Assembly (NCBI RefSeq): GCF_022569295.1
Contig: NZ_JAKFIA010000001.1
Coordinates: 1,193,001-1,257,000, forward strand
Reading direction: 5' to 3'
Source of the DNA: Pedomonas mirosovicensis
Lineage (GTDB): Bacteria; Pseudomonadota; Alphaproteobacteria; Sphingomonadales; Sphingomonadaceae
Length of the DNA stretch: 64,000 nucleotides
Position numbers and translations under genes: made by a program. This document shows, in pieces, positions 1 to 64,000 of this stretch. A model generated the notes under the pieces. It saw only the letters and a program-made list of their open reading frames with translations. It was not told the origin of the DNA and made no database searches. Each line of letters begins with the position of its first letter. Within the stretch, counting starts at the first letter, position 1.

Positions 1-231
1 GCGGTGGGCGATGCCATCGGCCGCGCCGTGATGGCCAACAGCCTCGACAACACCATCCGCTTCCGCTGCGTGGTGCCGACCGAATGGGTGCTGTGCGACA
101 TCCGCATCCACAGCGTGCACGGCGGTTTCGCCCACGGCCGCATGCACCTGTTCGCCGAGGACGGTACGCTGATGGCAACGGCCAGCCAGTCCGTCATCAT
201 CCGCCTGGCGGAGGACCGCTGGGGGAAATAA
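1..231 (+). CDS. tesB: Acyl-CoA thioesterase II, C-terminal part (cut by window edge)
   Basis: The open frame enters from the left edge and ends at a TAA at 229-231. About 76 residues are visible and match the C-terminal hotdog domain of TesB-type thioesterases, which hydrolyse acyl-CoA to free fatty acid and CoA in the cytoplasm. The visible part has the segment RFRCVVPTEWVLCD followed by HGRMHLFAEDGTL and a terminal TASQSVIIR, whose glutamine belongs to the conserved active-site set of the family. The N-terminal half lies outside the window. Its last 35 bases overlap the 3' end of the convergent small membrane-protein gene. Confidence 0.85.
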   Translation, partial: AVGDAIGRAVMANSLDNTIRFRCVVPTEWVLCDIRIHSVHGGFAHGRMHLFAEDGTLMATASQSVIIRLAEDRWGK

Positions 232-574
232 CCTTGGCGTGAGGCGGGGCGGGCGGGCTTGCCTCGCCCCGCTCCAGCTGGCGCTCCTCCCACCTGAGAA
301 CCTGCTTCAATATTGTTCGCAGCAGAAGGATGCTGGCGGTCATGCCGATGCCCTGCCAGTCCCTCGTGATGAGCAGGCGCAACAGCGTGGCGGCCACGGT
401 CAGGGAGAGGCCGGCCAACATGCCGTGCAGCAGGATGATGCGGCTGCGGTCCACGGGCTGACCGCGCAGGACAGCGATCAGGGCGCGCACCACGGCGAGA
501 AGCACCGCGGCGACGGCCCCGGCAGTGAATACCATGGCGCCGAACTTGATTGCGACCAGGAGGCTAGGCGCCAT
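197..574 (-). CDS. Small membrane protein, divergent DUF1622-like copy
   Basis: A 125-residue protein with a hydrophobic N-terminus and a second hydrophobic block. Its C-terminal half (LSLTVAATLLRLLITRDW, then SILLLRTILKQVL) aligns by eye, without gaps, with the DUF1622 protein encoded immediately upstream, so the two look like a tandem duplication. Start and stop are overlapped by 11 bases with the upstream gene, which implies translational coupling. The last 35 bases run into the convergent tesB. The tail is Pro/Gly-rich. Function is unknown; DUF1622 members are predicted inner-membrane proteins. Confidence 0.7.
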   Translation of the reverse strand: MAPSLLVAIKFGAMVFTAGAVAAVLLAVVRALIAVLRGQPVDRSRIILLHGMLAGLSLTVAATLLRLLITRDWQGIGMTASILLLRTILKQVLRWEERQLERGEASPPAPPHAKVISPSGPPPGG

Positions 575-968
575 TGGCGGAAGCGGGCGCGCGGGCAGCC
601 CGACGCTCGGCGGCCTTGGTCTCGGCCTGCTCGATTTCCCGTTGCAGGAAGAAGTTCAGCGCCGTCCTCAGCATGATAATGGCGGCAAGCTGGCCGATCT
701 CGTTCCAGGTGGGCGCAACGGTGGTCCGCAGGATGTCCGCTGCCAGGGCAAATTCCAGCGACAGGGCGAGCCAGCGGCCGAATTTCAGCCGGATGACCTC
801 GCGCGGATCCCTGCCGTCGGACGACAGGGGGTGCATTTTCAGCACGTGGCGGAAAAAGGAATAGATAGCATAGCCGGTGGCCTCCACCGCTGCGAGGCCG
901 ATGACAAGGGCGGCCGCCGCCTCGGTGCCCACGGCAAGCCACAGTATAACCTGGTCAAACTGGTCCAT
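564..968 (-). CDS. DUF1622 family membrane protein
   Basis: A 134-residue predicted inner-membrane protein. The core carries the family pattern GRWLALSLEFALAADILRT, then VAPTWNEIGQLAAIIMLRT and a charged C-terminal helix ending in REIEQAE. There are three likely transmembrane segments: an N-terminal one (IGLAAVEATGYAIYSF region) and two in the core. It is the first gene of a two-gene unit with the shorter paralogue downstream. No biochemical role is established for DUF1622, and none can be inferred from the neighbours. Confidence 0.85.
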   Translation of the reverse strand: MDQFDQVILWLAVGTEAAAALVIGLAAVEATGYAIYSFFRHVLKMHPLSSDGRDPREVIRLKFGRWLALSLEFALAADILRTTVAPTWNEIGQLAAIIMLRTALNFFLQREIEQAETKAAERRAARAPASANGA

Positions 969-1013
969 GGCGAAGGGAACGTAAGCGGCGAGGGAGGGTT
1001 GCCGGGCGTATCC

Positions 1014-2240
1014 TCAGGCGATCAACGTGCCCGGTTGCAGCTCCACCTTGATCCAGCCGGTGCGGCGGGCATCGAAGGCCTTGTAGGCGTCGATGGCGGA
1101 TTCCAGCGGCACGGCGTGGGTAAGGATGGCGGTGGGGTCGATGGCCTTGCCGCGCACCAGCTCGATAAGGTGCGGGATGTAGCGCCGGTGGTTGCAGTTG
1201 CCCATGTTGATGGCGAGGTTCTTGTTCATCGCCTCGCCGATGGGAAACACCCGCGCCTGGGGCGGGTAGACGCCGATGATGGAGAGTGTGCCCGCCTTGG
1301 CCAGCGCCTCGACCGCCCATTCAAGCGCCTGGCTGGGGCCGTCGCCCGGAATCCAGTTGCCGTTGGCCGGCGCGATGCGGGGCGCGAGGGCGCGCAGTTC
1401 GCGGTCGAACTCCTCGGCGCGCTCCTGCGACCGCTCCGCGGCCGGGCCGTGATGGGCGCGGCAGGAATCAACGCCTACCGCATCGATGGCGCGATCAACG
1501 CCAATGCCGTTGGTCAGCTCCAAAAGCACCTCGACCGGGTTTTCCTGCTCGTAGTTGATGACTTCCGCTCCCTGGCGGCGGGCCATGGCGAGGCGATCCT
1601 GATGACAGTCGATGGCGAAGACGCGGCCCGCATCCATCAACTTGGCGCTGGCGATGGCGAATTGGCCCACCGGCCCGCAGCCGAACACGGCCACCGTGTC
1701 GCCCTTGGAAATCTCCGCCAGCTTGGCCCCGAACCAGCCGGTGGGAAAGATGTCGGAAAGCAGGATGGCCTGATCGTCCGTAATGTCATCCGGCAGCTTC
1801 ACCAGCCCGGTGTGGGCGAAGGGAATGCGCGCCTTCTCCGCTTGTAGGCCGGGATAGCTGCCTGTTGATTCCGGGCCGCCGAAAAAGGCCGTGCCCGCCC
1901 GCTTGCCTTCGGGGTTCGCTATGTCGCACTGGGCGAAGTAGCCAGCGCGGCAATAGGAGCACGCGCCGCAGGCGATGGTGGAGGGGATGACCACCCGGTC
2001 GCCCACCTCAAGGTTCCGCACGTTCGGACCCAGCTCTTCGACCACCCCGACGCCCTCGTGGCCCAGAATAGTGCCCGGCTTCATGCCGCTGACCGTGCCG
2101 CGAATGAAATGCAGGTCCGTCCCGCAAATGGCGGAGGCGGTCAGGCGCACAATCGCATCGGTGGTGTCCTGAAGGGTGGGATTGGGCACCTCCTCGATCC
2201 GAATGTCGCCAACCCCATGAAAGACAACCGCCTTCATCAC
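1014..2240 (-). CDS. Zinc-dependent alcohol dehydrogenase (formaldehyde dehydrogenase-like MDR)
   Basis: A 408-residue medium-chain dehydrogenase/reductase, predicted cytosolic and NAD(P)-dependent. Catalytic-zinc ligands are visible in AICGTDLHF and ILGHEGVGVV (Cys and His-Glu near residues 39 and 61-62). The structural-zinc lobe is CGACSYCRAGYFAQC. The Rossmann turn is VFGCGPVGQFA. A long insert after residue 250 (through ANGNWIPGDGPSQ) is typical of the glutathione-independent formaldehyde dehydrogenase-like branch rather than of short alcohol dehydrogenases. Substrate cannot be read from sequence. It stands alone, with 45 bases between its stop and the DUF1622 gene and a repeat-bearing gap upstream. 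Confidence 0.92.
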   Translation of the reverse strand: MMKAVVFHGVGDIRIEEVPNPTLQDTTDAIVRLTASAICGTDLHFIRGTVSGMKPGTILGHEGVGVVEELGPNVRNLEVGDRVVIPSTIACGACSYCRAGYFAQCDIANPEGKRAGTAFFGGPESTGSYPGLQAEKARIPFAHTGLVKLPDDITDDQAILLSDIFPTGWFGAKLAEISKGDTVAVFGCGPVGQFAIASAKLMDAGRVFAIDCHQDRLAMARRQGAEVINYEQENPVEVLLELTNGIGVDRAIDAVGVDSCRAHHGPAAERSQERAEEFDRELRALAPRIAPANGNWIPGDGPSQALEWAVEALAKAGTLSIIGVYPPQARVFPIGEAMNKNLAINMGNCNHRRYIPHLIELVRGKAIDPTAILTHAVPLESAIDAYKAFDARRTGWIKVELQPGTLIA

Positions 2241-2380
2241 CGCCTCCGCCGCTTGAATCCCGAAAATGCGAAAAAGCCCCGGCGCGGAAAAAAGAATGCG
2301 TCGGAGGTTGCCGGGTCAACGTGGGGCGGCGGCGGAGGTTGCGTGAGGGGTGTGATCGAGATTGGTGCGGAGAGAAGGTT

Positions 2381-2414
2381 TTTGCTCCGCAGGGGGAAGT
2401 TTTGCTCCGCAGGG
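2381..2414 (+). repeat. Short direct repeat, two copies of a 14-mer
   Basis: The 14-mer tttgctccgcaggg occurs at 2381-2394 and again at 2401-2414, a 20-base period. It leads directly into the palindromic repeat element that follows, in the gap between the dehydrogenase and the serine hydrolase. Confidence 0.8.
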
Positions 2415-2465
2415 CAGGGGACGCAGTCCCCCGCACCCCGGTTATTTAAAGGGCCGTGTTTCGGG
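2414..2465 (+). repeat. Intergenic palindrome-plus-tail repeat, copy 1
   Basis: Imperfect stem gcaggggac / gtcccccgc (2414-2422 and 2426-2434) with a 3-base loop. It is followed by a tail containing gggccgtgtttcggg. The same stem and tail recur at 15104 and 16194. Unlike the other copies, it lies upstream of one minus-strand gene and inverted relative to the 3' end of the next. Confidence 0.75.
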
Positions 2466-2500
2466 CGTGCGCCTGACGGAGGGGGAAGGTGGAAATGCTC

Positions 2501-3907
2501 TTATTTCGTCAGCCCGAAAATGCGGTAGTGCCAGGCGAAGTAAAGGCGGTTGCAGGCCATGTCGCGGGTCGCATTACAAATGAATATGGTGTCGTTTTCG
2601 GGATAATACTGCGCCGCCACATCCATGCCGTAGGAATTGCCGCCATGGCCCCAGTGCGAATGCTCGCCGGGGTCGACGATGAAGCCGAGGCCATACCACG
2701 GCGTATCGCCCGGCGTCGTCGCCTGCCGGAGCAGCTCGGGCGACAACAGCTTGCCTGCCTTTAAGGCGCGGAAGAATTTGAGCATATCGTTCGCGCTCGC
2801 CACGCCGCCCCCGGCGGGTGTTCCGCGCCACGGCAGCACGTCCACGTTGGAGACGAGTTCGGGCTCCGCGCCGAAGAATGTGGTGTAGCCGATTGCAACG
2901 CCCTGCAAATGGTCCAGATCGGGAAAACCCGCGTTGGCCATGCCCGCAGGCGTGAAGACATGCCGCTCGATATAATTATAGTAGCTCTCGCCGCTCACGC
3001 GCTCGACCACTGCGCCGAGCAGCAGGAAGCCGTAGTTCGAATAGTCCGTTTTGCTCCCCGGCGGGAAGGGCGGCGCGCGCGAACCATTCAGTTCGATGAT
3101 GTCCGCAATGGTTTTGACCCGCGCCCGATTGGCCCCATCGTCGCGCGCGAGAATGCCCATGCCGCCCGTGCCGCCCCGGTGCTGGAGCAGCTGGCGGATC
3201 GTCACCTTCGCCATGTCCTTGTTGGGATAGTCGGGGAGGTAGCGCCCGAACGGGGCGTCCAGATCGACCTTGCCTTGCTCGACCAACTGCAACACCGCAA
3301 CGGCGGTGAACATCTTGCCGACGGAGGCCAGGAACATCGGCGTGTCGGCGGTGATCGGCGCTTGCCCTGTCTTGTCGAGAGAGCCCCACCCCCGGCTCCA
3401 CACCTCCCCATCGCCATGCGCCACCAGCAGCGAGCCGGCAAACTTGTCGCGTGCCGCCAGCCGGTCCGCCGTTCCCGCCATCGCATTGATCCCGCCCTGG
3501 TTTGAGAGCGCGAATGCCTTGAGGCTGAACGTCTTCGGCTTCGCATCATCAGGCTTGGCGTATTCGATCGTCAGGCGTTGCAGCGCCGGATAACACCGCT
3601 CGACGAGGAGGACGCTCATGGCCAGAGCGGTTTGCGACTCCACCCGCGCGATATCAAATCCGCAGGTATCTTCTGCCGTGTCGAGCGCGAATGCGGGTTC
3701 GGGGTCGTCCAGATACGTGCCGTAGAACGCCTTGATCGCTGCCTTGTCGCCGGAATTGAAGGCGGTGAGCCATTCCCGGAACACCATTCCGGAGGGGCCC
3801 TGCGGCGCTGCGGCTTCGGGGCTTGTCGGTTCATTGCTTGCCTGAGCGGGGTTTTCCGAGGAGAGGCCGACAAGCAGCGCGAGGCTGGCAATGAGCGAAA
3901 GTGGCAT
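2501..3907 (-). CDS. Beta-lactamase-fold serine hydrolase, exported
   Basis: A 468-residue protein with a cleavable signal peptide (residues 1 to about 23, ending PAQA). An N-terminal NTF2-like region (FREWLTAFNSGDKAAIKAFY) precedes the class C beta-lactamase / DD-peptidase-like domain. The catalytic serine motif is SVGK (near residue 200), the second motif is YSN in KTDYSNYGFLLLG, and the third is HGG in HWGHGGNSYGMD. The family includes class C beta-lactamases, esterases and D-amino-acid peptidases. The motifs support hydrolase activity but not a specific substrate, so it should not be called a resistance gene. It is probably periplasmic. Confidence 0.88.
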   Translation of the reverse strand: MPLSLIASLALLVGLSSENPAQASNEPTSPEAAAPQGPSGMVFREWLTAFNSGDKAAIKAFYGTYLDDPEPAFALDTAEDTCGFDIARVESQTALAMSVLLVERCYPALQRLTIEYAKPDDAKPKTFSLKAFALSNQGGINAMAGTADRLAARDKFAGSLLVAHGDGEVWSRGWGSLDKTGQAPITADTPMFLASVGKMFTAVAVLQLVEQGKVDLDAPFGRYLPDYPNKDMAKVTIRQLLQHRGGTGGMGILARDDGANRARVKTIADIIELNGSRAPPFPPGSKTDYSNYGFLLLGAVVERVSGESYYNYIERHVFTPAGMANAGFPDLDHLQGVAIGYTTFFGAEPELVSNVDVLPWRGTPAGGGVASANDMLKFFRALKAGKLLSPELLRQATTPGDTPWYGLGFIVDPGEHSHWGHGGNSYGMDVAAQYYPENDTIFICNATRDMACNRLYFAWHYRIFGLTK

Positions 3908-4043
3908 CCGAAACCCATCCGGCCGTTGGCATGACTAATACAAATAGCCTATTCGCCAGCGGCAGGAAGGTCGAGCAAAAACCGAATCAGCTTGAAACGG
4001 TGGCTCACCCCGCCACAGCCCGAAAAGCCCTTAAGAAACTCCC

Positions 4044-5255
4044 TCACGCCACCGGATTTTCCGCCGTGGCGGCGGCGTAGCGCTCCAGCCCCTGGGCGAG
4101 GTCGTTGATGAGGTCCTGCGGGTCTTCGAGGCCGATGTGGAGGCGCAGCATGGGGTGGTTGGTGTGCCAGCGGGTGGCGGTGCGGATGCTTGCCGGGTTG
4201 ATGGGCAGGATGAGGCTTTCATAGCCGCCCCAGGAGAAGCCCATCTTGAAGTGATGCATGTGGTCGACCATCGCCGCGAGGTCGGCGCGCTGGCCCCGGT
4301 TCAGCACCACGGCGAAGAGGCCGGTTGCGCCCTTGAAGTCGCGCTTCCACAGCTCATGGCCGGGGCAGCCGGGCAGGGCGGGGTGGATGACGCGCTCCAC
4401 CAGCGGGTGCTCGGCCAGCCACTGGGCGACACGCAAGCCGCTGGCGTGATGGCGTTCCAGCCGCACGTCGAGGGTGCGAAGGCCGCGCAGGGCGAGCATG
4501 GCGTCGTCCGGCCCGACGCAGTGGCCGAGGCGGGCGGTGGCGGCCTTGAGCGGGCCGAGCCACTGTTCGTTGGCGGTGACGGCGCCCATCATCAGATCCG
4601 AGTGGCCGCCCACGTACTTGGTGAGGGACTGGGCGCACATGTCCACGCCCAGCGGCAGGCTCGGCTGGTAGAGGGAGGTGGCCCAGGTGTTGTCGAGGAT
4701 GACCGCCGCGCCGTGGGCGTGGGCGACTTCGGCGATGGCGGGCAGATCCTGCACCTCGAAGGTGAGGGAGCCGGGGGATTCGGTGAACACCGCCCGGGTG
4801 TTGGGGCGGATGAGCTCCGCGATGCCAGCACCGATGGTGGGGTCGTAGTAGGTGGTCTCAACGCCGAGCGGGGCCAGCATCTTGTCGCAGAAGGCGCGGG
4901 TGGGCTCGTAAACGCTGTCCACCATCAGGATATGCTCGCCGCCGCCCTTGAGCGTGGCAAACAGTGCGGTCGAGATGGCGGCGACGCCCGAGGGGAACAG
5001 CTTGGTGCCCGCAGCGCCCGGCTCGAGCCGGGTGAGCGCTTCTTCCAGCGCCCAGGTGGTCGGCGTGCCGTGGCGGCCATAGAACAGGCCCCCGCCGGGG
5101 TTACGCAGGGCAGCATCGAACGCGGCGAGCGTCGGGAAGACGCAGGTGGAGGCGTGGTAAACCGGCGGGTTCACCACGCCGTGGGTCCATTCCGGGCGGC
5201 GTCCGCCCTCGATGACCTGAGTTGCGGTTCGGTGTGCTGCCGTCTTGTCCGTCAT
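4044..5255 (-). CDS. metC: Cystathionine beta-lyase
   Basis: A 403-residue PLP enzyme of the Cys/Met metabolism family, which cleaves cystathionine to homocysteine, pyruvate and ammonia in methionine synthesis. The PLP lysine is in the conserved QSLTKYVGGHSD. The N-terminal VNPPVYHASTCVF and the C-terminal SWGGYESL / RLHIGLEDPQDL are typical of MetC rather than of cystathionine gamma-synthase. Length is normal. The stop of the sulfurtransferase gene lies 18 bases upstream of the start, so sseA-metC is a likely operon concerned with sulfur amino acids. Confidence 0.92.
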   Translation of the reverse strand: MTDKTAAHRTATQVIEGGRRPEWTHGVVNPPVYHASTCVFPTLAAFDAALRNPGGGLFYGRHGTPTTWALEEALTRLEPGAAGTKLFPSGVAAISTALFATLKGGGEHILMVDSVYEPTRAFCDKMLAPLGVETTYYDPTIGAGIAELIRPNTRAVFTESPGSLTFEVQDLPAIAEVAHAHGAAVILDNTWATSLYQPSLPLGVDMCAQSLTKYVGGHSDLMMGAVTANEQWLGPLKAATARLGHCVGPDDAMLALRGLRTLDVRLERHHASGLRVAQWLAEHPLVERVIHPALPGCPGHELWKRDFKGATGLFAVVLNRGQRADLAAMVDHMHHFKMGFSWGGYESLILPINPASIRTATRWHTNHPMLRLHIGLEDPQDLINDLAQGLERYAAATAENPVA

Positions 5256-5273
5256 TCTCTCATGCGCCTGTTA

Positions 5274-6127
5274 CTACCGGCCTGTTACTGGGGGCCAGTT
5301 ACTGCGGGGGGTGTCGGGCTGACTGCCCCACTCGGTCCACGACCCGTCATAGAGCGCAACCTTGTCATGGCCAAGTAGGTGCAGCCCGAAGGTGAGCACC
5401 GCCGCCGTGACGCCCGAGCCGCAGGTGGTGACGACCGGGCGGCCGAGATCAACCCCCGCCTGCTCGAAGGCGGCGCGCAAGTCCTCGCCGCGCTTGAAGG
5501 TGCCGTCCTCATTGAGCAGCTGCTTGAAGGGCAGGTTGCGCGCCCCCGGCATGTGCCCGGCGCGCAGGCCCGGCCGGGGCTCGGGTTCGCTGCCCGCAAA
5601 GCGGCTGGCGGCGCGGGCGTCCAGCACCTGCTCGGCCTTTGTCGTCAGGTTGGCCTTCATCTGCTCCAGCGTGCGGACGGCGGCCTTGTCCATCCATGGC
5701 GTGTAGTGGCGATGGCGCACCACCGGCTTGCCGGATTCGAGGGGGCGGCCCTCCGCCTTCCACTTCTGGAAGCCGCCATCCAGAATCGCCACCCGGTGCG
5801 AGCCGAACACCCGCAACATCCACCACACGCGGGCGGAGGAGCGCAGGTCCGAATTGTCGTAGACGACGATGCGGCTGCCATCGCCCAGCCCCAGCGCCTG
5901 CACGCGGCTGGCGAACTTTTCGGGGAGGGCAGCATGTGGGGCAGGGGGCTGGCGGTGTCGGCGATCTCGTCGATGTCGAAGAACACCGCGCCGGGGATGT
6001 GCGCCTGCTCGAACTCGGCGCGGGGGTCGCGGTTCTCGGTCGGCAGATGCCAGCTGGCGTCCACGATCCGCAGGTCGTCCGCGCCAAGCTCGCTCGTCAG
6101 CCATTCGGTGCTCACCAAAGAGTCCAT
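5274..6127 (-). pseudogene. sseA: 3-mercaptopyruvate sulfurtransferase, frameshifted
   Basis: A two-rhodanese-domain sulfurtransferase that transfers sulfur from 3-mercaptopyruvate to thiol acceptors. The start ATG at 6127 has a good ribosome site (gaggagacc) and begins MDSLVSTEWLTSEL. That frame continues to DIDEIADTASPLPHMLP, then breaks. The rest of the protein (EKFASRVQALGLGDGSR onward) is in another frame and reaches a normal end with the catalytic loop CGSGVTA. The total of 854 bases is one short of a multiple of three. A missing base in the G runs at 5922-5929 explains it. Rejoined length would be about 284 residues, normal for SseA. Either a recent mutation or an assembly indel. Confidence 0.85.
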
Positions 6128-6365
6128 GCCGGGTCTCCTCATGCCGTGCCTTGATGCCGTATCGGTTCCGTGCCGCCTGCCCCCGCAAGCCCGCGAGGGA
6201 GCAGCCCCACTATGCATACAGGGTTTTCAGTCCGCACGAACGCGAATTAAGGTCGGACATTCGACAGCAGTGACTTCACATTTTTACATCGTTGACAAGG
6301 GGCATCCCGGCGCACCGCCAGCGCAGGCATTTGACCCGGCCCGCGCGGGGGATTAATCGAAGGCC

Positions 6366-6824
6366 ATGACGACATCTCTCGAAAACACCCAGCTCGGCAA
6401 GCAGACCCCGCTGCCCACCTCGCCTGAGGACGCGCAGCTGGACTATGTGCCCAACCCCCGGCAGGGCCGCAACTATCTGGTGCGCTTCACCTGCCCGGAA
6501 TTCACCTCCCTGTGCCCGGTGACCGGCCAGCCGGACTTCGCCCACCTCGTCATCGACTACATCCCCGACGAGACCATCGTGGAAAGCAAGTCCCTCAAGC
6601 TGTTCCTCCACAGCTTCCGTAACCACCGCGCCTTCCACGAAGATTGCACCGTCGGCATCGCCGAACGCCTCGCCGCCGAAATGAAGCCCAAATGGCTCCG
6701 CATCGGCGGCTACTGGTACCCCCGCGGCGGCATCCCCATCGACGTGTTCTGGCAAACCGGACCCGCCCCCGCCGACGTGTGGGTGCCCGAACAGGGCGTC
6801 CCCGGCTATCGCGGCCGGGGTTAA
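6366..6824 (+). CDS. queF: NADPH-dependent 7-cyano-7-deazaguanine reductase (preQ0 reductase)
   Basis: A 152-residue enzyme of the short, unimodular QueF type, reducing the nitrile of preQ0 to the aminomethyl group of preQ1 in queuosine synthesis. The thioimide-forming cysteine is in [14 protein letters not shown], followed by the substrate-binding [15 protein letters not shown] and the catalytic region [11 protein letters not shown]. Length and motif order are normal. The queE and queC genes of the same pathway lie 1 kb downstream on the other strand, separated by an AT-rich decayed gene. A palindromic repeat follows its stop. Confidence 0.95.
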
Positions 6825-6861
6825 CCCTCGCGGGGTTTGTTTTATTTCAGGTTTGATTTTT

Positions 6862-6900
6862 GCAGGGGACTCGGTCCCCTGCACCCCGGCGTTTTTAGGC
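6862..6900 (+). repeat. Intergenic palindrome repeat, copy 2 (after queF)
   Basis: Near-perfect hairpin gcaggggac-tcg-gtcccctgc at 6862-6882 (10 bp if the flanking t/a pair is included), followed by ccccggcgtttttagg. It lies 37 bases after the queF stop, and the T stretch could make it a terminator. Same stem family as the copies at 2414, 15104 and 16194, with only a partial tail. Confidence 0.75.
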
Positions 6901-6909
6901 TGGTCCAAG

Positions 6910-7630
6910 CTAGAGTGTTTTAACTTCCCAATAGTGATTGCGGAGGTACTCTCCGAGCCTCTCATACTGATCTTTTCCAGCCTCGCGATACGCTTGTATC
7001 ACGTCATCTTCTTTGGTGTTATAAACACCATCGGATTTTGCTTGCCAGTCTAACTGGTAATTGAAAACGACTTCGCAAATGCGATTGGCAAAGGCTTCGA
7101 TCTGTTTGAAAACATCTGGTCTTAGATAAATGGAATTTCGCAGAACAGAACGTCTAAATTCTTGCGCTGCAAAGTGGGTGTCAGATAGAGATTTTGCCCA
7201 GATTGCATTGGCATAATAAGTGCTGCGCTCGTATTTTCCCTTTTGCCGAAGTTCATCCTTTTGCCAGTCTTGCAAATCGCAATTAGAAATGAACGATTCG
7301 AGCTGAGCGTCTCCCATATTGGTAAGATCAGCACTCATTTTGAATCTTGCTATTAAAGACATTATGGCAGAATGAGCTTCGTTAGCCTTCTCCCAAATTT
7401 CAGGGAGGACTTCGAATTCGCGTTGATTTAGCCTCGCGCTGCGGTCTAAAAAGGCCCGCGATTTTATATCGGAGCCGTTCAACTTCTGCTTGGTGATCGT
7501 GCCTTAGTGTTTCGAGCTGTGCTGCGAAGCGATGCTCCAGCTATTTCGTTGCAAATAGCTTCAGCGCGACAAGGGAAATCGAGACATTTGTCGCTATGCT
7601 CAAAACTATGGTTGGCCAATCAGGTGCCAT
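6910..7630 (-). pseudogene. AT-rich hypothetical protein gene, decayed (stop codon plus frameshift)
   Basis: An open frame of about 190 residues (6910-7482) begins only at a TTG. Upstream, a different frame starts with ATG at 7630. It encodes a hydrophobic helix (MAPDWPTIVLSIATNV...LKLFATK), then TAG where a tryptophan would fit (TAG at about 7532), then LEHRFAAQLETLRHDHQAE and LRYKIAGLF, after which the frame must shift to join DRSARLNQREFEVLPEIW. Read together, this is one membrane-anchored coiled-coil protein broken twice. Base composition is far lower in GC than the neighbours, and it interrupts the queF / queE-queC set. No function recognised. Confidence 0.6.
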
Positions 7631-7784
7631 TGTCCCCTCGTGTAGCATGAAAGTAACGATCGAAAGTGACGCATGGATATTATTTTTATTTATTATATGT
7701 GGGGATCAATAGGTCTAGGGCAATAAGATCAATTCTATTTATAAAAATAGCCGTACATTAGGTGTGAAAGCCGGGCGGCCGGGT
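7631..7784. other. AT-rich non-coding stretch
   Basis: Strikingly AT-rich (for example the ttatttttatttattatatg region near 7681), with no open frame. It carries the probable promoter side of the decayed gene and leads into the repeat copy next to queE. Confidence 0.6.
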
Positions 7785-7839
7785 CCGGCGCAGCCCAGAA
7801 AACGAAAGGGAGGTGCAGGAGGGTTAAGACCCTCCTGCA
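7785..7839 (-). repeat. Intergenic palindrome-plus-tail repeat, copy 3 (after queE)
   Basis: Perfect 11-bp stem tgcaggagggt / accctcctgca at 7814-7824 and 7829-7839, with a 4-base loop. Read on the minus strand it is followed by a tail with ttcgttttctgggctgcg, resembling the tail of the copy at 16194. It lies 45 bases past the queE stop and faces copy 2 across the AT-rich islet. Confidence 0.75.
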
Positions 7840-7884
7840 AATGAAAACCCTAAAAAATCAAAATTCTAAAAACCCAGAAATCCC

Positions 7885-8517
7885 TCAGGGAATCCCGATC
7901 AGCTTGTGCGTTTGCAGGGACAGCCGCCAGCGGGGGTGTTCCAGACAATAGTCCGTGGCGGCCTGGGTGTTGGCGATCCGGTCCGGGCCGTCCATGGGCT
8001 GGAGGAAGAAGTGCTCGAAGGCGAGGTGCTCGAATTGGGCGGGATCGCCGTTTTCCTGCGGGTAGACCAGCTTGAGTTCGTTGCCTTTGCTGACGATCAT
8101 CTCTGAGCCGAGCTTGGGGCTGACGCACACCCAATCGATGCCTTCGGGCACGGGTTGCGTGCCGTTGGTCTCGATGGCGATGGCGAAGCCGCGGGCATGG
8201 AGGGCGTCGATGAGGGGCGCGTCCAGCTGGAGGAGCGGTTCGCCGCCGGTGCAGACGACGTAGCGGTGCGGCAGGGTGGGTCCCCATGCGGTCTCGACGG
8301 CATCCACCAGTGCTTCGGGGCTCGCGAACTTGCCGCCGCCGGGGCCGTCCGTCCCCACAAAGTCCGTGTCGCAGAACTGGCAGATGGCTTTAGCGCGATC
8401 TTCCTCCCGGCCGGTCCATAGGTTGCAGCCCGAAAAGCGCACGAAGACGGCCCGGCGGCCGGTATGCGCGCCTTCACCTTGCAGGGTGAGGAACAGCTCT
8501 TTTACGGAGTAAGTCAT
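7885..8517 (-). CDS. queE: 7-carboxy-7-deazaguanine synthase
   Basis: A 210-residue radical-SAM enzyme that converts 6-carboxy-tetrahydropterin to 7-carboxy-7-deazaguanine in preQ0 synthesis. Its iron-sulfur motif is the CX14CX2C variant seen in one QueE clade, from GCNLWTG to ICQFCDTDF. TGGEPLLQLD is the SAM-binding glycine-rich segment and ETNGTQ follows. The ATG at 8517 begins MTYSVKELFLTLQGEG, the expected QueE N-terminus; longer upstream reading in this frame belongs to broken queC. queC ends 26 bases upstream, so queC-queE is one operon. Confidence 0.93.
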   Translation of the reverse strand: MTYSVKELFLTLQGEGAHTGRRAVFVRFSGCNLWTGREEDRAKAICQFCDTDFVGTDGPGGGKFASPEALVDAVETAWGPTLPHRYVVCTGGEPLLQLDAPLIDALHARGFAIAIETNGTQPVPEGIDWVCVSPKLGSEMIVSKGNELKLVYPQENGDPAQFEHLAFEHFFLQPMDGPDRIANTQAATDYCLEHPRWRLSLQTHKLIGIP

Positions 8518-8543
8518 TTGTTTGTTTGCCTCCGCAAACGGGC

Positions 8544-9243
8544 TCAGACCGGCTCGCAGGCGTATTTGGTCGGGTCGGGCACGCCTGCTTCCGTGAAGCC
8601 CTTGCGGCGCAGCTTGCAGCTGTCGCAGTGGCCGCAGTGCAGCCCTTCGGGGGTGGGGTCGTAGCAGCTCCAGGTGAGGCCGTAGTCCATGCCCAGCGCG
8701 AGGCCGGTCTTGATGGTGTCGGCCTTGGTCATCTCGATGAGCGGCGTGTGGATGGTCAGCTTCCAGTCCCCCTCGACGCCGCGCTTGGTGGCTTGCAGCG
8801 CCATGGCCTCGAAGGCGTGGATGAAGGCGGGGCGGCAGTCGGGGTAGCCGGAGTAGTCCAGCGCGTTGACGCCGATGAAGATATCCTCCGCGCCGACGAC
8901 TTCCGCCCAGCCGAGCGCGAGGCTGAGGAACACGGTGTTGCGGGCGGGCACGTAGGTGATGGGGATGTCGTCCGCCATCGCGGCCTCGTCGCGGTCCTTC
9001 GGCACGTCGAAGTGGCCGGTGAGCGCCGAGCCGCCGAAGGCGGAGAGGTTGACCGGCAGCTCCACGTGGCCTTTTGCGCCGAACACCTGCGCCAGGGTGC
9101 GGGCGCAGTCCAGCTCCACCCGGTGGCGCTGGTTGTAGTCGATGGTCAGCGCGTAGATGTCGTAGCCTTCGCTTTTGGCGATGGCGGCACAGGTGGCCAG
9201 AATCCAGGCCACCGCTCAGCAATACAACGGCAGATTTGGTCAT
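8544..9243 (-). pseudogene. queC: 7-cyano-7-deazaguanine synthase, frameshifted
   Basis: QueC converts 7-carboxy-7-deazaguanine to preQ0 using ATP and ammonia. The ATG at 9243 opens [15 protein letters not shown], the PP-loop ATP motif. The frame is then lost, and the remainder ([18 protein letters not shown] onward) is in another frame through to the zinc site CGHCDSC near the C-terminus. The span of 700 bases is one more than a multiple of three. An extra base at 9197-9198 would restore a normal protein of about 232 residues. Everything else is intact, so recent mutation or an assembly indel is likely. Confidence 0.87.
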
Positions 9244-9324
9244 GGCACTTCCTATGGGCCCTGCGCGCCGGCGGGGCAAGGGGGGGCGTCCCGGCAAGAG
9301 AGGTTGGGGACCGGTTGGGAGGAG

Positions 9325-10785
9325 CTAGTCGTTCGGCAGGCTGATCTCGTCGAGCGTGAGCCGATAGGGTGGCGGCACCTTGTCGAACGGGCGCTGGACG
9401 GCATCGCCGCTCAGGAAGTCGAACCCGGCATTGGCGGCGGTGATGACCGCCTGCGGCATGACGATGCCGTGGACAAAGGGGCGCATCCGATGCTTGCGCG
9501 CCGCCTCGACGAACTGCGGCCCCGTGCCCGCAAGTCGGCTGAGCATCCCGAGGCGGCGGGCATCGAAGCCCACGGCGGCATAGCCCGCCTCCTTCAGGTT
9601 GTGGACGGCGGCGGGGGAAGGCGGCAGCAGCGCCCAGGCGGCGCGGCAGTAGGTGCGCAGCCAGTGCCGAATTTCAAAGGCGGTGTGGGCCGGGAAGCCC
9701 TCCGCGAAGCCGCCGACCTCGAGGATGAGGTGGCGGACGGCGAAGCGGGGCAACCCCGCGCACAGCGCCAGATATTCCCGCCGGGCCTCGCTGTTGATGA
9801 GGGTCGTGTAATGCACCTGGCAGACGAGCACGGCGGGGGAGCGGTTGCGCCCCAGGAGCAGGGCCGCGGCCTGCACCCGCGCCAGGGTGGCGAGGTCGAA
9901 ATCGTAAACGTCGCGCGGCGCCGAGGAGCGGCGGAGCATGTCGTGGCCGTAAACCCTCTTCATGGGCCCGCCGATCAGGCACATGCGGGCATAGTAGGAG
10001 GTGACGGCGTTGAGGCCGGGTGTCCACAACGGCGCATAGGACAGATAGGTGTGGCTCGCGGGCTCGGGCGCCGTCGGTTGCAGCGCGGCCGGTGTGGGAT
10101 CGGGCTCGATCACCAGAAGCGGAGCCGGAGCCGGGGCCGGCGTTGGAGCCGGCGTTGGAGATGCGGCCGCTCCGGCTGGCGGCGGAGCGGGGCCTCCCGC
10201 GGCCGCTCCCTTTTGCAGGGCGGCGGCTTCCAGCGCGGCCTTTTCGAATTGCTGGGCCAGAAGCGTGTCCAGATCGGCCACGTTTTCCACCTGGTTGGTT
10301 TCCAGGTTGATCGTGAGGAGGGATACGTCGAGCTTGCCCTCCGCCTCGCCCACGCCGAAGAGCTGCTGCCAGATCTCCTCGGCGAGGAGGTGAGCCTTCA
10401 CCTGCGCCTCCTCGACGGAAAGCTCGGCGAAGATCACGAGGTAGACCAGTTCCTGATGGCGGCGGAACACGTCGCGGGGCGAGAGGCGGCGGCGGAACGT
10501 GCCCTCGATGATCTGGGGAATGCGGTCCCGCATCTGGGGCCAGCGATCGCCCAGCCGCTCCTCGACGGCCTTGAAGCCGAGGATCTGGAGCCTTCCGACG
10601 GCCAACTGGCCGTGCGCGTGGGCAAGGGATTTCAGCTGTTCGGCGAAGTCCTCAGCATTATGCGTCTCGCTTGGTCCCGCCATTGCGTTGGGTGCGGCGC
10701 TGCCGGACGCATCTTCCTGTTTTTCCTGCTTGAAGAGCAGAGAGCGGAGGCGCTGACCAATGGTACTAAAATCGGGAGGTCCCAT
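9325..10785 (-). CDS. Hypothetical protein with degenerate GGDEF-like and EAL-like halves
   Basis: A 486-residue predicted cytoplasmic protein. The N-terminal half (residues about 50-165, LAVGRLQILGFKAVEERLGDRW to LLAEEIWQQLFG) has the helix/strand spacing of a GGDEF domain but no GG[DE]EF. A linker rich in Pro and Ala (about residues 195-245) follows. The C-terminal half resembles a phosphodiesterase EAL fold, ending AGFDFLSGDAVQRPF like the terminal G-x-x-x-x-Q-G ... RP segment, but the catalytic EAL glutamate and metal ligands are not recognisable. It may bind or scaffold rather than make or cleave cyclic di-GMP. The domain reading is inference; the ORF is secure. Confidence 0.75.
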   Translation of the reverse strand: MGPPDFSTIGQRLRSLLFKQEKQEDASGSAAPNAMAGPSETHNAEDFAEQLKSLAHAHGQLAVGRLQILGFKAVEERLGDRWPQMRDRIPQIIEGTFRRRLSPRDVFRRHQELVYLVIFAELSVEEAQVKAHLLAEEIWQQLFGVGEAEGKLDVSLLTINLETNQVENVADLDTLLAQQFEKAALEAAALQKGAAAGGPAPPPAGAAASPTPAPTPAPAPAPLLVIEPDPTPAALQPTAPEPASHTYLSYAPLWTPGLNAVTSYYARMCLIGGPMKRVYGHDMLRRSSAPRDVYDFDLATLARVQAAALLLGRNRSPAVLVCQVHYTTLINSEARREYLALCAGLPRFAVRHLILEVGGFAEGFPAHTAFEIRHWLRTYCRAAWALLPPSPAAVHNLKEAGYAAVGFDARRLGMLSRLAGTGPQFVEAARKHRMRPFVHGIVMPQAVITAANAGFDFLSGDAVQRPFDKVPPPYRLTLDEISLPND

Positions 10786-10944
10786 ACGGGCTCAATCTGG
10801 AGTCGATCCGACCGGAAGGCCGGGAGAGGAGGTCTAGCCTGACAACGCCCAAGTCACATCCAGGTTCGGAAAGTCTAGAGATTCAAAATTAATAAATAGT
10901 TAAGGCATGGGGCGTTCGCGAAGGCGCGCCGGCAACAGGCCCGC

Positions 10945-11196
10945 TCAGGCGGAGATATCCAGAACCAGGCCCTTGTTCTTGCCCGCCAGGCTGCTGGTCT
11001 GGGCAAAGCGCGACAACAGCCGCCGCTGCGCGTGTTCGCCCGAATCAGCGTCCGTATCGGTCAGCGGCAGCACCGTCCGAAAGCGGTTCGGCTGGGCAGC
11101 GGCGGAAGGGCCGTCCTGCCGGGAAAGCGCGGGCCGGTATGGCGCGGGAAGGGCGGGCGTGACCAGTATGGCTCTGTGCTCCTCAACGAGTTCCAT
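10945..11196 (-). CDS. Possible small hypothetical protein
   Basis: An 83-residue open frame, rich in Ala, Pro, Arg and Asp, without transmembrane segments or recognised motif, ending KNKGLVLDISA. The upstream sequence lacks a clear ribosome site, and codon choice is only weakly gene-like. It is reported because it is the only plausible reading of this 770-base interval between the GGDEF/EAL-like gene and the LysR gene. Confidence 0.4.
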   Translation of the reverse strand: MELVEEHRAILVTPALPAPYRPALSRQDGPSAAAQPNRFRTVLPLTDTDADSGEHAQRRLLSRFAQTSSLAGKNKGLVLDISA

Positions 11197-11552
11197 AAAT
11201 CGTTAAGCAATGAGCGGGCCAAATGGATTTTAATGGCGGAAAAGCGCCAAAAACAAGGTTAATTCATCGGGAGAAATGCCTGGGAGTGTAAAGCCTGCCG
11301 ACAGAATGAAGGGGGAGCGGACCGCCTGGAACGGGGGAAGTGACCAGGCGGCCCGCAGTTCTTCTTTTCAGAAGGCACCTTCAAGGGAGTAAGATGCTGA
11401 TAGCAAAATAGCGCGGCTACGCTGAATGGCGTCTGAACGGGCCGGCGGGGGGAGGGACGCTTCGCCCGGCTTGGTTTCCTTCAGGGCGACGCTGCGTTTT
11501 CCCGCGCAAAAAGAGTTGAACAGAGGGGCGGAAAAGCCCTAACCCAAGGGAT
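11197..11552. other. Non-coding gap upstream of the LysR gene
   Basis: No convincing open frame. It holds one hairpin, ccgcctgg / ccaggcgg at 11322-11329 and 11344-11351, of unknown role, and the promoter side of the LysR-type regulator. Confidence 0.5.
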
Positions 11553-12461
11553 ATGAAGCGTACCCATTTGCCGCTCAATGCCCTGCGCGTCTTCGATGCC
11601 GCAGCCCGTCACCTGTCCTTTACCAAGGCGGCGGACGAGCTCGCGGTCACGCCGGCTGCCGTGGGGCAGCACATCCGCGCGCTGGAAGACCTGCTTGGCG
11701 TCATCCTGTTCAAGCGGCTGGGCCGCAACCTGGCGCTGACGCCGGAGGCCGAGCGCGCGCTGCCGCCGCTGCGCGACGGCTTCCTCAAGTTCGAGGAAGC
11801 GGTGCGGACGCTTCAAGCGGCGCAGACCTCCAAGTCGCTCACCATCAGCGTGCCGCCATCGTTCGCGGCCAAGTGGCTGGTGCCGCGCATCGAGCGGTTC
11901 GCCGAAAGCCACCCGGACATGCAGGTGCGGATTTTCGCCGCCATGCAGCTGGTGGACTTCAATCAGGAGAACATCGATCTCGCCATCCGCTTCGGGCGCG
12001 GCGACTACCCGGAGCTGATGGTCGAGAAGCTGCTGGACGAGCATGTGTATCCGGCCTGCGCGCCCTCGCTGCTGGAGCGCTTCCCGATCAAGACGGCAGC
12101 GGACCTCATCAACCTGCCGCTCATCCACGATGAATCCGCCGACGTGGACGATGGGTGCCCCACCTGGGCCATGTGGCTGAAGGCGGCGGGCGTCGACCAC
12201 CCGGACCCGGAGCGCGGCATCCACTTCAACCAGTCGTCGCTGGCCATCGAGGCGGCGACGGCGGGCAAGGGCGTGGTGCTGGCCAAGGCGGCCATCGCCG
12301 CGGCCGACATCGAGGCCGGGCGGCTGGTGCGCCTGTTCGACAGCGCCCATGCGGTCGAGTTCGGCTACTATCTGGTGGCCCCCGAGCCCCAGTGGCGGCA
12401 GAAGAAGGTGCAGACCTTCATCAACTGGGTGAAGGCGGAAGCCGCCAAGCATCAGGCCTGA
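11553..12461 (+). CDS. LysR family transcriptional regulator, GcvA-like
   Basis: A 302-residue regulator. The N-terminal winged helix-turn-helix spans about residues 8-65 (LNALRVFDAAARHLSFTKAA ... VTPAAVGQHIRALEDLLG), the typical LysR pattern. The substrate-binding domain starts near residue 92 and includes FAAMQLVDFNQENIDLAIRFG, a hallmark of the GcvA (glycine cleavage activator) group. No divergent target gene is adjacent, so the regulated pathway cannot be inferred. Length is normal. Confidence 0.88.
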   Translation: MKRTHLPLNALRVFDAAARHLSFTKAADELAVTPAAVGQHIRALEDLLGVILFKRLGRNLALTPEAERALPPLRDGFLKFEEAVRTLQAAQTSKSLTISVPPSFAAKWLVPRIERFAESHPDMQVRIFAAMQLVDFNQENIDLAIRFGRGDYPELMVEKLLDEHVYPACAPSLLERFPIKTAADLINLPLIHDESADVDDGCPTWAMWLKAAGVDHPDPERGIHFNQSSLAIEAATAGKGVVLAKAAIAAADIEAGRLVRLFDSAHAVEFGYYLVAPEPQWRQKKVQTFINWVKAEAAKHQA

Positions 12462-12626
12462 GGGCTTTTCGAGACGCACGAACATAAAGAAAGACCTTAA
12501 GGGGCGTCTCGGACCTCCTTAAAATCCCCCATTCGTTTGAACGGGGCGCTCTCCCCGCAAGCACGGCGCTTGCTAACCATGCCGGATGCGTCACAATGCG
12601 GACGCAACTGGAAAGGGAAGCGCCAA

Positions 12627-13577
12627 ATGTTCTTCATCGTACTGGTGATTGTGGCCATCGCTACGGTGGCCATGGGGGTCGTCACGGTCCGGCAGGGCCA
12701 TGAGTACACGGTCGAGCGGTTTGGTCGCTACACCAGGACGCTGACGCCGGGCTTTCACCTGATCGTGCCGTTCATCGACCGCGTGGGCCGGCGCATCAAC
12801 ATGATGGAGCAGGTGCTCGACATTCCGGGGCAGGAGATCATCACCCGCGACAACGCCATGGTGGGCGTGGATGGCGTGGTGTTCTTCCAGGTGCTGGATG
12901 CGGCGCGGGCGGCCTATGAGGTGTCGGACCTGATGAATGCCATCATGAACCTCACCACCACCAACCTGCGAACCGTGATGGGCTCGATGGATCTGGACGA
13001 AACGCTCTCCCAGCGCGACGCCATCAACGCCCGGCTGCTGACCGTGGTGGACAAGGCCACCCACAGCTGGGGCGTGAAGGTGACGCGCGTCGAGATCAAG
13101 GACATCCGACCGCCGCAGGACATCGTCAACGCCATGGCCCGCCAGATGAAGGCCGAGCGCGAGAAGCGTGCCGCCATTCTGGAGGCCGAGGGCCAGCGGA
13201 ACTCGGAGATCCTGCGGGCGGAGGGCGCCAAGCAGTCGCAGATTCTGGAGGCCGAGGGCCGCCGAGAGGCCGCGTTCCGCGACGCCGAGGCCCGCGAGCG
13301 CGCGGCGGAGGCTGAAGCCAAGGCGACCGAACTGGTGAGCGAGGCGATCAACAAGGGCAGCGCGCAGGCGATCAACTACTTCGTCGCCCAGAAGTATGTG
13401 GAGGCGATGACCGCCTTTGCCGAGAGCCGCAATAGCAAGGTCATCTTCATGCCGATGGAGGCGTCGGCCCTCGTCGGCTCGCTCGGCGGCATCGGCGAGC
13501 TGGTGAAGGCGGTGGCGGGGGATGGCCCGTCGGCGCCGGCGGGCGCCACGGGCCTGCCGCGCACCGGAGACAAGTGA
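12627..13577 (+). CDS. SPFH / band 7 membrane protein (stomatin/QmcA-like)
   Basis: A 316-residue protein. One N-terminal transmembrane helix (FFIVLVIVAIATVAMGVVTV) is followed by the SPFH domain (GHEYTVERFGRYTRTLTPGF through about residue 190) and a coiled coil of EAEGRR / AEGAKQSQ repeats. Such proteins oligomerise into membrane scaffolds and often pair with NfeD. The ATG at 12627 was chosen because gaaagggaag precedes it and the upstream frame adds an atypical Arg/Ser stretch. The nfeD-like gene starts 7 bases after the stop, as usual for this pair. Confidence 0.9.
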   Translation: MFFIVLVIVAIATVAMGVVTVRQGHEYTVERFGRYTRTLTPGFHLIVPFIDRVGRRINMMEQVLDIPGQEIITRDNAMVGVDGVVFFQVLDAARAAYEVSDLMNAIMNLTTTNLRTVMGSMDLDETLSQRDAINARLLTVVDKATHSWGVKVTRVEIKDIRPPQDIVNAMARQMKAEREKRAAILEAEGQRNSEILRAEGAKQSQILEAEGRREAAFRDAEARERAAEAEAKATELVSEAINKGSAQAINYFVAQKYVEAMTAFAESRNSKVIFMPMEASALVGSLGGIGELVKAVAGDGPSAPAGATGLPRTGDK

Positions 13578-13584
13578 GGTTGCC

Positions 13585-14067
13585 ATGACCGAGCCGGAAA
13601 CGCTGAAACTGACCGTCACTCTCAGCCTTGAGGCCTGGTGGCTCTGGTGGACCGCCGCGCTGCTGCTGGCGGCGGCGGAAATGGCGGCGCCCGGCGCTTT
13701 TCTCATCTGGCTGGGGCTGGCGGCCGGGCTGACCGGCGTCGTGACGCTGATCTTCGACCTGGTTGCCGGCCGCGAGATGGGGCTGGAGGCGCAGCTGGCG
13801 GTGTTCGCCGTGCTGGCCATCGCCTCGGTGCTGGCAGGGCGGCGTTGGGCGCGGCGCAGCCAGCAGGCGGACGAGCGGCCGGTCAGCCGCCGCGCGGGCC
13901 AGCTGGTGGGGCGCACGGTGGTGCTGGTGGAGCCCATCGTCCACGGCGCGGGCCGGGCGGAGCTGGACGACACCGTGTGGGAAGTGCGCGGCCCGGACGC
14001 CCCCGTGGGCACGGTTATGCGGGTTGTACGAACCGAAGGGGCGGCCTTGATCGTTGAACCCGTTTGA
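13585..14067 (+). CDS. NfeD family membrane protein
   Basis: A 160-residue NfeD of the short type. It has two or three transmembrane segments within residues 15-90 (WWLWWTAALLLAAAEMAAPG; LAVFAVLAIASVLAG) and a C-terminal OB-fold domain from about residue 100 (GQLVGRTVVLVEPIVHG ... VWEVRGPDAPVGT). No protease domain is fused. The ATG at 13585 follows gaggttgcc. It partners with the SPFH protein encoded just upstream, probably in a membrane microdomain complex. Confidence 0.88.
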   Translation: MTEPETLKLTVTLSLEAWWLWWTAALLLAAAEMAAPGAFLIWLGLAAGLTGVVTLIFDLVAGREMGLEAQLAVFAVLAIASVLAGRRWARRSQQADERPVSRRAGQLVGRTVVLVEPIVHGAGRAELDDTVWEVRGPDAPVGTVMRVVRTEGAALIVEPV

Positions 14068-14085
14068 AACGGTGGAGGCAGATCG

Positions 14086-15087
14086 ATGAGCGGGGATGCG
14101 AACGAGAGATTTCAGGCCCTCCTGCTGACGAAGGAGGGCGACGCGCCGAAGGCCGGGTTCGTCACCATCGGCGAGAGCGACCTGATGGACGGCGACGTGG
14201 TGGTGGATGTCAGCCACTCCTCGATGAACTACAAGGATGGCCTCGCCCTCACCGGCGCCGCCCCGGTGGTGCGGCGCTACCCCATGATCCCCGGCATCGA
14301 CCTGGCCGGCCATGTGCGATCCTCAAGCCACCCGGACTTCAAGCCGGGCGATGCGGTGGTGCTGAACGGCTACGGGCTGGGGGAGACCCACTACGGCGGA
14401 TACGCGCAGCGCGCCCGGGTGAAGGGCGACTGGCTGGTGCCGCTGGAGAACATCACCCCGTTCGAGGCCATGGCCCTCGGCACGGCGGGCTATACCGCCA
14501 TGCTGTGCGTGATGGCGCTGGAGCGCCACCTCGTCCACCAGACCGTGGGGCAGGTGCTGGTGACCGGCGCGGCGGGCGGCGTCGGCAGTGTCGCCGTCTC
14601 CCTGCTGGCGGACCTCGGCTACCGTGTCGTTGCCTCGACCGGGCGGCCTGAGGAGGCGGAGTACCTCAAGTCCCTCGGCGCGGAGGAGGTGATCGACCGC
14701 CGCGAACTCTCCGAGCCCACGGGCAAGCCGCTCGCCAAGGAACGCTGGTGCGGGGCCATCGATACGGTCGGCTCCCACACGCTCGCCAACGTGCTGGCCC
14801 AGATGCGCTACGGCGGCTGCGTTGCCGCCTGCGGCCTCGCGCAGGGTTCGGACCTGCCGACAACCGTGCTGCCGTTCATCCTGCGCTCGGTAACGCTGGC
14901 GGGCGTCGATTCCGTTCAGGCCCCCATGGCCCTGCGCCGCGAGGCCTGGCTGCGCCTCGACCAGCTCATCGACCGCGGCAAGCTGAAGCGCATGACGCGT
15001 ACGGTGAAGCTGGAGGACGTGACCGCGCTTGCGCCCGAGTTTCTGGCGGGCAAGGTGAAGGGCCGGGTCGTGGTGGAGATCGGGTAG
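14086..15087 (+). CDS. acuI: Acrylyl-CoA reductase (NADPH) / YhdH-type quinone oxidoreductase
   Basis: A 333-residue zinc-free medium-chain reductase of the AcuI/YhdH group, which reduces acryloyl-CoA to propionyl-CoA with NADPH. Group markers are SSMNYKDGLALTG near residue 45, MIPGIDLAGHV, the nucleotide turn VTGAAGGVGSVAVSLL, and the C-terminal LAGKVKGRVVVEIG. Zinc ligands are absent. It starts 18 bases after nfeD, but its function is unrelated. Substrate specificity is inferred from the family. Confidence 0.88.
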   Translation: MSGDANERFQALLLTKEGDAPKAGFVTIGESDLMDGDVVVDVSHSSMNYKDGLALTGAAPVVRRYPMIPGIDLAGHVRSSSHPDFKPGDAVVLNGYGLGETHYGGYAQRARVKGDWLVPLENITPFEAMALGTAGYTAMLCVMALERHLVHQTVGQVLVTGAAGGVGSVAVSLLADLGYRVVASTGRPEEAEYLKSLGAEEVIDRRELSEPTGKPLAKERWCGAIDTVGSHTLANVLAQMRYGGCVAACGLAQGSDLPTTVLPFILRSVTLAGVDSVQAPMALRREAWLRLDQLIDRGKLKRMTRTVKLEDVTALAPEFLAGKVKGRVVVEIG

Positions 15088-15103
15088 GGACTTAAAATCC
15101 CTT

Positions 15104-15152
15104 GCGGGGGTCTGTAACCCCTGCGCCCCCATTCGTTTCTCGGGCCGTGTTC
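15104..15152 (+). repeat. Intergenic palindrome-plus-tail repeat, copy 4 (after acuI)
   Basis: Stem gcgggggt / acccctgc (15104-15111 with 15117-15124), loop ctgta, then cattcgtttctcgggccgtg. It matches the inverted copy at 16194 over about 50 bases with few differences. It lies 16 bases past the acuI stop. Confidence 0.8.
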
Positions 15153-15202
15153 TGCTGTAGCGGGGCGTCTCTCCGGTCGTGGGCTCAGCAAAAGACAAGG
15201 GT

Positions 15203-15661
15203 ATGGCATCGCTTCCGTTTCAGGTTTGTCGCCTCGGCTCGTCCGATGTCGCGCTGATGCGCGGCCTGAACGGGATGTTCGGCACGGCGTTCGCCGACCC
15301 GGAAACCTATGGCGGCGCGCCGCCCGAGGAGGCTTACCTGCGGGACCTCCTCGCCAAAGACCATGTGATCGCGCTGGCGGCGCTGATGGACGGCGCTGTC
15401 GTTGGCGGATTGGTCGCCTATGAGCTGGACAAGTTCGAACGCGCCCGGCGCGAGGTTTACATCTACGACCTTGCGGTTGCTGAGGCGCATCGGCGCCAGG
15501 GCATTGCGACCGCGCTCATCGATCATCTGCGCGGCATTGCCGCGTCGCGCGGCGCATGGGTCATCTTCGTGCAGGCCGACTATGGCGACGATCCGGCTAT
15601 CGCGCTTTACGAGAAACTCGGCACCCGCGAGGAAGTCCTCCACTTCGATATCGAGCCTTAG
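15203..15661 (+). CDS. GNAT acetyltransferase of the AAC(3)-I (aminoglycoside 3-N-acetyltransferase) type
   Basis: A 152-residue GNAT protein. The opening VCRLGSSDVALMRGLNGMFG, the acetyl-CoA segment REVYIYDLAVAEAHRRQGIA and the terminal VQADYGDDPAIALYEKLGTR and HFDIEP follow the AAC(3)-I pattern almost block by block, as remembered from characterised integron-borne members. These enzymes acetylate the 3-amino group of gentamicin-type aminoglycosides. Activity here is not proven. The ATG at 15203 follows aaagacaagg. A small AT-rich membrane gene follows, and inward-facing repeat copies flank the pair. Confidence 0.85.
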   Translation: MASLPFQVCRLGSSDVALMRGLNGMFGTAFADPETYGGAPPEEAYLRDLLAKDHVIALAALMDGAVVGGLVAYELDKFERARREVYIYDLAVAEAHRRQGIATALIDHLRGIAASRGAWVIFVQADYGDDPAIALYEKLGTREEVLHFDIEP

Positions 15662-15681
15662 CATATGAAAGGTGCGTGACC

Positions 15682-15999
15682 ATGGCTATGCTCAAGAATA
15701 TCGCCACATTATATCAGAAGATGAAGTCGCGTAAACGCAAGAACTGGGATGAGGTCTCGACGACAGTGATATTTACCATTACAGTAATATGCTGGATTGA
15801 GGCGGGCTATTACGGCTACGCTATGGGGAGTATCGGGCCTGAGTATATTAAATTATTAAACCAAGCGGGCTCCATACCGAGTGTGCCATTCCTGGTTATT
15901 AGTGTTATTTTCGGCTTTATCGGTATTTCGCTATTCATCTGGGGGTTTATGGCTAAGTGTATGACATCTCTTCTCGAGAAGCGGTTTTTCTCAGTTTAG
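15682..15999 (+). CDS. Small hypothetical membrane protein, AT-rich
   Basis: A 105-residue protein with a basic N-terminus (YQKMKSRKRKNWDE) and two transmembrane segments (VIFTITVICWIEAGYYGY and FLVISVIFGFIGISLFIWGF). Base composition is clearly lower in GC than the surrounding genes, which suggests foreign origin. It lies 20 bases after the acetyltransferase, and the ATG at 15682 is in a plausible context. No family recognised. Confidence 0.65.
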   Translation: MAMLKNIATLYQKMKSRKRKNWDEVSTTVIFTITVICWIEAGYYGYAMGSIGPEYIKLLNQAGSIPSVPFLVISVIFGFIGISLFIWGFMAKCMTSLLEKRFFSV

Positions 16000-16139
16000 T
16001 TGTGAGAGAATGCGCCTCGTCGAGGCTCCCTTGTCGCCGTGTCCTGATGCCCTGGCTTCCTCTCAAGGGGGCATGCCCTCTGAGCATCCCCTTCTTCGCC
16101 GGAAACCTGCAGTTCTGACGACCTGCATGAAATGGGGGC

Positions 16140-16194
16140 GCGTCGGAAACACGGCCCGATAAAACGAAGGAGCGCAGGGGTCTGAGACCCCTGC
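16140..16194 (-). repeat. Intergenic palindrome-plus-tail repeat, copy 5 (after the fRMsr gene)
   Basis: Perfect 9-bp stem gcaggggtc / gacccctgc at 16174-16182 and 16186-16194, loop tga. On the minus strand the tail reads cgttttatcgggccgtgttt. Opposite in orientation to copy 4 and about 1.1 kb away, it encloses the acetyltransferase and the AT-rich membrane gene. It also lies 33 bases past the stop of the gene on the right. Confidence 0.82.
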
Positions 16195-16226
16195 AAAGAA
16201 AACATTCGTCTTGAAGAAAAGCCGCC

Positions 16227-16708
16227 TCAGGCGATGCGCGGGGCCAGCAGTTCCATGAGGCGTTCGCACCCCTTGGCGTCTTCCGCGTCGAAACGGGCGA
16301 GGGAGGGGCTGTCCAGGTCAAGGACGCCGATGATGCGCCCCTCGTGGGTGATGGGCACCACCAGTTCGCTGCGCGAGGCGCTGTCGCAGGCGATGTGGCC
16401 GGGGAAGGCGTCAACGTCGCGCACGCATTGGGTGGCGTTTTCCGCAACCGCCGCGCCGCAGACGCCCCGGCCGACGGGGATGCGGATGCAGGCCGGGCGG
16501 CCCTGGAAGGGGCCGAGCACCAGAACGTCGTCCACCAGACGGTAGAAACCAGCCCAGTTGAGGCCCGGCAGGCTGTGGAAGATCAGCGAGGCGGCATTGG
16601 CCATGTTGGCGATTGGATCCGGCTCGTCGCTGGTCATCGAGTCGAGCTGCGCCAGCAGTTCCTTGTAGCTGTCCGCCTTGTTGGCGCTGAGGGCTTTACT
16701 TCAAACAT
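16227..16708 (-). pseudogene. msrC: Free methionine-(R)-sulfoxide reductase (GAF domain), frameshifted near the start
   Basis: A single-GAF enzyme that reduces free methionine-R-sulfoxide. The GAF core is intact, with LNWAGFYRL, LVLGPFQGRPACIRIPVGRG and VCGAAVAENATQCVRDV carrying the catalytic cysteines, then SRSELVVPITHEGRIIGVLDLDS. The usable frame runs only to about 16690. The natural ATG at 16708 (MFEVKPS) is out of register, and adding one G to the run 16691-16693 gives MFEVKPLSANKADSYKELL joined to the core. The span of 482 bases is one short of a multiple of three. The protein may still be made from an internal start, at 16637. Confidence 0.75.
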
Positions 16709-17013
16709 GCGGCCGTCCGATCATTCATGAAACATGGGGGAATACCGAACAGGCAGATACGCCCTGTTCCGGCGCGCAACAAGAGGGGGCCGTGCGGGAG
16801 GAGGGGGCGGCGAACGGCCCGCCCGTTCATCCGGACAAAAGACAATAGCCCCTAGATCGGCCTCAAACACCCACTGGGAGGTTTTTGCCTATTTTGGCTA
16901 GGGTGGTAGCGGGCCGGCCTGGAATCACGCTGTAAGGGCCCTCTGCGGGCCTTTACGGGGCATTGCCAAGCCTGGCCTCGCCCCGTTTGGCCTGTCGCGA
17001 AGGAGAAGGGCGC
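16709..17013. other. Intergenic region with one hairpin
   Basis: No open frame. A hairpin gtaagggccc / gggcctttac lies at 16932-16941 and 16947-16956 (one G-T pair, loop tctgc), 57 bases beyond the M23 peptidase stop. It could terminate that gene, although no T run follows on the relevant strand. The rest holds the promoter of the fRMsr gene. Confidence 0.5.
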
Positions 17014-18561
17014 TTAGCCCGGCTGCTTCGTTGCCTTGCGCGGGTTGATGCCTGCGGCCACCAGCACCTGCTCCGGCACCTGATTGCGGGGCAGGGAGCG
17101 GAACTTCTTTACCTGTTCCTTGAACCGGACCAGTTCAGTCCCGCGCAGCGACGAGCCGGTGGGCAGTTCCATGCTGGCCGGGTTGATGACCTTGCCGTTC
17201 TTGTAGACTTCGTAATGCAGGTGCGGGCCGGTGGAGAGGCCGGTGGTGCCCACGTAGCCGATGACCTGGCCCTGCGCGACCTTGACGCCGCGGCGAATGC
17301 CGGACTTGAAGCCCTTCATGTGGGCGTAGGCGGTTTCGTAGCCGCCCGAGTGACGGATCTTGATGTAATTGCCGTGGCCACCGTGACGGCCGGCAAACAC
17401 CACTGTGCCCGAGCCCGACGCCATGATCGGCGTGCCGCTCGGCGCGGCGAAGTCCATGCCCTTGTGCATGCGGCCGTAGCCCAGCACCGGGTGGTGCCGC
17501 ATGCCGAAGCGGGACGAGATGCGCGCGCCGTCAACCGGCGTCCGCATCAGCAGCTTTTCAATGGACGAGCCGTCCGCGTGGTAGAATTGGCCGCGCCCGT
17601 TCTTGGGCTCGAACCAGACCAGTTCGAGATCGCTGCGCTTGCCGCCGCGCTGCAGGTTCGCATAGAGCAGCCGACCGGTCTTCACGTCGCCGGTCTCGGC
17701 CACGTCGCGCTCGTAAACGAGGCTGAAATGGTCGCTGGCCGCCACCTCGCGGGTAAAGTCCACGCTGTAGGAGAGGGCCTTGACGTACTGGTTGATGACC
17801 TTGGCCGGAACGCCCAGCTTGCGGGCGGAGACGTAAAGGCTGCCGCCCACTTCGCCCTCGACGCGGGCCGGGGCGCTGACCACCTTGATCGGCATGGTCT
17901 TGACCATGAAGTCGTTGCCGACCCGGGCCACCTGCACGTGGTTGTCGAAGGTGGGGCGGAAGGAGAGCATTTCGAGCGGGCGCGGGTCCTTGCTGGACAC
18001 CCGGCGGCCGAGGGTGAGCTGCACGCTGGCGCCGCGCGGCGGGTCCTTGATCTGGGCGTTGGCGCCCAGCGCATCGGCGATCTTGCGCGCTTCCGCCCGC
18101 GAAACGCCGGCGCGGCGCAGGATCGTCTCCAGGCTGGCGTTCCGCAGCAGCGGCACTTCCTTCTGCTCGATCTCGGGCTCCGCCTCATCAGCGATCGCCT
18201 TGGCCAGCGGCAGCATGGGAACGCGCTCGCCGGTCTGCGCGCCGGTCATCAGCGGGCCGATGACGGCGGGCTGAATCGCTTCGGACTGGACGGAGGTAAG
18301 GATGGGGGAGGTGCTTCCGGGCAGGGACTGGATGGGGTTGGTCAGCACGAGCCAGCTTGCCGCCGTGAGCAGGCCGCCCAGCGTGGCAAGCCCGCGCCAC
18401 CAGCGCAGCGAGCCGATCTGATGGCCGAGATCGACCGCCAGCTCGATTTCGCCGAGCGCTTCAGATGGCGCTGCGGCAGCAGTTTCCGTTTCGCTTTTTG
18501 CAAGCGCGACGAAGCCCGTTTTCAGCAAACCCCAGTCTCCTTGAGTCCCTGCACGACTCAC
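17014..18561 (-). CDS. M23 family metallopeptidase (peptidoglycan endopeptidase)
   Basis: About 515 residues. One transmembrane helix (LATLGGLLTAASWLVL, near residue 60) anchors a periplasmic protein with a LysM/OapA-like middle region and a C-terminal LytM domain. Zinc ligands are visible in RMHKGMDFAAPSG and HLHYEVYKNG, plus AYAHMKG. Such enzymes cut peptidoglycan cross-links in growth and division. No ATG exists near the N-terminus; GTG at 18561 (after ttgggcgg) was chosen, with TTG at 18597 as the alternative. The DNA from 18598 to 18802 is AT-rich and should hold divergent promoters for this gene and the helicase. Confidence 0.88.
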   Translation of the reverse strand: MSRAGTQGDWGLLKTGFVALAKSETETAAAAPSEALGEIELAVDLGHQIGSLRWWRGLATLGGLLTAASWLVLTNPIQSLPGSTSPILTSVQSEAIQPAVIGPLMTGAQTGERVPMLPLAKAIADEAEPEIEQKEVPLLRNASLETILRRAGVSRAEARKIADALGANAQIKDPPRGASVQLTLGRRVSSKDPRPLEMLSFRPTFDNHVQVARVGNDFMVKTMPIKVVSAPARVEGEVGGSLYVSARKLGVPAKVINQYVKALSYSVDFTREVAASDHFSLVYERDVAETGDVKTGRLLYANLQRGGKRSDLELVWFEPKNGRGQFYHADGSSIEKLLMRTPVDGARISSRFGMRHHPVLGYGRMHKGMDFAAPSGTPIMASGSGTVVFAGRHGGHGNYIKIRHSGGYETAYAHMKGFKSGIRRGVKVAQGQVIGYVGTTGLSTGPHLHYEVYKNGKVINPASMELPTGSSLRGTELVRFKEQVKKFRSLPRNQVPEQVLVAAGINPRKATKQPG

Positions 18562-18802
18562 CCGCCCAATCAAGAGAGACAGGTAATCCAAACACAACAG
18601 TTGGGAAAACTGTCGTGCTTAAGTGCCAATGTCAACCAATTGCCAAGCTGGTTCCAAGCAAAACCTTCATCTTTCGACGTAAACAATCTCTTAACATTCC
18701 ACCCCGCATACGAAATCGAGAGTTCGATACGGTGAAGCGCACAATATCTTTGCCCAAATGCCCTTGCATTGACGCTGCCCGCACATCAGATTCGTAGACG
18801 AC

Positions 18803-21379
18803 ATGGGTGCATTGGGTTTGAGCAAGGTAACGGCCGTCCTGGGGCCGACAAACACCGGGAAGACCCATCTGGCGGTTGAGCGCCTGTGCGCCCATTCATC
18901 TGGAATGATTGGCTTTCCCCTGCGTCTTCTGGCGCGGGAGGTCTATGACCGGGTGGTGGCCATCAAGGGCCCTGAGCAGGTGGCGCTGATTACCGGCGAG
19001 GAGCGAATCGTCCCGCCGAACGCCCGCTATTTCCTCTGCACCGCCGAGTCGATGCCGCTGGACCGGGAGGTCTCCTTCCTTGCGCTCGACGAGGCGCAGC
19101 TGGGCGCGGACGACGAGCGCGGCCACATCTTCACCGACCGCCTGCTGCGCGCCCGCGGGCGCGACGAGACGATGATCCTCGGCTCCGATGCCCTGCGGCC
19201 GCTGGTGAGCAAGCTGCTCCCCGACGCGGAGATCATCTCCCGGCCGCGGTTCTCCACCCTCAGCTACGCCGCGCCGAAGAAGCTCTCGCGCGTGCCGAAG
19301 CGCACGGCCATCGTCGCCTTCTCGGCCGATCAGGTCTACGCCATCGGCGAGATGCTGCGCCGCCAGCGCGGCGGCGTTGCCGTGGTGATGGGCTCGCTCA
19401 GCCCTCGCACCCGCAACGCGCAGGTGGGGATGTATCAATCCGGCGAGGTGGACTATCTGGTGGCGACCGATGCCATCGGCATGGGCCTCAACATGGACAT
19501 CAGTCATGTGGCCTTCGCGGGCCTCAGCAAATTCGACGGCAAGCGCCACCGCCGCCTCACCCCCGCCGAAATGGCCCAGATCGCGGGGCGCGCCGGGCGG
19601 CACCAGCGGGACGGCACCTTTGGCACCGTGCAGTTCGGCGAGGAGCGGCGGCAGCTGACGCCGGAAGAGATCCTCGCCATCGAGAACCATACGTTCGCGC
19701 CGCTGGAGCATCTGATGTGGCGCAGCGCCAGCCTCGACTTCCAGTCGGTGGGCGCGCTCATCCGCTCGCTGGATGCGCGGCCGCCCCGGCCCGAACTCCT
19801 GAAGGCGGACGACGCCATCGACCTGGCCGTGCTGCGCCGCCTGGCGCAGGAACCGCTGGTGGAGGAGCGGGCGCGCCGCAGCCCGCGCGTGCGCCGGCTG
19901 TGGGACGCCTGCCAAGTGCCCGACTATCGCAAGGTGAGCCCGGACATCCATGCCCGGCTGGTGCTGCGGATCTTCAAGCACCTCTCCGAGGGCAATGGCA
20001 CCCTGCCGACGGACTGGATTGCAGGCGAGATCGCCCGGCTCGATCAGGTGAACGGCGATATCGAGACCATCGCAGGCCGTATCGCGGGCATCCGCACCTG
20101 GTCGTACATCTCCCAGCGCGCCGACTGGCTGGAGGACCCGGCCCACTGGGCGGGACGCGCCCGCGCGCTGGAGGACCGTTTGTCGGATGTGCTGCACGAG
20201 CGGCTGATCCAGCGGTTCGTTGACCGGCGCACCTCGGTGCTGCTGCGCTCGGCGGGCGGCCGGGGCGCGATCGACGTGGAGGTGGACGAGGCCGGCACGG
20301 TGGAGGTGGAAGGCCACTCCATCGGCACGCTCTCCGGCTTCACCTTCACCATGGATGCGGACGCCCGCCATGAGGACCGCCGCCGCATGATGGCCGCGGC
20401 CGAGCGCGCCTTGTCCGCCGAAATGACCCGCCGGGCCAAGGCGCTGGCGGAAAGCGGGGAAGGGGATATCGGCTTCGAGCTGGGGCAGCAGGCCCCCCAC
20501 GTGCGCCTGCTGTGGAAGGGCGCGCGGGTGGCCTATCTTGCGCCGGGGCGCGATCCGCTCAGCCCCCGCGTGCGGCTGGAGGCGGGCGCAAGCCTGCTGG
20601 CGGCCACCGAGAAGGCGTCCGTCCTTGCCCGGCTGGAGGCCTGGGTGATGGCGCGGACGCAGGATCTTCTCAAACCGCTGATGCGCCTGGCTGCCCTGGC
20701 GGAAGGCGAGGGGCCACAAGGCATCGGCGGCGCGGCGCGGGGCCTTGCCGTGCATCTGGTGCAAGGGCTGGGCGTGGCGCGGCGCGAGAGCGCCGAGGCG
20801 CAGATCAGCGCCCTCAGCCGCGACGAGAGGCGCTGGCTCGCCAAGGCCGGCATCAAGATCGGCGCGCGGCATGTCTATGCGCCCGCCGTGCTGAAACCCG
20901 CCGCCATGCAGTGGCGCGTCGCCCTGTGGGCGGCGGCCAGCCACTTCGAGGGCCCGCTGCCGAGCCTGCCCGAGAACGGGCCGGTGAGCGTGCCCGTGGA
21001 TCCATCCGCCCCCAAGGCGGTCTATGCCGTTGCCGGCTACTGGGTGGTGGGCGACAAGGCCGTGCGCGTGGACCTGGTCGAGCGGCTGCTGGACGTGCTG
21101 CGCGAACAGGCCAAGGGCGGGGCGCCGGTGATCCCGACAGGCCAGCTCGTCTCCATGGTGGGGCTGAGCCAGGCTGACTTTTCCCGCCTGATGGTGGCGC
21201 TTGGCTACCGGCGTACCCTCGTGCAGCCGGAAGGCGAGGGGGCCGAGGGCGAGACAACAGTGGCGTACAAGTGGAAGGGCTATGCCGCGAACCGGCGCCG
21301 CGCAGCGAGAGGCGAGGAGCGCAAGCCGGCGCCGGCTGCCTCGCCGTTTGCCGCGCTTGCGGCATGGCGCAGCGGATAG
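18803..21379 (+). CDS. Superfamily 2 RNA helicase (Suv3/MgpS-like)
   Basis: An 858-residue helicase. Walker A is GPTNTGKTHLA near the N-terminus, motif II is LDEAQLG, motif V is ATDAIGMGLNMD, and motif VI is QIAGRAGRHQRDG. This matches the alphaproteobacterial Suv3-like helicases related to the mitochondrial degradosome enzyme. The C-terminal 350 residues lack recognised motifs, and a Lys/Arg/Ala-rich tail ends the protein. The S4 gene follows by 24 bases, so the two are likely co-transcribed, with fdxA and cdnL downstream in the order usual for Sphingomonadales. Confidence 0.9.
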   Translation: MGALGLSKVTAVLGPTNTGKTHLAVERLCAHSSGMIGFPLRLLAREVYDRVVAIKGPEQVALITGEERIVPPNARYFLCTAESMPLDREVSFLALDEAQLGADDERGHIFTDRLLRARGRDETMILGSDALRPLVSKLLPDAEIISRPRFSTLSYAAPKKLSRVPKRTAIVAFSADQVYAIGEMLRRQRGGVAVVMGSLSPRTRNAQVGMYQSGEVDYLVATDAIGMGLNMDISHVAFAGLSKFDGKRHRRLTPAEMAQIAGRAGRHQRDGTFGTVQFGEERRQLTPEEILAIENHTFAPLEHLMWRSASLDFQSVGALIRSLDARPPRPELLKADDAIDLAVLRRLAQEPLVEERARRSPRVRRLWDACQVPDYRKVSPDIHARLVLRIFKHLSEGNGTLPTDWIAGEIARLDQVNGDIETIAGRIAGIRTWSYISQRADWLEDPAHWAGRARALEDRLSDVLHERLIQRFVDRRTSVLLRSAGGRGAIDVEVDEAGTVEVEGHSIGTLSGFTFTMDADARHEDRRRMMAAAERALSAEMTRRAKALAESGEGDIGFELGQQAPHVRLLWKGARVAYLAPGRDPLSPRVRLEAGASLLAATEKASVLARLEAWVMARTQDLLKPLMRLAALAEGEGPQGIGGAARGLAVHLVQGLGVARRESAEAQISALSRDERRWLAKAGIKIGARHVYAPAVLKPAAMQWRVALWAAASHFEGPLPSLPENGPVSVPVDPSAPKAVYAVAGYWVVGDKAVRVDLVERLLDVLREQAKGGAPVIPTGQLVSMVGLSQADFSRLMVALGYRRTLVQPEGEGAEGETTVAYKWKGYAANRRRAARGEERKPAPAASPFAALAAWRSG

Positions 21380-21403
21380 GTTGAAACGAGGAGAGAGACC
21401 TGC

Positions 21404-21706
21404 ATGGACAACGGCTCGCAGCGGCTTGACAAGTGGTTGTGGTTTGCCCGTCTGTTCAAAACCCGCGCGGAGGCCGCCGCCATGTGCAGCAGCCGCCACC
21501 TCCGGATGGATGGGCGCGTGGTGGACAAGCCGCATGCGGCGGTGAGACTCGGTTCGGTCATCAGCTTCCCCAAGGCGGGGCGGGTGATCGTGGTGAAGGT
21601 GGAGGGCTTTGCCGAACGGCGCGGCCCCTATTCGACCGCCCGGCTGCTCTACTGCGACATGAGCCCGTCGGTACAGGCCGTCGCGCCTGAGCCGGCAACG
21701 GCATAG
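21404..21706 (+). CDS. S4 domain RNA-binding protein (Hsp15-like)
   Basis: A 100-residue protein whose S4 RNA-binding domain fills residues 4-60 (QRLDKWLWFARLFKTRAEAA; MDGRVVDKPHAAVRLGSVI). It has the length and pattern of Hsp15/HslR proteins, which recycle stalled 50S subunits carrying nascent chains. Co-occurrence with the helicase gene suggests a joint role in RNA or ribosome metabolism. That link is inferred. Confidence 0.87.
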   Translation: MDNGSQRLDKWLWFARLFKTRAEAAAMCSSRHLRMDGRVVDKPHAAVRLGSVISFPKAGRVIVVKVEGFAERRGPYSTARLLYCDMSPSVQAVAPEPATA

Positions 21707-21862
21707 CCGAGCCAGGCCCAAGGCAGGGACAACTTCGGCATTGATGCCGTTTTGCCGCGGTCCCAGGCTGCGGAACGGCCGTTTTTAAGCCCAGATGGGT
21801 GTTGACGGCCCCATGGTGCTTCGCTAGCAGACAGGCATCGAGTTGAGGGAGCCGGATTTAAG

Positions 21863-22201
21863 ATGGCCTACGTCGTTACCGACGCGTGCATTCGTTGCAA
21901 GTACATGGATTGCGTTGAGGTGTGCCCCGTGGATTGCTTCTACGAGGGTGAGAACATGCTCGTCATCAATCCTAGCGAATGCATCGATTGCGGCGTGTGC
22001 GAGCCGGAGTGCCCGGCCGAGGCCATTCTGCCGGACACCGAGTCCGGCCTCGAGTCCTGGCTGGAGCTGAACGCCAAGTACTCCGCCGTCTGGCCGAACA
22101 TCACCACCAAGGGAACCCCGCCCGCCGATGCGGACGAGTTCAAGGGCGTGGACGGCAAGCTTGAAGCCTATTTCTCGGAGAATCCGGGCCAGGGCAGCTA
22201 A
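21863..22201 (+). CDS. fdxA: Seven-iron ferredoxin FdxA
   Basis: A 112-residue ferredoxin of the [3Fe-4S][4Fe-4S] type. The first cluster motif is [18 protein letters not shown]; the second is [12 protein letters not shown]. The C-terminal extension of about 50 residues ([19 protein letters not shown]) is characteristic of the FdxA group. It carries electrons in the cytoplasm; the partners are unknown. Upstream is the helicase/S4 pair, downstream the CdnL gene. A hairpin past the stop probably ends transcription. Confidence 0.95.
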
Positions 22202-22233
22202 AAGACCAGCTCGTGCGTTTATAAGGAGCGTTC

Positions 22234-22266
22234 TCCCCTCGCGTTCGTCCCGAACGCGGGGCGTTC
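22234..22266 (+). terminator. Hairpin downstream of fdxA
   Basis: Perfect 8-bp stem cgcgttcg / cgaacgcg (22240-22247 and 22251-22258) with a 3-base loop, extended by ccc/ggg through a bulge. It begins about 35 bases after the fdxA stop. The following sequence is not T-rich, so termination is only likely. Confidence 0.6.
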
Positions 22267-22479
22267 TACGTTGCAATGCGGCATAAAGGAGTGGAAATTA
22301 TGCTCCGTTTATGTTACATGCTTGCGACGTTGTCTAACGCACGAATTTGAACTGTTTTGGCGCAAAGGCACCAGCCAGTCCCCTTCCCCGGATTTCAGCG
22401 GGCACCCCGCGGCCACCAATGTGGTCAGCGCTGAAACGGTATGAGTCGTGCCAGTGCAGAGAAGCGACAGGATATAAGA

Positions 22480-22980
22480 ATGGCGGCAAAATCCCTTAAG
22501 TTCGTCGTGGGTGACTATGTGGTTTACCCCAAGCATGGCGTCGGACGGGTTATCGAGCTGGAAACGACGGAAGTCGCCGGTTTTCCGCTTGAACTCTATG
22601 TGATCCGTTTCGAGAAGGAGCGGATGACGCTGCGAGTTCCGATGAACAAGGCGGAAGCCGTTGGTATGCGTAAGCTGTCCAGCCAGGCGACCCTTCAGGA
22701 AGCGCTCACGACGCTCAAGGGCAAGCCGCGGATCAAGCGCACCATGTGGTCACGCCGGGCGCAGGAATACGAAGCCAAGATCAATTCGGGCGATCTGGTC
22801 TCCATCGCCGAGGTGGTGCGCGACCTGCACCGCGCCGAGGACCAGCCGGAGCAGTCCTACTCCGAGCGGCAGATCTACGAGGCGGCCATCAGCCGTCTGG
22901 CCCGCGAGCTGGCAGCGATGGAGAACATCGACGAGCAGACCGCGCAGGACAAGATCCACAAGGTGCTGAAAGCAGCCTGA
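22480..22980 (+). CDS. cdnL: CarD/CdnL-type RNA polymerase-binding regulator
   Basis: A 166-residue CdnL-like protein. The N-terminal Tudor-like RNA polymerase interaction domain is FVVGDYVVYPKHGVGRVIEL, with FEKERMTLRVPMNKAE. The C-terminal helical domain contains KRTMWSRRAQEYEAKINSGD and EDQPEQSYSERQIYEAA. Such proteins bind the RNAP beta lobe and stabilise open complexes, notably at growth-related promoters. The ATG at 22480 follows caggatataag and starts MAAKSLKF as in relatives. An ATG at 22441 would add 13 unusual residues. Confidence 0.9.
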   Translation: MAAKSLKFVVGDYVVYPKHGVGRVIELETTEVAGFPLELYVIRFEKERMTLRVPMNKAEAVGMRKLSSQATLQEALTTLKGKPRIKRTMWSRRAQEYEAKINSGDLVSIAEVVRDLHRAEDQPEQSYSERQIYEAAISRLARELAAMENIDEQTAQDKIHKVLKAA

Positions 22981-23015
22981 ACCATTTTGCCCAGCCCGGT
23001 TTTACCGGCGCAATG

Positions 23016-23056
23016 CGAGAACGGCCGCCCTCAAAAGGGCGGCCGTTCTCGTTTCC
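23016..23056 (+). terminator. Strong hairpin downstream of cdnL
   Basis: A 16-bp perfect stem: 23016-23031 pairs with 23036-23051 around the 4-base loop caaa. It is followed by gtttccgg. The arms are GC-rich and start 36 bases after the cdnL stop. It is the strongest hairpin in the window. Fewer than four consecutive T's follow, so a barrier or mRNA-protecting role is also possible. Confidence 0.8.
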
Positions 23057-23270
23057 GGGGCAGGGAATATGGAGTATCGTTCGCAAATCGCGGAGAGAGA
23101 AACCGCTGCCTGCCAACTCGTCGCGAGCCCTCGACCGGCATATCTAGAGACGCAGCCGTTACGAGCCGAGGGGCGAGAGGCCGCAGGCGAAGGGAGCGCG
23201 ACCTGGCGTTGACGCTCCCCGGCTGACTGATAAGCTGACGATCCTGATTTTCTCCGGAGGGTGAAACACA

Positions 23271-23918
23271 ATGAAAAACAAGGTTCTGGCCGCACTTGTC
23301 GCCGCCCCGCTGCTGGCTGGCCCGCTGCTGGTGGGCGGCATGGCCGGCGTTGCTGTCGCGCAGACGGCGGCCCCCGCGCTGGAGGTGCCGAGCGGCACCT
23401 ATGCCCTCGATCCGACCCATGCCAGCGTCACCTGGAAGGTGAACCACCTGGGGCTGTCCAACTACACGGCGCGCTTTACCAAGTTCAATGCCACGCTCGA
23501 TTTCGATGCGGGCAATCCTGAGAAGAGCAGCCTCACGGTGAGCATCGACCCCAAGTCGGTGCGGACGGACTATCCGTTCCCGGAGAAGGAAGACTTCGAC
23601 GCCAAGATCGCCGGGCCGGACTTCCTTGACGCCGCCAAGTATCCGGAGATCAAGTTCGTCTCCACCAAGGTGGAGCGGCTCGGCACGGATGCGGGCAAGG
23701 TGCACGGCAACCTGACCTTCCATGGCGTCACCAAGCCGATCGTGATGAACGTGAAGCTGGTGGGCGCGAAGAAGCACCCGATGCTCGGTGTCGGCGCGCT
23801 CGGCTTTTCCGGCACCACCACCTTCAAGCGCTCGGACTTCGGCGTGACCACCCTGGTGCCGATGGTGGGCGACGAGGTGACCGTGCAGGTTGAGGCCGAA
23901 TTCGCCGAACAGAAGTAA
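23271..23918 (+). CDS. YceI family periplasmic protein (first of two)
   Basis: A 215-residue protein with a cleavable signal peptide (residues 1 to about 30, ending GVAVA-QT). The YceI domain follows (SGTYALDPTHASVTWKVNHL; GNLTFHGVTKPIVMNVKLVG), a lipocalin-like fold that binds isoprenoid or polyprenyl ligands. A YceI paralogue and a cytochrome b561 lie directly downstream. That is a recurring arrangement, taken to link periplasmic lipid or quinone binding with electron transfer. Confidence 0.9.
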   Translation: MKNKVLAALVAAPLLAGPLLVGGMAGVAVAQTAAPALEVPSGTYALDPTHASVTWKVNHLGLSNYTARFTKFNATLDFDAGNPEKSSLTVSIDPKSVRTDYPFPEKEDFDAKIAGPDFLDAAKYPEIKFVSTKVERLGTDAGKVHGNLTFHGVTKPIVMNVKLVGAKKHPMLGVGALGFSGTTTFKRSDFGVTTLVPMVGDEVTVQVEAEFAEQK

Positions 23919-23930
23919 GCTGTCATTGTC

Positions 23931-24509
23931 ATGAGTCGGTATTCGACCGTTGCGGTCATTTTGCATTGGCTGATCGCCCTGTCGGTGATCGCGCTGCTGA
24001 TCGCAGGCTTCTGGATGGGTGGCGCCATCCGGAAGCCGGAGACGCAGGCGGTGGCCTTCGAGGTCTTCCAGCTGCATAAATCGCTGGGCCTTACCGTGCT
24101 GGCGCTCACGCTGGCGCGGCTGGCCTGGCGGCTTGGCCACCGGCCCCCGGCACTGCCGGACACCATGCCGCGCTGGCAAAAGACGGCGGCGCACGCCACC
24201 GCTTGGGCGTTCTATGCGATTCTGCTGGTGATGCCGCTGTCGGGCTGGGCGATCGTCTCGACGAGCCCCTTCGGCCTGCCGACGATGTGGTTCGGCCTGT
24301 TCGAGTGGCCGCACATCGCGCCGCTGGCCGAGGCGGCGAACGCCCAGCAGCTGAACGCGACCTTCGAGGAGGTGCACGAGCTGCTCGCCTGGGGTACGCT
24401 GGGGCTGCTGTTCCTGCACGTGGCAGGCGCGCTCAAGCACCACTTCATCGACCGCGACAACGTGCTGGTTCGCATGGCCCCGTGGCTCAGCCCGCGCAGC
24501 AACGCCTAA
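23931..24509 (+). CDS. Cytochrome b561 family membrane protein
   Basis: A 192-residue, four-helix membrane cytochrome. Histidine ligands are likely in VILHWLIALSVIALL (first helix), QLHKSLGLTVLALTLARLAW (second) and LGLLFLHVAGALKHHFID (last). The domain matches the diheme YodB/CybB type that exchanges electrons with quinone. It begins 13 bases after the first yceI gene and ends 25 bases before the second, so the three genes form an operon. Confidence 0.9.
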   Translation: MSRYSTVAVILHWLIALSVIALLIAGFWMGGAIRKPETQAVAFEVFQLHKSLGLTVLALTLARLAWRLGHRPPALPDTMPRWQKTAAHATAWAFYAILLVMPLSGWAIVSTSPFGLPTMWFGLFEWPHIAPLAEAANAQQLNATFEEVHELLAWGTLGLLFLHVAGALKHHFIDRDNVLVRMAPWLSPRSNA

Positions 24510-24533
24510 TGCCCCGAAGACAAGGAGGCTGAT

Positions 24534-25124
24534 ATGATGACGACCGATTTCTCATGGCATGGCGCGCGCCTATTGCTGGCCGCCGGGCTTGGCCTCGCCA
24601 GCCTTGGCGCGGCAACCGTGGCTGAGGCCCGGCCCTGGGCGGTGGATGCAAAGAGAAGCGCCATCACCTTCAGCGGCCAGCACGTGGGCAAGACCTTCAA
24701 GGGCCGGTTCGAGGCCTGGCAGGCAAGCATCGACTTCGATCCCGCCAAGCCGGAGGCGGCCAAGGTGGCCGTGACCATCGACCTCGCCTCGGCCAAGACC
24801 GGCGAGGCCATGTATGACAAGACCCTGCCGACGGCCGACTGGTTCGATGCCGCCAAGGTGCGGCAGGCAAAGTTCACCGCGACGAAAATCACTAAAACCG
24901 GCGGCAACGCGTATGTGGCGGACGGCACGCTTGCCATCCGTGGCAAGGCCGTGCCGGTGAAGCTGCCGTTCACGCTGAATATCACCGGCAACACGGCGAC
25001 GATGGACGGCAAGGTGACGCTGACCCGCACAGCCTGGGGCATCGGCGGCGGCTCCGATGCCAAGGGTGAGTGGGTTTCCCTGCAAATCCCCGTGCAGGTG
25101 CACGTGGTGGCCACAGCGAAGTAG
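24534..25124 (+). CDS. YceI family periplasmic protein (second of two)
   Basis: A 196-residue exported protein with signal peptide (LLLAAGLGLASLGAATVAEA). The YceI domain (PWAVDAKRSAITFSGQHVGK; TAWGIGGGSDAKGEWVSLQI) is divergent from that of the first copy, so this is not a recent duplication. It is the third gene of the YceI-b561-YceI operon and ends 49 bases before the convergent SDR gene. Confidence 0.88.
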   Translation: MMTTDFSWHGARLLLAAGLGLASLGAATVAEARPWAVDAKRSAITFSGQHVGKTFKGRFEAWQASIDFDPAKPEAAKVAVTIDLASAKTGEAMYDKTLPTADWFDAAKVRQAKFTATKITKTGGNAYVADGTLAIRGKAVPVKLPFTLNITGNTATMDGKVTLTRTAWGIGGGSDAKGEWVSLQIPVQVHVVATAK

Positions 25125-25173
25125 GTGGCGAGGCAGGGGGGCTTCTTGCTGCCGGGCCGCGGCGCGTGTTCGC

Positions 25174-26175
25174 TTACGGTCCGCCCCGCCCGCCTGTGGC
25201 ACCATAGACCTGGCCGGTGGCGTAGCTGGCATCGGCGGCGGCGAGTTGCACGTAGATGGATGCCAGCTCGGCGGGCTGGCCGGGGCGGCCCAGGGGCGTA
25301 TTCTGCCCGAAGGTCGGGATTTTGTCGGCAGGTTGGCCGCCGGTGACCTGAAGCGGGGTCCATACCGGCCCCGGCGCCACGGCATTGACCCGAATGCCCC
25401 GCTTGGCCAGCTGCTTGGCCAGAACCTTGGCGTAGATCATGTTGGCGGCCTTGGTCTGGGCATAGTCGAACAGGTTCTCGGGCGGCTCGTAGGCAACGAC
25501 CGAGCTGGTGATGATGATCGATGAACCCGGCTTCAGATAGGGCAGCGCCGCCTTGGTGATCCAGAAGGGCGCATAGACGTTGGTCTTCATCGTCCAGTCG
25601 AACTGCTCGGTGGTGATTTCCGTGAACAGGTCGTGGCTCTGCTGGCGACCAGCGTTGTTGACCAGAATGTCCAGACCGCCGAGCTGACGCACGGCATCCT
25701 GCACCAGTTGATTGCAGAAGGCCTCGTTCCGGATGTCGCCCGGGATGGGCGCGGCGCGCCGTCCGGCGGAGGTGATGAGCTGCACGACCTCCCGGGCGTC
25801 CGGCTCTTCGTCGGGAAGATAATTGATCGCGACATCAGCGCCTTCCCGTGCAAAGGCGATGGCGGCCGCGCGGCCCATGCCGGAGTCTCCTCCGGTAATC
25901 AGTGCCTTGCGGCCCGCCAGCCGACCGGAGCCGCGATAGCTGGTCTCGCCGTGGTCGGGTTTGGGCTGCATCTTGCCTGCGAGACCGGGCCAGGGCTGCT
26001 GCTGGGCCGGAAAGGGTGGACGGGGATAGGCCGTCGTCGGATCACGGGGCTGCGCCGCGGTTCCCGCACCCTGCTGCTGCGCGAGGGCAGGAGCGGCAAC
26101 GCCCGCCACCAGACCGGCAGCCATGCCGCCCATCACACGGCGGCGGGAAGGAGACTCAGGTGTATCGGCGCTCAT
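25174..26175 (-). CDS. SDR family oxidoreductase with Tat-type signal peptide
   Basis: A 333-residue short-chain dehydrogenase. The cofactor loop is ITGGDSGMGRAAAIAFA, the catalytic serine precedes VVAYEPPENLF, and the YAQTKAAN segment supplies the Tyr-x-x-x-Lys pair. It belongs to the YhxD/GsP39 group. The N-terminus SRRRVMGGMAAGLVAGVAA followed by PALAQQQ has the look of a twin-arginine signal with an AxA cleavage site, unusual for an NAD(P)-dependent SDR. ATG at 26175 chosen: ggagccgatc precedes it. The coding frame stays open upstream but without a ribosome site. Confidence 0.85.
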   Translation of the reverse strand: MSADTPESPSRRRVMGGMAAGLVAGVAAPALAQQQGAGTAAQPRDPTTAYPRPPFPAQQQPWPGLAGKMQPKPDHGETSYRGSGRLAGRKALITGGDSGMGRAAAIAFAREGADVAINYLPDEEPDAREVVQLITSAGRRAAPIPGDIRNEAFCNQLVQDAVRQLGGLDILVNNAGRQQSHDLFTEITTEQFDWTMKTNVYAPFWITKAALPYLKPGSSIIITSSVVAYEPPENLFDYAQTKAANMIYAKVLAKQLAKRGIRVNAVAPGPVWTPLQVTGGQPADKIPTFGQNTPLGRPGQPAELASIYVQLAAADASYATGQVYGATGGRGGP

Positions 26176-26301
26176 GATCGGCTCCTTGGCTGTGAAGGTC
26201 GCGTTGGGGCCAACGATCTCCCGCGCCGATGGTTGATTGCTTGTGTCCAACGAATATCCGGGCGCACCAGTGCGCCCTGGGCAGGCCAAGCCTGACCCCC
26301 C

Positions 26302-26353
26302 TTGACTCATTTATAACTCACTGGTTATGAGTATCGCATAACCAGTGAGTTAT
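26302..26353 (+). promoter_or_regulatory. Promoter and operator of the ArsR-SRPBCC unit
   Basis: A perfect 17-bp inverted repeat, ataactcactggttatg at 26313-26329 and its complement at 26337-26353, with a 7-base spacer. A likely sigma-70 promoter overlaps it: ttgact at 26302-26307 and ttatga at 26325-26330, spaced by 17. The repeat ends 9 bases before the ArsR ATG, which indicates autoregulation. Confidence 0.85.
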
Positions 26354-26361
26354 GGATTTTA

Positions 26362-26685
26362 ATGTCGAACGCGCAGGACCTGCTTTTCAAAACACTGGCG
26401 GACCCGACACGGCGGGCGATCTTCGAGCGGTTGTGCCGCGAAGGGGAGCAGACGGTCGGGGCGCTGACGGCGCGGGCCGGTATCTCGCAGCCGGCCGTCT
26501 CCAAGCATCTGGGAGTCTTGAAGCAGGCCGGGCTGGTGCGCGACCGTCACGAAGGCCGCCAGACCCATTACAGCGCGCAGGTTGATGCGCTGGCCCCGCT
26601 GGTCGACTGGACCAGCCAAATGGCCGGGTTCTGGGAGAGCCGTTTCGACGCCCTCGAAGATCTGCTGAAAAGGATGGATCAATGA
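26362..26685 (+). CDS. ArsR family transcriptional regulator
   Basis: A 107-residue winged-helix repressor (DPTRRAIFERLCREG; AGISQPAVSKHLGVLKQAGL) without the metal-binding cysteine motif of true ArsR. Such small regulators are frequently paired with an AHSA1/SRPBCC protein, as here, where the stop overlaps the start of the next gene by 4 bases. The operator directly in front implies repression of its own operon. Inducer unknown. Confidence 0.92.
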   Translation: MSNAQDLLFKTLADPTRRAIFERLCREGEQTVGALTARAGISQPAVSKHLGVLKQAGLVRDRHEGRQTHYSAQVDALAPLVDWTSQMAGFWESRFDALEDLLKRMDQ

Positions 26686-27113
26686 CCGTCTTATCCGACG
26701 AAACGCTCTCCGTCGTTGTCGAACGGGAGTTTCCGCATCCGCCGGAGAAACTCTGGCGCGCGCTCACGCAGCCGCACCTGATCGAGGAGTGGCTGATGAA
26801 GAATGATTTTGCGCCGAGCGTGGGTCATCGTTTCAATCTGCGCGGCGAGTGGGGCGGGGTGCTGGACTGCGAGGTGCTGGAGATTGAGCCGCACAAGACC
26901 CTGTCCTACACTTGGAATTTCGCGCACGAGGACGCGGCCTATAATCTGCGGAGCGTCGTGACCTTTACCCTCGCCTCGACGGGCAAGGGGACGCTCCTTC
27001 GCATGGAGCAGGCGGGCTTTCGCCCAAGCCAGAAGCAGGCGTTCAACGGGGCGCGGCACGGCTGGCAGGGCTTTTTCGGCAAGCTGGAAAAGGTGCTGGA
27101 ACAGGCGGGCTAA
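26682..27113 (+). CDS. SRPBCC (AHSA1-like) domain protein
   Basis: A 143-residue START/Bet v1-fold protein covering residues 8-140: VVVEREFPHPPEKLWRALTQ at the N-terminus and TKGTLLRMEQAGF-like and FNGARHGWQGFFGKLEKVLE strands and helix at the end. Its start overlaps the ArsR stop (ATGA). Family members bind hydrophobic ligands; the Hsp90 link in the family name does not apply to these stand-alone bacterial forms. Confidence 0.9.
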   Translation: MTVLSDETLSVVVEREFPHPPEKLWRALTQPHLIEEWLMKNDFAPSVGHRFNLRGEWGGVLDCEVLEIEPHKTLSYTWNFAHEDAAYNLRSVVTFTLASTGKGTLLRMEQAGFRPSQKQAFNGARHGWQGFFGKLEKVLEQAG

Positions 27114-27163
27114 GGCCTGCTGGCCGGCCGACCTGCGCTTCTGTTTTTTTCAAGGGGGATTTT

Positions 27164-27370
27164 ATGAACTGGAACAAAGGGGTCCGACAGTTTCACCGCT
27201 GGGTATCCATTGCCTTTACGGTGGCTGTCATTGCCAATTTCGTGGCGATGGGGCTGGGGGAGCCTTTCCCATGGGTGGTCTATGCGCCGCTGCCGCCGCT
27301 CTTTTTGCTGCTGTTCACGGGGCTTTACCTGTTCGTGCTGCCCTATGCCGCCAAGCGGCGCGGCGGTTGA
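27164..27370 (+). CDS. Small membrane protein, hypothetical
   Basis: A 68-residue protein with two transmembrane helices (FTVAVIANFVAMGL; PLFLLLFTGLYLFVLP), a WNKGVRQFHRW start and a basic C-terminus (YAAKRRGG). It follows the SRPBCC gene by 50 bases and probably belongs to the same transcript. A ribosome site (aaggggg) stands 7 bases before the ATG. Function unknown. Confidence 0.8.
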   Translation: MNWNKGVRQFHRWVSIAFTVAVIANFVAMGLGEPFPWVVYAPLPPLFLLLFTGLYLFVLPYAAKRRGG

Positions 27371-27399
27371 AAACGACGAACGCTAGAAGGGAAGACATC

Positions 27400-27801
27400 A
27401 TGGAACAGGGCGGGGCTCAGGCGGATATGTCGCCATCCGCGTTGATTGACGCCAAGATTGCGGAGCTGGGCGACTGGCGGGGCGAAATGCTCGCCCGGCT
27501 GCGCGCCGTCATCCGGCAAGCGGTGCCTGACGTGGTGGAGGAGTGGAAGTGGCGCGGGGTGCCGGTGTGGTATCGGGACGGCATGATCTGCACCGGCGAG
27601 ACCTACAAGGCCGTCGTGAAGATGACCTTCGCCAAGGGGGCTTCGCTGGAGGACCCGGCGGGCCTGTTCAATGCCAGCCTGGAGGGCAACACGCGCCGCG
27701 CCATCGATTTCCGCGAGGGCGAGGAGATCAACGAGCCGGCGCTGATGGCGCTTGTCCGCGCGGCGGCGGCGCTGAACAAACCCCGCAAAAAGGGCAAGTG
27801 A
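27400..27801 (+). CDS. DUF1801 domain protein
   Basis: A 133-residue DUF1801 protein: LGDWRGEMLARLRAVIRQAV, EEWKWRGVPVWYRDGMICTG, and the terminal FREGEEINEPALMALVRAA. The group is often called YdhG/YjbR-like and appears next to SRPBCC or ArsR genes, as here. ATG at 27400 chosen after gaagggaagaca. Biochemical role unknown. Confidence 0.88.
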   Translation: MEQGGAQADMSPSALIDAKIAELGDWRGEMLARLRAVIRQAVPDVVEEWKWRGVPVWYRDGMICTGETYKAVVKMTFAKGASLEDPAGLFNASLEGNTRRAIDFREGEEINEPALMALVRAAAALNKPRKKGK

Positions 27802-27832
27802 GACGGCGGGGGCGAAGGCTCGCCCCGGCTCC

Positions 27833-28012
27833 TCACTGCCGCAGCGCGGCGGGCACCCGCTTGCCCTTGGTGCGGCTGGTCAGGTGAAACTGCCGGCACC
27901 GATCGCAGCGATAGGGCCGGAGCGAGATGTTAGCGCGCAGGGCGACGGCAAGCGCCTCCGGCTCGGTCGGGTAATTCACCTTCCTGCGGCAGATGCTCAG
28001 CCGGGTACGCAT
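27833..28012 (-). CDS. Small zinc-finger-like protein
   Basis: 59 residues with cysteines in SICRRKVNYP and YRCDRCRQFHLTS, a C..CxxC..H layout that could hold one zinc. Highly basic, ending RTKGKRVPAALRQ. It starts 18 bases after the phosphofructokinase stop and so is probably co-transcribed. ATG at 28012; an earlier ATG at 28033 would overlap pfk. Unknown function, possibly nucleic-acid binding. Confidence 0.7.
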   Translation of the reverse strand: MRTRLSICRRKVNYPTEPEALAVALRANISLRPYRCDRCRQFHLTSRTKGKRVPAALRQ

Positions 28013-28029
28013 GCCTGCCTCTTCGGTTC

Positions 28030-29130
28030 TCAATAGAAGAACATGGGCACGCCCTCGACCGAGGCGATCTTGGCGCGGTGGGTTTCGGGATCGTAAAGCC
28101 GGGCGACGTTCAGCCTCTTTACCTGCTGCATCACGGTATCGATGGGCACATGCTCGTAGTTGCCGTCGCGCAGGGCGACCAGCCGCCCGGTTTGCCCTCG
28201 CTCGATCAGCTGGATGGCGAGCGTGCCGAAGGCAAAACCCACCATGCGATCGAGCGCATCGGGCGCGCCGGCGCGCATGAGATAGGCCAGCTCCTGCACC
28301 ACCGTGCCGACGCCGCTTTGCTTCTCGATCTGGCGGGCAAGTCGATGGCCGACGCCCATGTTTCGCTGGGTGTTGGAACGGGAGAGCTGATCCTCTCCCT
28401 CCGCCTCGCTGGCGAGCTTTGCCCCTTCGGAGATGACGAGCACGGAGTAGTTCTCGGGGCTTGCCTCGCGGTCGGCCACCAGCTGGGCGATGAGCCGCTC
28501 TTCCTCGATCGGCACCTCGGCGATGGCGATGCGGTCCGCCTGGGCGAGAAAGCCGGAGAGGAGTGCGGTCTCGCCGCTGCGCCGCCCGAACAGCTCGATG
28601 ACGGCGATGCGCTCGTGGCTGGCCGAGGTGGTGCGAAGCGCGTTGATCGCCTCGACCGAGCGGCTGACGGCGGTTGAGAAACCGATGCAGTAGTCAGTGC
28701 CGAAGACATCGTTGTCCATGGTCTTCGGGATGGCGATGACCGGCACGCCGAGGCTCGAGAGATAAGCCGAGAAGCGCAGCGTGCCGTCGCCGCCGAGCGT
28801 AATCATCACATCGATGCCCAGCGCGTCCAGAACGGCGCGGACATGCTCGGTCCTGTCGCCCTCGGGGCGAGTGCGGGGGTCGGTGCGGGAAGTGTGGAGG
28901 ATCGTGCCGCCCTCCCGGTCGATGCCGCGCACGCGCGCCGGGGTCAGCTCCATGCTGCCGTTCTCGCAGGTCATGTCCGGCAGCTCGGGGTCGATGGCGA
29001 GCGGGCCAAGCCAGCCGCGCAGGAAACCGGTGACGGCCCAGCCGCGTTCCGCCGCGCCCTCCACGATCGCCTTGATGCAGGGGTTGAGCCCCGGAACATC
29101 GCCGCCGCCCGTCAAAATGCCAATCCGCAT
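28030..29130 (-). CDS. pfkA: 6-phosphofructokinase
   Basis: A 366-residue cytoplasmic enzyme that phosphorylates fructose-6-phosphate in glycolysis. ILTGGGDVPGLNP forms the phosphate loop; LGGDGTLRFS and IPKTMDNDVFGTDYCIGFST are donor and substrate motifs. The residues that discriminate donor are glycine in GGDG (ATP-like) and lysine in PKT (as in pyrophosphate-type enzymes), a mixed pattern seen in the plant-like group, which is usually ATP-dependent. Donor is therefore unsettled. The small zinc-finger gene follows. Confidence 0.9.
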   Translation of the reverse strand: MRIGILTGGGDVPGLNPCIKAIVEGAAERGWAVTGFLRGWLGPLAIDPELPDMTCENGSMELTPARVRGIDREGGTILHTSRTDPRTRPEGDRTEHVRAVLDALGIDVMITLGGDGTLRFSAYLSSLGVPVIAIPKTMDNDVFGTDYCIGFSTAVSRSVEAINALRTTSASHERIAVIELFGRRSGETALLSGFLAQADRIAIAEVPIEEERLIAQLVADREASPENYSVLVISEGAKLASEAEGEDQLSRSNTQRNMGVGHRLARQIEKQSGVGTVVQELAYLMRAGAPDALDRMVGFAFGTLAIQLIERGQTGRLVALRDGNYEHVPIDTVMQQVKRLNVARLYDPETHRAKIASVEGVPMFFY

Positions 29131-29338
29131 GCCTATTTTCCCCGACCTGTTGGGACTAATATAGCCTCAAGTTTGCCGTTTTCATGGATTTCCGGTTTAC
29201 AGGGACGCCGCGCACCCCATGTCCGTGGTTGAGGCGGGCCGCACGGCTCCCATGATTGGGGGGCAGGATTGAACGAAGGCCCGGGGACGTACACATGCAA
29301 CGCCTGAAGACAGGCTTCCGGCCGGAAGGAGAGACAAT

Positions 29339-30781
29339 ATGGACGTGGCGACTCTCAGAAAAGCCTATGTGGATGGCGCATGGGTTGATGGCACGGCACG
29401 CTTCGAGGTGACCAACCCGGCCACCGGTGAGGTGCTGGCCCATGTGCCGGACCTGGGGGCGGAGGAGACGAAACAGGCCATCGATGCGGCGCACCGGGCC
29501 TTCCCCGCCTGGGCGGCCAAGACCGCCAAGGAGCGCTCGCAGATTCTGCGCCGCTGGTTCGACCTCATCATTTCCAACGCCGAAAGCCTCGCCCGGCTGA
29601 TGACCCTCGAGCAGGGCAAGCCGATTGCGGAGTCGCGCGGCGAGGTGGCCTATGGCGCCTCGTTCATCGAGTGGTTCGCCGAGGAGGCCAAGCGGGTCTA
29701 CGGCGACGTGATCCCGACGACGGCGGGCAGCAAGCGGTATCTCACCATCCGCCAGCCGATCGGCGTGGTGGCGGCCATCACGCCGTGGAACTTCCCCATC
29801 GCCATGATTACCCGCAAGGCGGGCCCGGCGCTGGCGGCGGGCTGCACCATGGTGCTGAAGCCGCCGTCCGAGACGCCGCTGTGCGCGCTGGAGCTGGCGC
29901 GGCTGGCCGAAGAGGCGGGGTTGCCCGCCGGCGTGCTCAACATCGTGACGACGACCGACTCCAAAACGGTAGGCAAGGTGCTGTGCGAAAGCCCGATCGT
30001 GAAGGCGCTCTCCTTCACCGGCTCCACGGAGGTCGGCAAGATCCTCTACAAGCAGTGCGCCGACACGGTGAAGAAGCTGGGGCTGGAGCTGGGCGGCAAC
30101 GCGCCGCTCATCGTGTTCGACGACGCGGACCTTGCCCAAGCGGTGGAAGGGACGCTCGCCTCTAAATACCGCAACGCCGGGCAGACCTGCGTGTGCGCCA
30201 ACCGCATCCTCGTGCAGAGCGGCATTTACGATGCCTTCGCGCAGAAGCTCGCCGAGCGGGTGGCGGCGATGAAGGTGGGCAACGGGCTGGAGGAGGGGGT
30301 GACGGTCGGCCCGCTCATCAGCGAGGACGGGCTCGCCAAGGTGGAGCGTCTGGTGGAGGACGCGCTGAAGGGCGGGGCCAAGGCCATCACCGGGGCCACG
30401 CGCGCGCCGATGGGCGGCCTGTTCTATGAGCCGACCGTGCTGACGGACGCTACCGACCAGATGGCGCTGTTCGAGGAGGAGATTTTCGGCCCCGTCGCGC
30501 CGCTGTTCCGCTTCGAGACGGATGAAGACGGCATCCGCATGGCCAACAACACCCAGTATGGGCTGGCCGCCTACATCTTCACCCGCGACGTCAATCGCGT
30601 GGTCAAGGTGAGCGAGGCGCTGGAATACGGCATGGTTGGCGTCAACGACGGGATCCTCTCTTCCGAAGTGGTGCCGTTCGGCGGCGTGAAGGAATCCGGC
30701 CTTGGCCGTGAAGGCGGCCATGAAGGGTTGGAGGAGTTCCTGGAGACCAAATATATCTGCCTCGGTGGCCTCGACCGGTAG
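29339..30781 (+). CDS. gabD: NAD(P)-dependent succinate-semialdehyde dehydrogenase
   Basis: A 480-residue aldehyde dehydrogenase. TPWNFPIAMITRKAGPAL and KALSFTGSTEVG form the cofactor site, KKLGLELGGNAP carries the catalytic glutamate, and YRNAGQTCVCANRI has the nucleophilic cysteine with a second cysteine two residues on, as in GabD. It oxidises succinic semialdehyde to succinate in 4-aminobutyrate breakdown. gabT is not nearby. Length and start are normal. Confidence 0.9.
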   Translation: MDVATLRKAYVDGAWVDGTARFEVTNPATGEVLAHVPDLGAEETKQAIDAAHRAFPAWAAKTAKERSQILRRWFDLIISNAESLARLMTLEQGKPIAESRGEVAYGASFIEWFAEEAKRVYGDVIPTTAGSKRYLTIRQPIGVVAAITPWNFPIAMITRKAGPALAAGCTMVLKPPSETPLCALELARLAEEAGLPAGVLNIVTTTDSKTVGKVLCESPIVKALSFTGSTEVGKILYKQCADTVKKLGLELGGNAPLIVFDDADLAQAVEGTLASKYRNAGQTCVCANRILVQSGIYDAFAQKLAERVAAMKVGNGLEEGVTVGPLISEDGLAKVERLVEDALKGGAKAITGATRAPMGGLFYEPTVLTDATDQMALFEEEIFGPVAPLFRFETDEDGIRMANNTQYGLAAYIFTRDVNRVVKVSEALEYGMVGVNDGILSSEVVPFGGVKESGLGREGGHEGLEEFLETKYICLGGLDR

Positions 30782-30876
30782 GGGCCTCCCGCTTGCGACG
30801 ACCGGTGCGGATGCGATGGCACCCGCGCCGCGCCTGAACGTTGCCTCCAGCAAATTTGAGCAGGAGGAGACGGACC

Positions 30877-31578
30877 ATGGCGATGCGTGATTTGATGCCT
30901 CGTGGTCGTGGCGGTTTGCTTGGTGGGGCCCCGTTTGGTCCAGGCGATTTTCAAAGCCCGATGCTGAACCTGCGGCGCGAGATCGAGAGCATGTTCGAGG
31001 ACATGTTCCGTGGCGGATTTTCGCCGCTGGCACGGATGGGCGGCCCCATGGCGGGCATGACCGGCAGCCCCATGGCCGCGTGGCCGAGCATCGAGGTCAA
31101 CGAGACCGAGAATGATCTCCGCATCACGGCGGAAGTGCCGGGCCTCAGCGAGGATGATGTGGAAGCGTTTGTCGAGGATGGCGTGCTCATCCTGCGCGGC
31201 GAGAAGAAGACCGAAACGCAGGATCAGGAGCGCGGCTACTCGGAGCGCTATTATGGCCACTTCGAGCGGCGCATCGCCCTGCCGAACGGGGTGGACGAAA
31301 ACAGTGCCCAGGCGGACTTCCGCAATGGCGTGCTCAGCATCACCCTGCAAAAGAGCCAGCAGGCGCAGCGGGGCCGGCGCATTCCCATCGGCGCGCGGGG
31401 ACAGCAGGGCGAGCCCGCCATGCAGCAGGCGGCCGTGGGTCGCCAGCCGCAGGGTCAGCAGCAACAGCAGAATTTGCAGGGCCAGCAGCAGTGGCAACAA
31501 CCGCAGCAGCAACCGGAACAGGGCGGGGCGTCCCGTTCCCCAGGGCGCGGCAAGCCTTCCGTGCAGCCGCAGGAGTAG
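30877..31578 (+). CDS. Hsp20 family small heat-shock protein with glutamine-rich tail
   Basis: A 233-residue ATP-independent holdase. Residues 1-75 are Gly/Pro/Met-rich. The alpha-crystallin domain follows (PSIEVNETENDLRITAEVPG; VEDGVLILRGEKKTETQDQE; GVLSITLQKS). The I-x-I motif is IPI in RRIPIGARG. After it comes an unusual extension of about 55 residues dominated by glutamine (runs of up to five) to the C-terminus. ATG at 30877 follows aggaggag at ideal spacing. The stop is 12 bases from the convergent mutL stop. Confidence 0.9.
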   Translation: MAMRDLMPRGRGGLLGGAPFGPGDFQSPMLNLRREIESMFEDMFRGGFSPLARMGGPMAGMTGSPMAAWPSIEVNETENDLRITAEVPGLSEDDVEAFVEDGVLILRGEKKTETQDQERGYSERYYGHFERRIALPNGVDENSAQADFRNGVLSITLQKSQQAQRGRRIPIGARGQQGEPAMQQAAVGRQPQGQQQQQNLQGQQQWQQPQQQPEQGGASRSPGRGKPSVQPQE

Positions 31579-31590
31579 GCGGGCGGCGGT

Positions 31591-33462
31591 TTAACGGCGG
31601 CCGAACAGCTTCTCGATGTCGGCTTGGTGGAGCTTGAGCCAGGTCGGGCGGCCATGGTTGCACTGGCCGGAGTTGGGCGTGGCTTCCATCTCGCGGAGCA
31701 GCGCATTCATTTCCGTGACAGACAGCCGCCGCCCGGCGCGAACCGAGCCGTGGCAGGCCATGGTGGCGCAAACCTCGTGCAGCTTTTCCTTGAGGGAAAA
31801 GGCCTCGCCCAGATGGACGATTTCATCCGCTAGGTCGCGCACGAGGCCAGGCACATCCGCCTTGCCGAGAAGAGCCGGCACCTCGCGCACCAATATGGCG
31901 GCGGGGCCAAAGCGCTCGATGACGAGCCCCAGGGAGTCCAGGTCGCCCGCGCGTGTCTCCAGCGCATCGGCGGCTATCTGGTCCAGCTCCACCACCTCCG
32001 GCAGCAACAGCAATTGCCGCTTGATGCCGCCTTCGGCGAGCGCGGCCTTCATGCGCTCATAGACCAGGCGCTCGTGGGCGGCGTGCTGGTCAACGAGCAC
32101 CATGCCGCCGTCCGCCGTTTCGGCAACGATGTAGGTGTTGTTGATCTGGGCGCGGGCCGCACCCATGGGAAAGCGGGTGGCGTCTTCCGCTTCCGGCGCG
32201 GGGTGCTCCTCATGCGCGGCGCTGGAGGCGGCGGGCGCGTGCGGGGCGAAATCCGCCAGCCGGGACTGGGCGGGGGGCACGGCGTTTCCGCCCGTGTTGT
32301 AGGCGACGGACCAGTCGCTGAGGCGCGGGGACATGGACGGTGCTGAAGGCCGGGACTGGTAGCCAAAGCCGCCAGAGGGCACGCTGGACGGGGCGGCGGG
32401 TGCCGTTGCGCTCCGCCCCAGCGCGCCGAGCGCGGCAGCGGCGACGGTGGTGGACGAGCGCTGGCCCGCCGCCTGCAACCCCGCGCGCAGGCCGCCGACA
32501 ATGAGGCCGCGCACCAGCGCCGCATCGGCGAAGCGCACCTCCGCCTTGGTGGGGTGGACGTTTACATCGACGAAGCCCTCAGGGGTTTCGAGAAACAGCA
32601 CGACGACGGGGAAGCGATCGTGCGCCAGCACGTCCTGATAGGCGCCGCGAATGGCACCGAGCAGCAACCGGTCGCGCACCGGGCGGCCATCAACGAACAG
32701 GAACTGGTGGTCGCCCACGCCCCGGTTGTAGGTGGGCAGGCTGGCAAACCCGGAAAGCCTCAGCCCGTCGCGGCTCACATCCACTGGGATCGCATTGTCG
32801 GTGAACTCGACGCCGAGCACGTCCGTCAGCCGTCCGGCTCCAGCGGCGAACAGGTCGCCGGACTGGGCCGCGCTTTGAAACAGCGTGCGCCCGCCATGGG
32901 TGACGGTAAAGCCCACATGCGGATGGGCCATGGCAAGGCGGCGGACGATGTCGAGACAGGCGGTCAGTTCCGATCGCTCGGACTTGAGGAACTTCAGCCG
33001 GGCGGGCAGGCGCGCAAACAGATCCGAGACGGCGATGCGCGTGCCGGGGTTCATGCCGACGGGGGCATCGGCCGTTACCTGGCCGTAGTCAACCTTCACC
33101 CGCCAGCCGGTCTCAGCCTCCGCCGGGCGGCTGGATATCTCGATACAACTAACGGACGCGATAGAGGGCAGGGCCTCGCCGCGAAAGCCGAGCGAGCGGA
33201 TGAGCGAGAGATCGTCGGTCGGCAGCTTGGAAGTGGCATGGCGCTCCAGCGCCAGCCGAATTTCCTCCGGCGTCATGCCGCAGCCGTCGTCTGTGATGCG
33301 GATGAGGCGGCGGCCGCCTTCCTCCAGATCGATCGTGATGCGCCGCGCGCCCGCGTCCAGGGAATTTTCCAGCAATTCCTTGATCGCGTTGGCGGGGCGC
33401 TCGACGACTTCGCCGGCGGCGATCTGATTGACCAGATGATCGGGGAGGCGACGGATCTTCAT
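31591..33462 (-). CDS. mutL: DNA mismatch repair endonuclease MutL
   Basis: A 623-residue GHKL ATPase. MKIRRLPDHLVNQIAAGEVV opens it at ATG 33462, with KELLENSLDAGA, DDGCGM and GFRGEALPSI as ATPase motifs. The C-terminal domain has the metal-binding endonuclease motif DQHAAHERLVYE, and CNHGRPT near the end, as in MutL of bacteria lacking MutH. An unconserved linker lies at about residues 340-430. mreB starts divergently 228 bases away. Confidence 0.93.
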   Translation of the reverse strand: MKIRRLPDHLVNQIAAGEVVERPANAIKELLENSLDAGARRITIDLEEGGRRLIRITDDGCGMTPEEIRLALERHATSKLPTDDLSLIRSLGFRGEALPSIASVSCIEISSRPAEAETGWRVKVDYGQVTADAPVGMNPGTRIAVSDLFARLPARLKFLKSERSELTACLDIVRRLAMAHPHVGFTVTHGGRTLFQSAAQSGDLFAAGAGRLTDVLGVEFTDNAIPVDVSRDGLRLSGFASLPTYNRGVGDHQFLFVDGRPVRDRLLLGAIRGAYQDVLAHDRFPVVVLFLETPEGFVDVNVHPTKAEVRFADAALVRGLIVGGLRAGLQAAGQRSSTTVAAAALGALGRSATAPAAPSSVPSGGFGYQSRPSAPSMSPRLSDWSVAYNTGGNAVPPAQSRLADFAPHAPAASSAAHEEHPAPEAEDATRFPMGAARAQINNTYIVAETADGGMVLVDQHAAHERLVYERMKAALAEGGIKRQLLLLPEVVELDQIAADALETRAGDLDSLGLVIERFGPAAILVREVPALLGKADVPGLVRDLADEIVHLGEAFSLKEKLHEVCATMACHGSVRAGRRLSVTEMNALLREMEATPNSGQCNHGRPTWLKLHQADIEKLFGRR

Positions 33463-33666
33463 GGAGCCCACTTTAAAGAGGTGGACTGTGTCGCGCCAGA
33501 GTTGAAAAACGCACGACGCCGAAACCAAATTACTGAATTAGAAGGAAAGTTCGTGCGACGTTTTATGGTTAAATCAACTTTCTGCTTGGCGATGCGCGGC
33601 TGAGCCGCCATTGTGCAGCGCTGAAACACTGTGATTCGAGTTGCTTCTAATACGAAGCAACCGTGA

Positions 33667-34737
<1,071 letters not shown>

Positions 34738-34801
34738 AACCAGCCCCCTGGCAAGATCAGCCTGGGGCTCGGTTGGCTGCTGAACGGACGGGGAGCCCGG
34801 C

Positions 34802-35884
34802 ATGCCGTTGCCGCAAGGCGCGACACCTTCTTATCAACCGGCGCGCTGGCGCTGGTTCCTGTCGCGCGTCCTCATCGTCGTGCTGGTGCTCGCCGGTGCG
34901 CTGCTCATGGTGCTCAACCGCTCGTCCGTGCGCTTCGGCGATGGGCTGACGCAGGCGGCGCTGGACGGCGTCGCGCCGGTGCTCTCCGCCATGCGCGCGC
35001 CGTTCGAATGGGTGAAGATCGCCTCCAACGAGGTGGAAAGCTACTTCCTCGTCCGCTCCCGCAATCAGGAGTTGCTGCGGGAGCAGGTGCGCCTCAAGGA
35101 AATCGAAAGCCGCTACCGCACGGTGCTGGCGGAGAACCGCCGCCTGAAGCAGCTGCTCGGCATCACCGAGCCTTCGCCGGACGTGGTAGGCGCGGCGCGC
35201 ATCGTCGGCTCGACGGCGGGCTCCTACGTTCGCAGTGCCATCATCCTGCGCGGCGCGCGGGATGGCGTTGCCAAGGGGCAGCCGGTGCGCGATTCCGACG
35301 GCCTGGTCGGCCAGGTGATCGACGTGGGCCATGCCTCGGCGCGTATCCTGCTGCTGACGGACCTGGCCAGCCGCATTCCGGTGCGGGTGGAGGAGAGCAA
35401 CCGCACCGCCATTGCCGCCGGCATGAACGAGAAGGATCTGCTGCTGCAGTTCCTCTCGCCGGGGCCGCCGCTGCGGGCTGGTGACCGGCTGGTGACATCG
35501 GGCGACGGCGGCACCTTTCCGCCGGGCATTCCAGTTGCGATCGTGACCGAGCCGCGCGGCCCGGAGCCGCGCGCGCGGCCGCTCGCCAATCCGGGCGGAC
35601 TGGACTTCGTTGCCATTCTGCGCCCATTCATGCCGGAGGCGACCATCCATCCTCAAAATGCCCTGACGTTGGATGGGACGACGCCGGACGGGCCCCAGGC
35701 GATTGCCAAGCCGCCGTTCCCGGTGCCAAGTAAGCCCCTTCCGGGCGTTCAACCGGCGCCGGATGAGCCGGCAGCCTCAGCCGCCGCCCAGCCAACAAAT
35801 GCATCGCAGACGAAGCCGGCGAACGCGCCACAGGCAAGATCGGCGAACGCGCCACAGGCGCAGGGGGCGGCAAGCAGGCAATGA
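34802..35884 (+). CDS. mreC: Rod shape-determining protein MreC
   Basis: A 360-residue periplasmic scaffold. One transmembrane helix near residue 25 (FLSRVLIVVLVLAGALLMVL), a coiled coil (LREQVRLKEIESRYRTVLAE, residues about 85-115) and the beta-domain (AARIVGSTAGSYVRSAIILR; SDGLVGQVIDVGHASARILL). A Pro/Ala-rich C-terminal tail with a repeated APQARSAN/APQAQ-like pattern is variable in the family. Its stop overlaps the mreD start by 4 bases. Confidence 0.94.
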   Translation: MPLPQGATPSYQPARWRWFLSRVLIVVLVLAGALLMVLNRSSVRFGDGLTQAALDGVAPVLSAMRAPFEWVKIASNEVESYFLVRSRNQELLREQVRLKEIESRYRTVLAENRRLKQLLGITEPSPDVVGAARIVGSTAGSYVRSAIILRGARDGVAKGQPVRDSDGLVGQVIDVGHASARILLLTDLASRIPVRVEESNRTAIAAGMNEKDLLLQFLSPGPPLRAGDRLVTSGDGGTFPPGIPVAIVTEPRGPEPRARPLANPGGLDFVAILRPFMPEATIHPQNALTLDGTTPDGPQAIAKPPFPVPSKPLPGVQPAPDEPAASAAAQPTNASQTKPANAPQARSANAPQAQGAASRQ

Positions 35885-36411
35885 CGCAACCCTGGGCGCT
35901 TCTTAGCCGGGAAGAGCGGCTGGCCCTTGTTGCCGCCAGCTGGCGGCGGGCCGTGCCCACCTTCATGACCATCGTGTCGGTGATCGGCATGGTGCTGCCG
36001 GTGTTCCTGCCCGGCCCGGTGCTGCCCCACCTGCCGTTCCTGTGCATCTTCTACTGGTCGATCCACCGGCCCGACCTGATGCCCAGCTGGGCAGCCTTCC
36101 TCGCCGGGCTGGTGATCGATGCCACGCTGACCCTGCCCATCGGGCTGAACGCCACCCTGTTTACCCTGTTCTCGGCGGGCCTCGCCAGCCAGGTGATGGT
36201 GTTCCAGTCGCGCCCGTTTGCCTTCAGCCTTGCTGTGGGGGCCTTCGTCGTACTGCTCTTTCAACTGCTGAGTTGGGTGCTATTGCTGTTTTTCCAGCCG
36301 GAGTTGCACCTTGCGCCGTTTCTGGTGCAGGGGCTGACAACCCTGGCCATGTTGCCGTTTGTGTTCCGGGTCGGTGCCTTCCTACAGGTCCGGGTCGTGG
36401 ACAGGTTTTGA
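35881..36411 (+). CDS. mreD: Rod shape-determining protein MreD
   Basis: A 176-residue integral inner-membrane protein with about five hydrophobic helices (TIVSVIGMVLPVFLPG; FLAGLVIDATLTLPIGLNAT; LFQLLSWVLLLFFQ). It links MreC to the RodA-PBP2 elongasome. Its ATGA overlaps the mreC stop, implying coupled translation. The mrdA start follows by 28 bases. Confidence 0.93.
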   Translation: MTQPWALLSREERLALVAASWRRAVPTFMTIVSVIGMVLPVFLPGPVLPHLPFLCIFYWSIHRPDLMPSWAAFLAGLVIDATLTLPIGLNATLFTLFSAGLASQVMVFQSRPFAFSLAVGAFVVLLFQLLSWVLLLFFQPELHLAPFLVQGLTTLAMLPFVFRVGAFLQVRVVDRF

Positions 36412-36439
36412 TTATGGGGTCAGGGGCTGCCTCCAGCCG

Positions 36440-38496
36440 ATGAGCATGGAAACCGAAGCCGACCGCATTCGCGTGTTTTCCCGCCGCGCGCTCATTCTGG
36501 GCGGCGCGCAGGCCGTCGTGTTTGCGACGCTGGCCGCGCGCATGGGCTACCTCTCGGTGTTCGAGAACAACCGCTATCGCCTGCTGGCGGAGGATAACCG
36601 GGTCTCCATCCGCCCGATCCTGCCGCGCCGGGGCCTGATCCTCGATCGCAACGGTTACCCGCTGGCGCTGAACCGCCAGGACTACCGCCTTGCCCTCGTG
36701 CCGGAAGAGGTGGAGGACCTGGAGGCGACGCTGGATGCCATCAGCCGCATCATTCCCATCGATGAGGAGGAGCGGCAGAAGGTGCGGGACATGGTGAAGC
36801 GCGTGCCCGGCTTCATGCCGGTGGAAGTGGCGCGCGACATCGACTGGCAGGCCTTTACCGCCATCAACGTGAAGATGCCGACGCTTGAAGGCGTGCAGCC
36901 CATCCAGGGCTATACCCGCTACTATCCGGACGGCGAGGCGGTGGCGCACGTGCTCGGCTATGTGGGGTCGCCCAACGACAAGGTGCTGGAGAAGGACCCG
37001 GACCCGATCCTGCGCCTGCCGGGCTTCAAGGTGGGCCGAGGCGGGCTGGAGCAGACCTTCGACAAGCAGTTGCGCGGCCGCGCCGGGGCGGACAAGGTGG
37101 AGGTGAACGCGCGCGGGCGCATCCTGCGCTCGCTGGGCCGGACCGAGGACACGCCGGGCGACTCCATCACCCTGACGCTGGATCGGGAGCTGCAGGTCTA
37201 CGCAGCCTGGCGGCTGCAGGGCGAGGCGGCCTCGGCCGTGGTGATGGACTGCCATACGGGCGAGATCCTCGCCCTGTGCTCGACGCCGGCGTTCGATCCC
37301 AACGACTTCTCGGGCGGCATCCGCACCAAGGTCTGGAAGGCGCTGCTGGCGGATGAGCACCACCCGCTGCTCAACAAGCCGCTCCAGGGCCTCTATCCGC
37401 CCGGGTCCACCTTCAAGGGCGTGGTGGCGCTGGCGGCGCTGGAGGCGGGAATCGCGCCCGAGGACGGGCTGGTGTGCACCGGCCGCTACATGCTGGGCAA
37501 TCATGCCTTCCACTGCTGGAAGCGGGGCGGCCACGGCTTCGTCAACATGAAGCGCGGCATCTTCCAAAGCTGCGATACCTATTTTTACGAAATGAGCCGC
37601 CGCATCGGCATCGATGCCATTGCCCGTATGGCGCGGCGCTTCGGCCTGGGCCAGGAGCACGAGCTGCCGCTGCCCTCGCAGCGCTCGGGGCTGGTGCCGG
37701 ATCAGGAATGGAAGCGCAAGCGCTACGGCAAGTCCTGGCTGATGGGCGAGACGCTGAACGCTTCCATCGGGCAGGGCTACATGCAGGCAACGCCGCTGCA
37801 GCTGGCGGTGATGGCGGCAAGGCTTGCCAGCGGGCGCGAGGTGTCCCCCGGCTGATCCGGCCGGAAGGCGTGGTCGCCCCGGCGCGGCCGCTGGACATTC
37901 CCGAAGAGCACCTAAGGCTGGTGCGCGAGGCGATGAGCGACGTGGTCAACTCCCCAGAGGGGACGGCGCGTGTTGCCCGTCTCAAGCTGCCGGGCGTAAC
38001 CATGGCGGGCAAGACCGGCACGGCGCAGGTGCGTCGTATTACGGCGGCGGAGCGGCGCACGGGCGTCATCAGCAACGATGCGCTGCCGTGGAAATACCGC
38101 GACCATGCGCTGTTCGTCGCCTTCGCGCCGGTGGAGGCCCCGCGCTACGCCTGCGCGGTGGTGGTGGACCACGGCGGCTCCGGCTCGGGGGCGGCCTCGC
38201 CGGTGGCGCGGGATATCATGACCTTCCTGCTGGCCCGCGAAGGGAAACCTGCGCCGGAGGCGTCTTCCACACCCGCGCCTGAGCCCGTGACGGAGGGAAG
38301 GCCACCCGCGCCGCAAACGGCCGGGCTGGAGCCGCCTCAAAGCGACGCGACAGGCGTGGTGGCCGAGGCTTCGCCTTCGATCGAGGCTGCGCCCATGGCA
38401 TCCCCCGCAGATACGGGCAGCGCAGTTGCGCCTCTTGACGGCGCGCCGGCGGGGACTGCGGCGTCCGACAGCCCGCCCACATCCTACGGAGGCTAA
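36440..38496 (+). pseudogene. mrdA: Penicillin-binding protein 2 (elongasome transpeptidase), frameshifted
   Basis: A peptidoglycan transpeptidase of the cell-elongation complex, anchored by a helix at residues 15-35. The dimerisation domain contains PRRGLILDRNGYPLALNRQD. The transpeptidase has serine motif YPPGSTFKG, second motif SCD in FQSCDTYFYEM, and third motif MAGKTGTAQV. The first frame ends at a premature TGA at 37853-37855, after SGREVSPG. The rest is in the next frame from RLIRPEGVVAPA, and reaches the KTG motif and a normal stop. Span is one base short of a multiple of three. Restoring a G after 37843 gives REVVPRLI. The gene is normally essential, so an assembly indel is the likely cause. 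Confidence 0.9.
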
Positions 38497-38499
38497 GCG

Positions 38500-39633
38500 G
38501 TGGTGGAAAACCTGACCATTCCGGAGAAGCTGCGCCGCCTCAACTGGTGGATCGTGACGGTGATCGTCATACTCACCAGCTTCGGCCTTGCCGTGCTCTA
38601 TTCCGCCGCCGGCGATGGGGGCAGCTTCGACCCCTATGCCATGCGGCAGGGGATGCGCTTTGCCGTGTTCCTGGTGATGATGCTGGGGCTGGCGACCGTG
38701 GACCTCAAATGGTGGCTGAAGCTGGCCTATCCGGCCTATGGCACGGTGCTGTTCCTCCTCGTGATGGTGGAGTTGCTGGGCAAGGTGGCAGGCGGCAGCC
38801 AGCGCTGGGTGGATCTAGGCATCGTGCGCCTGCAGCCCTCCGAATTTATGAAGCTGACCATCGTGTTGGCGCTCGCGCGCTACTACCACAACCTGCCGCG
38901 GGTCTATGTCACCAGCTTCTACCATATGGTGCCGCCGCTGCTGATGATCGCGGCGCCCGCCTGCCTGGTGCTGCTGCAGCCGGACCTGGGCACGGCGACG
39001 CTGATTACCTGCGGCGGCATTGGCCTCATGTTCCTTGCGGGCGTGAGGGCCTGGCTGTTCTGGGGCGGCAGCGCGGCTTTTGCCGCCATGCTCCCCATCG
39101 CCTGGAGCATGATGCACACCTACCAACAGAAGCGGGTGCTGATCTTCCTCAACCCGGAGATGGACCCGCTAGGCTCGGGCTATCACATTACCCAGTCCAA
39201 AATCGCCATTGGTTCGGGCGGCATCTTCGGCAAGGGTTTTTTGCAGGGCACGCAAAGCCACCTGAACTTCCTGCCCGAAATGCACACTGATTTCGTCTTC
39301 GCCATGATGGCGGAGGAATGGGGGCTGATGGGCGGACTGTTTCTGCTCACCTGCTTTGCCATCATCCTGAGCTGGGGCCTGTGGATTTCCCTCACGTCCC
39401 GCTCGCATTTCGGGCGGCTGTTGACCATGGGCCTGACGCTGACCATCTTCCTCTATGTCGCCATCAACCTGATGATGGTGATGGGCCTTGCTCCGGTGGT
39501 GGGCGTGCCGCTGCCGCTCATATCCTACGGCGGGTCGGCCATGCTGACGGTGATGATCGCGTTCGGGATGCTGCTGTCCTGCTCGCTCAACCGCGACAAG
39601 GCCATGCTGACGGAAGGTCCTAACCCGCGCTAG
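38500..39633 (+). CDS. rodA: Rod shape-determining glycosyltransferase RodA
   Basis: A 377-residue SEDS-family peptidoglycan polymerase with about ten transmembrane helices, which partners with PBP2. Family signatures: RWVDLGIVRLQPSEFMKLT, HTDFVFAMMAEEWGLMGGL and the terminal GVPLPLISYGGSAM. GTG at 38500 chosen because ggagg lies 7 bases before it; the gap after mrdA is 3 bases, so the two are translated together. Confidence 0.95.
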   Translation: MVENLTIPEKLRRLNWWIVTVIVILTSFGLAVLYSAAGDGGSFDPYAMRQGMRFAVFLVMMLGLATVDLKWWLKLAYPAYGTVLFLLVMVELLGKVAGGSQRWVDLGIVRLQPSEFMKLTIVLALARYYHNLPRVYVTSFYHMVPPLLMIAAPACLVLLQPDLGTATLITCGGIGLMFLAGVRAWLFWGGSAAFAAMLPIAWSMMHTYQQKRVLIFLNPEMDPLGSGYHITQSKIAIGSGGIFGKGFLQGTQSHLNFLPEMHTDFVFAMMAEEWGLMGGLFLLTCFAIILSWGLWISLTSRSHFGRLLTMGLTLTIFLYVAINLMMVMGLAPVVGVPLPLISYGGSAMLTVMIAFGMLLSCSLNRDKAMLTEGPNPR

Positions 39634-39677
39634 GGTTGGGGAAGGGCCGTTTGGAACCAAATTAAATCTGGCGTTTT

Positions 39678-39700
39678 TTCAAGCGGTTGAATGTTTTTTC
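39678..39700 (+). terminator. Weak hairpin with T run after rodA
   Basis: A 5-bp stem ttcaa / ttgaa around gcgg (39678-39682 and 39687-39691), followed by tgttttttcc. It lies 45 bases past the rodA stop. A weak but plausible intrinsic terminator for the cell-shape operon, in front of the tRNA gene. Confidence 0.45.
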
Positions 39701-39771
39701 CAAAAAAAGAGCGAGAAAGGTCTGGACAGAAGTCCGAAAACGTTTTAAACGCCGCGACCTCGACAGCGAGT

Positions 39772-39847
<76 letters not shown>

Positions 39848-40014
39848 CTCTTCTCAAAGACTTAGCGCTGCCGCCTCCCGATCATTCCGACAGAGCATTC
39901 CAAGTTCATTCCGATAAATGTTTCGTGTTTATTTCTCGCGGGTCGTCCTGACCGTACGCGGGGATGTGCTGCTGTCGGGGTCTTCCTGATCATCGTTTAT
40001 TTCCTGCGCGTCGA

Positions 40015-40260
40015 TCAGATTGCGCCGTAAATCGCCGTTGCCTTGGCCTTCCGCATCGTCGTCTTGTTGTAGATGAGGCTGATGGATAGCTGGGTGTAGC
40101 CGCTGAAGAGACACACGTCGGCGATGCCGGTGTTGCCCAGTTTGGTAAGGCCATCATGTCGGAAGGTCGTGAGCCGAAGCTGTTCGGCCAAGGGCGCGAA
40201 GGTCCGCGCGATTTCATATAGGGCCGGATCGACCGTGAAGACGGCGATCACGGCGACCAT
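40015..40260 (-). pseudogene. Tyrosine recombinase (integrase) C-terminal remnant
   Basis: An 81-residue open frame from a start codon at 40260. Its middle (LTTFRHDGLTKLGNTGIADV) and end (FSGYTQLSISLIYNKTTMRK) match the C-terminal catalytic layout of tyrosine recombinases: arginine in RH, a GY in place of GH, and a Tyr-Asn at the nucleophile position. The N-terminal domain is missing, and upstream sequence in this frame is unrelated. Its position near a tRNA gene suits an integrase. Probably inactive. Confidence 0.6.
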
Positions 40261-40328
40261 GGGGCTGATTTTCGTTGATGCGTTTACGGCGGAGGGGCGG
40301 CTTCCCGGAAGCCGCCTCTTTGCTCCGC

Positions 40329-40811
40329 TCAGAAGATGTTGGCTCGCGCATCCGCGCGGGTAATCGCGCCATGGACCTCGAAGGCGTTGCGCTCGACCCA
40401 GTTGTGACGCAGCCGGCCATCCGGCCCCACTTCCCACACCGCGGTTCCCGTCATCTCGATGGGAGCGCCATTCGGTTGCGTGCCCATCAGCCCATTGTTG
40501 CGTCCGGTGACGCGCCAGCGCGACGCGACACGGCTGCCATCATGATTCTGAAACGTCTCGATGATGTGAAACTGGAAGTCATGAACCTTGGCCAGAAAGT
40601 CCCTGACCCAGGCCTTGAATGGCTCCCGGCCGGCAATATCCCGGCCGCCTGATGTGATTACGAAATCCTCATGGACCAGGCGATCGATCGCATCCGGGTT
40701 TTGCGGCTGCTGCCACACCTCACGCCAGAAATTCTCGACGATGGCCACGCTGTCCGGCCGCTCCATGGCGACATGCTCCGGATTGTCGGCTTCTTCTGGA
40801 ACCTCGTTCAT
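40329..40811 (-). CDS. SnoaL-like NTF2-fold protein
   Basis: A 160-residue NTF2-like protein (VENFWREVWQQPQNPDAIDR; VHDFQFHIIETFQNHDGSRV; GTAVWEVGPDGRLRHNWVER), the shape of SnoaL-like isomerases and epoxide-hydrolase relatives. It is the third gene of a TetR-SDR-SnoaL operon; its ATG at 40811 overlaps the SDR stop by 4 bases. A role in processing the substrate of the SDR is plausible but unproven. Confidence 0.85.
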   Translation of the reverse strand: MNEVPEEADNPEHVAMERPDSVAIVENFWREVWQQPQNPDAIDRLVHEDFVITSGGRDIAGREPFKAWVRDFLAKVHDFQFHIIETFQNHDGSRVASRWRVTGRNNGLMGTQPNGAPIEMTGTAVWEVGPDGRLRHNWVERNAFEVHGAITRADARANIF

Positions 40812-41530
40812 GCGGTGAAACTCCTGCCGACCGATCCGCCGCCGTCGACGAACAGGGTCTGCCCGGTGATGTAACTGGCATCCTCGGAGAGCAGGAAGGC
40901 GATGGCCGCGGCGATCTCCTCCGGCTTGCCGAGCCGTCGCATCGGGATCATGGACAGGAAACGGCCTTCGGCCTCGCTCCCAACCGGCGTGTTGCGGCGG
41001 AACATCTCCGTCTCGACGGGGCCGGGCGCCACCGCATTGACGGTGATGCCCGTCTCGGCCAACTCCATCGCCCAGGTACGCGTGAGGCTGTTGATCGCCG
41101 CCTTGGCCGCCGCATAGCCGCTGCGTAGAGGAATTCCGGTGGTCACCAGGCTGGTGACGTTTACGATCCTGCCCCAACCCTTGGCCTTCATCGCAGGGAG
41201 GATCGCCTGCACCGTCTGGATCGTCGGATGGATATTGACGCGCAGCATCTCGTCCACATCATCAAGGTCGATTTCGCCAACCGGATGCAACCGGGCCAGC
41301 CCGACATTATTGACGACGCCATCGAAAGAATGGCGTTGCGCGAGATCGGCGAAGGCCTGGCCGGACGCCTTGCTGTCGTTGAGGTCGATCGATACCAGCG
41401 TGCCGGGGAACTCGGGATCCTGCCCGCGAGCGATGCCGACGACCTGGTGGCCTGCCGCAGCAAGCCGGTTCGAGAGGGCGCGGCCGATGCCCTTGCTCGC
41501 GCCTGTAATGAGAAATTTCCGTCCGCTCAT
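40808..41530 (-). CDS. SDR family oxidoreductase
   Basis: A 240-residue classical short-chain dehydrogenase: ITGASKGIGRALSNRLA (cofactor), NNVGLARLHP (NNxG), serine in VTSLVTTG, and YAAAKAAI (catalytic Tyr and Lys). Overlaps of 4 bases on both sides tie it to the TetR gene upstream and the SnoaL-like gene downstream. Substrate unknown. Confidence 0.9.
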   Translation of the reverse strand: MSGRKFLITGASKGIGRALSNRLAAAGHQVVGIARGQDPEFPGTLVSIDLNDSKASGQAFADLAQRHSFDGVVNNVGLARLHPVGEIDLDDVDEMLRVNIHPTIQTVQAILPAMKAKGWGRIVNVTSLVTTGIPLRSGYAAAKAAINSLTRTWAMELAETGITVNAVAPGPVETEMFRRNTPVGSEAEGRFLSMIPMRRLGKPEEIAAAIAFLLSEDASYITGQTLFVDGGGSVGRSFTA

Positions 41531-42144
41531 GATAGACTCCTGATTGCCTGGGGGGTGAGGGGTGGCAGGCGCAGCAGCGCGAGCGTCTGCCCGACCGCGC
41601 CCGTCAGCAGCGGCCTTTCCGGGCGAACCCGCGCCAGAACGCGCACGCCCAGCAGCACCACTAACAGTTGGCGCGCGGCATCCTCGGCCGAATGGTCTGG
41701 CGAAATGTCACCGCATTCCTGCCCCGCGGCGAAGCGGCTGCGGAAGAAGCTCTCGATGAGTTTCAATTCATGCGCGATGATGCCGCGGAATTCCGCGTCC
41801 TGCGGCGATGCCTCCAGCGCGGAGTTCACCAACATGCAGCCACGCTGCAGGGCGTCCTCCAGGGATCGCTCGATCGTGTCCTCGAAAAAGCCGGTGATTG
41901 CCTGCCCCGGCGAGGCTGTCGCCTCAAGGTGCGCCATCTTCTCGCGCAGACGGCCGAGATAATGGTCGAGGGCGCGCCGGAACAGCCCGCGCTTGTCGCC
42001 GAAGGCGGCGTACATGCTGGAAGGTGTCAATCCCGTCCGGGCGGCGAGGTCACGGGTGGATGTTGCCTCGTAACCCTTGGTCCAGAAGATGTCGCTCGCG
42101 GCATCGAGCACAGCCTGTTCGTCGAATTCGCGCGGTCTTGCCAT
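41527..42144 (-). CDS. TetR/AcrR family transcriptional regulator
   Basis: A 205-residue repressor. The helix-turn-helix is in residues 8-55 (AVLDAASDIFWTKGYEATST; AARTGLTPSSMYAAFGDKRG). The C-terminal ligand domain includes QRGCMLVNSALEASPQD, the TetR_C_11 or YcdC-like pattern. It heads the TetR-SDR-SnoaL operon. Two operator-like repeats lie just upstream, so it probably represses its own operon until a small molecule binds. Confidence 0.92.
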   Translation of the reverse strand: MARPREFDEQAVLDAASDIFWTKGYEATSTRDLAARTGLTPSSMYAAFGDKRGLFRRALDHYLGRLREKMAHLEATASPGQAITGFFEDTIERSLEDALQRGCMLVNSALEASPQDAEFRGIIAHELKLIESFFRSRFAAGQECGDISPDHSAEDAARQLLVVLLGVRVLARVRPERPLLTGAVGQTLALLRLPPLTPQAIRSLS

Positions 42145-42165
42145 GAGTCATCCCGAGCATCGTTG

Positions 42166-42220
42166 TTATGGAGCGGTTGTTCCATAAAGTGCGCTGAAAA
42201 TGGATCAATCGCTCCATAAT
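42166..42220 (-). promoter_or_regulatory. Paired operator-like repeats in front of the TetR gene
   Basis: Box 1 at 42166-42187 is the palindrome-like ttatggagcggttgttccat (plus aa). Box 2 at 42197-42220 on the opposite strand reads attatggagcgattgatcca. The two share tatggagcg-ttg-tccat with few differences, in inverted orientation 10 bases apart. Position 21 bases upstream of the TetR ATG fits autoregulation. Confidence 0.75.
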
Positions 42221-42647
42221 GTCAAGCGCCATCGCGGATGGATGTTTCCATGGGCGGCGTGGTGGTCGGCTGGCGAGCGAAATTTTATTTTAGCTGGGCA
42301 GGAAAACGGTACGAATATGGAACATAAAAGTTTGAAAAATGCGTTGATTTGAGGGGATGAATCACGCTCTGTTAGTCCTGCGTTCATCTTCGATGCAGGA
42401 TGATAAGCTTGCTTACGATGATACGAGTACGAAATAGTAGCGTTACGATTAGAATGACTGTTCGTCCTACCGCGTAATTACCATTTCATCTCTGTAAATT
42501 GCGTCCCGGCCTGCGCGAGTCTGTTCCTGCTCGGTTGTAATCGCGCAGCGTCTTTCAGCCGGGCATGTATCGACGTGCCTGTTCCAGTCATTTGTAGTCA
42601 TGTCCGGGGATGCAGCGGTCCCGGTTTCCGCCTGGGAGGGAAGAAAC
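42221..42647. other. AT-rich non-coding stretch between TetR and hypothetical gene
   Basis: About 430 bases of lower GC with no gene-like frame and no recognisable repeat. It must hold the promoter of the hypothetical gene at 42648 and the far side of the TetR promoter. No terminator, tRNA or attachment-site copy of the tRNA-Lys 3' end was found in it. Confidence 0.5.
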
Positions 42648-43235
42648 ATGGGATTGGACTGTAAAAACCCGAAGGGGAAAGGGGAGGCGATGGCACCCGC
42701 TGACATCGAATGGGTCTTTGGAGTTGTCCGGGCGGGGCGCGACTACCAGGGCATGGAGCATGCCAAATCTGGTGGGTGCGGCTACGAATTTACCGCCACC
42801 ATTATTGTTCGAGGGCGCACGGCCGAGATCGTTGGCGGCGCCGGGCGGCTAACGCCCGCGCTGGCCAAGGAAATCGAGATCGTGCTTCACTCCCATGGCA
42901 TCACCACGGCCATCTGGGAGCGTTATAACGGCGATCCCAAGCGGCTGGTAAGGGCAACGCGCGGCCGCTCCGGCAAGGAGAATGGCAAGGCCGATCCCGG
43001 CCCCGACAGCCGGACTGCGGACAGCCCAGTGCCGGATCATCCCAGCCCTGGTGGGCAAAATCCATGCGCCCAAAACCTGCCAGGCCACCATGGTCTCGCA
43101 ACGCTGATGAACGGCAACGCGACGCTGATGAACGGCTTTCGCCAGGAGATGGAGACCGCGTTCGTCAAGCCGCCCGGAGGCGGACGCGCCCGTGACCTGG
43201 AGCGGAAGATGCATCAGAAGGTTGGAAATGGATGA
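42648..43235 (+). CDS. Hypothetical protein
   Basis: A 195-residue protein. The N-terminal half looks ordered (WVFGVVRAGRDYQGMEHAKS; EFTATIIVRGRTAEIVGGAG; LAKEIEIVLHSHGITTAIWE). The C-terminal half is Pro/Gly/Asn-rich, with a repeated ATLMNG pair (LATLMNGNATLMNGFRQEM). No transmembrane segment or known motif. ATG at 42648 chosen because gggaggg lies 9 bases upstream; a GTG-type start further up lacks one. No family recognised. Confidence 0.6.
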   Translation: MGLDCKNPKGKGEAMAPADIEWVFGVVRAGRDYQGMEHAKSGGCGYEFTATIIVRGRTAEIVGGAGRLTPALAKEIEIVLHSHGITTAIWERYNGDPKRLVRATRGRSGKENGKADPGPDSRTADSPVPDHPSPGGQNPCAQNLPGHHGLATLMNGNATLMNGFRQEMETAFVKPPGGGRARDLERKMHQKVGNG

Positions 43236-43350
43236 AGCCGGGCCGATAGGTTCCGGCTTTTCCTATCCGGTGTCCGGTCCGGTGTTCCGGCAGGCGGCAA
43301 AGCCCGCCTTGCCGGCCGGAGCGCGGGTTCGCGCGGCGCTCGGGGCAGCG

Positions 43351-43701
43351 TCAGGACGGGCCGTATGAGGACTTGTTCTCCTCCTCGGAGTCGGTGTCCT
43401 CATCCTCGTCGTCCTCCTCCTCGTCTTCGTCGTAGTCCTCGTCCTCCTCCTCCTCGTCTTCTTCCTCTTCCTCGTCTTCGTCGTCCTCATCCTCTTCATC
43501 GAGGGTGAAGCCCACCTTCAGCACAACCTGATAGTGGCTGACTTCGCCGTCCTCGATATGGCCGCGGATTTGCTGGACCTCGAACCAGCGCAAATGGCGC
43601 AGCGACGAGCCGGCCCGGGCGACTGCCGTTAGAATGGCATCGTCAATGCTCGTCTCGGACGAGCCTGCCAGCTCAACGATCTTGTAGACATGATCCTGCA
43701 T
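43351..43701 (-). CDS. Dodecin with long acidic C-terminal tail
   Basis: A 116-residue protein. Residues 1-70 are a complete dodecin: [60 protein letters not shown], with the flavin-stacking tryptophan. Dodecins are dodecameric shells that store flavin or CoA. The last 45 residues are almost wholly Asp and Glu, ending NKSSYGPS. Typical dodecins stop near residue 70. ATG at 43701 chosen for the ggagtgagg site before it. Confidence 0.92.
43378..43504 (+). repeat. Low-complexity GAA/GAC-type triplet tract
   Basis: On the plus strand the DNA is a run of tcc, tcg, tct and tca triplets (for example cctcgtcttcgtcgtagtcc), encoding the Asp/Glu tail of dodecin on the minus strand. Such tracts are prone to slippage in replication and in sequencing. 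Confidence 0.85.
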
Positions 43702-43929
43702 GGGCCTCACTCCTGCCATCGCCCCTGCTTGGCGGTTTAAGGACAACGCCACCTGCAAATGACAGTTCCCCGGCCCGGCGGGCGGCTGGGCGCACCGTCG
43801 CGTCGCCTCCGCAGCGCAGACGAGTGGCCATAGGGCAAGGCAGGTGATATGTCGCTTGCCAACGAAAGGCGGGGGCTGGAGCCATACCGGCCCCTCGGGG
43901 GTTCCGTAGCTTCGCGCAGCAGGAAGAGC

Positions 43930-45138
43930 ATGGGAAGTCGCATGTTTACGCGTATTGATCGGTACATGGGCCGGCTGATGATCGTGCCGATGGTCGCAAC
44001 GCTCACCATTGCCGCCATGCTCCTACTGCTGGAGCGCATGCTCAACCTGTTTAACTTCGTTATCAATGAGGGCGGGCCGGTTTCGGTGGTGTGGCGGATG
44101 CTCGCCAACCTGATGCCGGAGCAGTTCGGCTTCGCCCTGCCGATCAGCCTGCTCCTCGGCGTGATGATGGCGGTGCGGACACTGGCGCTGAACAGCGAAC
44201 TGGATGCCCTGCTGGGCTCGGGCGTCAGCCACGGGCGGCTGCTGCGAGTGCCGCTCGCCATCGCCGGGGTGCTGGCGCTGCTGACCGTCTGGCTGGTGGG
44301 CTACGAGCAACCCTATTCCCGCTATGCCTACGAGCGGCTGCGGTTCGAATTGCAGAGCGGCGCGCTGGGGGCCAGCATCAAGGTGGGCGACTTTGCTCAT
44401 CTGGGCGATAACATCGTGATGCGGGTCGAGGGCTCGGAAGACGGTGGCCAGAAGCTGCGCGGCGTCTTCCTGCGGGCCGAGGAAAAGAATTACGGCACGG
44501 TGGTTGCCTCGGCCGAGCAGGCACGGTTCCTGGCGACGGACAATCCGGATGTGCTGCTGCTGCGTTTGTTCCGGGGCGTGCTGGTGCAGGACAAGACGAG
44601 CCAGACCGCGCCGCGCGCGCTCAGCTTCAACCTGCACGACATCCCCATCAACCTGCCACGCCTGGAATCTTTCCGCGCCAGGGGCAAGCAGCTGGAGTTC
44701 ACTCTCTCGGAGTTGTGGAGCGCCAGCGGAGATCCTGACCGGTCGGCGGAACTTCAGCGCCAGGCGCGCGGCACCTTGCACCGGCGGCTGGTTCAGATGG
44801 CGGTGTTGCTGCCCCTGCCGTTCCTGGGGCTGGCGCTGGCGGTGCCGCCCAAGCGCAGCAGCACGTCGCTAGGTATTTTCGTTGGCATCTTCCTCCTCCT
44901 GCTGCTGAATGAGTTCAACAAGGCAGGGGAGGCGGCCGTGCAACTGGGCGCTGCGCCGCCCTGGCTCGCCATCTGGGTGCCGTTTGCCGGTTTTTGCGTC
45001 CTCTCGGCCGGGGCCTATTGGGTGCTGGTGCGCCGGGTGGGCGGCCATCCGCTCTCGCTGCTGTTCATGGTCACCGACAGGCTGGGCCGGCTTCTCAGCC
45101 AGGTGCAGAAGCGCCTGCCACGCCTGGGGCGGTCCTAG
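43930..45138 (+). CDS. lptF: LPS export permease LptF
   Basis: A 402-residue YjgP/YjgQ-family permease with about six transmembrane helices: an N-terminal bundle ([37 protein letters not shown]), a periplasmic beta-jellyroll (residues about 130-280) and a C-terminal bundle. It is half of the LptFG channel that moves lipopolysaccharide out of the inner membrane. LptG is not adjacent here. ATG at 43930 chosen after aggaagagc; the ATG at 43942 is equally possible. Confidence 0.88.
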
Positions 45139-45182
45139 GGGCAGGGCATCTCCCCCATGAGCGAGAGCCTGGGAGGGCGCCC

Positions 45183-46466
45183 TTAGCGCAGGATGCGGAC
45201 CGAGGCGCTGTGCGCCGTGGCGGTGCGGGCTCCACCGGTGGCGTGCAGGCTCAGCACTTCCCGGTAATGGCCGACCAGCGTTTCCATCACCTTATCCCAG
45301 TCGTACTGGGCGCTGAGCTTGCGGCCTGCCGCGCCCATGTGGCGGCGCAGGATGCCGTCTTGAATGAGTTCCTGGGTGCGGTCGGTATAGCCCTCGATGC
45401 TGGAGGGCGTGATGAGATAACCGCTGGTTCCCTGTACCACGAGCGACTTGCTGCCGGTGGCGTCGGCGCAGATGGCGGGCAGGCCGGAGGCCATGGCTTC
45501 CAGCGTGACGTTGCCGAACGCCTCGGTGGTGCTGGGGTTGATGAAGATGTCGGAACTGGCGTAGGCGCGGGCCAGATCATCCCCGCCGAGAAAGCCGGTA
45601 AAGATGGCGCCGGGCAGCCGCTGCTCCATGTACTGGCGCTCCGGGCCTTCGCCGACGATCATGACCTTGTGCGGCACGCGGCGCTGGCCAAGGCCCTCGG
45701 ACAGGGCGGCAAGCACATCCAGCCCCTTTTCCAGAACCAGGCGGCCGACGAACAGCAGCACCACCTCGTCCGGGCCGATGCCGAGGGACTGGCGCCAGCC
45801 CCAGTCGCGCCGGCCGGGGTGGAACTGGCGGCGATCAACGCCCCGGCTCCAGATGCGGATGTTGCGGGCCAATCCTTCGTTCAGCAGCGACTCGGCGGTG
45901 CAGGCGCACGGCGCGTAGGTTTGGGCGCACTGGTGGTAGAAGCGGCGCATGCGACGCAGCACAACCGGGGAGAGCCACTCCAGCCCATAGTATTTCAGGT
46001 AGGTCTCGAAGCGGGTGTGGAAGGAGGCGACGGCCGGAATGCCAAGGCGGCGGGCCTGCTTCAAGGCGGAGAAGCCGAGCAGGTCGGGCGCGGAGAGGTG
46101 GAGCAGGGTGGGGCGGAAGCGCGCCAGATCTTCCTTCACCGCGCGGGGCATCCCGAGGGCAATACGGTATTCGGCCCGTCGCGGCAGGGGAATGGAGGGG
46201 ACGGAAATCAGCGTGCCGGCAGGCTCGAACGCCGGCGTTGCGGTGGTGGGGGAGTAGACCCTGACCGGAATGCCCTGGCGCTCCAGGTAGGCAACCAGGC
46301 GGTTCAGCGTGAGGTTCGCGCCGTCTCGCACGTAATTGTAGTTGCCTGAGAAAACCGCGACCCGCAGTTCAGGAGCGGAGGACAGGGCTTGGGTGTTTTG
46401 GGTCACAGCGTGCTGGTTGCTGTCGTCCTGTGAATCCAAAACCGGCATTTTTTCCGCCTGTAACAT
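45183..46466 (-). CDS. Glycosyltransferase family 4, alpha-mannosyl/sulfoquinovosyl-transferase-like
   Basis: A 427-residue GT-B fold enzyme. The N-terminal acceptor half opens LRVAVFSGNYNYVRDGANLT, with VASFHTRFETYLKYYGLEW. The C-terminal donor half has LLFVGRLVLEKGLDVLAALS and the E-x7-E motif in TEAFGNVTLEAMASGLPA. It resembles GDP-mannose- or UDP-sulfoquinovose-dependent lipid glycosyltransferases of the SqdX/MgtA type. Donor and acceptor are not certain. A second start at 46448 (MPVLD) is nearer a ribosome site. Confidence 0.87.
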   Translation of the reverse strand: MLQAEKMPVLDSQDDSNQHAVTQNTQALSSAPELRVAVFSGNYNYVRDGANLTLNRLVAYLERQGIPVRVYSPTTATPAFEPAGTLISVPSIPLPRRAEYRIALGMPRAVKEDLARFRPTLLHLSAPDLLGFSALKQARRLGIPAVASFHTRFETYLKYYGLEWLSPVVLRRMRRFYHQCAQTYAPCACTAESLLNEGLARNIRIWSRGVDRRQFHPGRRDWGWRQSLGIGPDEVVLLFVGRLVLEKGLDVLAALSEGLGQRRVPHKVMIVGEGPERQYMEQRLPGAIFTGFLGGDDLARAYASSDIFINPSTTEAFGNVTLEAMASGLPAICADATGSKSLVVQGTSGYLITPSSIEGYTDRTQELIQDGILRRHMGAAGRKLSAQYDWDKVMETLVGHYREVLSLHATGGARTATAHSASVRILR

Positions 46467-46848
46467 CCGATGCCACTCGCTTTGATAAGGTCAGAACCGG
46501 TTGGCGGCCCTCCATCATGGCTTCATGGCGAAGGCCACGCGCAGATGCAACAATCTACATCAGTCACATCGCCACGCCAAAATGGCGGTGGCTCAACGCT
46601 GTGCCGTAAACTAAGCTCCGGTATTAGCGGCGATTATAGAAACGATGCAGACGGGAAACGGTTCAATGCTTCCTGTTTGATCCGGCGCCAAAACTGAAAA
46701 TTTTTTCGGTTTTTTCTCTCCCGCACGGTGCGGGCAGGTATGATCCGGTCCAATAAAGCCCGCACTGGGGCAAGTTTATCGTGAACGCGCGGCCGGGCAT
46801 GGGTGTTTCAGGAGGTTTCGCGCGGGGCTTTCTTGAGGGGCAGGGCAG
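46467..46848. other. Divergent promoter region
   Basis: 382 bases between the two divergent genes, with no gene. It contains a T-rich tract near 46691-46719 and a GC hairpin at about 46720-46734 (cccgcac / gtgcggg). The rest is ordinary non-coding sequence, the likely promoters of the glycosyltransferase and the YedK-like gene. Confidence 0.5.
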
Positions 46849-47481
46849 ATGTGCAATCTCTACGCCATGACAGCGCCGGCCGATGCGATCCGCCGGATGT
46901 TCGACGTGACGCACGGGGCGACGCCGAACCTGCCGTCGCTGGAGCGGGTACGCCCGACCGAGCGGGTGCCGGTGGTGCGCCAGGCCAGCAAGGGCGGCCA
47001 GGACGGCGGGCGGGAGCTGGCGCTGATGCGCTGGGGCTTTGTGCTACCGCAGGGAGACAAGGCCCCCAAGCCGGTAACCAACGCCCGCAGCGACAAGGTG
47101 AACATCTCCTCCTTCTGGAAGTCCTCGTTCGAGAGTCGCCGCTGTCTCGTGCCGGTGACGGCCTTCGGCGAATGGACGCAGGACGCGTCCAAGACGCTGC
47201 ATTGGTTTCGCCTGAAGAACGCGCCGGAGGGATTGTTCGCCTTCGCCGGGCTGTGGCGGCATTGGCAGGGAGAGCTGAAGGGCGAGAAGGTTTCGCTCGA
47301 CACCATGGCGTTCCTGACCACCGAGCCCAACGGCGACGTGCGGCCTATCCACCCCAAGTCCATGCCGGTGATCCTGACGCCGGACCAGTATGACGCCTGG
47401 CTGAACGGCACGCCGCGCGAGGCGCTCAGCCTCGCCCGGCCGCTGGCGGATGGAGCGCTAGAGGTAGAGCGGGCCGGCTAG
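46849..47481 (+). CDS. SOS response-associated peptidase (HMCES/YedK family)
   Basis: A 210-residue enzyme that covalently caps abasic sites in single-stranded DNA. Residue 2 cysteine (MCNLYAMTAP) forms the thiazolidine; NARSDKV and FGEWT are the next conserved blocks, and the His region is RPIHPKSMPVIL. Length is normal. It ends 4 bases inside the convergent glycosyltransferase stop. No clear LexA box was found in front. Confidence 0.92.
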   Translation: MCNLYAMTAPADAIRRMFDVTHGATPNLPSLERVRPTERVPVVRQASKGGQDGGRELALMRWGFVLPQGDKAPKPVTNARSDKVNISSFWKSSFESRRCLVPVTAFGEWTQDASKTLHWFRLKNAPEGLFAFAGLWRHWQGELKGEKVSLDTMAFLTTEPNGDVRPIHPKSMPVILTPDQYDAWLNGTPREALSLARPLADGALEVERAG

Positions 47482-48662
47482 CCGGCGCGGCGGCGGTGCC
47501 GCTCGATCGTCTCCGTCAGAATGGCCAGCTTGGCCTCCACATGGCGCCGCCAGGTGAAGCGCTCCGCGCAGGCGCGCACCGCATCAGCAGGCGGCGGGGC
47601 GGCGAGCAGGGCCTTGAGGGCGGCAGCAACGGCTTCGGGCGTGCGGCTTTCCACCACACGCCCGGCCTCCGGCCGGTCCACCACCTCCCGCGCGCCGCCG
47701 GCAGCAGTGATGACCAGCGGCGTGCCGCAGGCCAGCGACTCGATCCAGACATTGGCGAGACCCTCCCGCTTGCTGGTGAGGGCAAACACGTCTGCCGCCT
47801 GATACAGGCTGGGCAGGACATCGTGGGAAATGGCGCCGAGGAAGCGCACCCGCGTGCCCAGGCCCAGCTCGGCGGCCAACGCCTCGAGATTCGGGCGCAG
47901 CGGGCCATGCCCGGCGATGGCGAGGCTTGCTTCCGGCACATGGACCATGGCGCGAATGAGAAGGGCGTGGTCCTTCACGTCGGTGAGGGAGCCGACCGAG
48001 ACGATGGTTGGGCGCACAAAGCCATGGCCCACCTTGGCGGCAGCGCGGTCGCCGGGGGCGAAACGCTCCAGATCAACGGCGGTGTAGTGCACATCGATCC
48101 CCTGCGGCGACATGCCGAGGCTGGCCATTTCGCCCTTGAGCGCGGCCGAGACGGCGGTGAGGCTGTCCGCCTGCCGCGCCGCTTCCAGCATCATGCGGCG
48201 GGCAAGCGGGCGCTGGCCCCACAGGGCGATATCCGACCCGCGCGCCTTGACCGTGACCGGCAAGTCGAAGCGGCGCGCCACCTGCACGGCAGCAACGCCG
48301 CAGGGGTAGAAGAACTGGGCGTCGATAACATCGGGCACGAAGCCCTCGCTCATCAACTGGCGCAGGGCGGCTGCCCCGGCGCGGGCAATGAAGCCGGGGT
48401 TGAAGCGCCAGCCGATGGAGGGCAGCAGGGGAAAGCGCGGGCGCAGCACATCAAGGCCGCGCCACTCCTCCCGCAGGGGCAGGGCGCTGGTGGCCGCGTA
48501 GCGGGCATGGCGGGACAAAGGCCAGGGCGGCACGCCGTTGGGGGCGATGACTCGGGTCTCGATGCCGCTTGCTGCCGTCTGGCGGACGGCGTTTTCAACG
48601 AAAATGCCGAAGTTGGGCTGGGCAGCGCTCGGATAAAGCGTTGAGAAAACGAGAACCTTCAC
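47478..48662 (-). CDS. Glycosyltransferase family 4
   Basis: A 394-residue GT-B enzyme: MKVLVFSTLYPSAAQPNFGI, VTVKARGSDIALW (acceptor side), SVGSLTDVKDHALLI and the donor motif in SKREGLANVWIESLACGTPL (E-x7-E). Probably an envelope polysaccharide or lipid glycosyltransferase. The next gene on its 5' side, bamD, is divergent by 139 bases. Confidence 0.88.
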   Translation of the reverse strand: MKVLVFSTLYPSAAQPNFGIFVENAVRQTAASGIETRVIAPNGVPPWPLSRHARYAATSALPLREEWRGLDVLRPRFPLLPSIGWRFNPGFIARAGAAALRQLMSEGFVPDVIDAQFFYPCGVAAVQVARRFDLPVTVKARGSDIALWGQRPLARRMMLEAARQADSLTAVSAALKGEMASLGMSPQGIDVHYTAVDLERFAPGDRAAAKVGHGFVRPTIVSVGSLTDVKDHALLIRAMVHVPEASLAIAGHGPLRPNLEALAAELGLGTRVRFLGAISHDVLPSLYQAADVFALTSKREGLANVWIESLACGTPLVITAAGGAREVVDRPEAGRVVESRTPEAVAAALKALLAAPPPADAVRACAERFTWRRHVEAKLAILTETIERHRRRAG

Positions 48663-48801
48663 GAAGCCTCCCTTGGTGGCGCTTCCCCAGGAAACGACTT
48701 GCCGCAGCTATGGCAGCACACGGCTCTCTCATCAACGGCAAGGATATTTCCGGGCCTTTCTGTATCTTGGCCCGCGCCTCCGGCTCCGCTAAAGGAAGAG
48801 G

Positions 48802-49638
48802 ATGATGAGACACGACTCGAAGCTGCCCATCCGCCGTCTGTTGCTCGCCGCCTGCGCGAGCCTTGCTCTTGCCGCCTGCGCCAAGGACAAGGCCGAGCTG
48901 ACCTACGTGGCCCGAGATGTGGAGACGCTCTACAACCTCGGCGCGGATACGCTGGCCAAGGGCCAGTACCTCCAGGCGGCGCTGCTGTTCGACGAGGTGG
49001 AGCGCCAGCACCCCTACTCGGCCTGGGCGCGGCGGGCGCAGCTGATGTCGTCCTTCTCCTACTATCAGGCCAACAAGTATCAGGAGGCCATCCTGTCGGC
49101 GCAGCGGTTCCTCTCGCTGCACCCTGGCAACAAGGATGCGGCCTACGCCTACTATCTGGTCGCTGTCTCCTACTACGAGCAGATTTCGGACGTGCGGCGC
49201 GACCAGAAGATCACCGAGCAGGCGCTGAACGCGCTGACCGAGCTGGTGCGCCGCTACCCGGAGACGCCCTACGCAGCCGATGCCCGCCTGAAGCTGGACC
49301 TGACGCGGGACCACCTGGCCGGCAAGGAAATGGAAGTGGGGCGGTGGTATCAGGTGCGCGGCGAGTGTCTGGCCGCCGTGCATCGGTTCAACAACGTGAT
49401 CGAGAAGTACGAGACCACCTCGCACGTGCCCGAGGCGCTGCACCGCCTGACCGAATGCTACCTGGAACTCGGAATGCGCGGCGAAGCGCAGCGTACGGCA
49501 GCTGTGCTGGGCTACAACTACCCAGGGTCCAAGTGGTACAAGCGCTCCTACAACCTGCTGGGTGGCGGCAAGCTGGCCAGCAAGACAGCGGCGGCGGCCC
49601 CGCCTTCGGGCCAGACTTCAGATCAAATCGGGGGATAA
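48802..49638 (+). CDS. bamD: Outer membrane protein assembly factor BamD
   Basis: A 278-residue lipoprotein. The signal sequence ends in the lipobox LALAACAKDK, with acylated Cys at about residue 27. TPR-like repeats follow (YLQAALLFDEVERQHPYSAW; YQEAILSAQRFLSLHPGNKD; ALTELVRRYPETPYAADAR). It works with BamA in inserting beta-barrel proteins into the outer membrane. The recN start follows by 10 bases, a common bamD-recN layout. Confidence 0.94.
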   Translation: MMRHDSKLPIRRLLLAACASLALAACAKDKAELTYVARDVETLYNLGADTLAKGQYLQAALLFDEVERQHPYSAWARRAQLMSSFSYYQANKYQEAILSAQRFLSLHPGNKDAAYAYYLVAVSYYEQISDVRRDQKITEQALNALTELVRRYPETPYAADARLKLDLTRDHLAGKEMEVGRWYQVRGECLAAVHRFNNVIEKYETTSHVPEALHRLTECYLELGMRGEAQRTAAVLGYNYPGSKWYKRSYNLLGGGKLASKTAAAAPPSGQTSDQIGG

Positions 49639-49648
49639 CCGCCTGACG

Positions 49649-53495
<3,847 letters not shown>

Positions 53496-53594
53496 TCTAA
53501 GCTACAGACATAATCCGCTTGTTCCATGCATTAAATGCATAGCTGCGCTGCTTTATATTGCGGTGCAAAATGTAACATGAATCACCTAGATACA

Positions 53595-53640
53595 GGTCAC
53601 GGCTCGAGAGGGGCCGTGACCCTTATCCCAGGAGATTCTT
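53595..53640 (+). promoter_or_regulatory. 5' leader hairpin of the small basic protein gene
   Basis: A 9-bp stem ggtcacggc / gccgtgacc at 53595-53603 and 53613-53621 with a loop of nine bases, ending 22 bases before the small gene's ATG. The ribosome site aggag sits at 53630-53634. It could be a ligA terminator or control of the small gene. Confidence 0.6.
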
Positions 53641-53643
53641 CCC

Positions 53644-53829
53644 ATGACCGCGCTTCAGGCTCGTGTTGTTGGTGCAAACGGCGTTGAAAATCAATCGGTT
53701 CAGGCGCATGTGGCCCTTTCCGGCAAGGATGCCGGCGTTCAGCAGGCTGGCCGCCGCAACCGCCGCCGTCCGGGCGTTTACAAGCCGGCGGGCCAGCAGT
53801 TTCCGCTGTTCCACGCCTGGCGGCCGTAA
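53644..53829 (+). CDS. Small basic protein of unknown function
   Basis: 61 residues, basic in the middle (QAGRRNRRRPGVYKPAGQQF) and ending FHAWRP. The ATG has an aggag ribosome site 9 bases upstream and lies below a hairpin leader, which supports it as a real gene. No membrane segment, no cysteine, no known family. It stands alone, between ligA and prmA. Confidence 0.65.
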   Translation: MTALQARVVGANGVENQSVQAHVALSGKDAGVQQAGRRNRRRPGVYKPAGQQFPLFHAWRP

Positions 53830-53944
53830 CGGGACCAAGCTGGGCCCAGTGAGCCCGGCTTGGCCATGCGCCAGTCGCATAAAGTTAGTATATTATTGTT
53901 GTTCCGTTGCGTAACTTAGTTGCTTCTGAGTTGTGATTCGTTTC

Positions 53945-54868
53945 TCAGCTTAGCTTCTGCAGAAGCAGCGTCGGCCAATCCCCGTTAAGCTGGCGCTGCT
54001 TTAGCTCCAACCCCAGGGCGTTGTAGGCGTCCAGCACGGCTTCCTCCTGGCTCGTCAGCAAGCCAGCGAGGATCAGCCATGCGCCCGCCTTCATGCTGCC
54101 GGCGATATCGGGCGCCAGTTCGATCAGCGGGCCCGCCAGAATATTGGCGGTCACCAGATCATAGGGCGCATTGGCGCGCAGCGTGGGGTGGTTCAGCCCG
54201 GCCGCGGGGAGGAAGGTTATCTGTCCAGCCTCCTCCCCAACGGGCACATTGTTCATGGCGGCGTTCTCGATCGCCACATCCACCGAAACCGGATCGATAT
54301 CGCTGGCGGTCACGCGCACCAATGGCCAGCACTTGGCCATGGCGAAGGCGAGAATGCCGGAGCCGGTGCCGAGGTCGAGCGCGTTTTTCGGCGTAAAGCC
54401 ATCGGTCGCCAGCGCGTCGAGCGTTGCCAGGCACCCGCTGGTGGTGGCGTGCTGGCCGGTGCCGAACGCCTGACCCGCCTCGATCTGAATGCCGATGAAG
54501 CCGGGCTTCAGGCTGTCCTTCGTGTGCTCCGCATAGATGTGGAAGCGACCTGCCGTGATGGGCTGGAGGTGGCTCTGGCTGAGGGCGACCCAATCGGCCG
54601 GATAGACCGGCTCGATCACCACGTCTTCCGCGCGGGAGGCGGGCAGCAGTTCCAGCAGCTTCTCCACGTCTGCCTCGGTCGGCTCCTCCGAGAAGAAGGC
54701 TTCCAGCAGCCATTCCTCCGGCTTGGCCGGGTCTGGCTCGGAGGTCATGAGCACGGGCGGGAAGTCGCGGTCGGCAAAGGCCGCCACGTCTTCCTGAAGC
54801 TGCTCGGCTTCCGTCTTGCGGCAGGGAAGGGTGAGTTTCCAGGATTCGGGTGTCGGGTTCTCAATCAT
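53945..54868 (-). CDS. prmA: Ribosomal protein L11 methyltransferase PrmA
   Basis: A 307-residue SAM-dependent enzyme that trimethylates L11. The Rossmann start is LDLGTGSGILAFAMAK, followed by DIDPVSVDVAIENAAMN and NILAGPLIELAPDI, which is the substrate-binding NxLAxPL-like motif. The N-terminal L11-recognition domain (WKLTLPCRKTEAEQLQ; EEWLLEAFFSEEPTE) is present. ATG at 54868 chosen; upstream codons look non-coding. Confidence 0.92.
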   Translation of the reverse strand: MIENPTPESWKLTLPCRKTEAEQLQEDVAAFADRDFPPVLMTSEPDPAKPEEWLLEAFFSEEPTEADVEKLLELLPASRAEDVVIEPVYPADWVALSQSHLQPITAGRFHIYAEHTKDSLKPGFIGIQIEAGQAFGTGQHATTSGCLATLDALATDGFTPKNALDLGTGSGILAFAMAKCWPLVRVTASDIDPVSVDVAIENAAMNNVPVGEEAGQITFLPAAGLNHPTLRANAPYDLVTANILAGPLIELAPDIAGSMKAGAWLILAGLLTSQEEAVLDAYNALGLELKQRQLNGDWPTLLLQKLS

Positions 54869-54950
54869 TCCCCGCACATAGAGCGCGAGACGGGCGGAAT
54901 GCAATCCACCCGACGCACCGCCTTGCGTTTTGGCTGTAATTTCCTGAGCG

Positions 54951-55334
54951 CTACGCCAGGCCGTTGCCGGTTTCGCGCGCGTCATACTCCTGCTGGGCGG
55001 CCATCACGTCGTCGAAGTGCATCTCGGCCCAGATGCGTAGCCCCTCGAGTGTTTGAGCAAGGGTCAGCCCAAGCGGCCTGATGGAGTATTCAACCGTTAC
55101 AGGGACCGTCGGGATTGCCTTGCGGGCGATCAGGCCATCGCGCTCGAGACTCTTGAGGGTCTGCGACAACATTTTCTGCGAAATGCCCTGGACTCGCCGC
55201 CGCAGCTCGTTGAAGCGGACCGGGCCTTCCGCCAGCAACCCAAGCACCAGCACCGTCCACTTGTCGGTGACGCGGTCCAGCACCATCCGCGTGGGGCAGT
55301 TGGCGGAATAGGGAGACGGGCAGAATTTGGTCAC
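54951..55334 (-). CDS. HxlR family transcriptional regulator
   Basis: A 127-residue winged-helix protein. The pattern CPSPYSANCPTRMVLDRVTD, then KWTVLVLGLLAEGPVRFNEL and GISQKMLSQTLKSLERDGL, is the HxlR/MarR-like layout, with N-terminal cysteines that may sense oxidants or electrophiles. The oxidoreductase gene is divergent by 101 bases, with an inverted repeat in the shared region. Confidence 0.9.
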   Translation of the reverse strand: MTKFCPSPYSANCPTRMVLDRVTDKWTVLVLGLLAEGPVRFNELRRRVQGISQKMLSQTLKSLERDGLIARKAIPTVPVTVEYSIRPLGLTLAQTLEGLRIWAEMHFDDVMAAQQEYDARETGNGLA

Positions 55335-55399
55335 GGCGGTTACTCCCGGGTTACCTGCTTACGCCCTGGTGCCTTCTTTACACCAATACAACAAAATCA

Positions 55400-55426
55400 C
55401 ATCTGGTTACTATTGTATACCAGATG
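55400..55426 (+). promoter_or_regulatory. Inverted repeat between HxlR and oxidoreductase genes
   Basis: 8-bp arms catctggt and accagatg (55400-55407 and 55419-55426) flank an 11-base centre that is AT-rich. It lies 9 bases before the oxidoreductase ATG and overlaps its ribosome site (tggagg). A likely HxlR operator. Confidence 0.7.
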
Positions 55427-55435
55427 GAGGTTACG

Positions 55436-56044
55436 ATGAAAGTTGCTCTGATCGGCGCCACCGGCAGCATCGGCTCCCGCGTGCTTGAGGAGCTGGCCAG
55501 CCGGGGTCACGACGTCACGGCCATCGTCCGCAAGCCGGAAGCCGTGCTGGCGCGTACGGGCGTGACTGCGCGCAAGGGCAATGCCGACGACGAAGCCGCG
55601 TTGGCCGCCCTGCTGGCGGGCCACGATGCGGTTATCAGCGCGGTCCCATTCTTGAAAAGCAATCCACGCAAGCTCATCGAGGCCGTGCGGGCCTCGGGTG
55701 TTGGCCGCTATCTCGTCGTGGGCGGCGCGGGCAGCCTGGAGGTCGCGCCCGGCGTGCGGCTGGTGGACACGCCCGATTTCCCGCCCGCCTACAAGGCCGA
55801 AGCGACGGCCGGTGCGGCATTCCTTGGCATCCTGCGGCAGGAACGGGAGCTGGACTGGACGTTCCTTTCGCCCTCGGCGCTAATTCATCCGGGCGAGCGC
55901 ACCGGCACGTTCCGCCTCGGCACCGACCAGCTGCTCACCAACGCGCAGGGCAGCAGCATCTCCTTCGAGGATTATGCCGTCGCCCTCGTCGATGAGCTGG
56001 AGAGACCGGCGTATTCCCGCCGCCGCTTCACCGTGGGCTACTGA
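55436..56044 (+). CDS. NAD(P)-dependent oxidoreductase (NmrA/SDR-a5-like)
   Basis: A 202-residue atypical SDR with the cofactor loop ALIGATGSIGSRVLEEL and no catalytic Tyr-x-x-x-Lys, as in NmrA-like and YwnB-type proteins. Conserved blocks DAVISAVPF, YLVVGGAGSLEV and WTFLSPSALI follow. It is divergent from the HxlR gene and is the expected target. ATG at 55436 follows tggagg. Confidence 0.88.
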   Translation: MKVALIGATGSIGSRVLEELASRGHDVTAIVRKPEAVLARTGVTARKGNADDEAALAALLAGHDAVISAVPFLKSNPRKLIEAVRASGVGRYLVVGGAGSLEVAPGVRLVDTPDFPPAYKAEATAGAAFLGILRQERELDWTFLSPSALIHPGERTGTFRLGTDQLLTNAQGSSISFEDYAVALVDELERPAYSRRRFTVGY

Positions 56045-58340
56045 TCAGGCCAGCGAGACGAAACTGTCCACCACCCGCTTGGTGCCGGATTTCTCGAACT
56101 CGATCTCCAGCTTGTTGCCCTCGACCGTAAGCACCGTGCCGTAGCCGAACTTCTCGTGGAAAACCCGCGCGCCGACGGGGATGTCCGATGTCTTGGCGGA
56201 AATGACCGACTTCTGGACGGGCTTGGCCTCGATGACCGCGCCGCCGCGCCGCCCGAAGGGCTGCTGGCCGCGCCCGTGGGCCTGCGCCCGCGCCCAGCCG
56301 GGGCCGCGGCCACTGCCGCGCTGGAGGTGGGCAAAGGGATCGGTTTCAACCGTTGTCTGCTGCCACAGGCTCGCCCCGCCCGACATGGTGGATTCTGATG
56401 GCGATGTGCTCGGGCGGCAGTTCGTCGATGAAGCGCGAGGGGATGCAGGATTGCCACTGGCCGTACACCCGCCGGTTGGCGGCGTGGAGGATGGTGGCGG
56501 AACGGCGGGCGCGGGTGATGCCCACATAGGCGAGGCGGCGCTCTTCCTCGAGGCTGGCGGTGCCGCCTTCGTCCAGGCTGCGCTGGTTGGGGAATACGCC
56601 TTCCTCCCACCCTGCGAGGAAGACCACGTTGAACTCCAGCCCCTTGGCGGCGTGGAGGGTCATCAGCGTGACCTTGTCGTTGTCGTCCTGCGCCTCGTTC
56701 TCCATGACGAGGGAGACATGCTCCATGAAGGCGGGAAGAGCCTCGAACTCCTCGATGGCGCGGGTGAGCTCGTTCAGGTTTTCCAGCCGCCCGGCGGCCT
56801 CGGGCGTGCGGTCCGCCTGCCACATGGCAACATAGCCTGACTCCTCCAGCACCAGCCGCGCCACTTCCGCGTGCGGCAGGTCCGGCAGCTGGGAGCGCCA
56901 GCGATCAAAGTCGGTCAAGAGATCGGCGAGCGCCTTGCGCGCGCCGCGCGGCAACTCGTCAGTCTCGATGACAGCCTGCGCCGCACGGGTGAGGGGGATG
57001 CCCTGGGCGCGGGCAATGGTGTGGATCTTTTGCAGGCTCTTATCACCAAGGCCGCGCTTGGGCAGGTTGACGATGCGCTCGAAGGCGAGGTCGTCATCCG
57101 GCTGGATGAGGACGCGCAGGTAGGCCAGCGCGTCGCGCACCTCGGCCCGCTCGTAGAAGCGGAAGCCGCCGATGATCTTGTAGGGCAGGCCGAGCGTGAT
57201 GAACCGGTCTTCGAACTCGCGGGTCTGGAAGGAGGCGCGCACCAGAATGGCGATGTCTTTCAGCGAGGTGCCGTGCGATTGCAGGCTCTCGATGCGCTCG
57301 CCGACGTAGCGGGCCTCGTCCGCCCCGTCCCACACCCCAACGACGCGCACCTTCTCGGAATAGTCGTCGGACTCGGTCCACAGCGTCTTGCCGAGGCGGT
57401 CCTGATTGGTGGCGATGAGGCCGGAGGCCGCGCCCAGAATGTGGGGCGTCGAGCGGTAGTTCTGCTCAAGGCGGATGATCTTGGCGCCGGGGAAGTCCTG
57501 CTCGAAGCGCAGGATGTTGCCCACCTCCGCGCCGCGCCAGGAATAGATGGACTGGTCATCATCGCCCACGCAGCAGATGTTCTTGCGAGACTGGGCGAGC
57601 AGGCGCAGCCAGAGATACTGGCTGACGTTGGTGTCCTGATACTCGTCCACCATGATGTATTTGAAGCGGCGCTGATACTCCGCCAGCACGTCCGGGTGCT
57701 TGGTGAAGATGGTGAGCGTGTGCAGCAGGAGATCGCCAAAGTCGCAGGCGTTCAGCACGGAGAGGCGCTGCTGGTAAAGGGCGTAGAGATCGGCCCCGCG
57801 CCCTTCGGCAAAATTGTACTTCTCCGCTTCTGGCAGCTTTTCCGGCGTCCACCCCCGGTTCTTCCACTTGTCGATAACGCCCGCAAGCTGGCGGGCGGGC
57901 CAGCGCTTCTCATCGATGCCGCTGGCGACCAGAAGCTGCTTCAAGAGGCGGATCTGGTCGTCCGTATCGAGGATGGTGAAGTTGGACTTCAGCCCCACCA
58001 GCTCGGCATGGCGGCGCAGGATGCGCGACGCGACCGAGTGGAACGTGCCCAGCCACGGCATCCCCTCGACGGCCGAGCCGATGATCTGCCCGATGCGGTG
58101 CTGCATCTCCCGCGCCGCCTTGTTGGTGAAGGTGACGGCGAGGATCTCGCTGGGCCAGGCGCGGCGGGTGGCGATGAGGTGAGCAAGACGGGCGGTCAAG
58201 ACCTTGGTCTTGCCCGTGCCCGCGCCGGCCAGAACCAGCACCGGGCCGTCCGTCGTCAGCACGGCGTCCCGCTGCGGCTCGTTGAGACCGTCGAGATAGG
58301 GGGCGTTCGGAATCGATTCGGAATATGGGGCGACGTTCAT
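56045..58340 (-). pseudogene. uvrD: ATP-dependent DNA helicase UvrD/PcrA, frameshifted near the C-terminus
   Basis: A UvrD-type superfamily 1 helicase for nucleotide excision and mismatch repair. Walker A is VLAGAGTGKTKVL, motif II is MVDEYQDTN, and MTLHAAKGLEFNVVFL, EERRLAYVGITRAR are the later motifs. The main frame ends early at 56346, after RFIDELPPEHIAIRIHH. The normal C-terminus, including HEKFGYGTVLTVEGNKLE and ending VVDSFVSLA, is in another frame from STMSGGASLWQQ. Span is one base over a multiple of three; removing the T at 56396 gives HIAIESTMSG. All helicase motifs precede the break, so the truncated form might retain activity. Confidence 0.9.
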
Positions 58341-58404
58341 GTTTCGTCCCATAACCAATCTGGCCCCGGCGTGTCACGCCCGTAAGTGGGATTGTTTCGC
58401 CAGA

Positions 58405-59028
58405 TCACTCAAGATCGATGCGGGTGGCGGCGAGGCGGGTGACTTCCCGCTCGTCGTGGGTGACGTAGAGGATCGGCAGGCGGAAGGTGTCGCGCAGCTG
58501 CTCGATAAGCACGAGGATTTCCTCTTTCCGCGCCCGGTCTAGCGAGGCCAACGGCTCGTCCATCAAGAGGAAGCGCGGACTGGCTAGTAAGGCCCGGCCG
58601 ATGGCGACGCGCTGGGCCTCGCCGCCGGAAAGGGTGGCGGGGCGGCGATCGAGCAAATGGCGCAGGCCGAGGAAATCGAGCACATCCGCCAGATCGACGT
58701 AGCGATCCGCAGGCGGGGTGAGGTCGTGGCCGTAGAGCAGATTGGCGCGCACGTTCATGTGCGGGAACAGGCGGCCATCCTGAAAGATATAGCCGACGCG
58801 GCGGGCCTCCGGCGGCAGGTCGATGCCCCGTTCGCTGTCGAACAGCACCGTACCGCCGACAAGGATGCGGCCTTTATCGGGCCGCAGCACGCCCGCCACC
58901 ATGTGCAGCACGCTGGTTTTCCCCGCGCCGGAGGGGCCGAACAGGGCGGTCAAGCCTTCGCCCGCCGTGAAGGCGGTGGCGATGCGGCGCTCGCCCAGCT
59001 GCTTGATAACGTCAACCTCAATCGACAT
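58405..59028 (-). CDS. modC: Molybdate ABC transporter ATP-binding protein, short form
   Basis: A 207-residue ABC ATPase: Walker A GPSGAGKTSVLHMVAG, Q-loop YIFQDGRLFPHM, signature LSGGEAQRVAIGR, Walker B FLLMDEPLASLD. Typical ModC proteins have about 350 residues; this one ends after the ATPase and lacks the C-terminal molybdate-binding (TOBE) domain. The start overlaps modB by 11 bases. Together with modA and modB upstream it forms the modABC transporter. Confidence 0.88.
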   Translation of the reverse strand: MSIEVDVIKQLGERRIATAFTAGEGLTALFGPSGAGKTSVLHMVAGVLRPDKGRILVGGTVLFDSERGIDLPPEARRVGYIFQDGRLFPHMNVRANLLYGHDLTPPADRYVDLADVLDFLGLRHLLDRRPATLSGGEAQRVAIGRALLASPRFLLMDEPLASLDRARKEEILVLIEQLRDTFRLPILYVTHDEREVTRLAATRIDLE

Positions 59029-59722
59029 GGCTGCGCCTCCTCTGGTGGAAGCGCTCGCTCAGCGCCTCGGCGGCGAAGAGCGCCACCATGGAGAGGACGA
59101 TCGCGAGGATGGAGAGGCGCAGCACCTGATTTTCCGCCCCCGGCACCTGCAGGAAGGCGAAGATGGCGAGCGCGAGGGTTTGCGTCTCGCCCGGAATGTT
59201 GGAGGCGAAGGTGATGGTTGCGCCGAACTCGCCCAGAGCCTTGGCGAAGCCGAGGATCGCGCCCGCGCACACGCCCGGCAAGGCGAGCGGCAGGGTGATG
59301 GTGAAGAACACCCGCCATCGGCGCGCGCCCAGCGTTCGGGCGGCGATCTCCAGCCGGGGATCGATGGCTTCCAGCGACAGGCGGATGGAGCGCACCATGA
59401 AGGGCAGGCCCATGATGCCCGCCGCCAGCGCCGCGCCGGTCCAGCGGAAGGCCAGCGTGATGCCGAACAGGCTCTCCAGCAGCTGGCCGATAGGGCCGGT
59501 GCGGCCGAAGGCGAGCAGCAGCAGGTAACCGGTGACGACGGGCGGCAGCACCAGCGGGAGGTGAACGAGGCCGTTCAGCAGTCCCTTGCCCCAGAAGCGG
59601 CAGCGGGCAAGGGCATAGGCGAGGGCGAAGGCAACCGGCAGGCCACCGAGCATGGCCCACAGCGCCACCTTGAGGCTGAGACTGAGCGCGTCCCATTCAG
59701 CGGGGGTGAGCTGGGGCCCCAT
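59018..59722 (-). CDS. modB: Molybdate ABC transporter permease
   Basis: A 234-residue inner-membrane permease with five or six helices. The EAA-loop contact motif is IAARTLGARRWRVFFTITLP, followed by ILGFAKALGEFGATITFA, a ModB hallmark. It ends 11 bases into modC and starts 5 bases after modA, all one operon. Confidence 0.92.
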   Translation of the reverse strand: MGPQLTPAEWDALSLSLKVALWAMLGGLPVAFALAYALARCRFWGKGLLNGLVHLPLVLPPVVTGYLLLLAFGRTGPIGQLLESLFGITLAFRWTGAALAAGIMGLPFMVRSIRLSLEAIDPRLEIAARTLGARRWRVFFTITLPLALPGVCAGAILGFAKALGEFGATITFASNIPGETQTLALAIFAFLQVPGAENQVLRLSILAIVLSMVALFAAEALSERFHQRRRSHVD

Positions 59723-59727
59723 GCCTC

Positions 59728-60573
59728 TTACAGCACTTCAAAGCCGAATTTGCGGAAGTGCGCCTTGCCGGCATCCGACAGCAGGAACGCGCGGAAGGCG
59801 CGGCTTTCGGGGGTGTCGTGCCCCTTCAGAATGCCAAGAACATAGCGGATCGGCGGATGCAGGGCCTCCGGGAAGGTGCCGGCGATGACGACCTTGCGGG
59901 AGGCGGCGGCGTCGGTGGAATAGACGATGCCGGCGTTGGCCTCGGCGCGCTCCACATAGGCGAGCGCGGCGCGCACGCTCTCGGCGCGGGCAATGCGAGG
60001 CGCGAGGCGCTGCCACAGGCCCAGCTTCTCCAGCGCGGCCTTGCCGTAGCGGCCGGCAGGCACGGCGTCGGGATCGGCCATGGCGAGGCGGCCCTTGCCC
60101 AGGCGGGCAGGCCACTGCGTTTTCGTGAGGTCTGCCTTGAACGGCTGGCTGGCCGGGGCAATGAGCACCAGCCGGTTGGAGAGGAAATCTGTGCGCGTGC
60201 CGGGCGACAGCAGCTTCCGGGCATCCAGATAATCCATCCAGGCCATATCGGCCGAGAGGAACAGGTCGGCTGGCGCGCCGCGCTCGATCTGGCGGGCGAG
60301 CGTTGAGGAACCCGCAAAGGCGAGGCGCGGGCGCGGATGACCGGCCTTGGCGTAGGCATCGGCCGCGCTGTTCAGCGCTTCCTGCAGGCTGGCGGCGGCG
60401 AAGACGAGTGCGGGCTGGCCCTTGGCGGGCGCGGCGAAGACCGCGCGGGGCAGGATAACGAATGCCAGCGCCAACCCCAGGGCGGCAACGAGGATCGCCT
60501 GCACGATGCGGCAGGAGAGGTGCGACGGGGGCGGAAAGCCCTGGCGGCGCGTGGGGCGGTGCATGGTCGTCAT
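59728..60573 (-). CDS. modA: Molybdate ABC transporter substrate-binding protein
   Basis: A 281-residue periplasmic binding protein. A signal anchor or signal peptide ends near APAKGQPA, after ILVAALGLALAFVILPRAVF. The anion-binding region is VFAAASLQEALNSAADAY and FAGSSTLARQIERGAPADLF, the ModA fold; SLSADMAWMDYL-like and GIVYSTDAAA follow. First gene of modABC. Confidence 0.9.
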   Translation of the reverse strand: MTTMHRPTRRQGFPPPSHLSCRIVQAILVAALGLALAFVILPRAVFAAPAKGQPALVFAAASLQEALNSAADAYAKAGHPRPRLAFAGSSTLARQIERGAPADLFLSADMAWMDYLDARKLLSPGTRTDFLSNRLVLIAPASQPFKADLTKTQWPARLGKGRLAMADPDAVPAGRYGKAALEKLGLWQRLAPRIARAESVRAALAYVERAEANAGIVYSTDAAASRKVVIAGTFPEALHPPIRYVLGILKGHDTPESRAFRAFLLSDAGKAHFRKFGFEVL

Positions 60574-60660
60574 TTGCCGGATCTATAAAGGGCGCCGCCG
60601 CCGCGCGCCAGACCCCGCGCCGCCGCAAGGGCTTAAGGGGCCGGCTGCCGTGCTGTCGGC

Positions 60661-61134
60661 TCAGGCGTCGGCTTCGGCCTTCTGTTGCTGACACATGCCG
60701 AGCAGGGCCATGAACTGGCGCCGGTCGAGAGGCTTGGGCAGATAGCCGGTCATGCCCGCCGCCGCGCAGTTGCCCGCCTCTTCCTCTTCCGAATTGGCGG
60801 TCATGGCGATGATGGGAAGGTCGGCATAGGGCCCGCCCAGCGCCCGGATGGCGCGGCAGGCCTCCAGTCCCGACATCTCCGGCATCCGGATGTCCATAAG
60901 GACGAGATCGAAGCGGTCCTCCTGCACGGCGCGTACGGCTGCCGCTCCATCGCCCACGATAATGCAGCTGTGCCCGGCAATATGCAGCAGGGTTTTGACA
61001 AGCAGCTGGTTGACCGAGTTGTCTTCCGCCACCAGAACGTGCAGACGCCCGGCCATCGCAACAGCCGCCTCCCCGAGCGCAGACCGTTTGTCTGCGTCGG
61101 CATGCCCCGATGCATACTCAACGAAATACATCAT
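60661..61134 (-). CDS. Response regulator receiver-domain protein
   Basis: A 157-residue single-domain response regulator. The phospho-acceptor aspartate is in LVLMDIRMPEMSGLEA; acidic residues are in HVLVAEDNSVNQLLVKTL; the conserved lysine is YLPKPLDRR. No DNA-binding or output domain, so it probably relays phosphate, as in hybrid-kinase receivers. No kinase is adjacent. ATG at 61134 chosen for the gggagcggg site. Confidence 0.85.
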   Translation of the reverse strand: MMYFVEYASGHADADKRSALGEAAVAMAGRLHVLVAEDNSVNQLLVKTLLHIAGHSCIIVGDGAAAVRAVQEDRFDLVLMDIRMPEMSGLEACRAIRALGGPYADLPIIAMTANSEEEEAGNCAAAGMTGYLPKPLDRRQFMALLGMCQQQKAEADA

Positions 61135-61338
61135 CGACCCGCTCCCCCGTTGCTGTTGGTCGATAGTTACAGAAACACGCAACTAAGCCCCCGAAACAAG
61201 GATAAGATCATAGCAACCATTACTTGACAACCCTTGGGCGAGAAATTTGATTGCTTCTCGTAACGTCGGAAGGATGGCGGGTTTTTAATACTGCGGTATT
61301 ATTACAAGTATGCAACGTAGGGGCGTTAGCCTTCTATT

Positions 61339-61890
61339 TCAGTGGCTTAGCACGGGTAGTATTAAGCTGACGCGGGTTCCCCCATATGTTGCGCTGCGAA
61401 GAACGGTCCAGGATGGATCGTTAATTTCTTCAGCGCGGGGTGTTTCAACAACGACGATCGTCTCGGGGCTTACCCAATTCTGGTAGGCCAGCTGCGCCAG
61501 GGTGGGCCCCACCAGGCTCTTACCGTAGGGCGGGTCCATGAAAATCAGGTCGTATGGCTCGGCCGCCGGCGGCAGGGAGGTGGCCGGGCGGTTGAGCACC
61601 TGAATGCGATCGCCGGCCTGAAGCGCGGCGGCGTTCTGCTCCACGAGGCGGCAGGAGGCGCGGGCGCTGTCGACGAAGGTGACGTGTTCGGCCCCGCGCG
61701 ACAGGGCTTCCAAACCCAGCGCGCCGCTGCCGGAGAAGATGTCCGCCACCCTGAGGCCCGCAAAGCCACCGAGGCGCGCCTGGATCATGCTGAACAGCGC
61801 CTCGCGCACCCGGTCGGTGGTAGGGCGCACGGCGTCATCGGGCGGGGAGAGCAGCTTTCGCCCCCGCCACTGGCCGGCAATGATTCTCAT
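61339..61890 (-). CDS. rsmD: 16S rRNA (guanine-966-N2) methyltransferase RsmD
   Basis: A 183-residue SAM-dependent methyltransferase. MRIIAGQWRGRKL opens it; VADIFSGSGALGLEALSRGA is the SAM site and DLIFMDPPYGKSL the catalytic motif. The start at 61890 overlaps the rluB stop in an ATGA pattern, so the two are translated together. Confidence 0.93.
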   Translation of the reverse strand: MRIIAGQWRGRKLLSPPDDAVRPTTDRVREALFSMIQARLGGFAGLRVADIFSGSGALGLEALSRGAEHVTFVDSARASCRLVEQNAAALQAGDRIQVLNRPATSLPPAAEPYDLIFMDPPYGKSLVGPTLAQLAYQNWVSPETIVVVETPRAEEINDPSWTVLRSATYGGTRVSLILPVLSH

Positions 61891-63292
61891 GGCTTGCGGC
61901 CCCGAGGCTTTGAATTGCTGCGGGGCTTGGGCTTGCCGCTGATCTTCGGCTTGGCCCAGCCGGGCTTGCGCTCCAGCTTCTTGCGGCCAAGCTCGCCCGT
62001 CTCTGCCGTTGCCGGGCGGGGGAGGCGCTGAGCGTGCCCTTGCGGGGCGTGCGTGCGGCCGGTTTGGCGGGCTTGCCTGCTTGCGGCCGCTCGCGCCCCG
62101 TTTGCGGGGCGGCAGGCTTGCCGGTGCGCGCTTCCGTATTGCGCTTTTCGGCCTGACGGGCCTCGGCGGTGCGGGTCTGGCGGCGGATGAGGCGCACCGG
62201 TTCGGCGGCAGCCTCCGCCTCCGGCATTGCGGAAGCAGCGCCGCGCGGCGCGCGGCGGCGAGCCTCATCCCGCGTGTCGCGGCCTCGGCCCTTGGGCGAT
62301 GCCCCCTTGGGGGAGGCAGGGGCGGACGCGGATGCTTCCGCTTCCCGGCGATGGTGCGGCGGGGTGAAGAACTCCTCGCGGCGGCGGGGCATGGTATCCT
62401 CCACCTCGAAGCCCGGCGGCGGGAGCAGATCGCCCGGCACGCCCGGAATGGCGCCGGGGCTGATCTCCTGCACCTCGCCATCGCGCAGGCCATCGAGCGT
62501 GAAGGGGCCATAATCGGTGCGGATAAGGCGGGAGACCTGAAGGCCGAGATGACCGAGGACGTTGCGGACTTCGCGGTTCTTGCCCTCGCGGATCTTCACC
62601 GCAATCCAGTGGGTAAGGCCGTGGCTGCTCTCCACCTCGGTGTTGATGGAGCCGTAGCGCACGCCGTCGATGGTGATGCCCTCGATGAGATCGGCCAGCG
62701 CGTTGTAGTCGATCCGGCCGCGCACGCGGGCGCGGTAGATGCGCTCCACCGAATTGGCGGGCAGCTCCAGCCAGCGCTTCAGCTCGCCGTTGTTGGTGAG
62801 CAGCAGCAAGCCTTCGGTGTTGTAATCGAGCCGCCCGATGGTGACGACGCGCGGCATCCCCTTGGGCAGCAGGTCGTAGATGGTGGGGCGGCCCTCGGGG
62901 TCGCGCACGGTGGTGAGGCACCCGGCAGGCTTGAAAAACCGCCACAGGCGGGTGGGCTCCACATCGGAGACGGGCTTGCCGTCGACGGCGACGCCTTCAA
63001 GGCTGGTGAGGATGGTGGCGGGCGTGGTCAGCACCTCGCCGTTCAGCGCCACCCGGCCTTCGAGAATCATCCGCTCCACGTCGCGGCGGCTGCCGACGCC
63101 GGCGCGGGCCAGCAGCTTGGCGATGCGCTGGGGTTCGTGCGCCTCGAACCGGGGCTCGGCCTTGGGTGCGCGCGCCGAGGCTGCCCGGCCCTTAGCGCGC
63201 GGCTCCCGCCCGGCCGATTCGGCGCGGGCGCGGCCGGGAGCCTTGGTGGGGCGGGAAGCGGTTGAAACCGGAGGACGGAACTTGCGCGACAT
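61887..63292 (-). pseudogene. rluB: 23S rRNA pseudouridine synthase RluB-like, frameshifted in the tail
   Basis: An RsuA/RluB-family enzyme. Start ATG at 63292 (MSRKFRPP). After a basic, Ala-rich N-terminal extension comes an S4 domain (RIAKLLARAGVGSRRDVERM) and the synthase with the catalytic aspartate in VTIGRLDYNTEGLLLLTN. A long basic low-complexity tail follows. The frame breaks near the end: the ORF runs past the rsmD start, while another frame holds ELGRKKLERKPGWAKPKISG to a stop overlapping rsmD. One G missing in 62018-62022 accounts for this, with the span one base short of a multiple of three. Only the tail is hit, so activity may survive. Confidence 0.8.
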
Positions 63293-63427
63293 GATGAACC
63301 GCTGAGCCTTCTGATTTTGGTCGGGACGCCGGGGGAGCATCCATAGTTCGAGAATGAGCCCATGTCTCGAAAAGACTCGATTGACCGGGCTAGAGTCGTC
63401 TCTATAGTGCGCTGCGCCAAGTCCGGT

Positions 63428-63514
63428 GCCCCTGTGGTGGAATTGGTAGACACGCTTGACTCAAAATCAAGTGGCGGAAACGTCGTGCTGGTTCGAGTCC
63501 GGCCAGGGGCACCA
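63428..63514 (+). tRNA. tRNA-Leu (CAA anticodon)
   Basis: An 87-base class II tRNA: acceptor gcccctg / caggggc, anticodon stem cttga / tcaag enclosing loop ctcaaaa (anticodon CAA), a variable arm (about 15 bases), T-arm with ggttcgagtcc, and an encoded CCA. It reads leucine TTG. Confidence 0.96.
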
Positions 63515-63799
63515 ATCTCGGCCTGATATGGCCGCCAATTTTCAAAAACCCATCCGGAACCTATCGCCTGAACCGCAAGCCGCGCCACAGGTGATCGGGT
63601 CTGCGTGCCGCGCTGACGCGCAAGATGGCCACGCTTCGCCTGTGCGCTGGAACACAGAGTAATTCGGCTCGTTTGGATCGATCCGGGCTCTCTCGCCGAG
63701 AAGGGAGCCGGCTATCGGCATCTCAAGTGAAGGTACGCTCTCTGTGTTCATCCAAATCTTGCGGATCAGCCGCTCCCTGCACAAGCAGGAGGCGTGTGC

Positions 63800-64000
63800 A
63801 TGACCATGCCTCAGATGGCTCAGCGCTCCACGACAGTTTCAGGTTGCATGCGCGTTATCGAGACCGGGGTGTACAGGGGGCCCCATGTCTACGGCGACCT
63901 GCCCATGATCCGCATTATGCTGGACCTGGGGCCGCTGGAGCTGCACCCGACCAACACCCTGCCGGATTTTAACCAGCGTCTGCTGACGCTGCTGCCGGGC
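63800..64000 (+). CDS. cphA: Cyanophycin synthetase, N-terminal part (cut by window edge)
   Basis: 67 residues are visible: a start ATG at 63800 with an ideal aggagg ribosome site at 63787-63792, then MRVIETGVYRGPHVYGDLPM and IRIMLDLGPLELHPTNTLPD, which match the conserved N-domain of CphA proteins (ATP-dependent polymerisation of Asp and Arg into cyanophycin). No stop before the window edge. Between tRNA-Leu and this gene no other gene is evident. Confidence 0.85.
   Translation, partial: MTMPQMAQRSTTVSGCMRVIETGVYRGPHVYGDLPMIRIMLDLGPLELHPTNTLPDFNQRLLTLLPG

Follow-up and report, generated by a model that had tools for sequence, protein, structure and literature searches.

A rare dodecin with a polyacidic C-terminal tail in the genome of Pedomonas mirosovicensis

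A small gene of Pedomonas mirosovicensis raises the question of why an otherwise normal dodecin should continue past its fold into a long run of aspartate and glutamate, and whether any other dodecin does the same. The window analysed here is the whole stretch of 64,000 nucleotides that surrounds the gene (positions 1,193,001 to 1,257,000 of contig NZ_JAKFIA010000001.1, assembly GCF_022569295.1), in which the following features were located.

43351..43701, minus strand: dodecin gene with an acidic C-terminal extension (116 amino acids plus stop; PF07311 and NF043052 above their cut-offs)
43710..43714, minus strand: AGGAG, resembling a ribosome-binding site, 8 bases 5' of the dodecin ATG (read from the sequence)
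43498..43689, minus strand: dodecin domain, residues 5-68 (Pfam match, predicted structure, Foldseek match to 2vxa)
43585..43587, minus strand: Trp39, the flavin-site Trp of dodecins, at the position of the Trp of 2vxa (alignment)
43354..43497, minus strand: C-terminal extension, residues 69-116 (37 Asp/Glu, 1 Lys, net charge -36; predicted disordered)
43378..43500, minus strand: acidic run, residues 68-108 (GAN codons throughout, 38 of 41, save for Y90, T103 and S105)

The dodecin domain

Translation of the minus strand of the window gives an open reading frame of 116 amino acids, with its ATG at 43701 and a stop that ends at 43351. The initial annotation of this DNA had called the product a dodecin whose fold ends at residue 70 and whose remaining residues are nearly all Asp/Glu. 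Its identity as a dodecin is borne out by two profiles, PF07311 of Pfam (99.3 bits against a cut-off of 22.5; profile positions 1-64 of 64, residues 5-68) and the NCBIfam dodecin profile NF043052 (116.1 bits against a cut-off of 75; profile positions 2-67 of 67). The structure model, which is that of a monomer built from three sequences (mean pLDDT 73, pTM 0.49), is predicted to contain a strand (residues 6-15), a helix (residues 19-33) and two further strands (residues 37-50 and 53-66) in the beta-alpha-beta-beta fold, with pLDDT of 71-91 per ten-residue block up to residue 70. The end of the fold was thus placed closely but not exactly by the initial annotation: it falls at about residues 66-68, where the last predicted strand (53-66) and the domain (to 68) terminate, and not at residue 70.

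The top Foldseek match of the model is 2vxa, the dodecin of Halorhodospira halophila (E 5.6e-9, rmsd 1.1, 67% identity), and the 29 PDB matches with E <= 0.001 consist of dodecins and of entries that bear the name of a known one (tt0972, Rv1498A, Rv0379). By sequence, too, 2vxa is the closest solved structure (93.9 bits over residues 1-68). Trp39 and Gln58 align with the Trp and Gln of 2vxa and are invariant in the alignment of three sequences; the position of Gln58 is presumably that of the flavin-contact Gln of dodecins. Trp39 is named as the main flavin-binding residue of Rv1498A in the available text of PMC8044443, which describes dodecin as a cofactor storage protein.

Composition and predicted disorder of the tail

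The core (residues 1-68) carries 10 Asp/Glu and 6 Lys/Arg, and the 48 residues of the tail that follows (69-116) contain 37 Asp/Glu and a single Lys, for a net charge of -36 per subunit. The 38 residues 71-108 contain 35 Asp/Glu, and the highest number of Asp/Glu in any 40 residues of 47 other genes of the window (at least 150 amino acids long, chosen by a rule of codon-position G+C) is 13, so that the acidity of the tail exceeds chance. The description of everything after the fold as nearly all Asp/Glu stands for most of the tail (37 of 48) and fails for its last eight residues (NKSSYGPS), which are not acidic, since the acidic run stops at residue 108. The same annotation's figure of over 400 negative charges on a dodecamer is right if the protein is a dodecamer: by arithmetic, twelve tails would bring 432 net negative charges.

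From residue 71 on, the monomer model has pLDDT of 49-62 and no secondary structure, and the tail is predicted to be disordered. There is no His or Cys in the tail and no recognisable metal motif. Residues 68-109 give a sub-threshold match to DNA_pol_phi of Pfam (19.5 bits against a cut-off of 27.6), which was taken to reflect composition only.

Rarity among dodecins

Dodecins were collected by profile search of the 59 nearest genomes (11 of them with a dodecin), 385 genomes of the class (61), 397 of the family (69) and 398 of the phylum (108), sets that overlap and that each include the window's own genome. All listed places were sampled except one partial match (31 profile positions, in genome G303), and seven of 144 plasmid records and two dodecins selected by pattern (L020 and L063) were added. 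The resulting 250 loci, after removal of two with an internal stop (L128 and L269; L095, also marked with an internal stop, was kept), yielded 241 distinct dodecins, almost wholly from Pseudomonadota, in which the region after the domain was read with a profile built from the sampled sequences.

Tails extend at most 6 residues past the domain in 233 of the 241 dodecins. The eight longer tails are that of P. mirosovicensis (48 residues) and those of L311 and L130 (33 each), L002 (22), L082 and L083 (12 each), L105 (9) and L066 (8), and none of the other seven reaches five Asp/Glu. Five or more Asp/Glu past the domain were found in three dodecins, namely the present one, L020 (6) and L063 (5), the last two having been chosen for that very feature. 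Among the 71 dodecins read from the window's family, a tail of more than 5 residues occurs only in the window's protein and L002. At 116 residues, the protein departs from the usual dodecin length, in which the chain ends right after the last strand, a length that is typical of the family and not defining. L311 and L130 are near-identical and come from two genomes; their extensions are not polyacidic, and neither is the extension of L002, which comes from the window's own family.

A wider scan was made of genome_contigs (about 85,000 species) with a DNA pattern encoding K-[hydrophobic]-[G/A/S/T/R]-F-x-[hydrophobic] and then six acidic codons. It returned 51 loci, in a scan that is incomplete in that the core of the pattern fits only 33 of the 78 dodecins of a first sample, tails that begin after a linker escape it and the window's genome may lie outside it. 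The only dodecins among these loci are L020 and L063, both with short acidic ends; the remainder are not dodecins, and many of them are one recurrent Paenibacillus protein. By tblastn, the core has matches in 144 plasmid records, each covering at most 80% of the query, a coverage that masking of the low-complexity tail may have lowered, and the seven plasmid dodecins that were read have tails of at most 6 residues.

In viral_contigs, the acid-tail pattern gave 10 loci, none of them a dodecin, and no relative was confirmed there among 35 stretches that matched a pattern. One of 50,697 phage records contains a dodecin-like place (62% identity). A phage origin was rejected, there being no PHROG match at E 0.001 and no confirmed relative in viral_contigs.

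No report of a polyacidic dodecin was found in the openly licensed literature searched. The initial annotation knew of no such dodecin and had proposed that widespread dodecins with the same tail would overturn its claim; none came to light within these searches, since a long acidic tail is absent from the other 240 distinct dodecins, from the 51 loci of the incomplete pattern scan and from that literature. The polyacidic-tailed dodecin is rare and is found in one genome.

Origin of the core and of the tail

The nearest cores among the 241 dodecins belong to four Microvirga plasmid dodecins (L232-L235; 49, 48, 47 and 46 of 64 residues identical, up to 77%), whose tails are only 4 residues long (DEAP, GETP, GETP and GEGP); the core of L260 is identical at 46 of 64 residues. 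A tree was built from 133 of the 241 dodecins, chosen for a W[FY] motif and an almost complete domain. In it the window's dodecin falls into one group with the four sequences from Microvirga, with L260 and with L250 (98/86, values that come from 64 columns and an unsettled bootstrap). This group stands apart from the tree's 42 dodecins of the window's own family. The grouping with plasmid sequences of Microvirga (Methylobacteriaceae) is no more than suggestive; it fits a core acquired by horizontal transfer from outside the family. The acidic tail was probably gained on the window's lineage, because none of the other six members of the group has a tail of more than 4 residues.

The DNA of the tail (43375-43500) has only one counterpart elsewhere in the genome, a 59-base match of 78% inside another open reading frame, which we take to be that of RNase E, and no second copy of the tail was found in the genome by protein. 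Borrowing of the tail from another gene was rejected on these grounds.

Codon pattern of the tail

The third bases of the 38 GAN codons are G (17), C (12), A (6) and T (3), so that 29 of 38 (76%) end in G or C, versus 69% in the 47 window genes. Self-comparison of the tail at lags of 1-19 codons gives matches of 0.86-0.91 for first positions and 0.94-0.97 for second positions; third positions match at 0.12-0.52 (highest at lag 11), about equal to the 0.33 expected from composition. In 20,000 shuffles over lags 1-15, the best lag was not significant for periodicity of the third base (p 0.15) or for the order of Asp and Glu (p 0.08). TRF assigned the tail periods of 3, 9 and 33, of which the 33-bp period (3.1 copies at 80%) is weak because the shuffles gave no significant lag. 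Recent triplet slippage was rejected, since despite the TRF periods neither the third-position nor the Asp/Glu-order autocorrelation is significant in the shuffles.

Asp and Glu look interchangeable in this tail, with acidity as the property kept, because GA stays almost constant, the third bases vary with ordinary codon usage and there is no significant periodicity. Reasoned from this one sequence and not from conservation, the pattern suggests that tail and core share one reading frame and that the tail is selected for acidity, and it can be read as a sign that the tail is old enough for its synonymous positions to have spread as they do in ordinary genes.

This pattern bears on two simpler accounts of the tail. 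According to the first, the original stop was lost and the dodecin was joined to a GA-rich, repeat-prone stretch that is tolerated and does nothing. Such an extension would be in keeping with a singleton in the survey, with nearest cores that stop at most 4 residues past the domain, with TRF periods of 3, 9 and 33, and with the tolerance of dodecins for C-terminal peptide fusions (PMC7414021, in its available text). A neutral repeat, however, should gather changes equally at all three codon positions, whereas here the third positions follow normal codon usage while GA stays in 38 of 41 codons, and a neutral tail is judged very unlikely. According to the second, the tail was made by an error of assembly, sequencing or frame, as might be suspected of error-prone, low-complexity DNA, the set searched having one genome of the genus and no independent copy. 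Against this, the variable base is the third position of the dodecin frame, unbroken over residues 68-108; the other two same-strand frames of the acidic stretch are strongly basic runs; and the genome (3.63 Mb; about 98% complete) consists of 2 contigs. Together these points make an artefact extremely improbable.

Genome neighbourhood and possible partners of the tail

The dodecin gene is divergent from the gene for an LptF/LptG permease (43849-45138) and convergent with an open reading frame of 211 amino acids without a Pfam match (42600-43235). A TetR regulator and an SDR dehydrogenase are also on the downstream side of the dodecin gene, and a glycosyltransferase and an SRAP protein on its other side. 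The frame at 42600-43235 is putatively coding and holds a 21-bp tandem repeat (1.9 copies, 43097-43136, by TRF). No flavin, metal or other cation-related gene was found among the six neighbouring open reading frames scanned. A regulatory RNA was rejected because nothing in 41000-46000 exceeds the gathering score of Rfam, and a promoter and terminator scan of 42100-44100 found nothing. Proteins of the window are not acidic (D+E 11.1%, K+R 11.3% in the 47 genes, a sample of the window and not of the whole genome), which makes a salt-in halophile explanation unlikely. Elsewhere in the window, ARAGORN called a 72-base tRNA-Leu(gag) (4516-4587) and an 80-base tRNA-Ala(cgc) (26035-26114), lengths that we assume to be unusual for each type, so that both may be false calls. 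On a plasmid of Sphingobium xenophagum (L238:601-1401), a dodecin gene sits just upstream of one for a flavin reductase and just after a gene related to enoyl-CoA hydratase, a context that fits flavin supply.

These neighbours and the composition of the tail bear on two more specific functions. One is a high-capacity, low-affinity store of Ca2+, Mg2+, Mn2+ or Fe2+ that would couple the storage of flavin and metal and might be likened to an acidic calcium-storage protein. It draws on the 37 Asp/Glu of each tail, on the 432 net negative charges of twelve, and on the existence of a protein with a dodecin fold that is described as calcium-chelating (Rv0379, 3onr; 29-30% identity by Foldseek). In Rv0379, however, calcium is held by the folded core and not by a tail; the present tail has no His, Cys or recognisable metal motif, and the six neighbours scanned include no gene for metal transport or for a response to metals. 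We regard metal storage as unlikely.

The other function is that of a docking or decoy tail. The acidic tails of HMGB1 or of histone chaperones bind basic partners or compete with nucleic acid, and the tail of the dodecin, which resembles these eukaryotic tails in composition, might likewise bind a flavoenzyme, a ribosomal protein or a nucleoid protein, or compete with nucleic acid for such a partner. The sub-threshold match to DNA_pol_phi over residues 68-109, taken as composition only, and the exposure of dodecin termini (PMC7414021, available text) are compatible with docking, but the six neighbours scanned offer no obvious partner, and there is no motif and no conserved tail, which leaves docking quite unlikely.

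Proposed role of a polyanionic coat

The reading that we prefer, and to which we give about an even chance, is that of an ordinary dodecamer that binds flavin and wears a disordered, polyanionic coat, by which particles are separated and cations collected. As an otherwise normal bacterial-type dodecin, the protein should, judging by its family membership, form the usual 12-subunit flavin-binding sphere. Each subunit would contribute a disordered tail of which about 41 residues are mostly acidic, and the twelve tails would surround the storage particle with a polyanionic coat. It would be on the outside because dodecin C-termini, as published for the family, sit on the outer surface; in PMC7414021, the termini are exposed at the particle surface. 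Acting most likely through its bulk charge and not through a sequence motif, the coat would separate abundant particles and keep them soluble; it would also push away nucleic acids and other surfaces of negative charge and attract a loose shell of cations such as Mg2+, Ca2+, K+ and polyamines. That the coat exists is strongly indicated; its biological role is what we infer.

C-terminal peptide fusions of the Mycobacterium tuberculosis dodecin offer a precedent in the available text of PMC7414021: they were soluble, with the dodecamer as the main species, and those of its Table 1 are roughly 10-45 residues long, as estimated from masses and linkers. Extensions are not always harmless, because several larger dodecin fusions in the same source went into inclusion bodies or aggregates (PMC7414021). 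A functional coat has against it that 233 of 241 dodecins have no extension beyond 6 residues, that the other proteins of the window are not acidic, that the six neighbours scanned include no cation-related or flavin gene, and that the tail comes from a single genome, where it could be a neutral extension. A second job for the polyanion-coated flavin nanocage, which might gather metal ions or basic clients at its surface and so join flavin handling to that of cations or clients, is put forward tentatively and seems somewhat unlikely.

Dodecins, natural protein cages of small size and high stability, already serve as carriers (PMC7414021), and a charged coat on a natural dodecin would mean that evolution likewise makes additions at the exposed C-terminus. 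With one small folded core and one removable tail, the protein would be a clean system for measuring what a dense disordered polyanion does to solubility, to the binding of cations and to the entry of ligands. Seen in a single genome, the case is a curiosity for as long as neither another example nor a phenotype has come to light.

Comparison with known systems

The dodecin of H. halophila (2vxa) shares the domain of the P. mirosovicensis protein (67% identity, rmsd 1.1) but has 72 residues and no long acidic tail. The Microvirga plasmid dodecins (L232-L235) are alike in the core (46 to 49 of 64 residues identical) and unlike in their 4-residue tails. The carrier made from M. tuberculosis Rv1498A is likewise a sphere that displays C-terminal extensions at its surface, but its extensions, as given in the available text of PMC7414021, are engineered from Gly/Ser or Pro/Ala/Ser linkers with tags or proteins, whereas the present one is natural and polyanionic. 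L020 (Proteobacteria MAG ZC4RG42) and L063 (Cryobacterium cheniae) have acidic ends right after the domain, with only 6 and 5 acidic residues, respectively; small acidic ends arise elsewhere in the dodecin family too. Rv0379 (3onr) has a dodecin-like fold with calcium chelation in its entry title, but at 29-30% identity it is no close relative of the P. mirosovicensis dodecin, ranking below the bacterial flavin dodecins and outside the 12 sequence matches. HMGB1 also has an acidic C-terminal tail, in a eukaryotic protein with a fold unrelated to that of dodecin, and the likeness is one of composition only. The polyacidic tail is a new feature within the known dodecin family, and no new kind of system.
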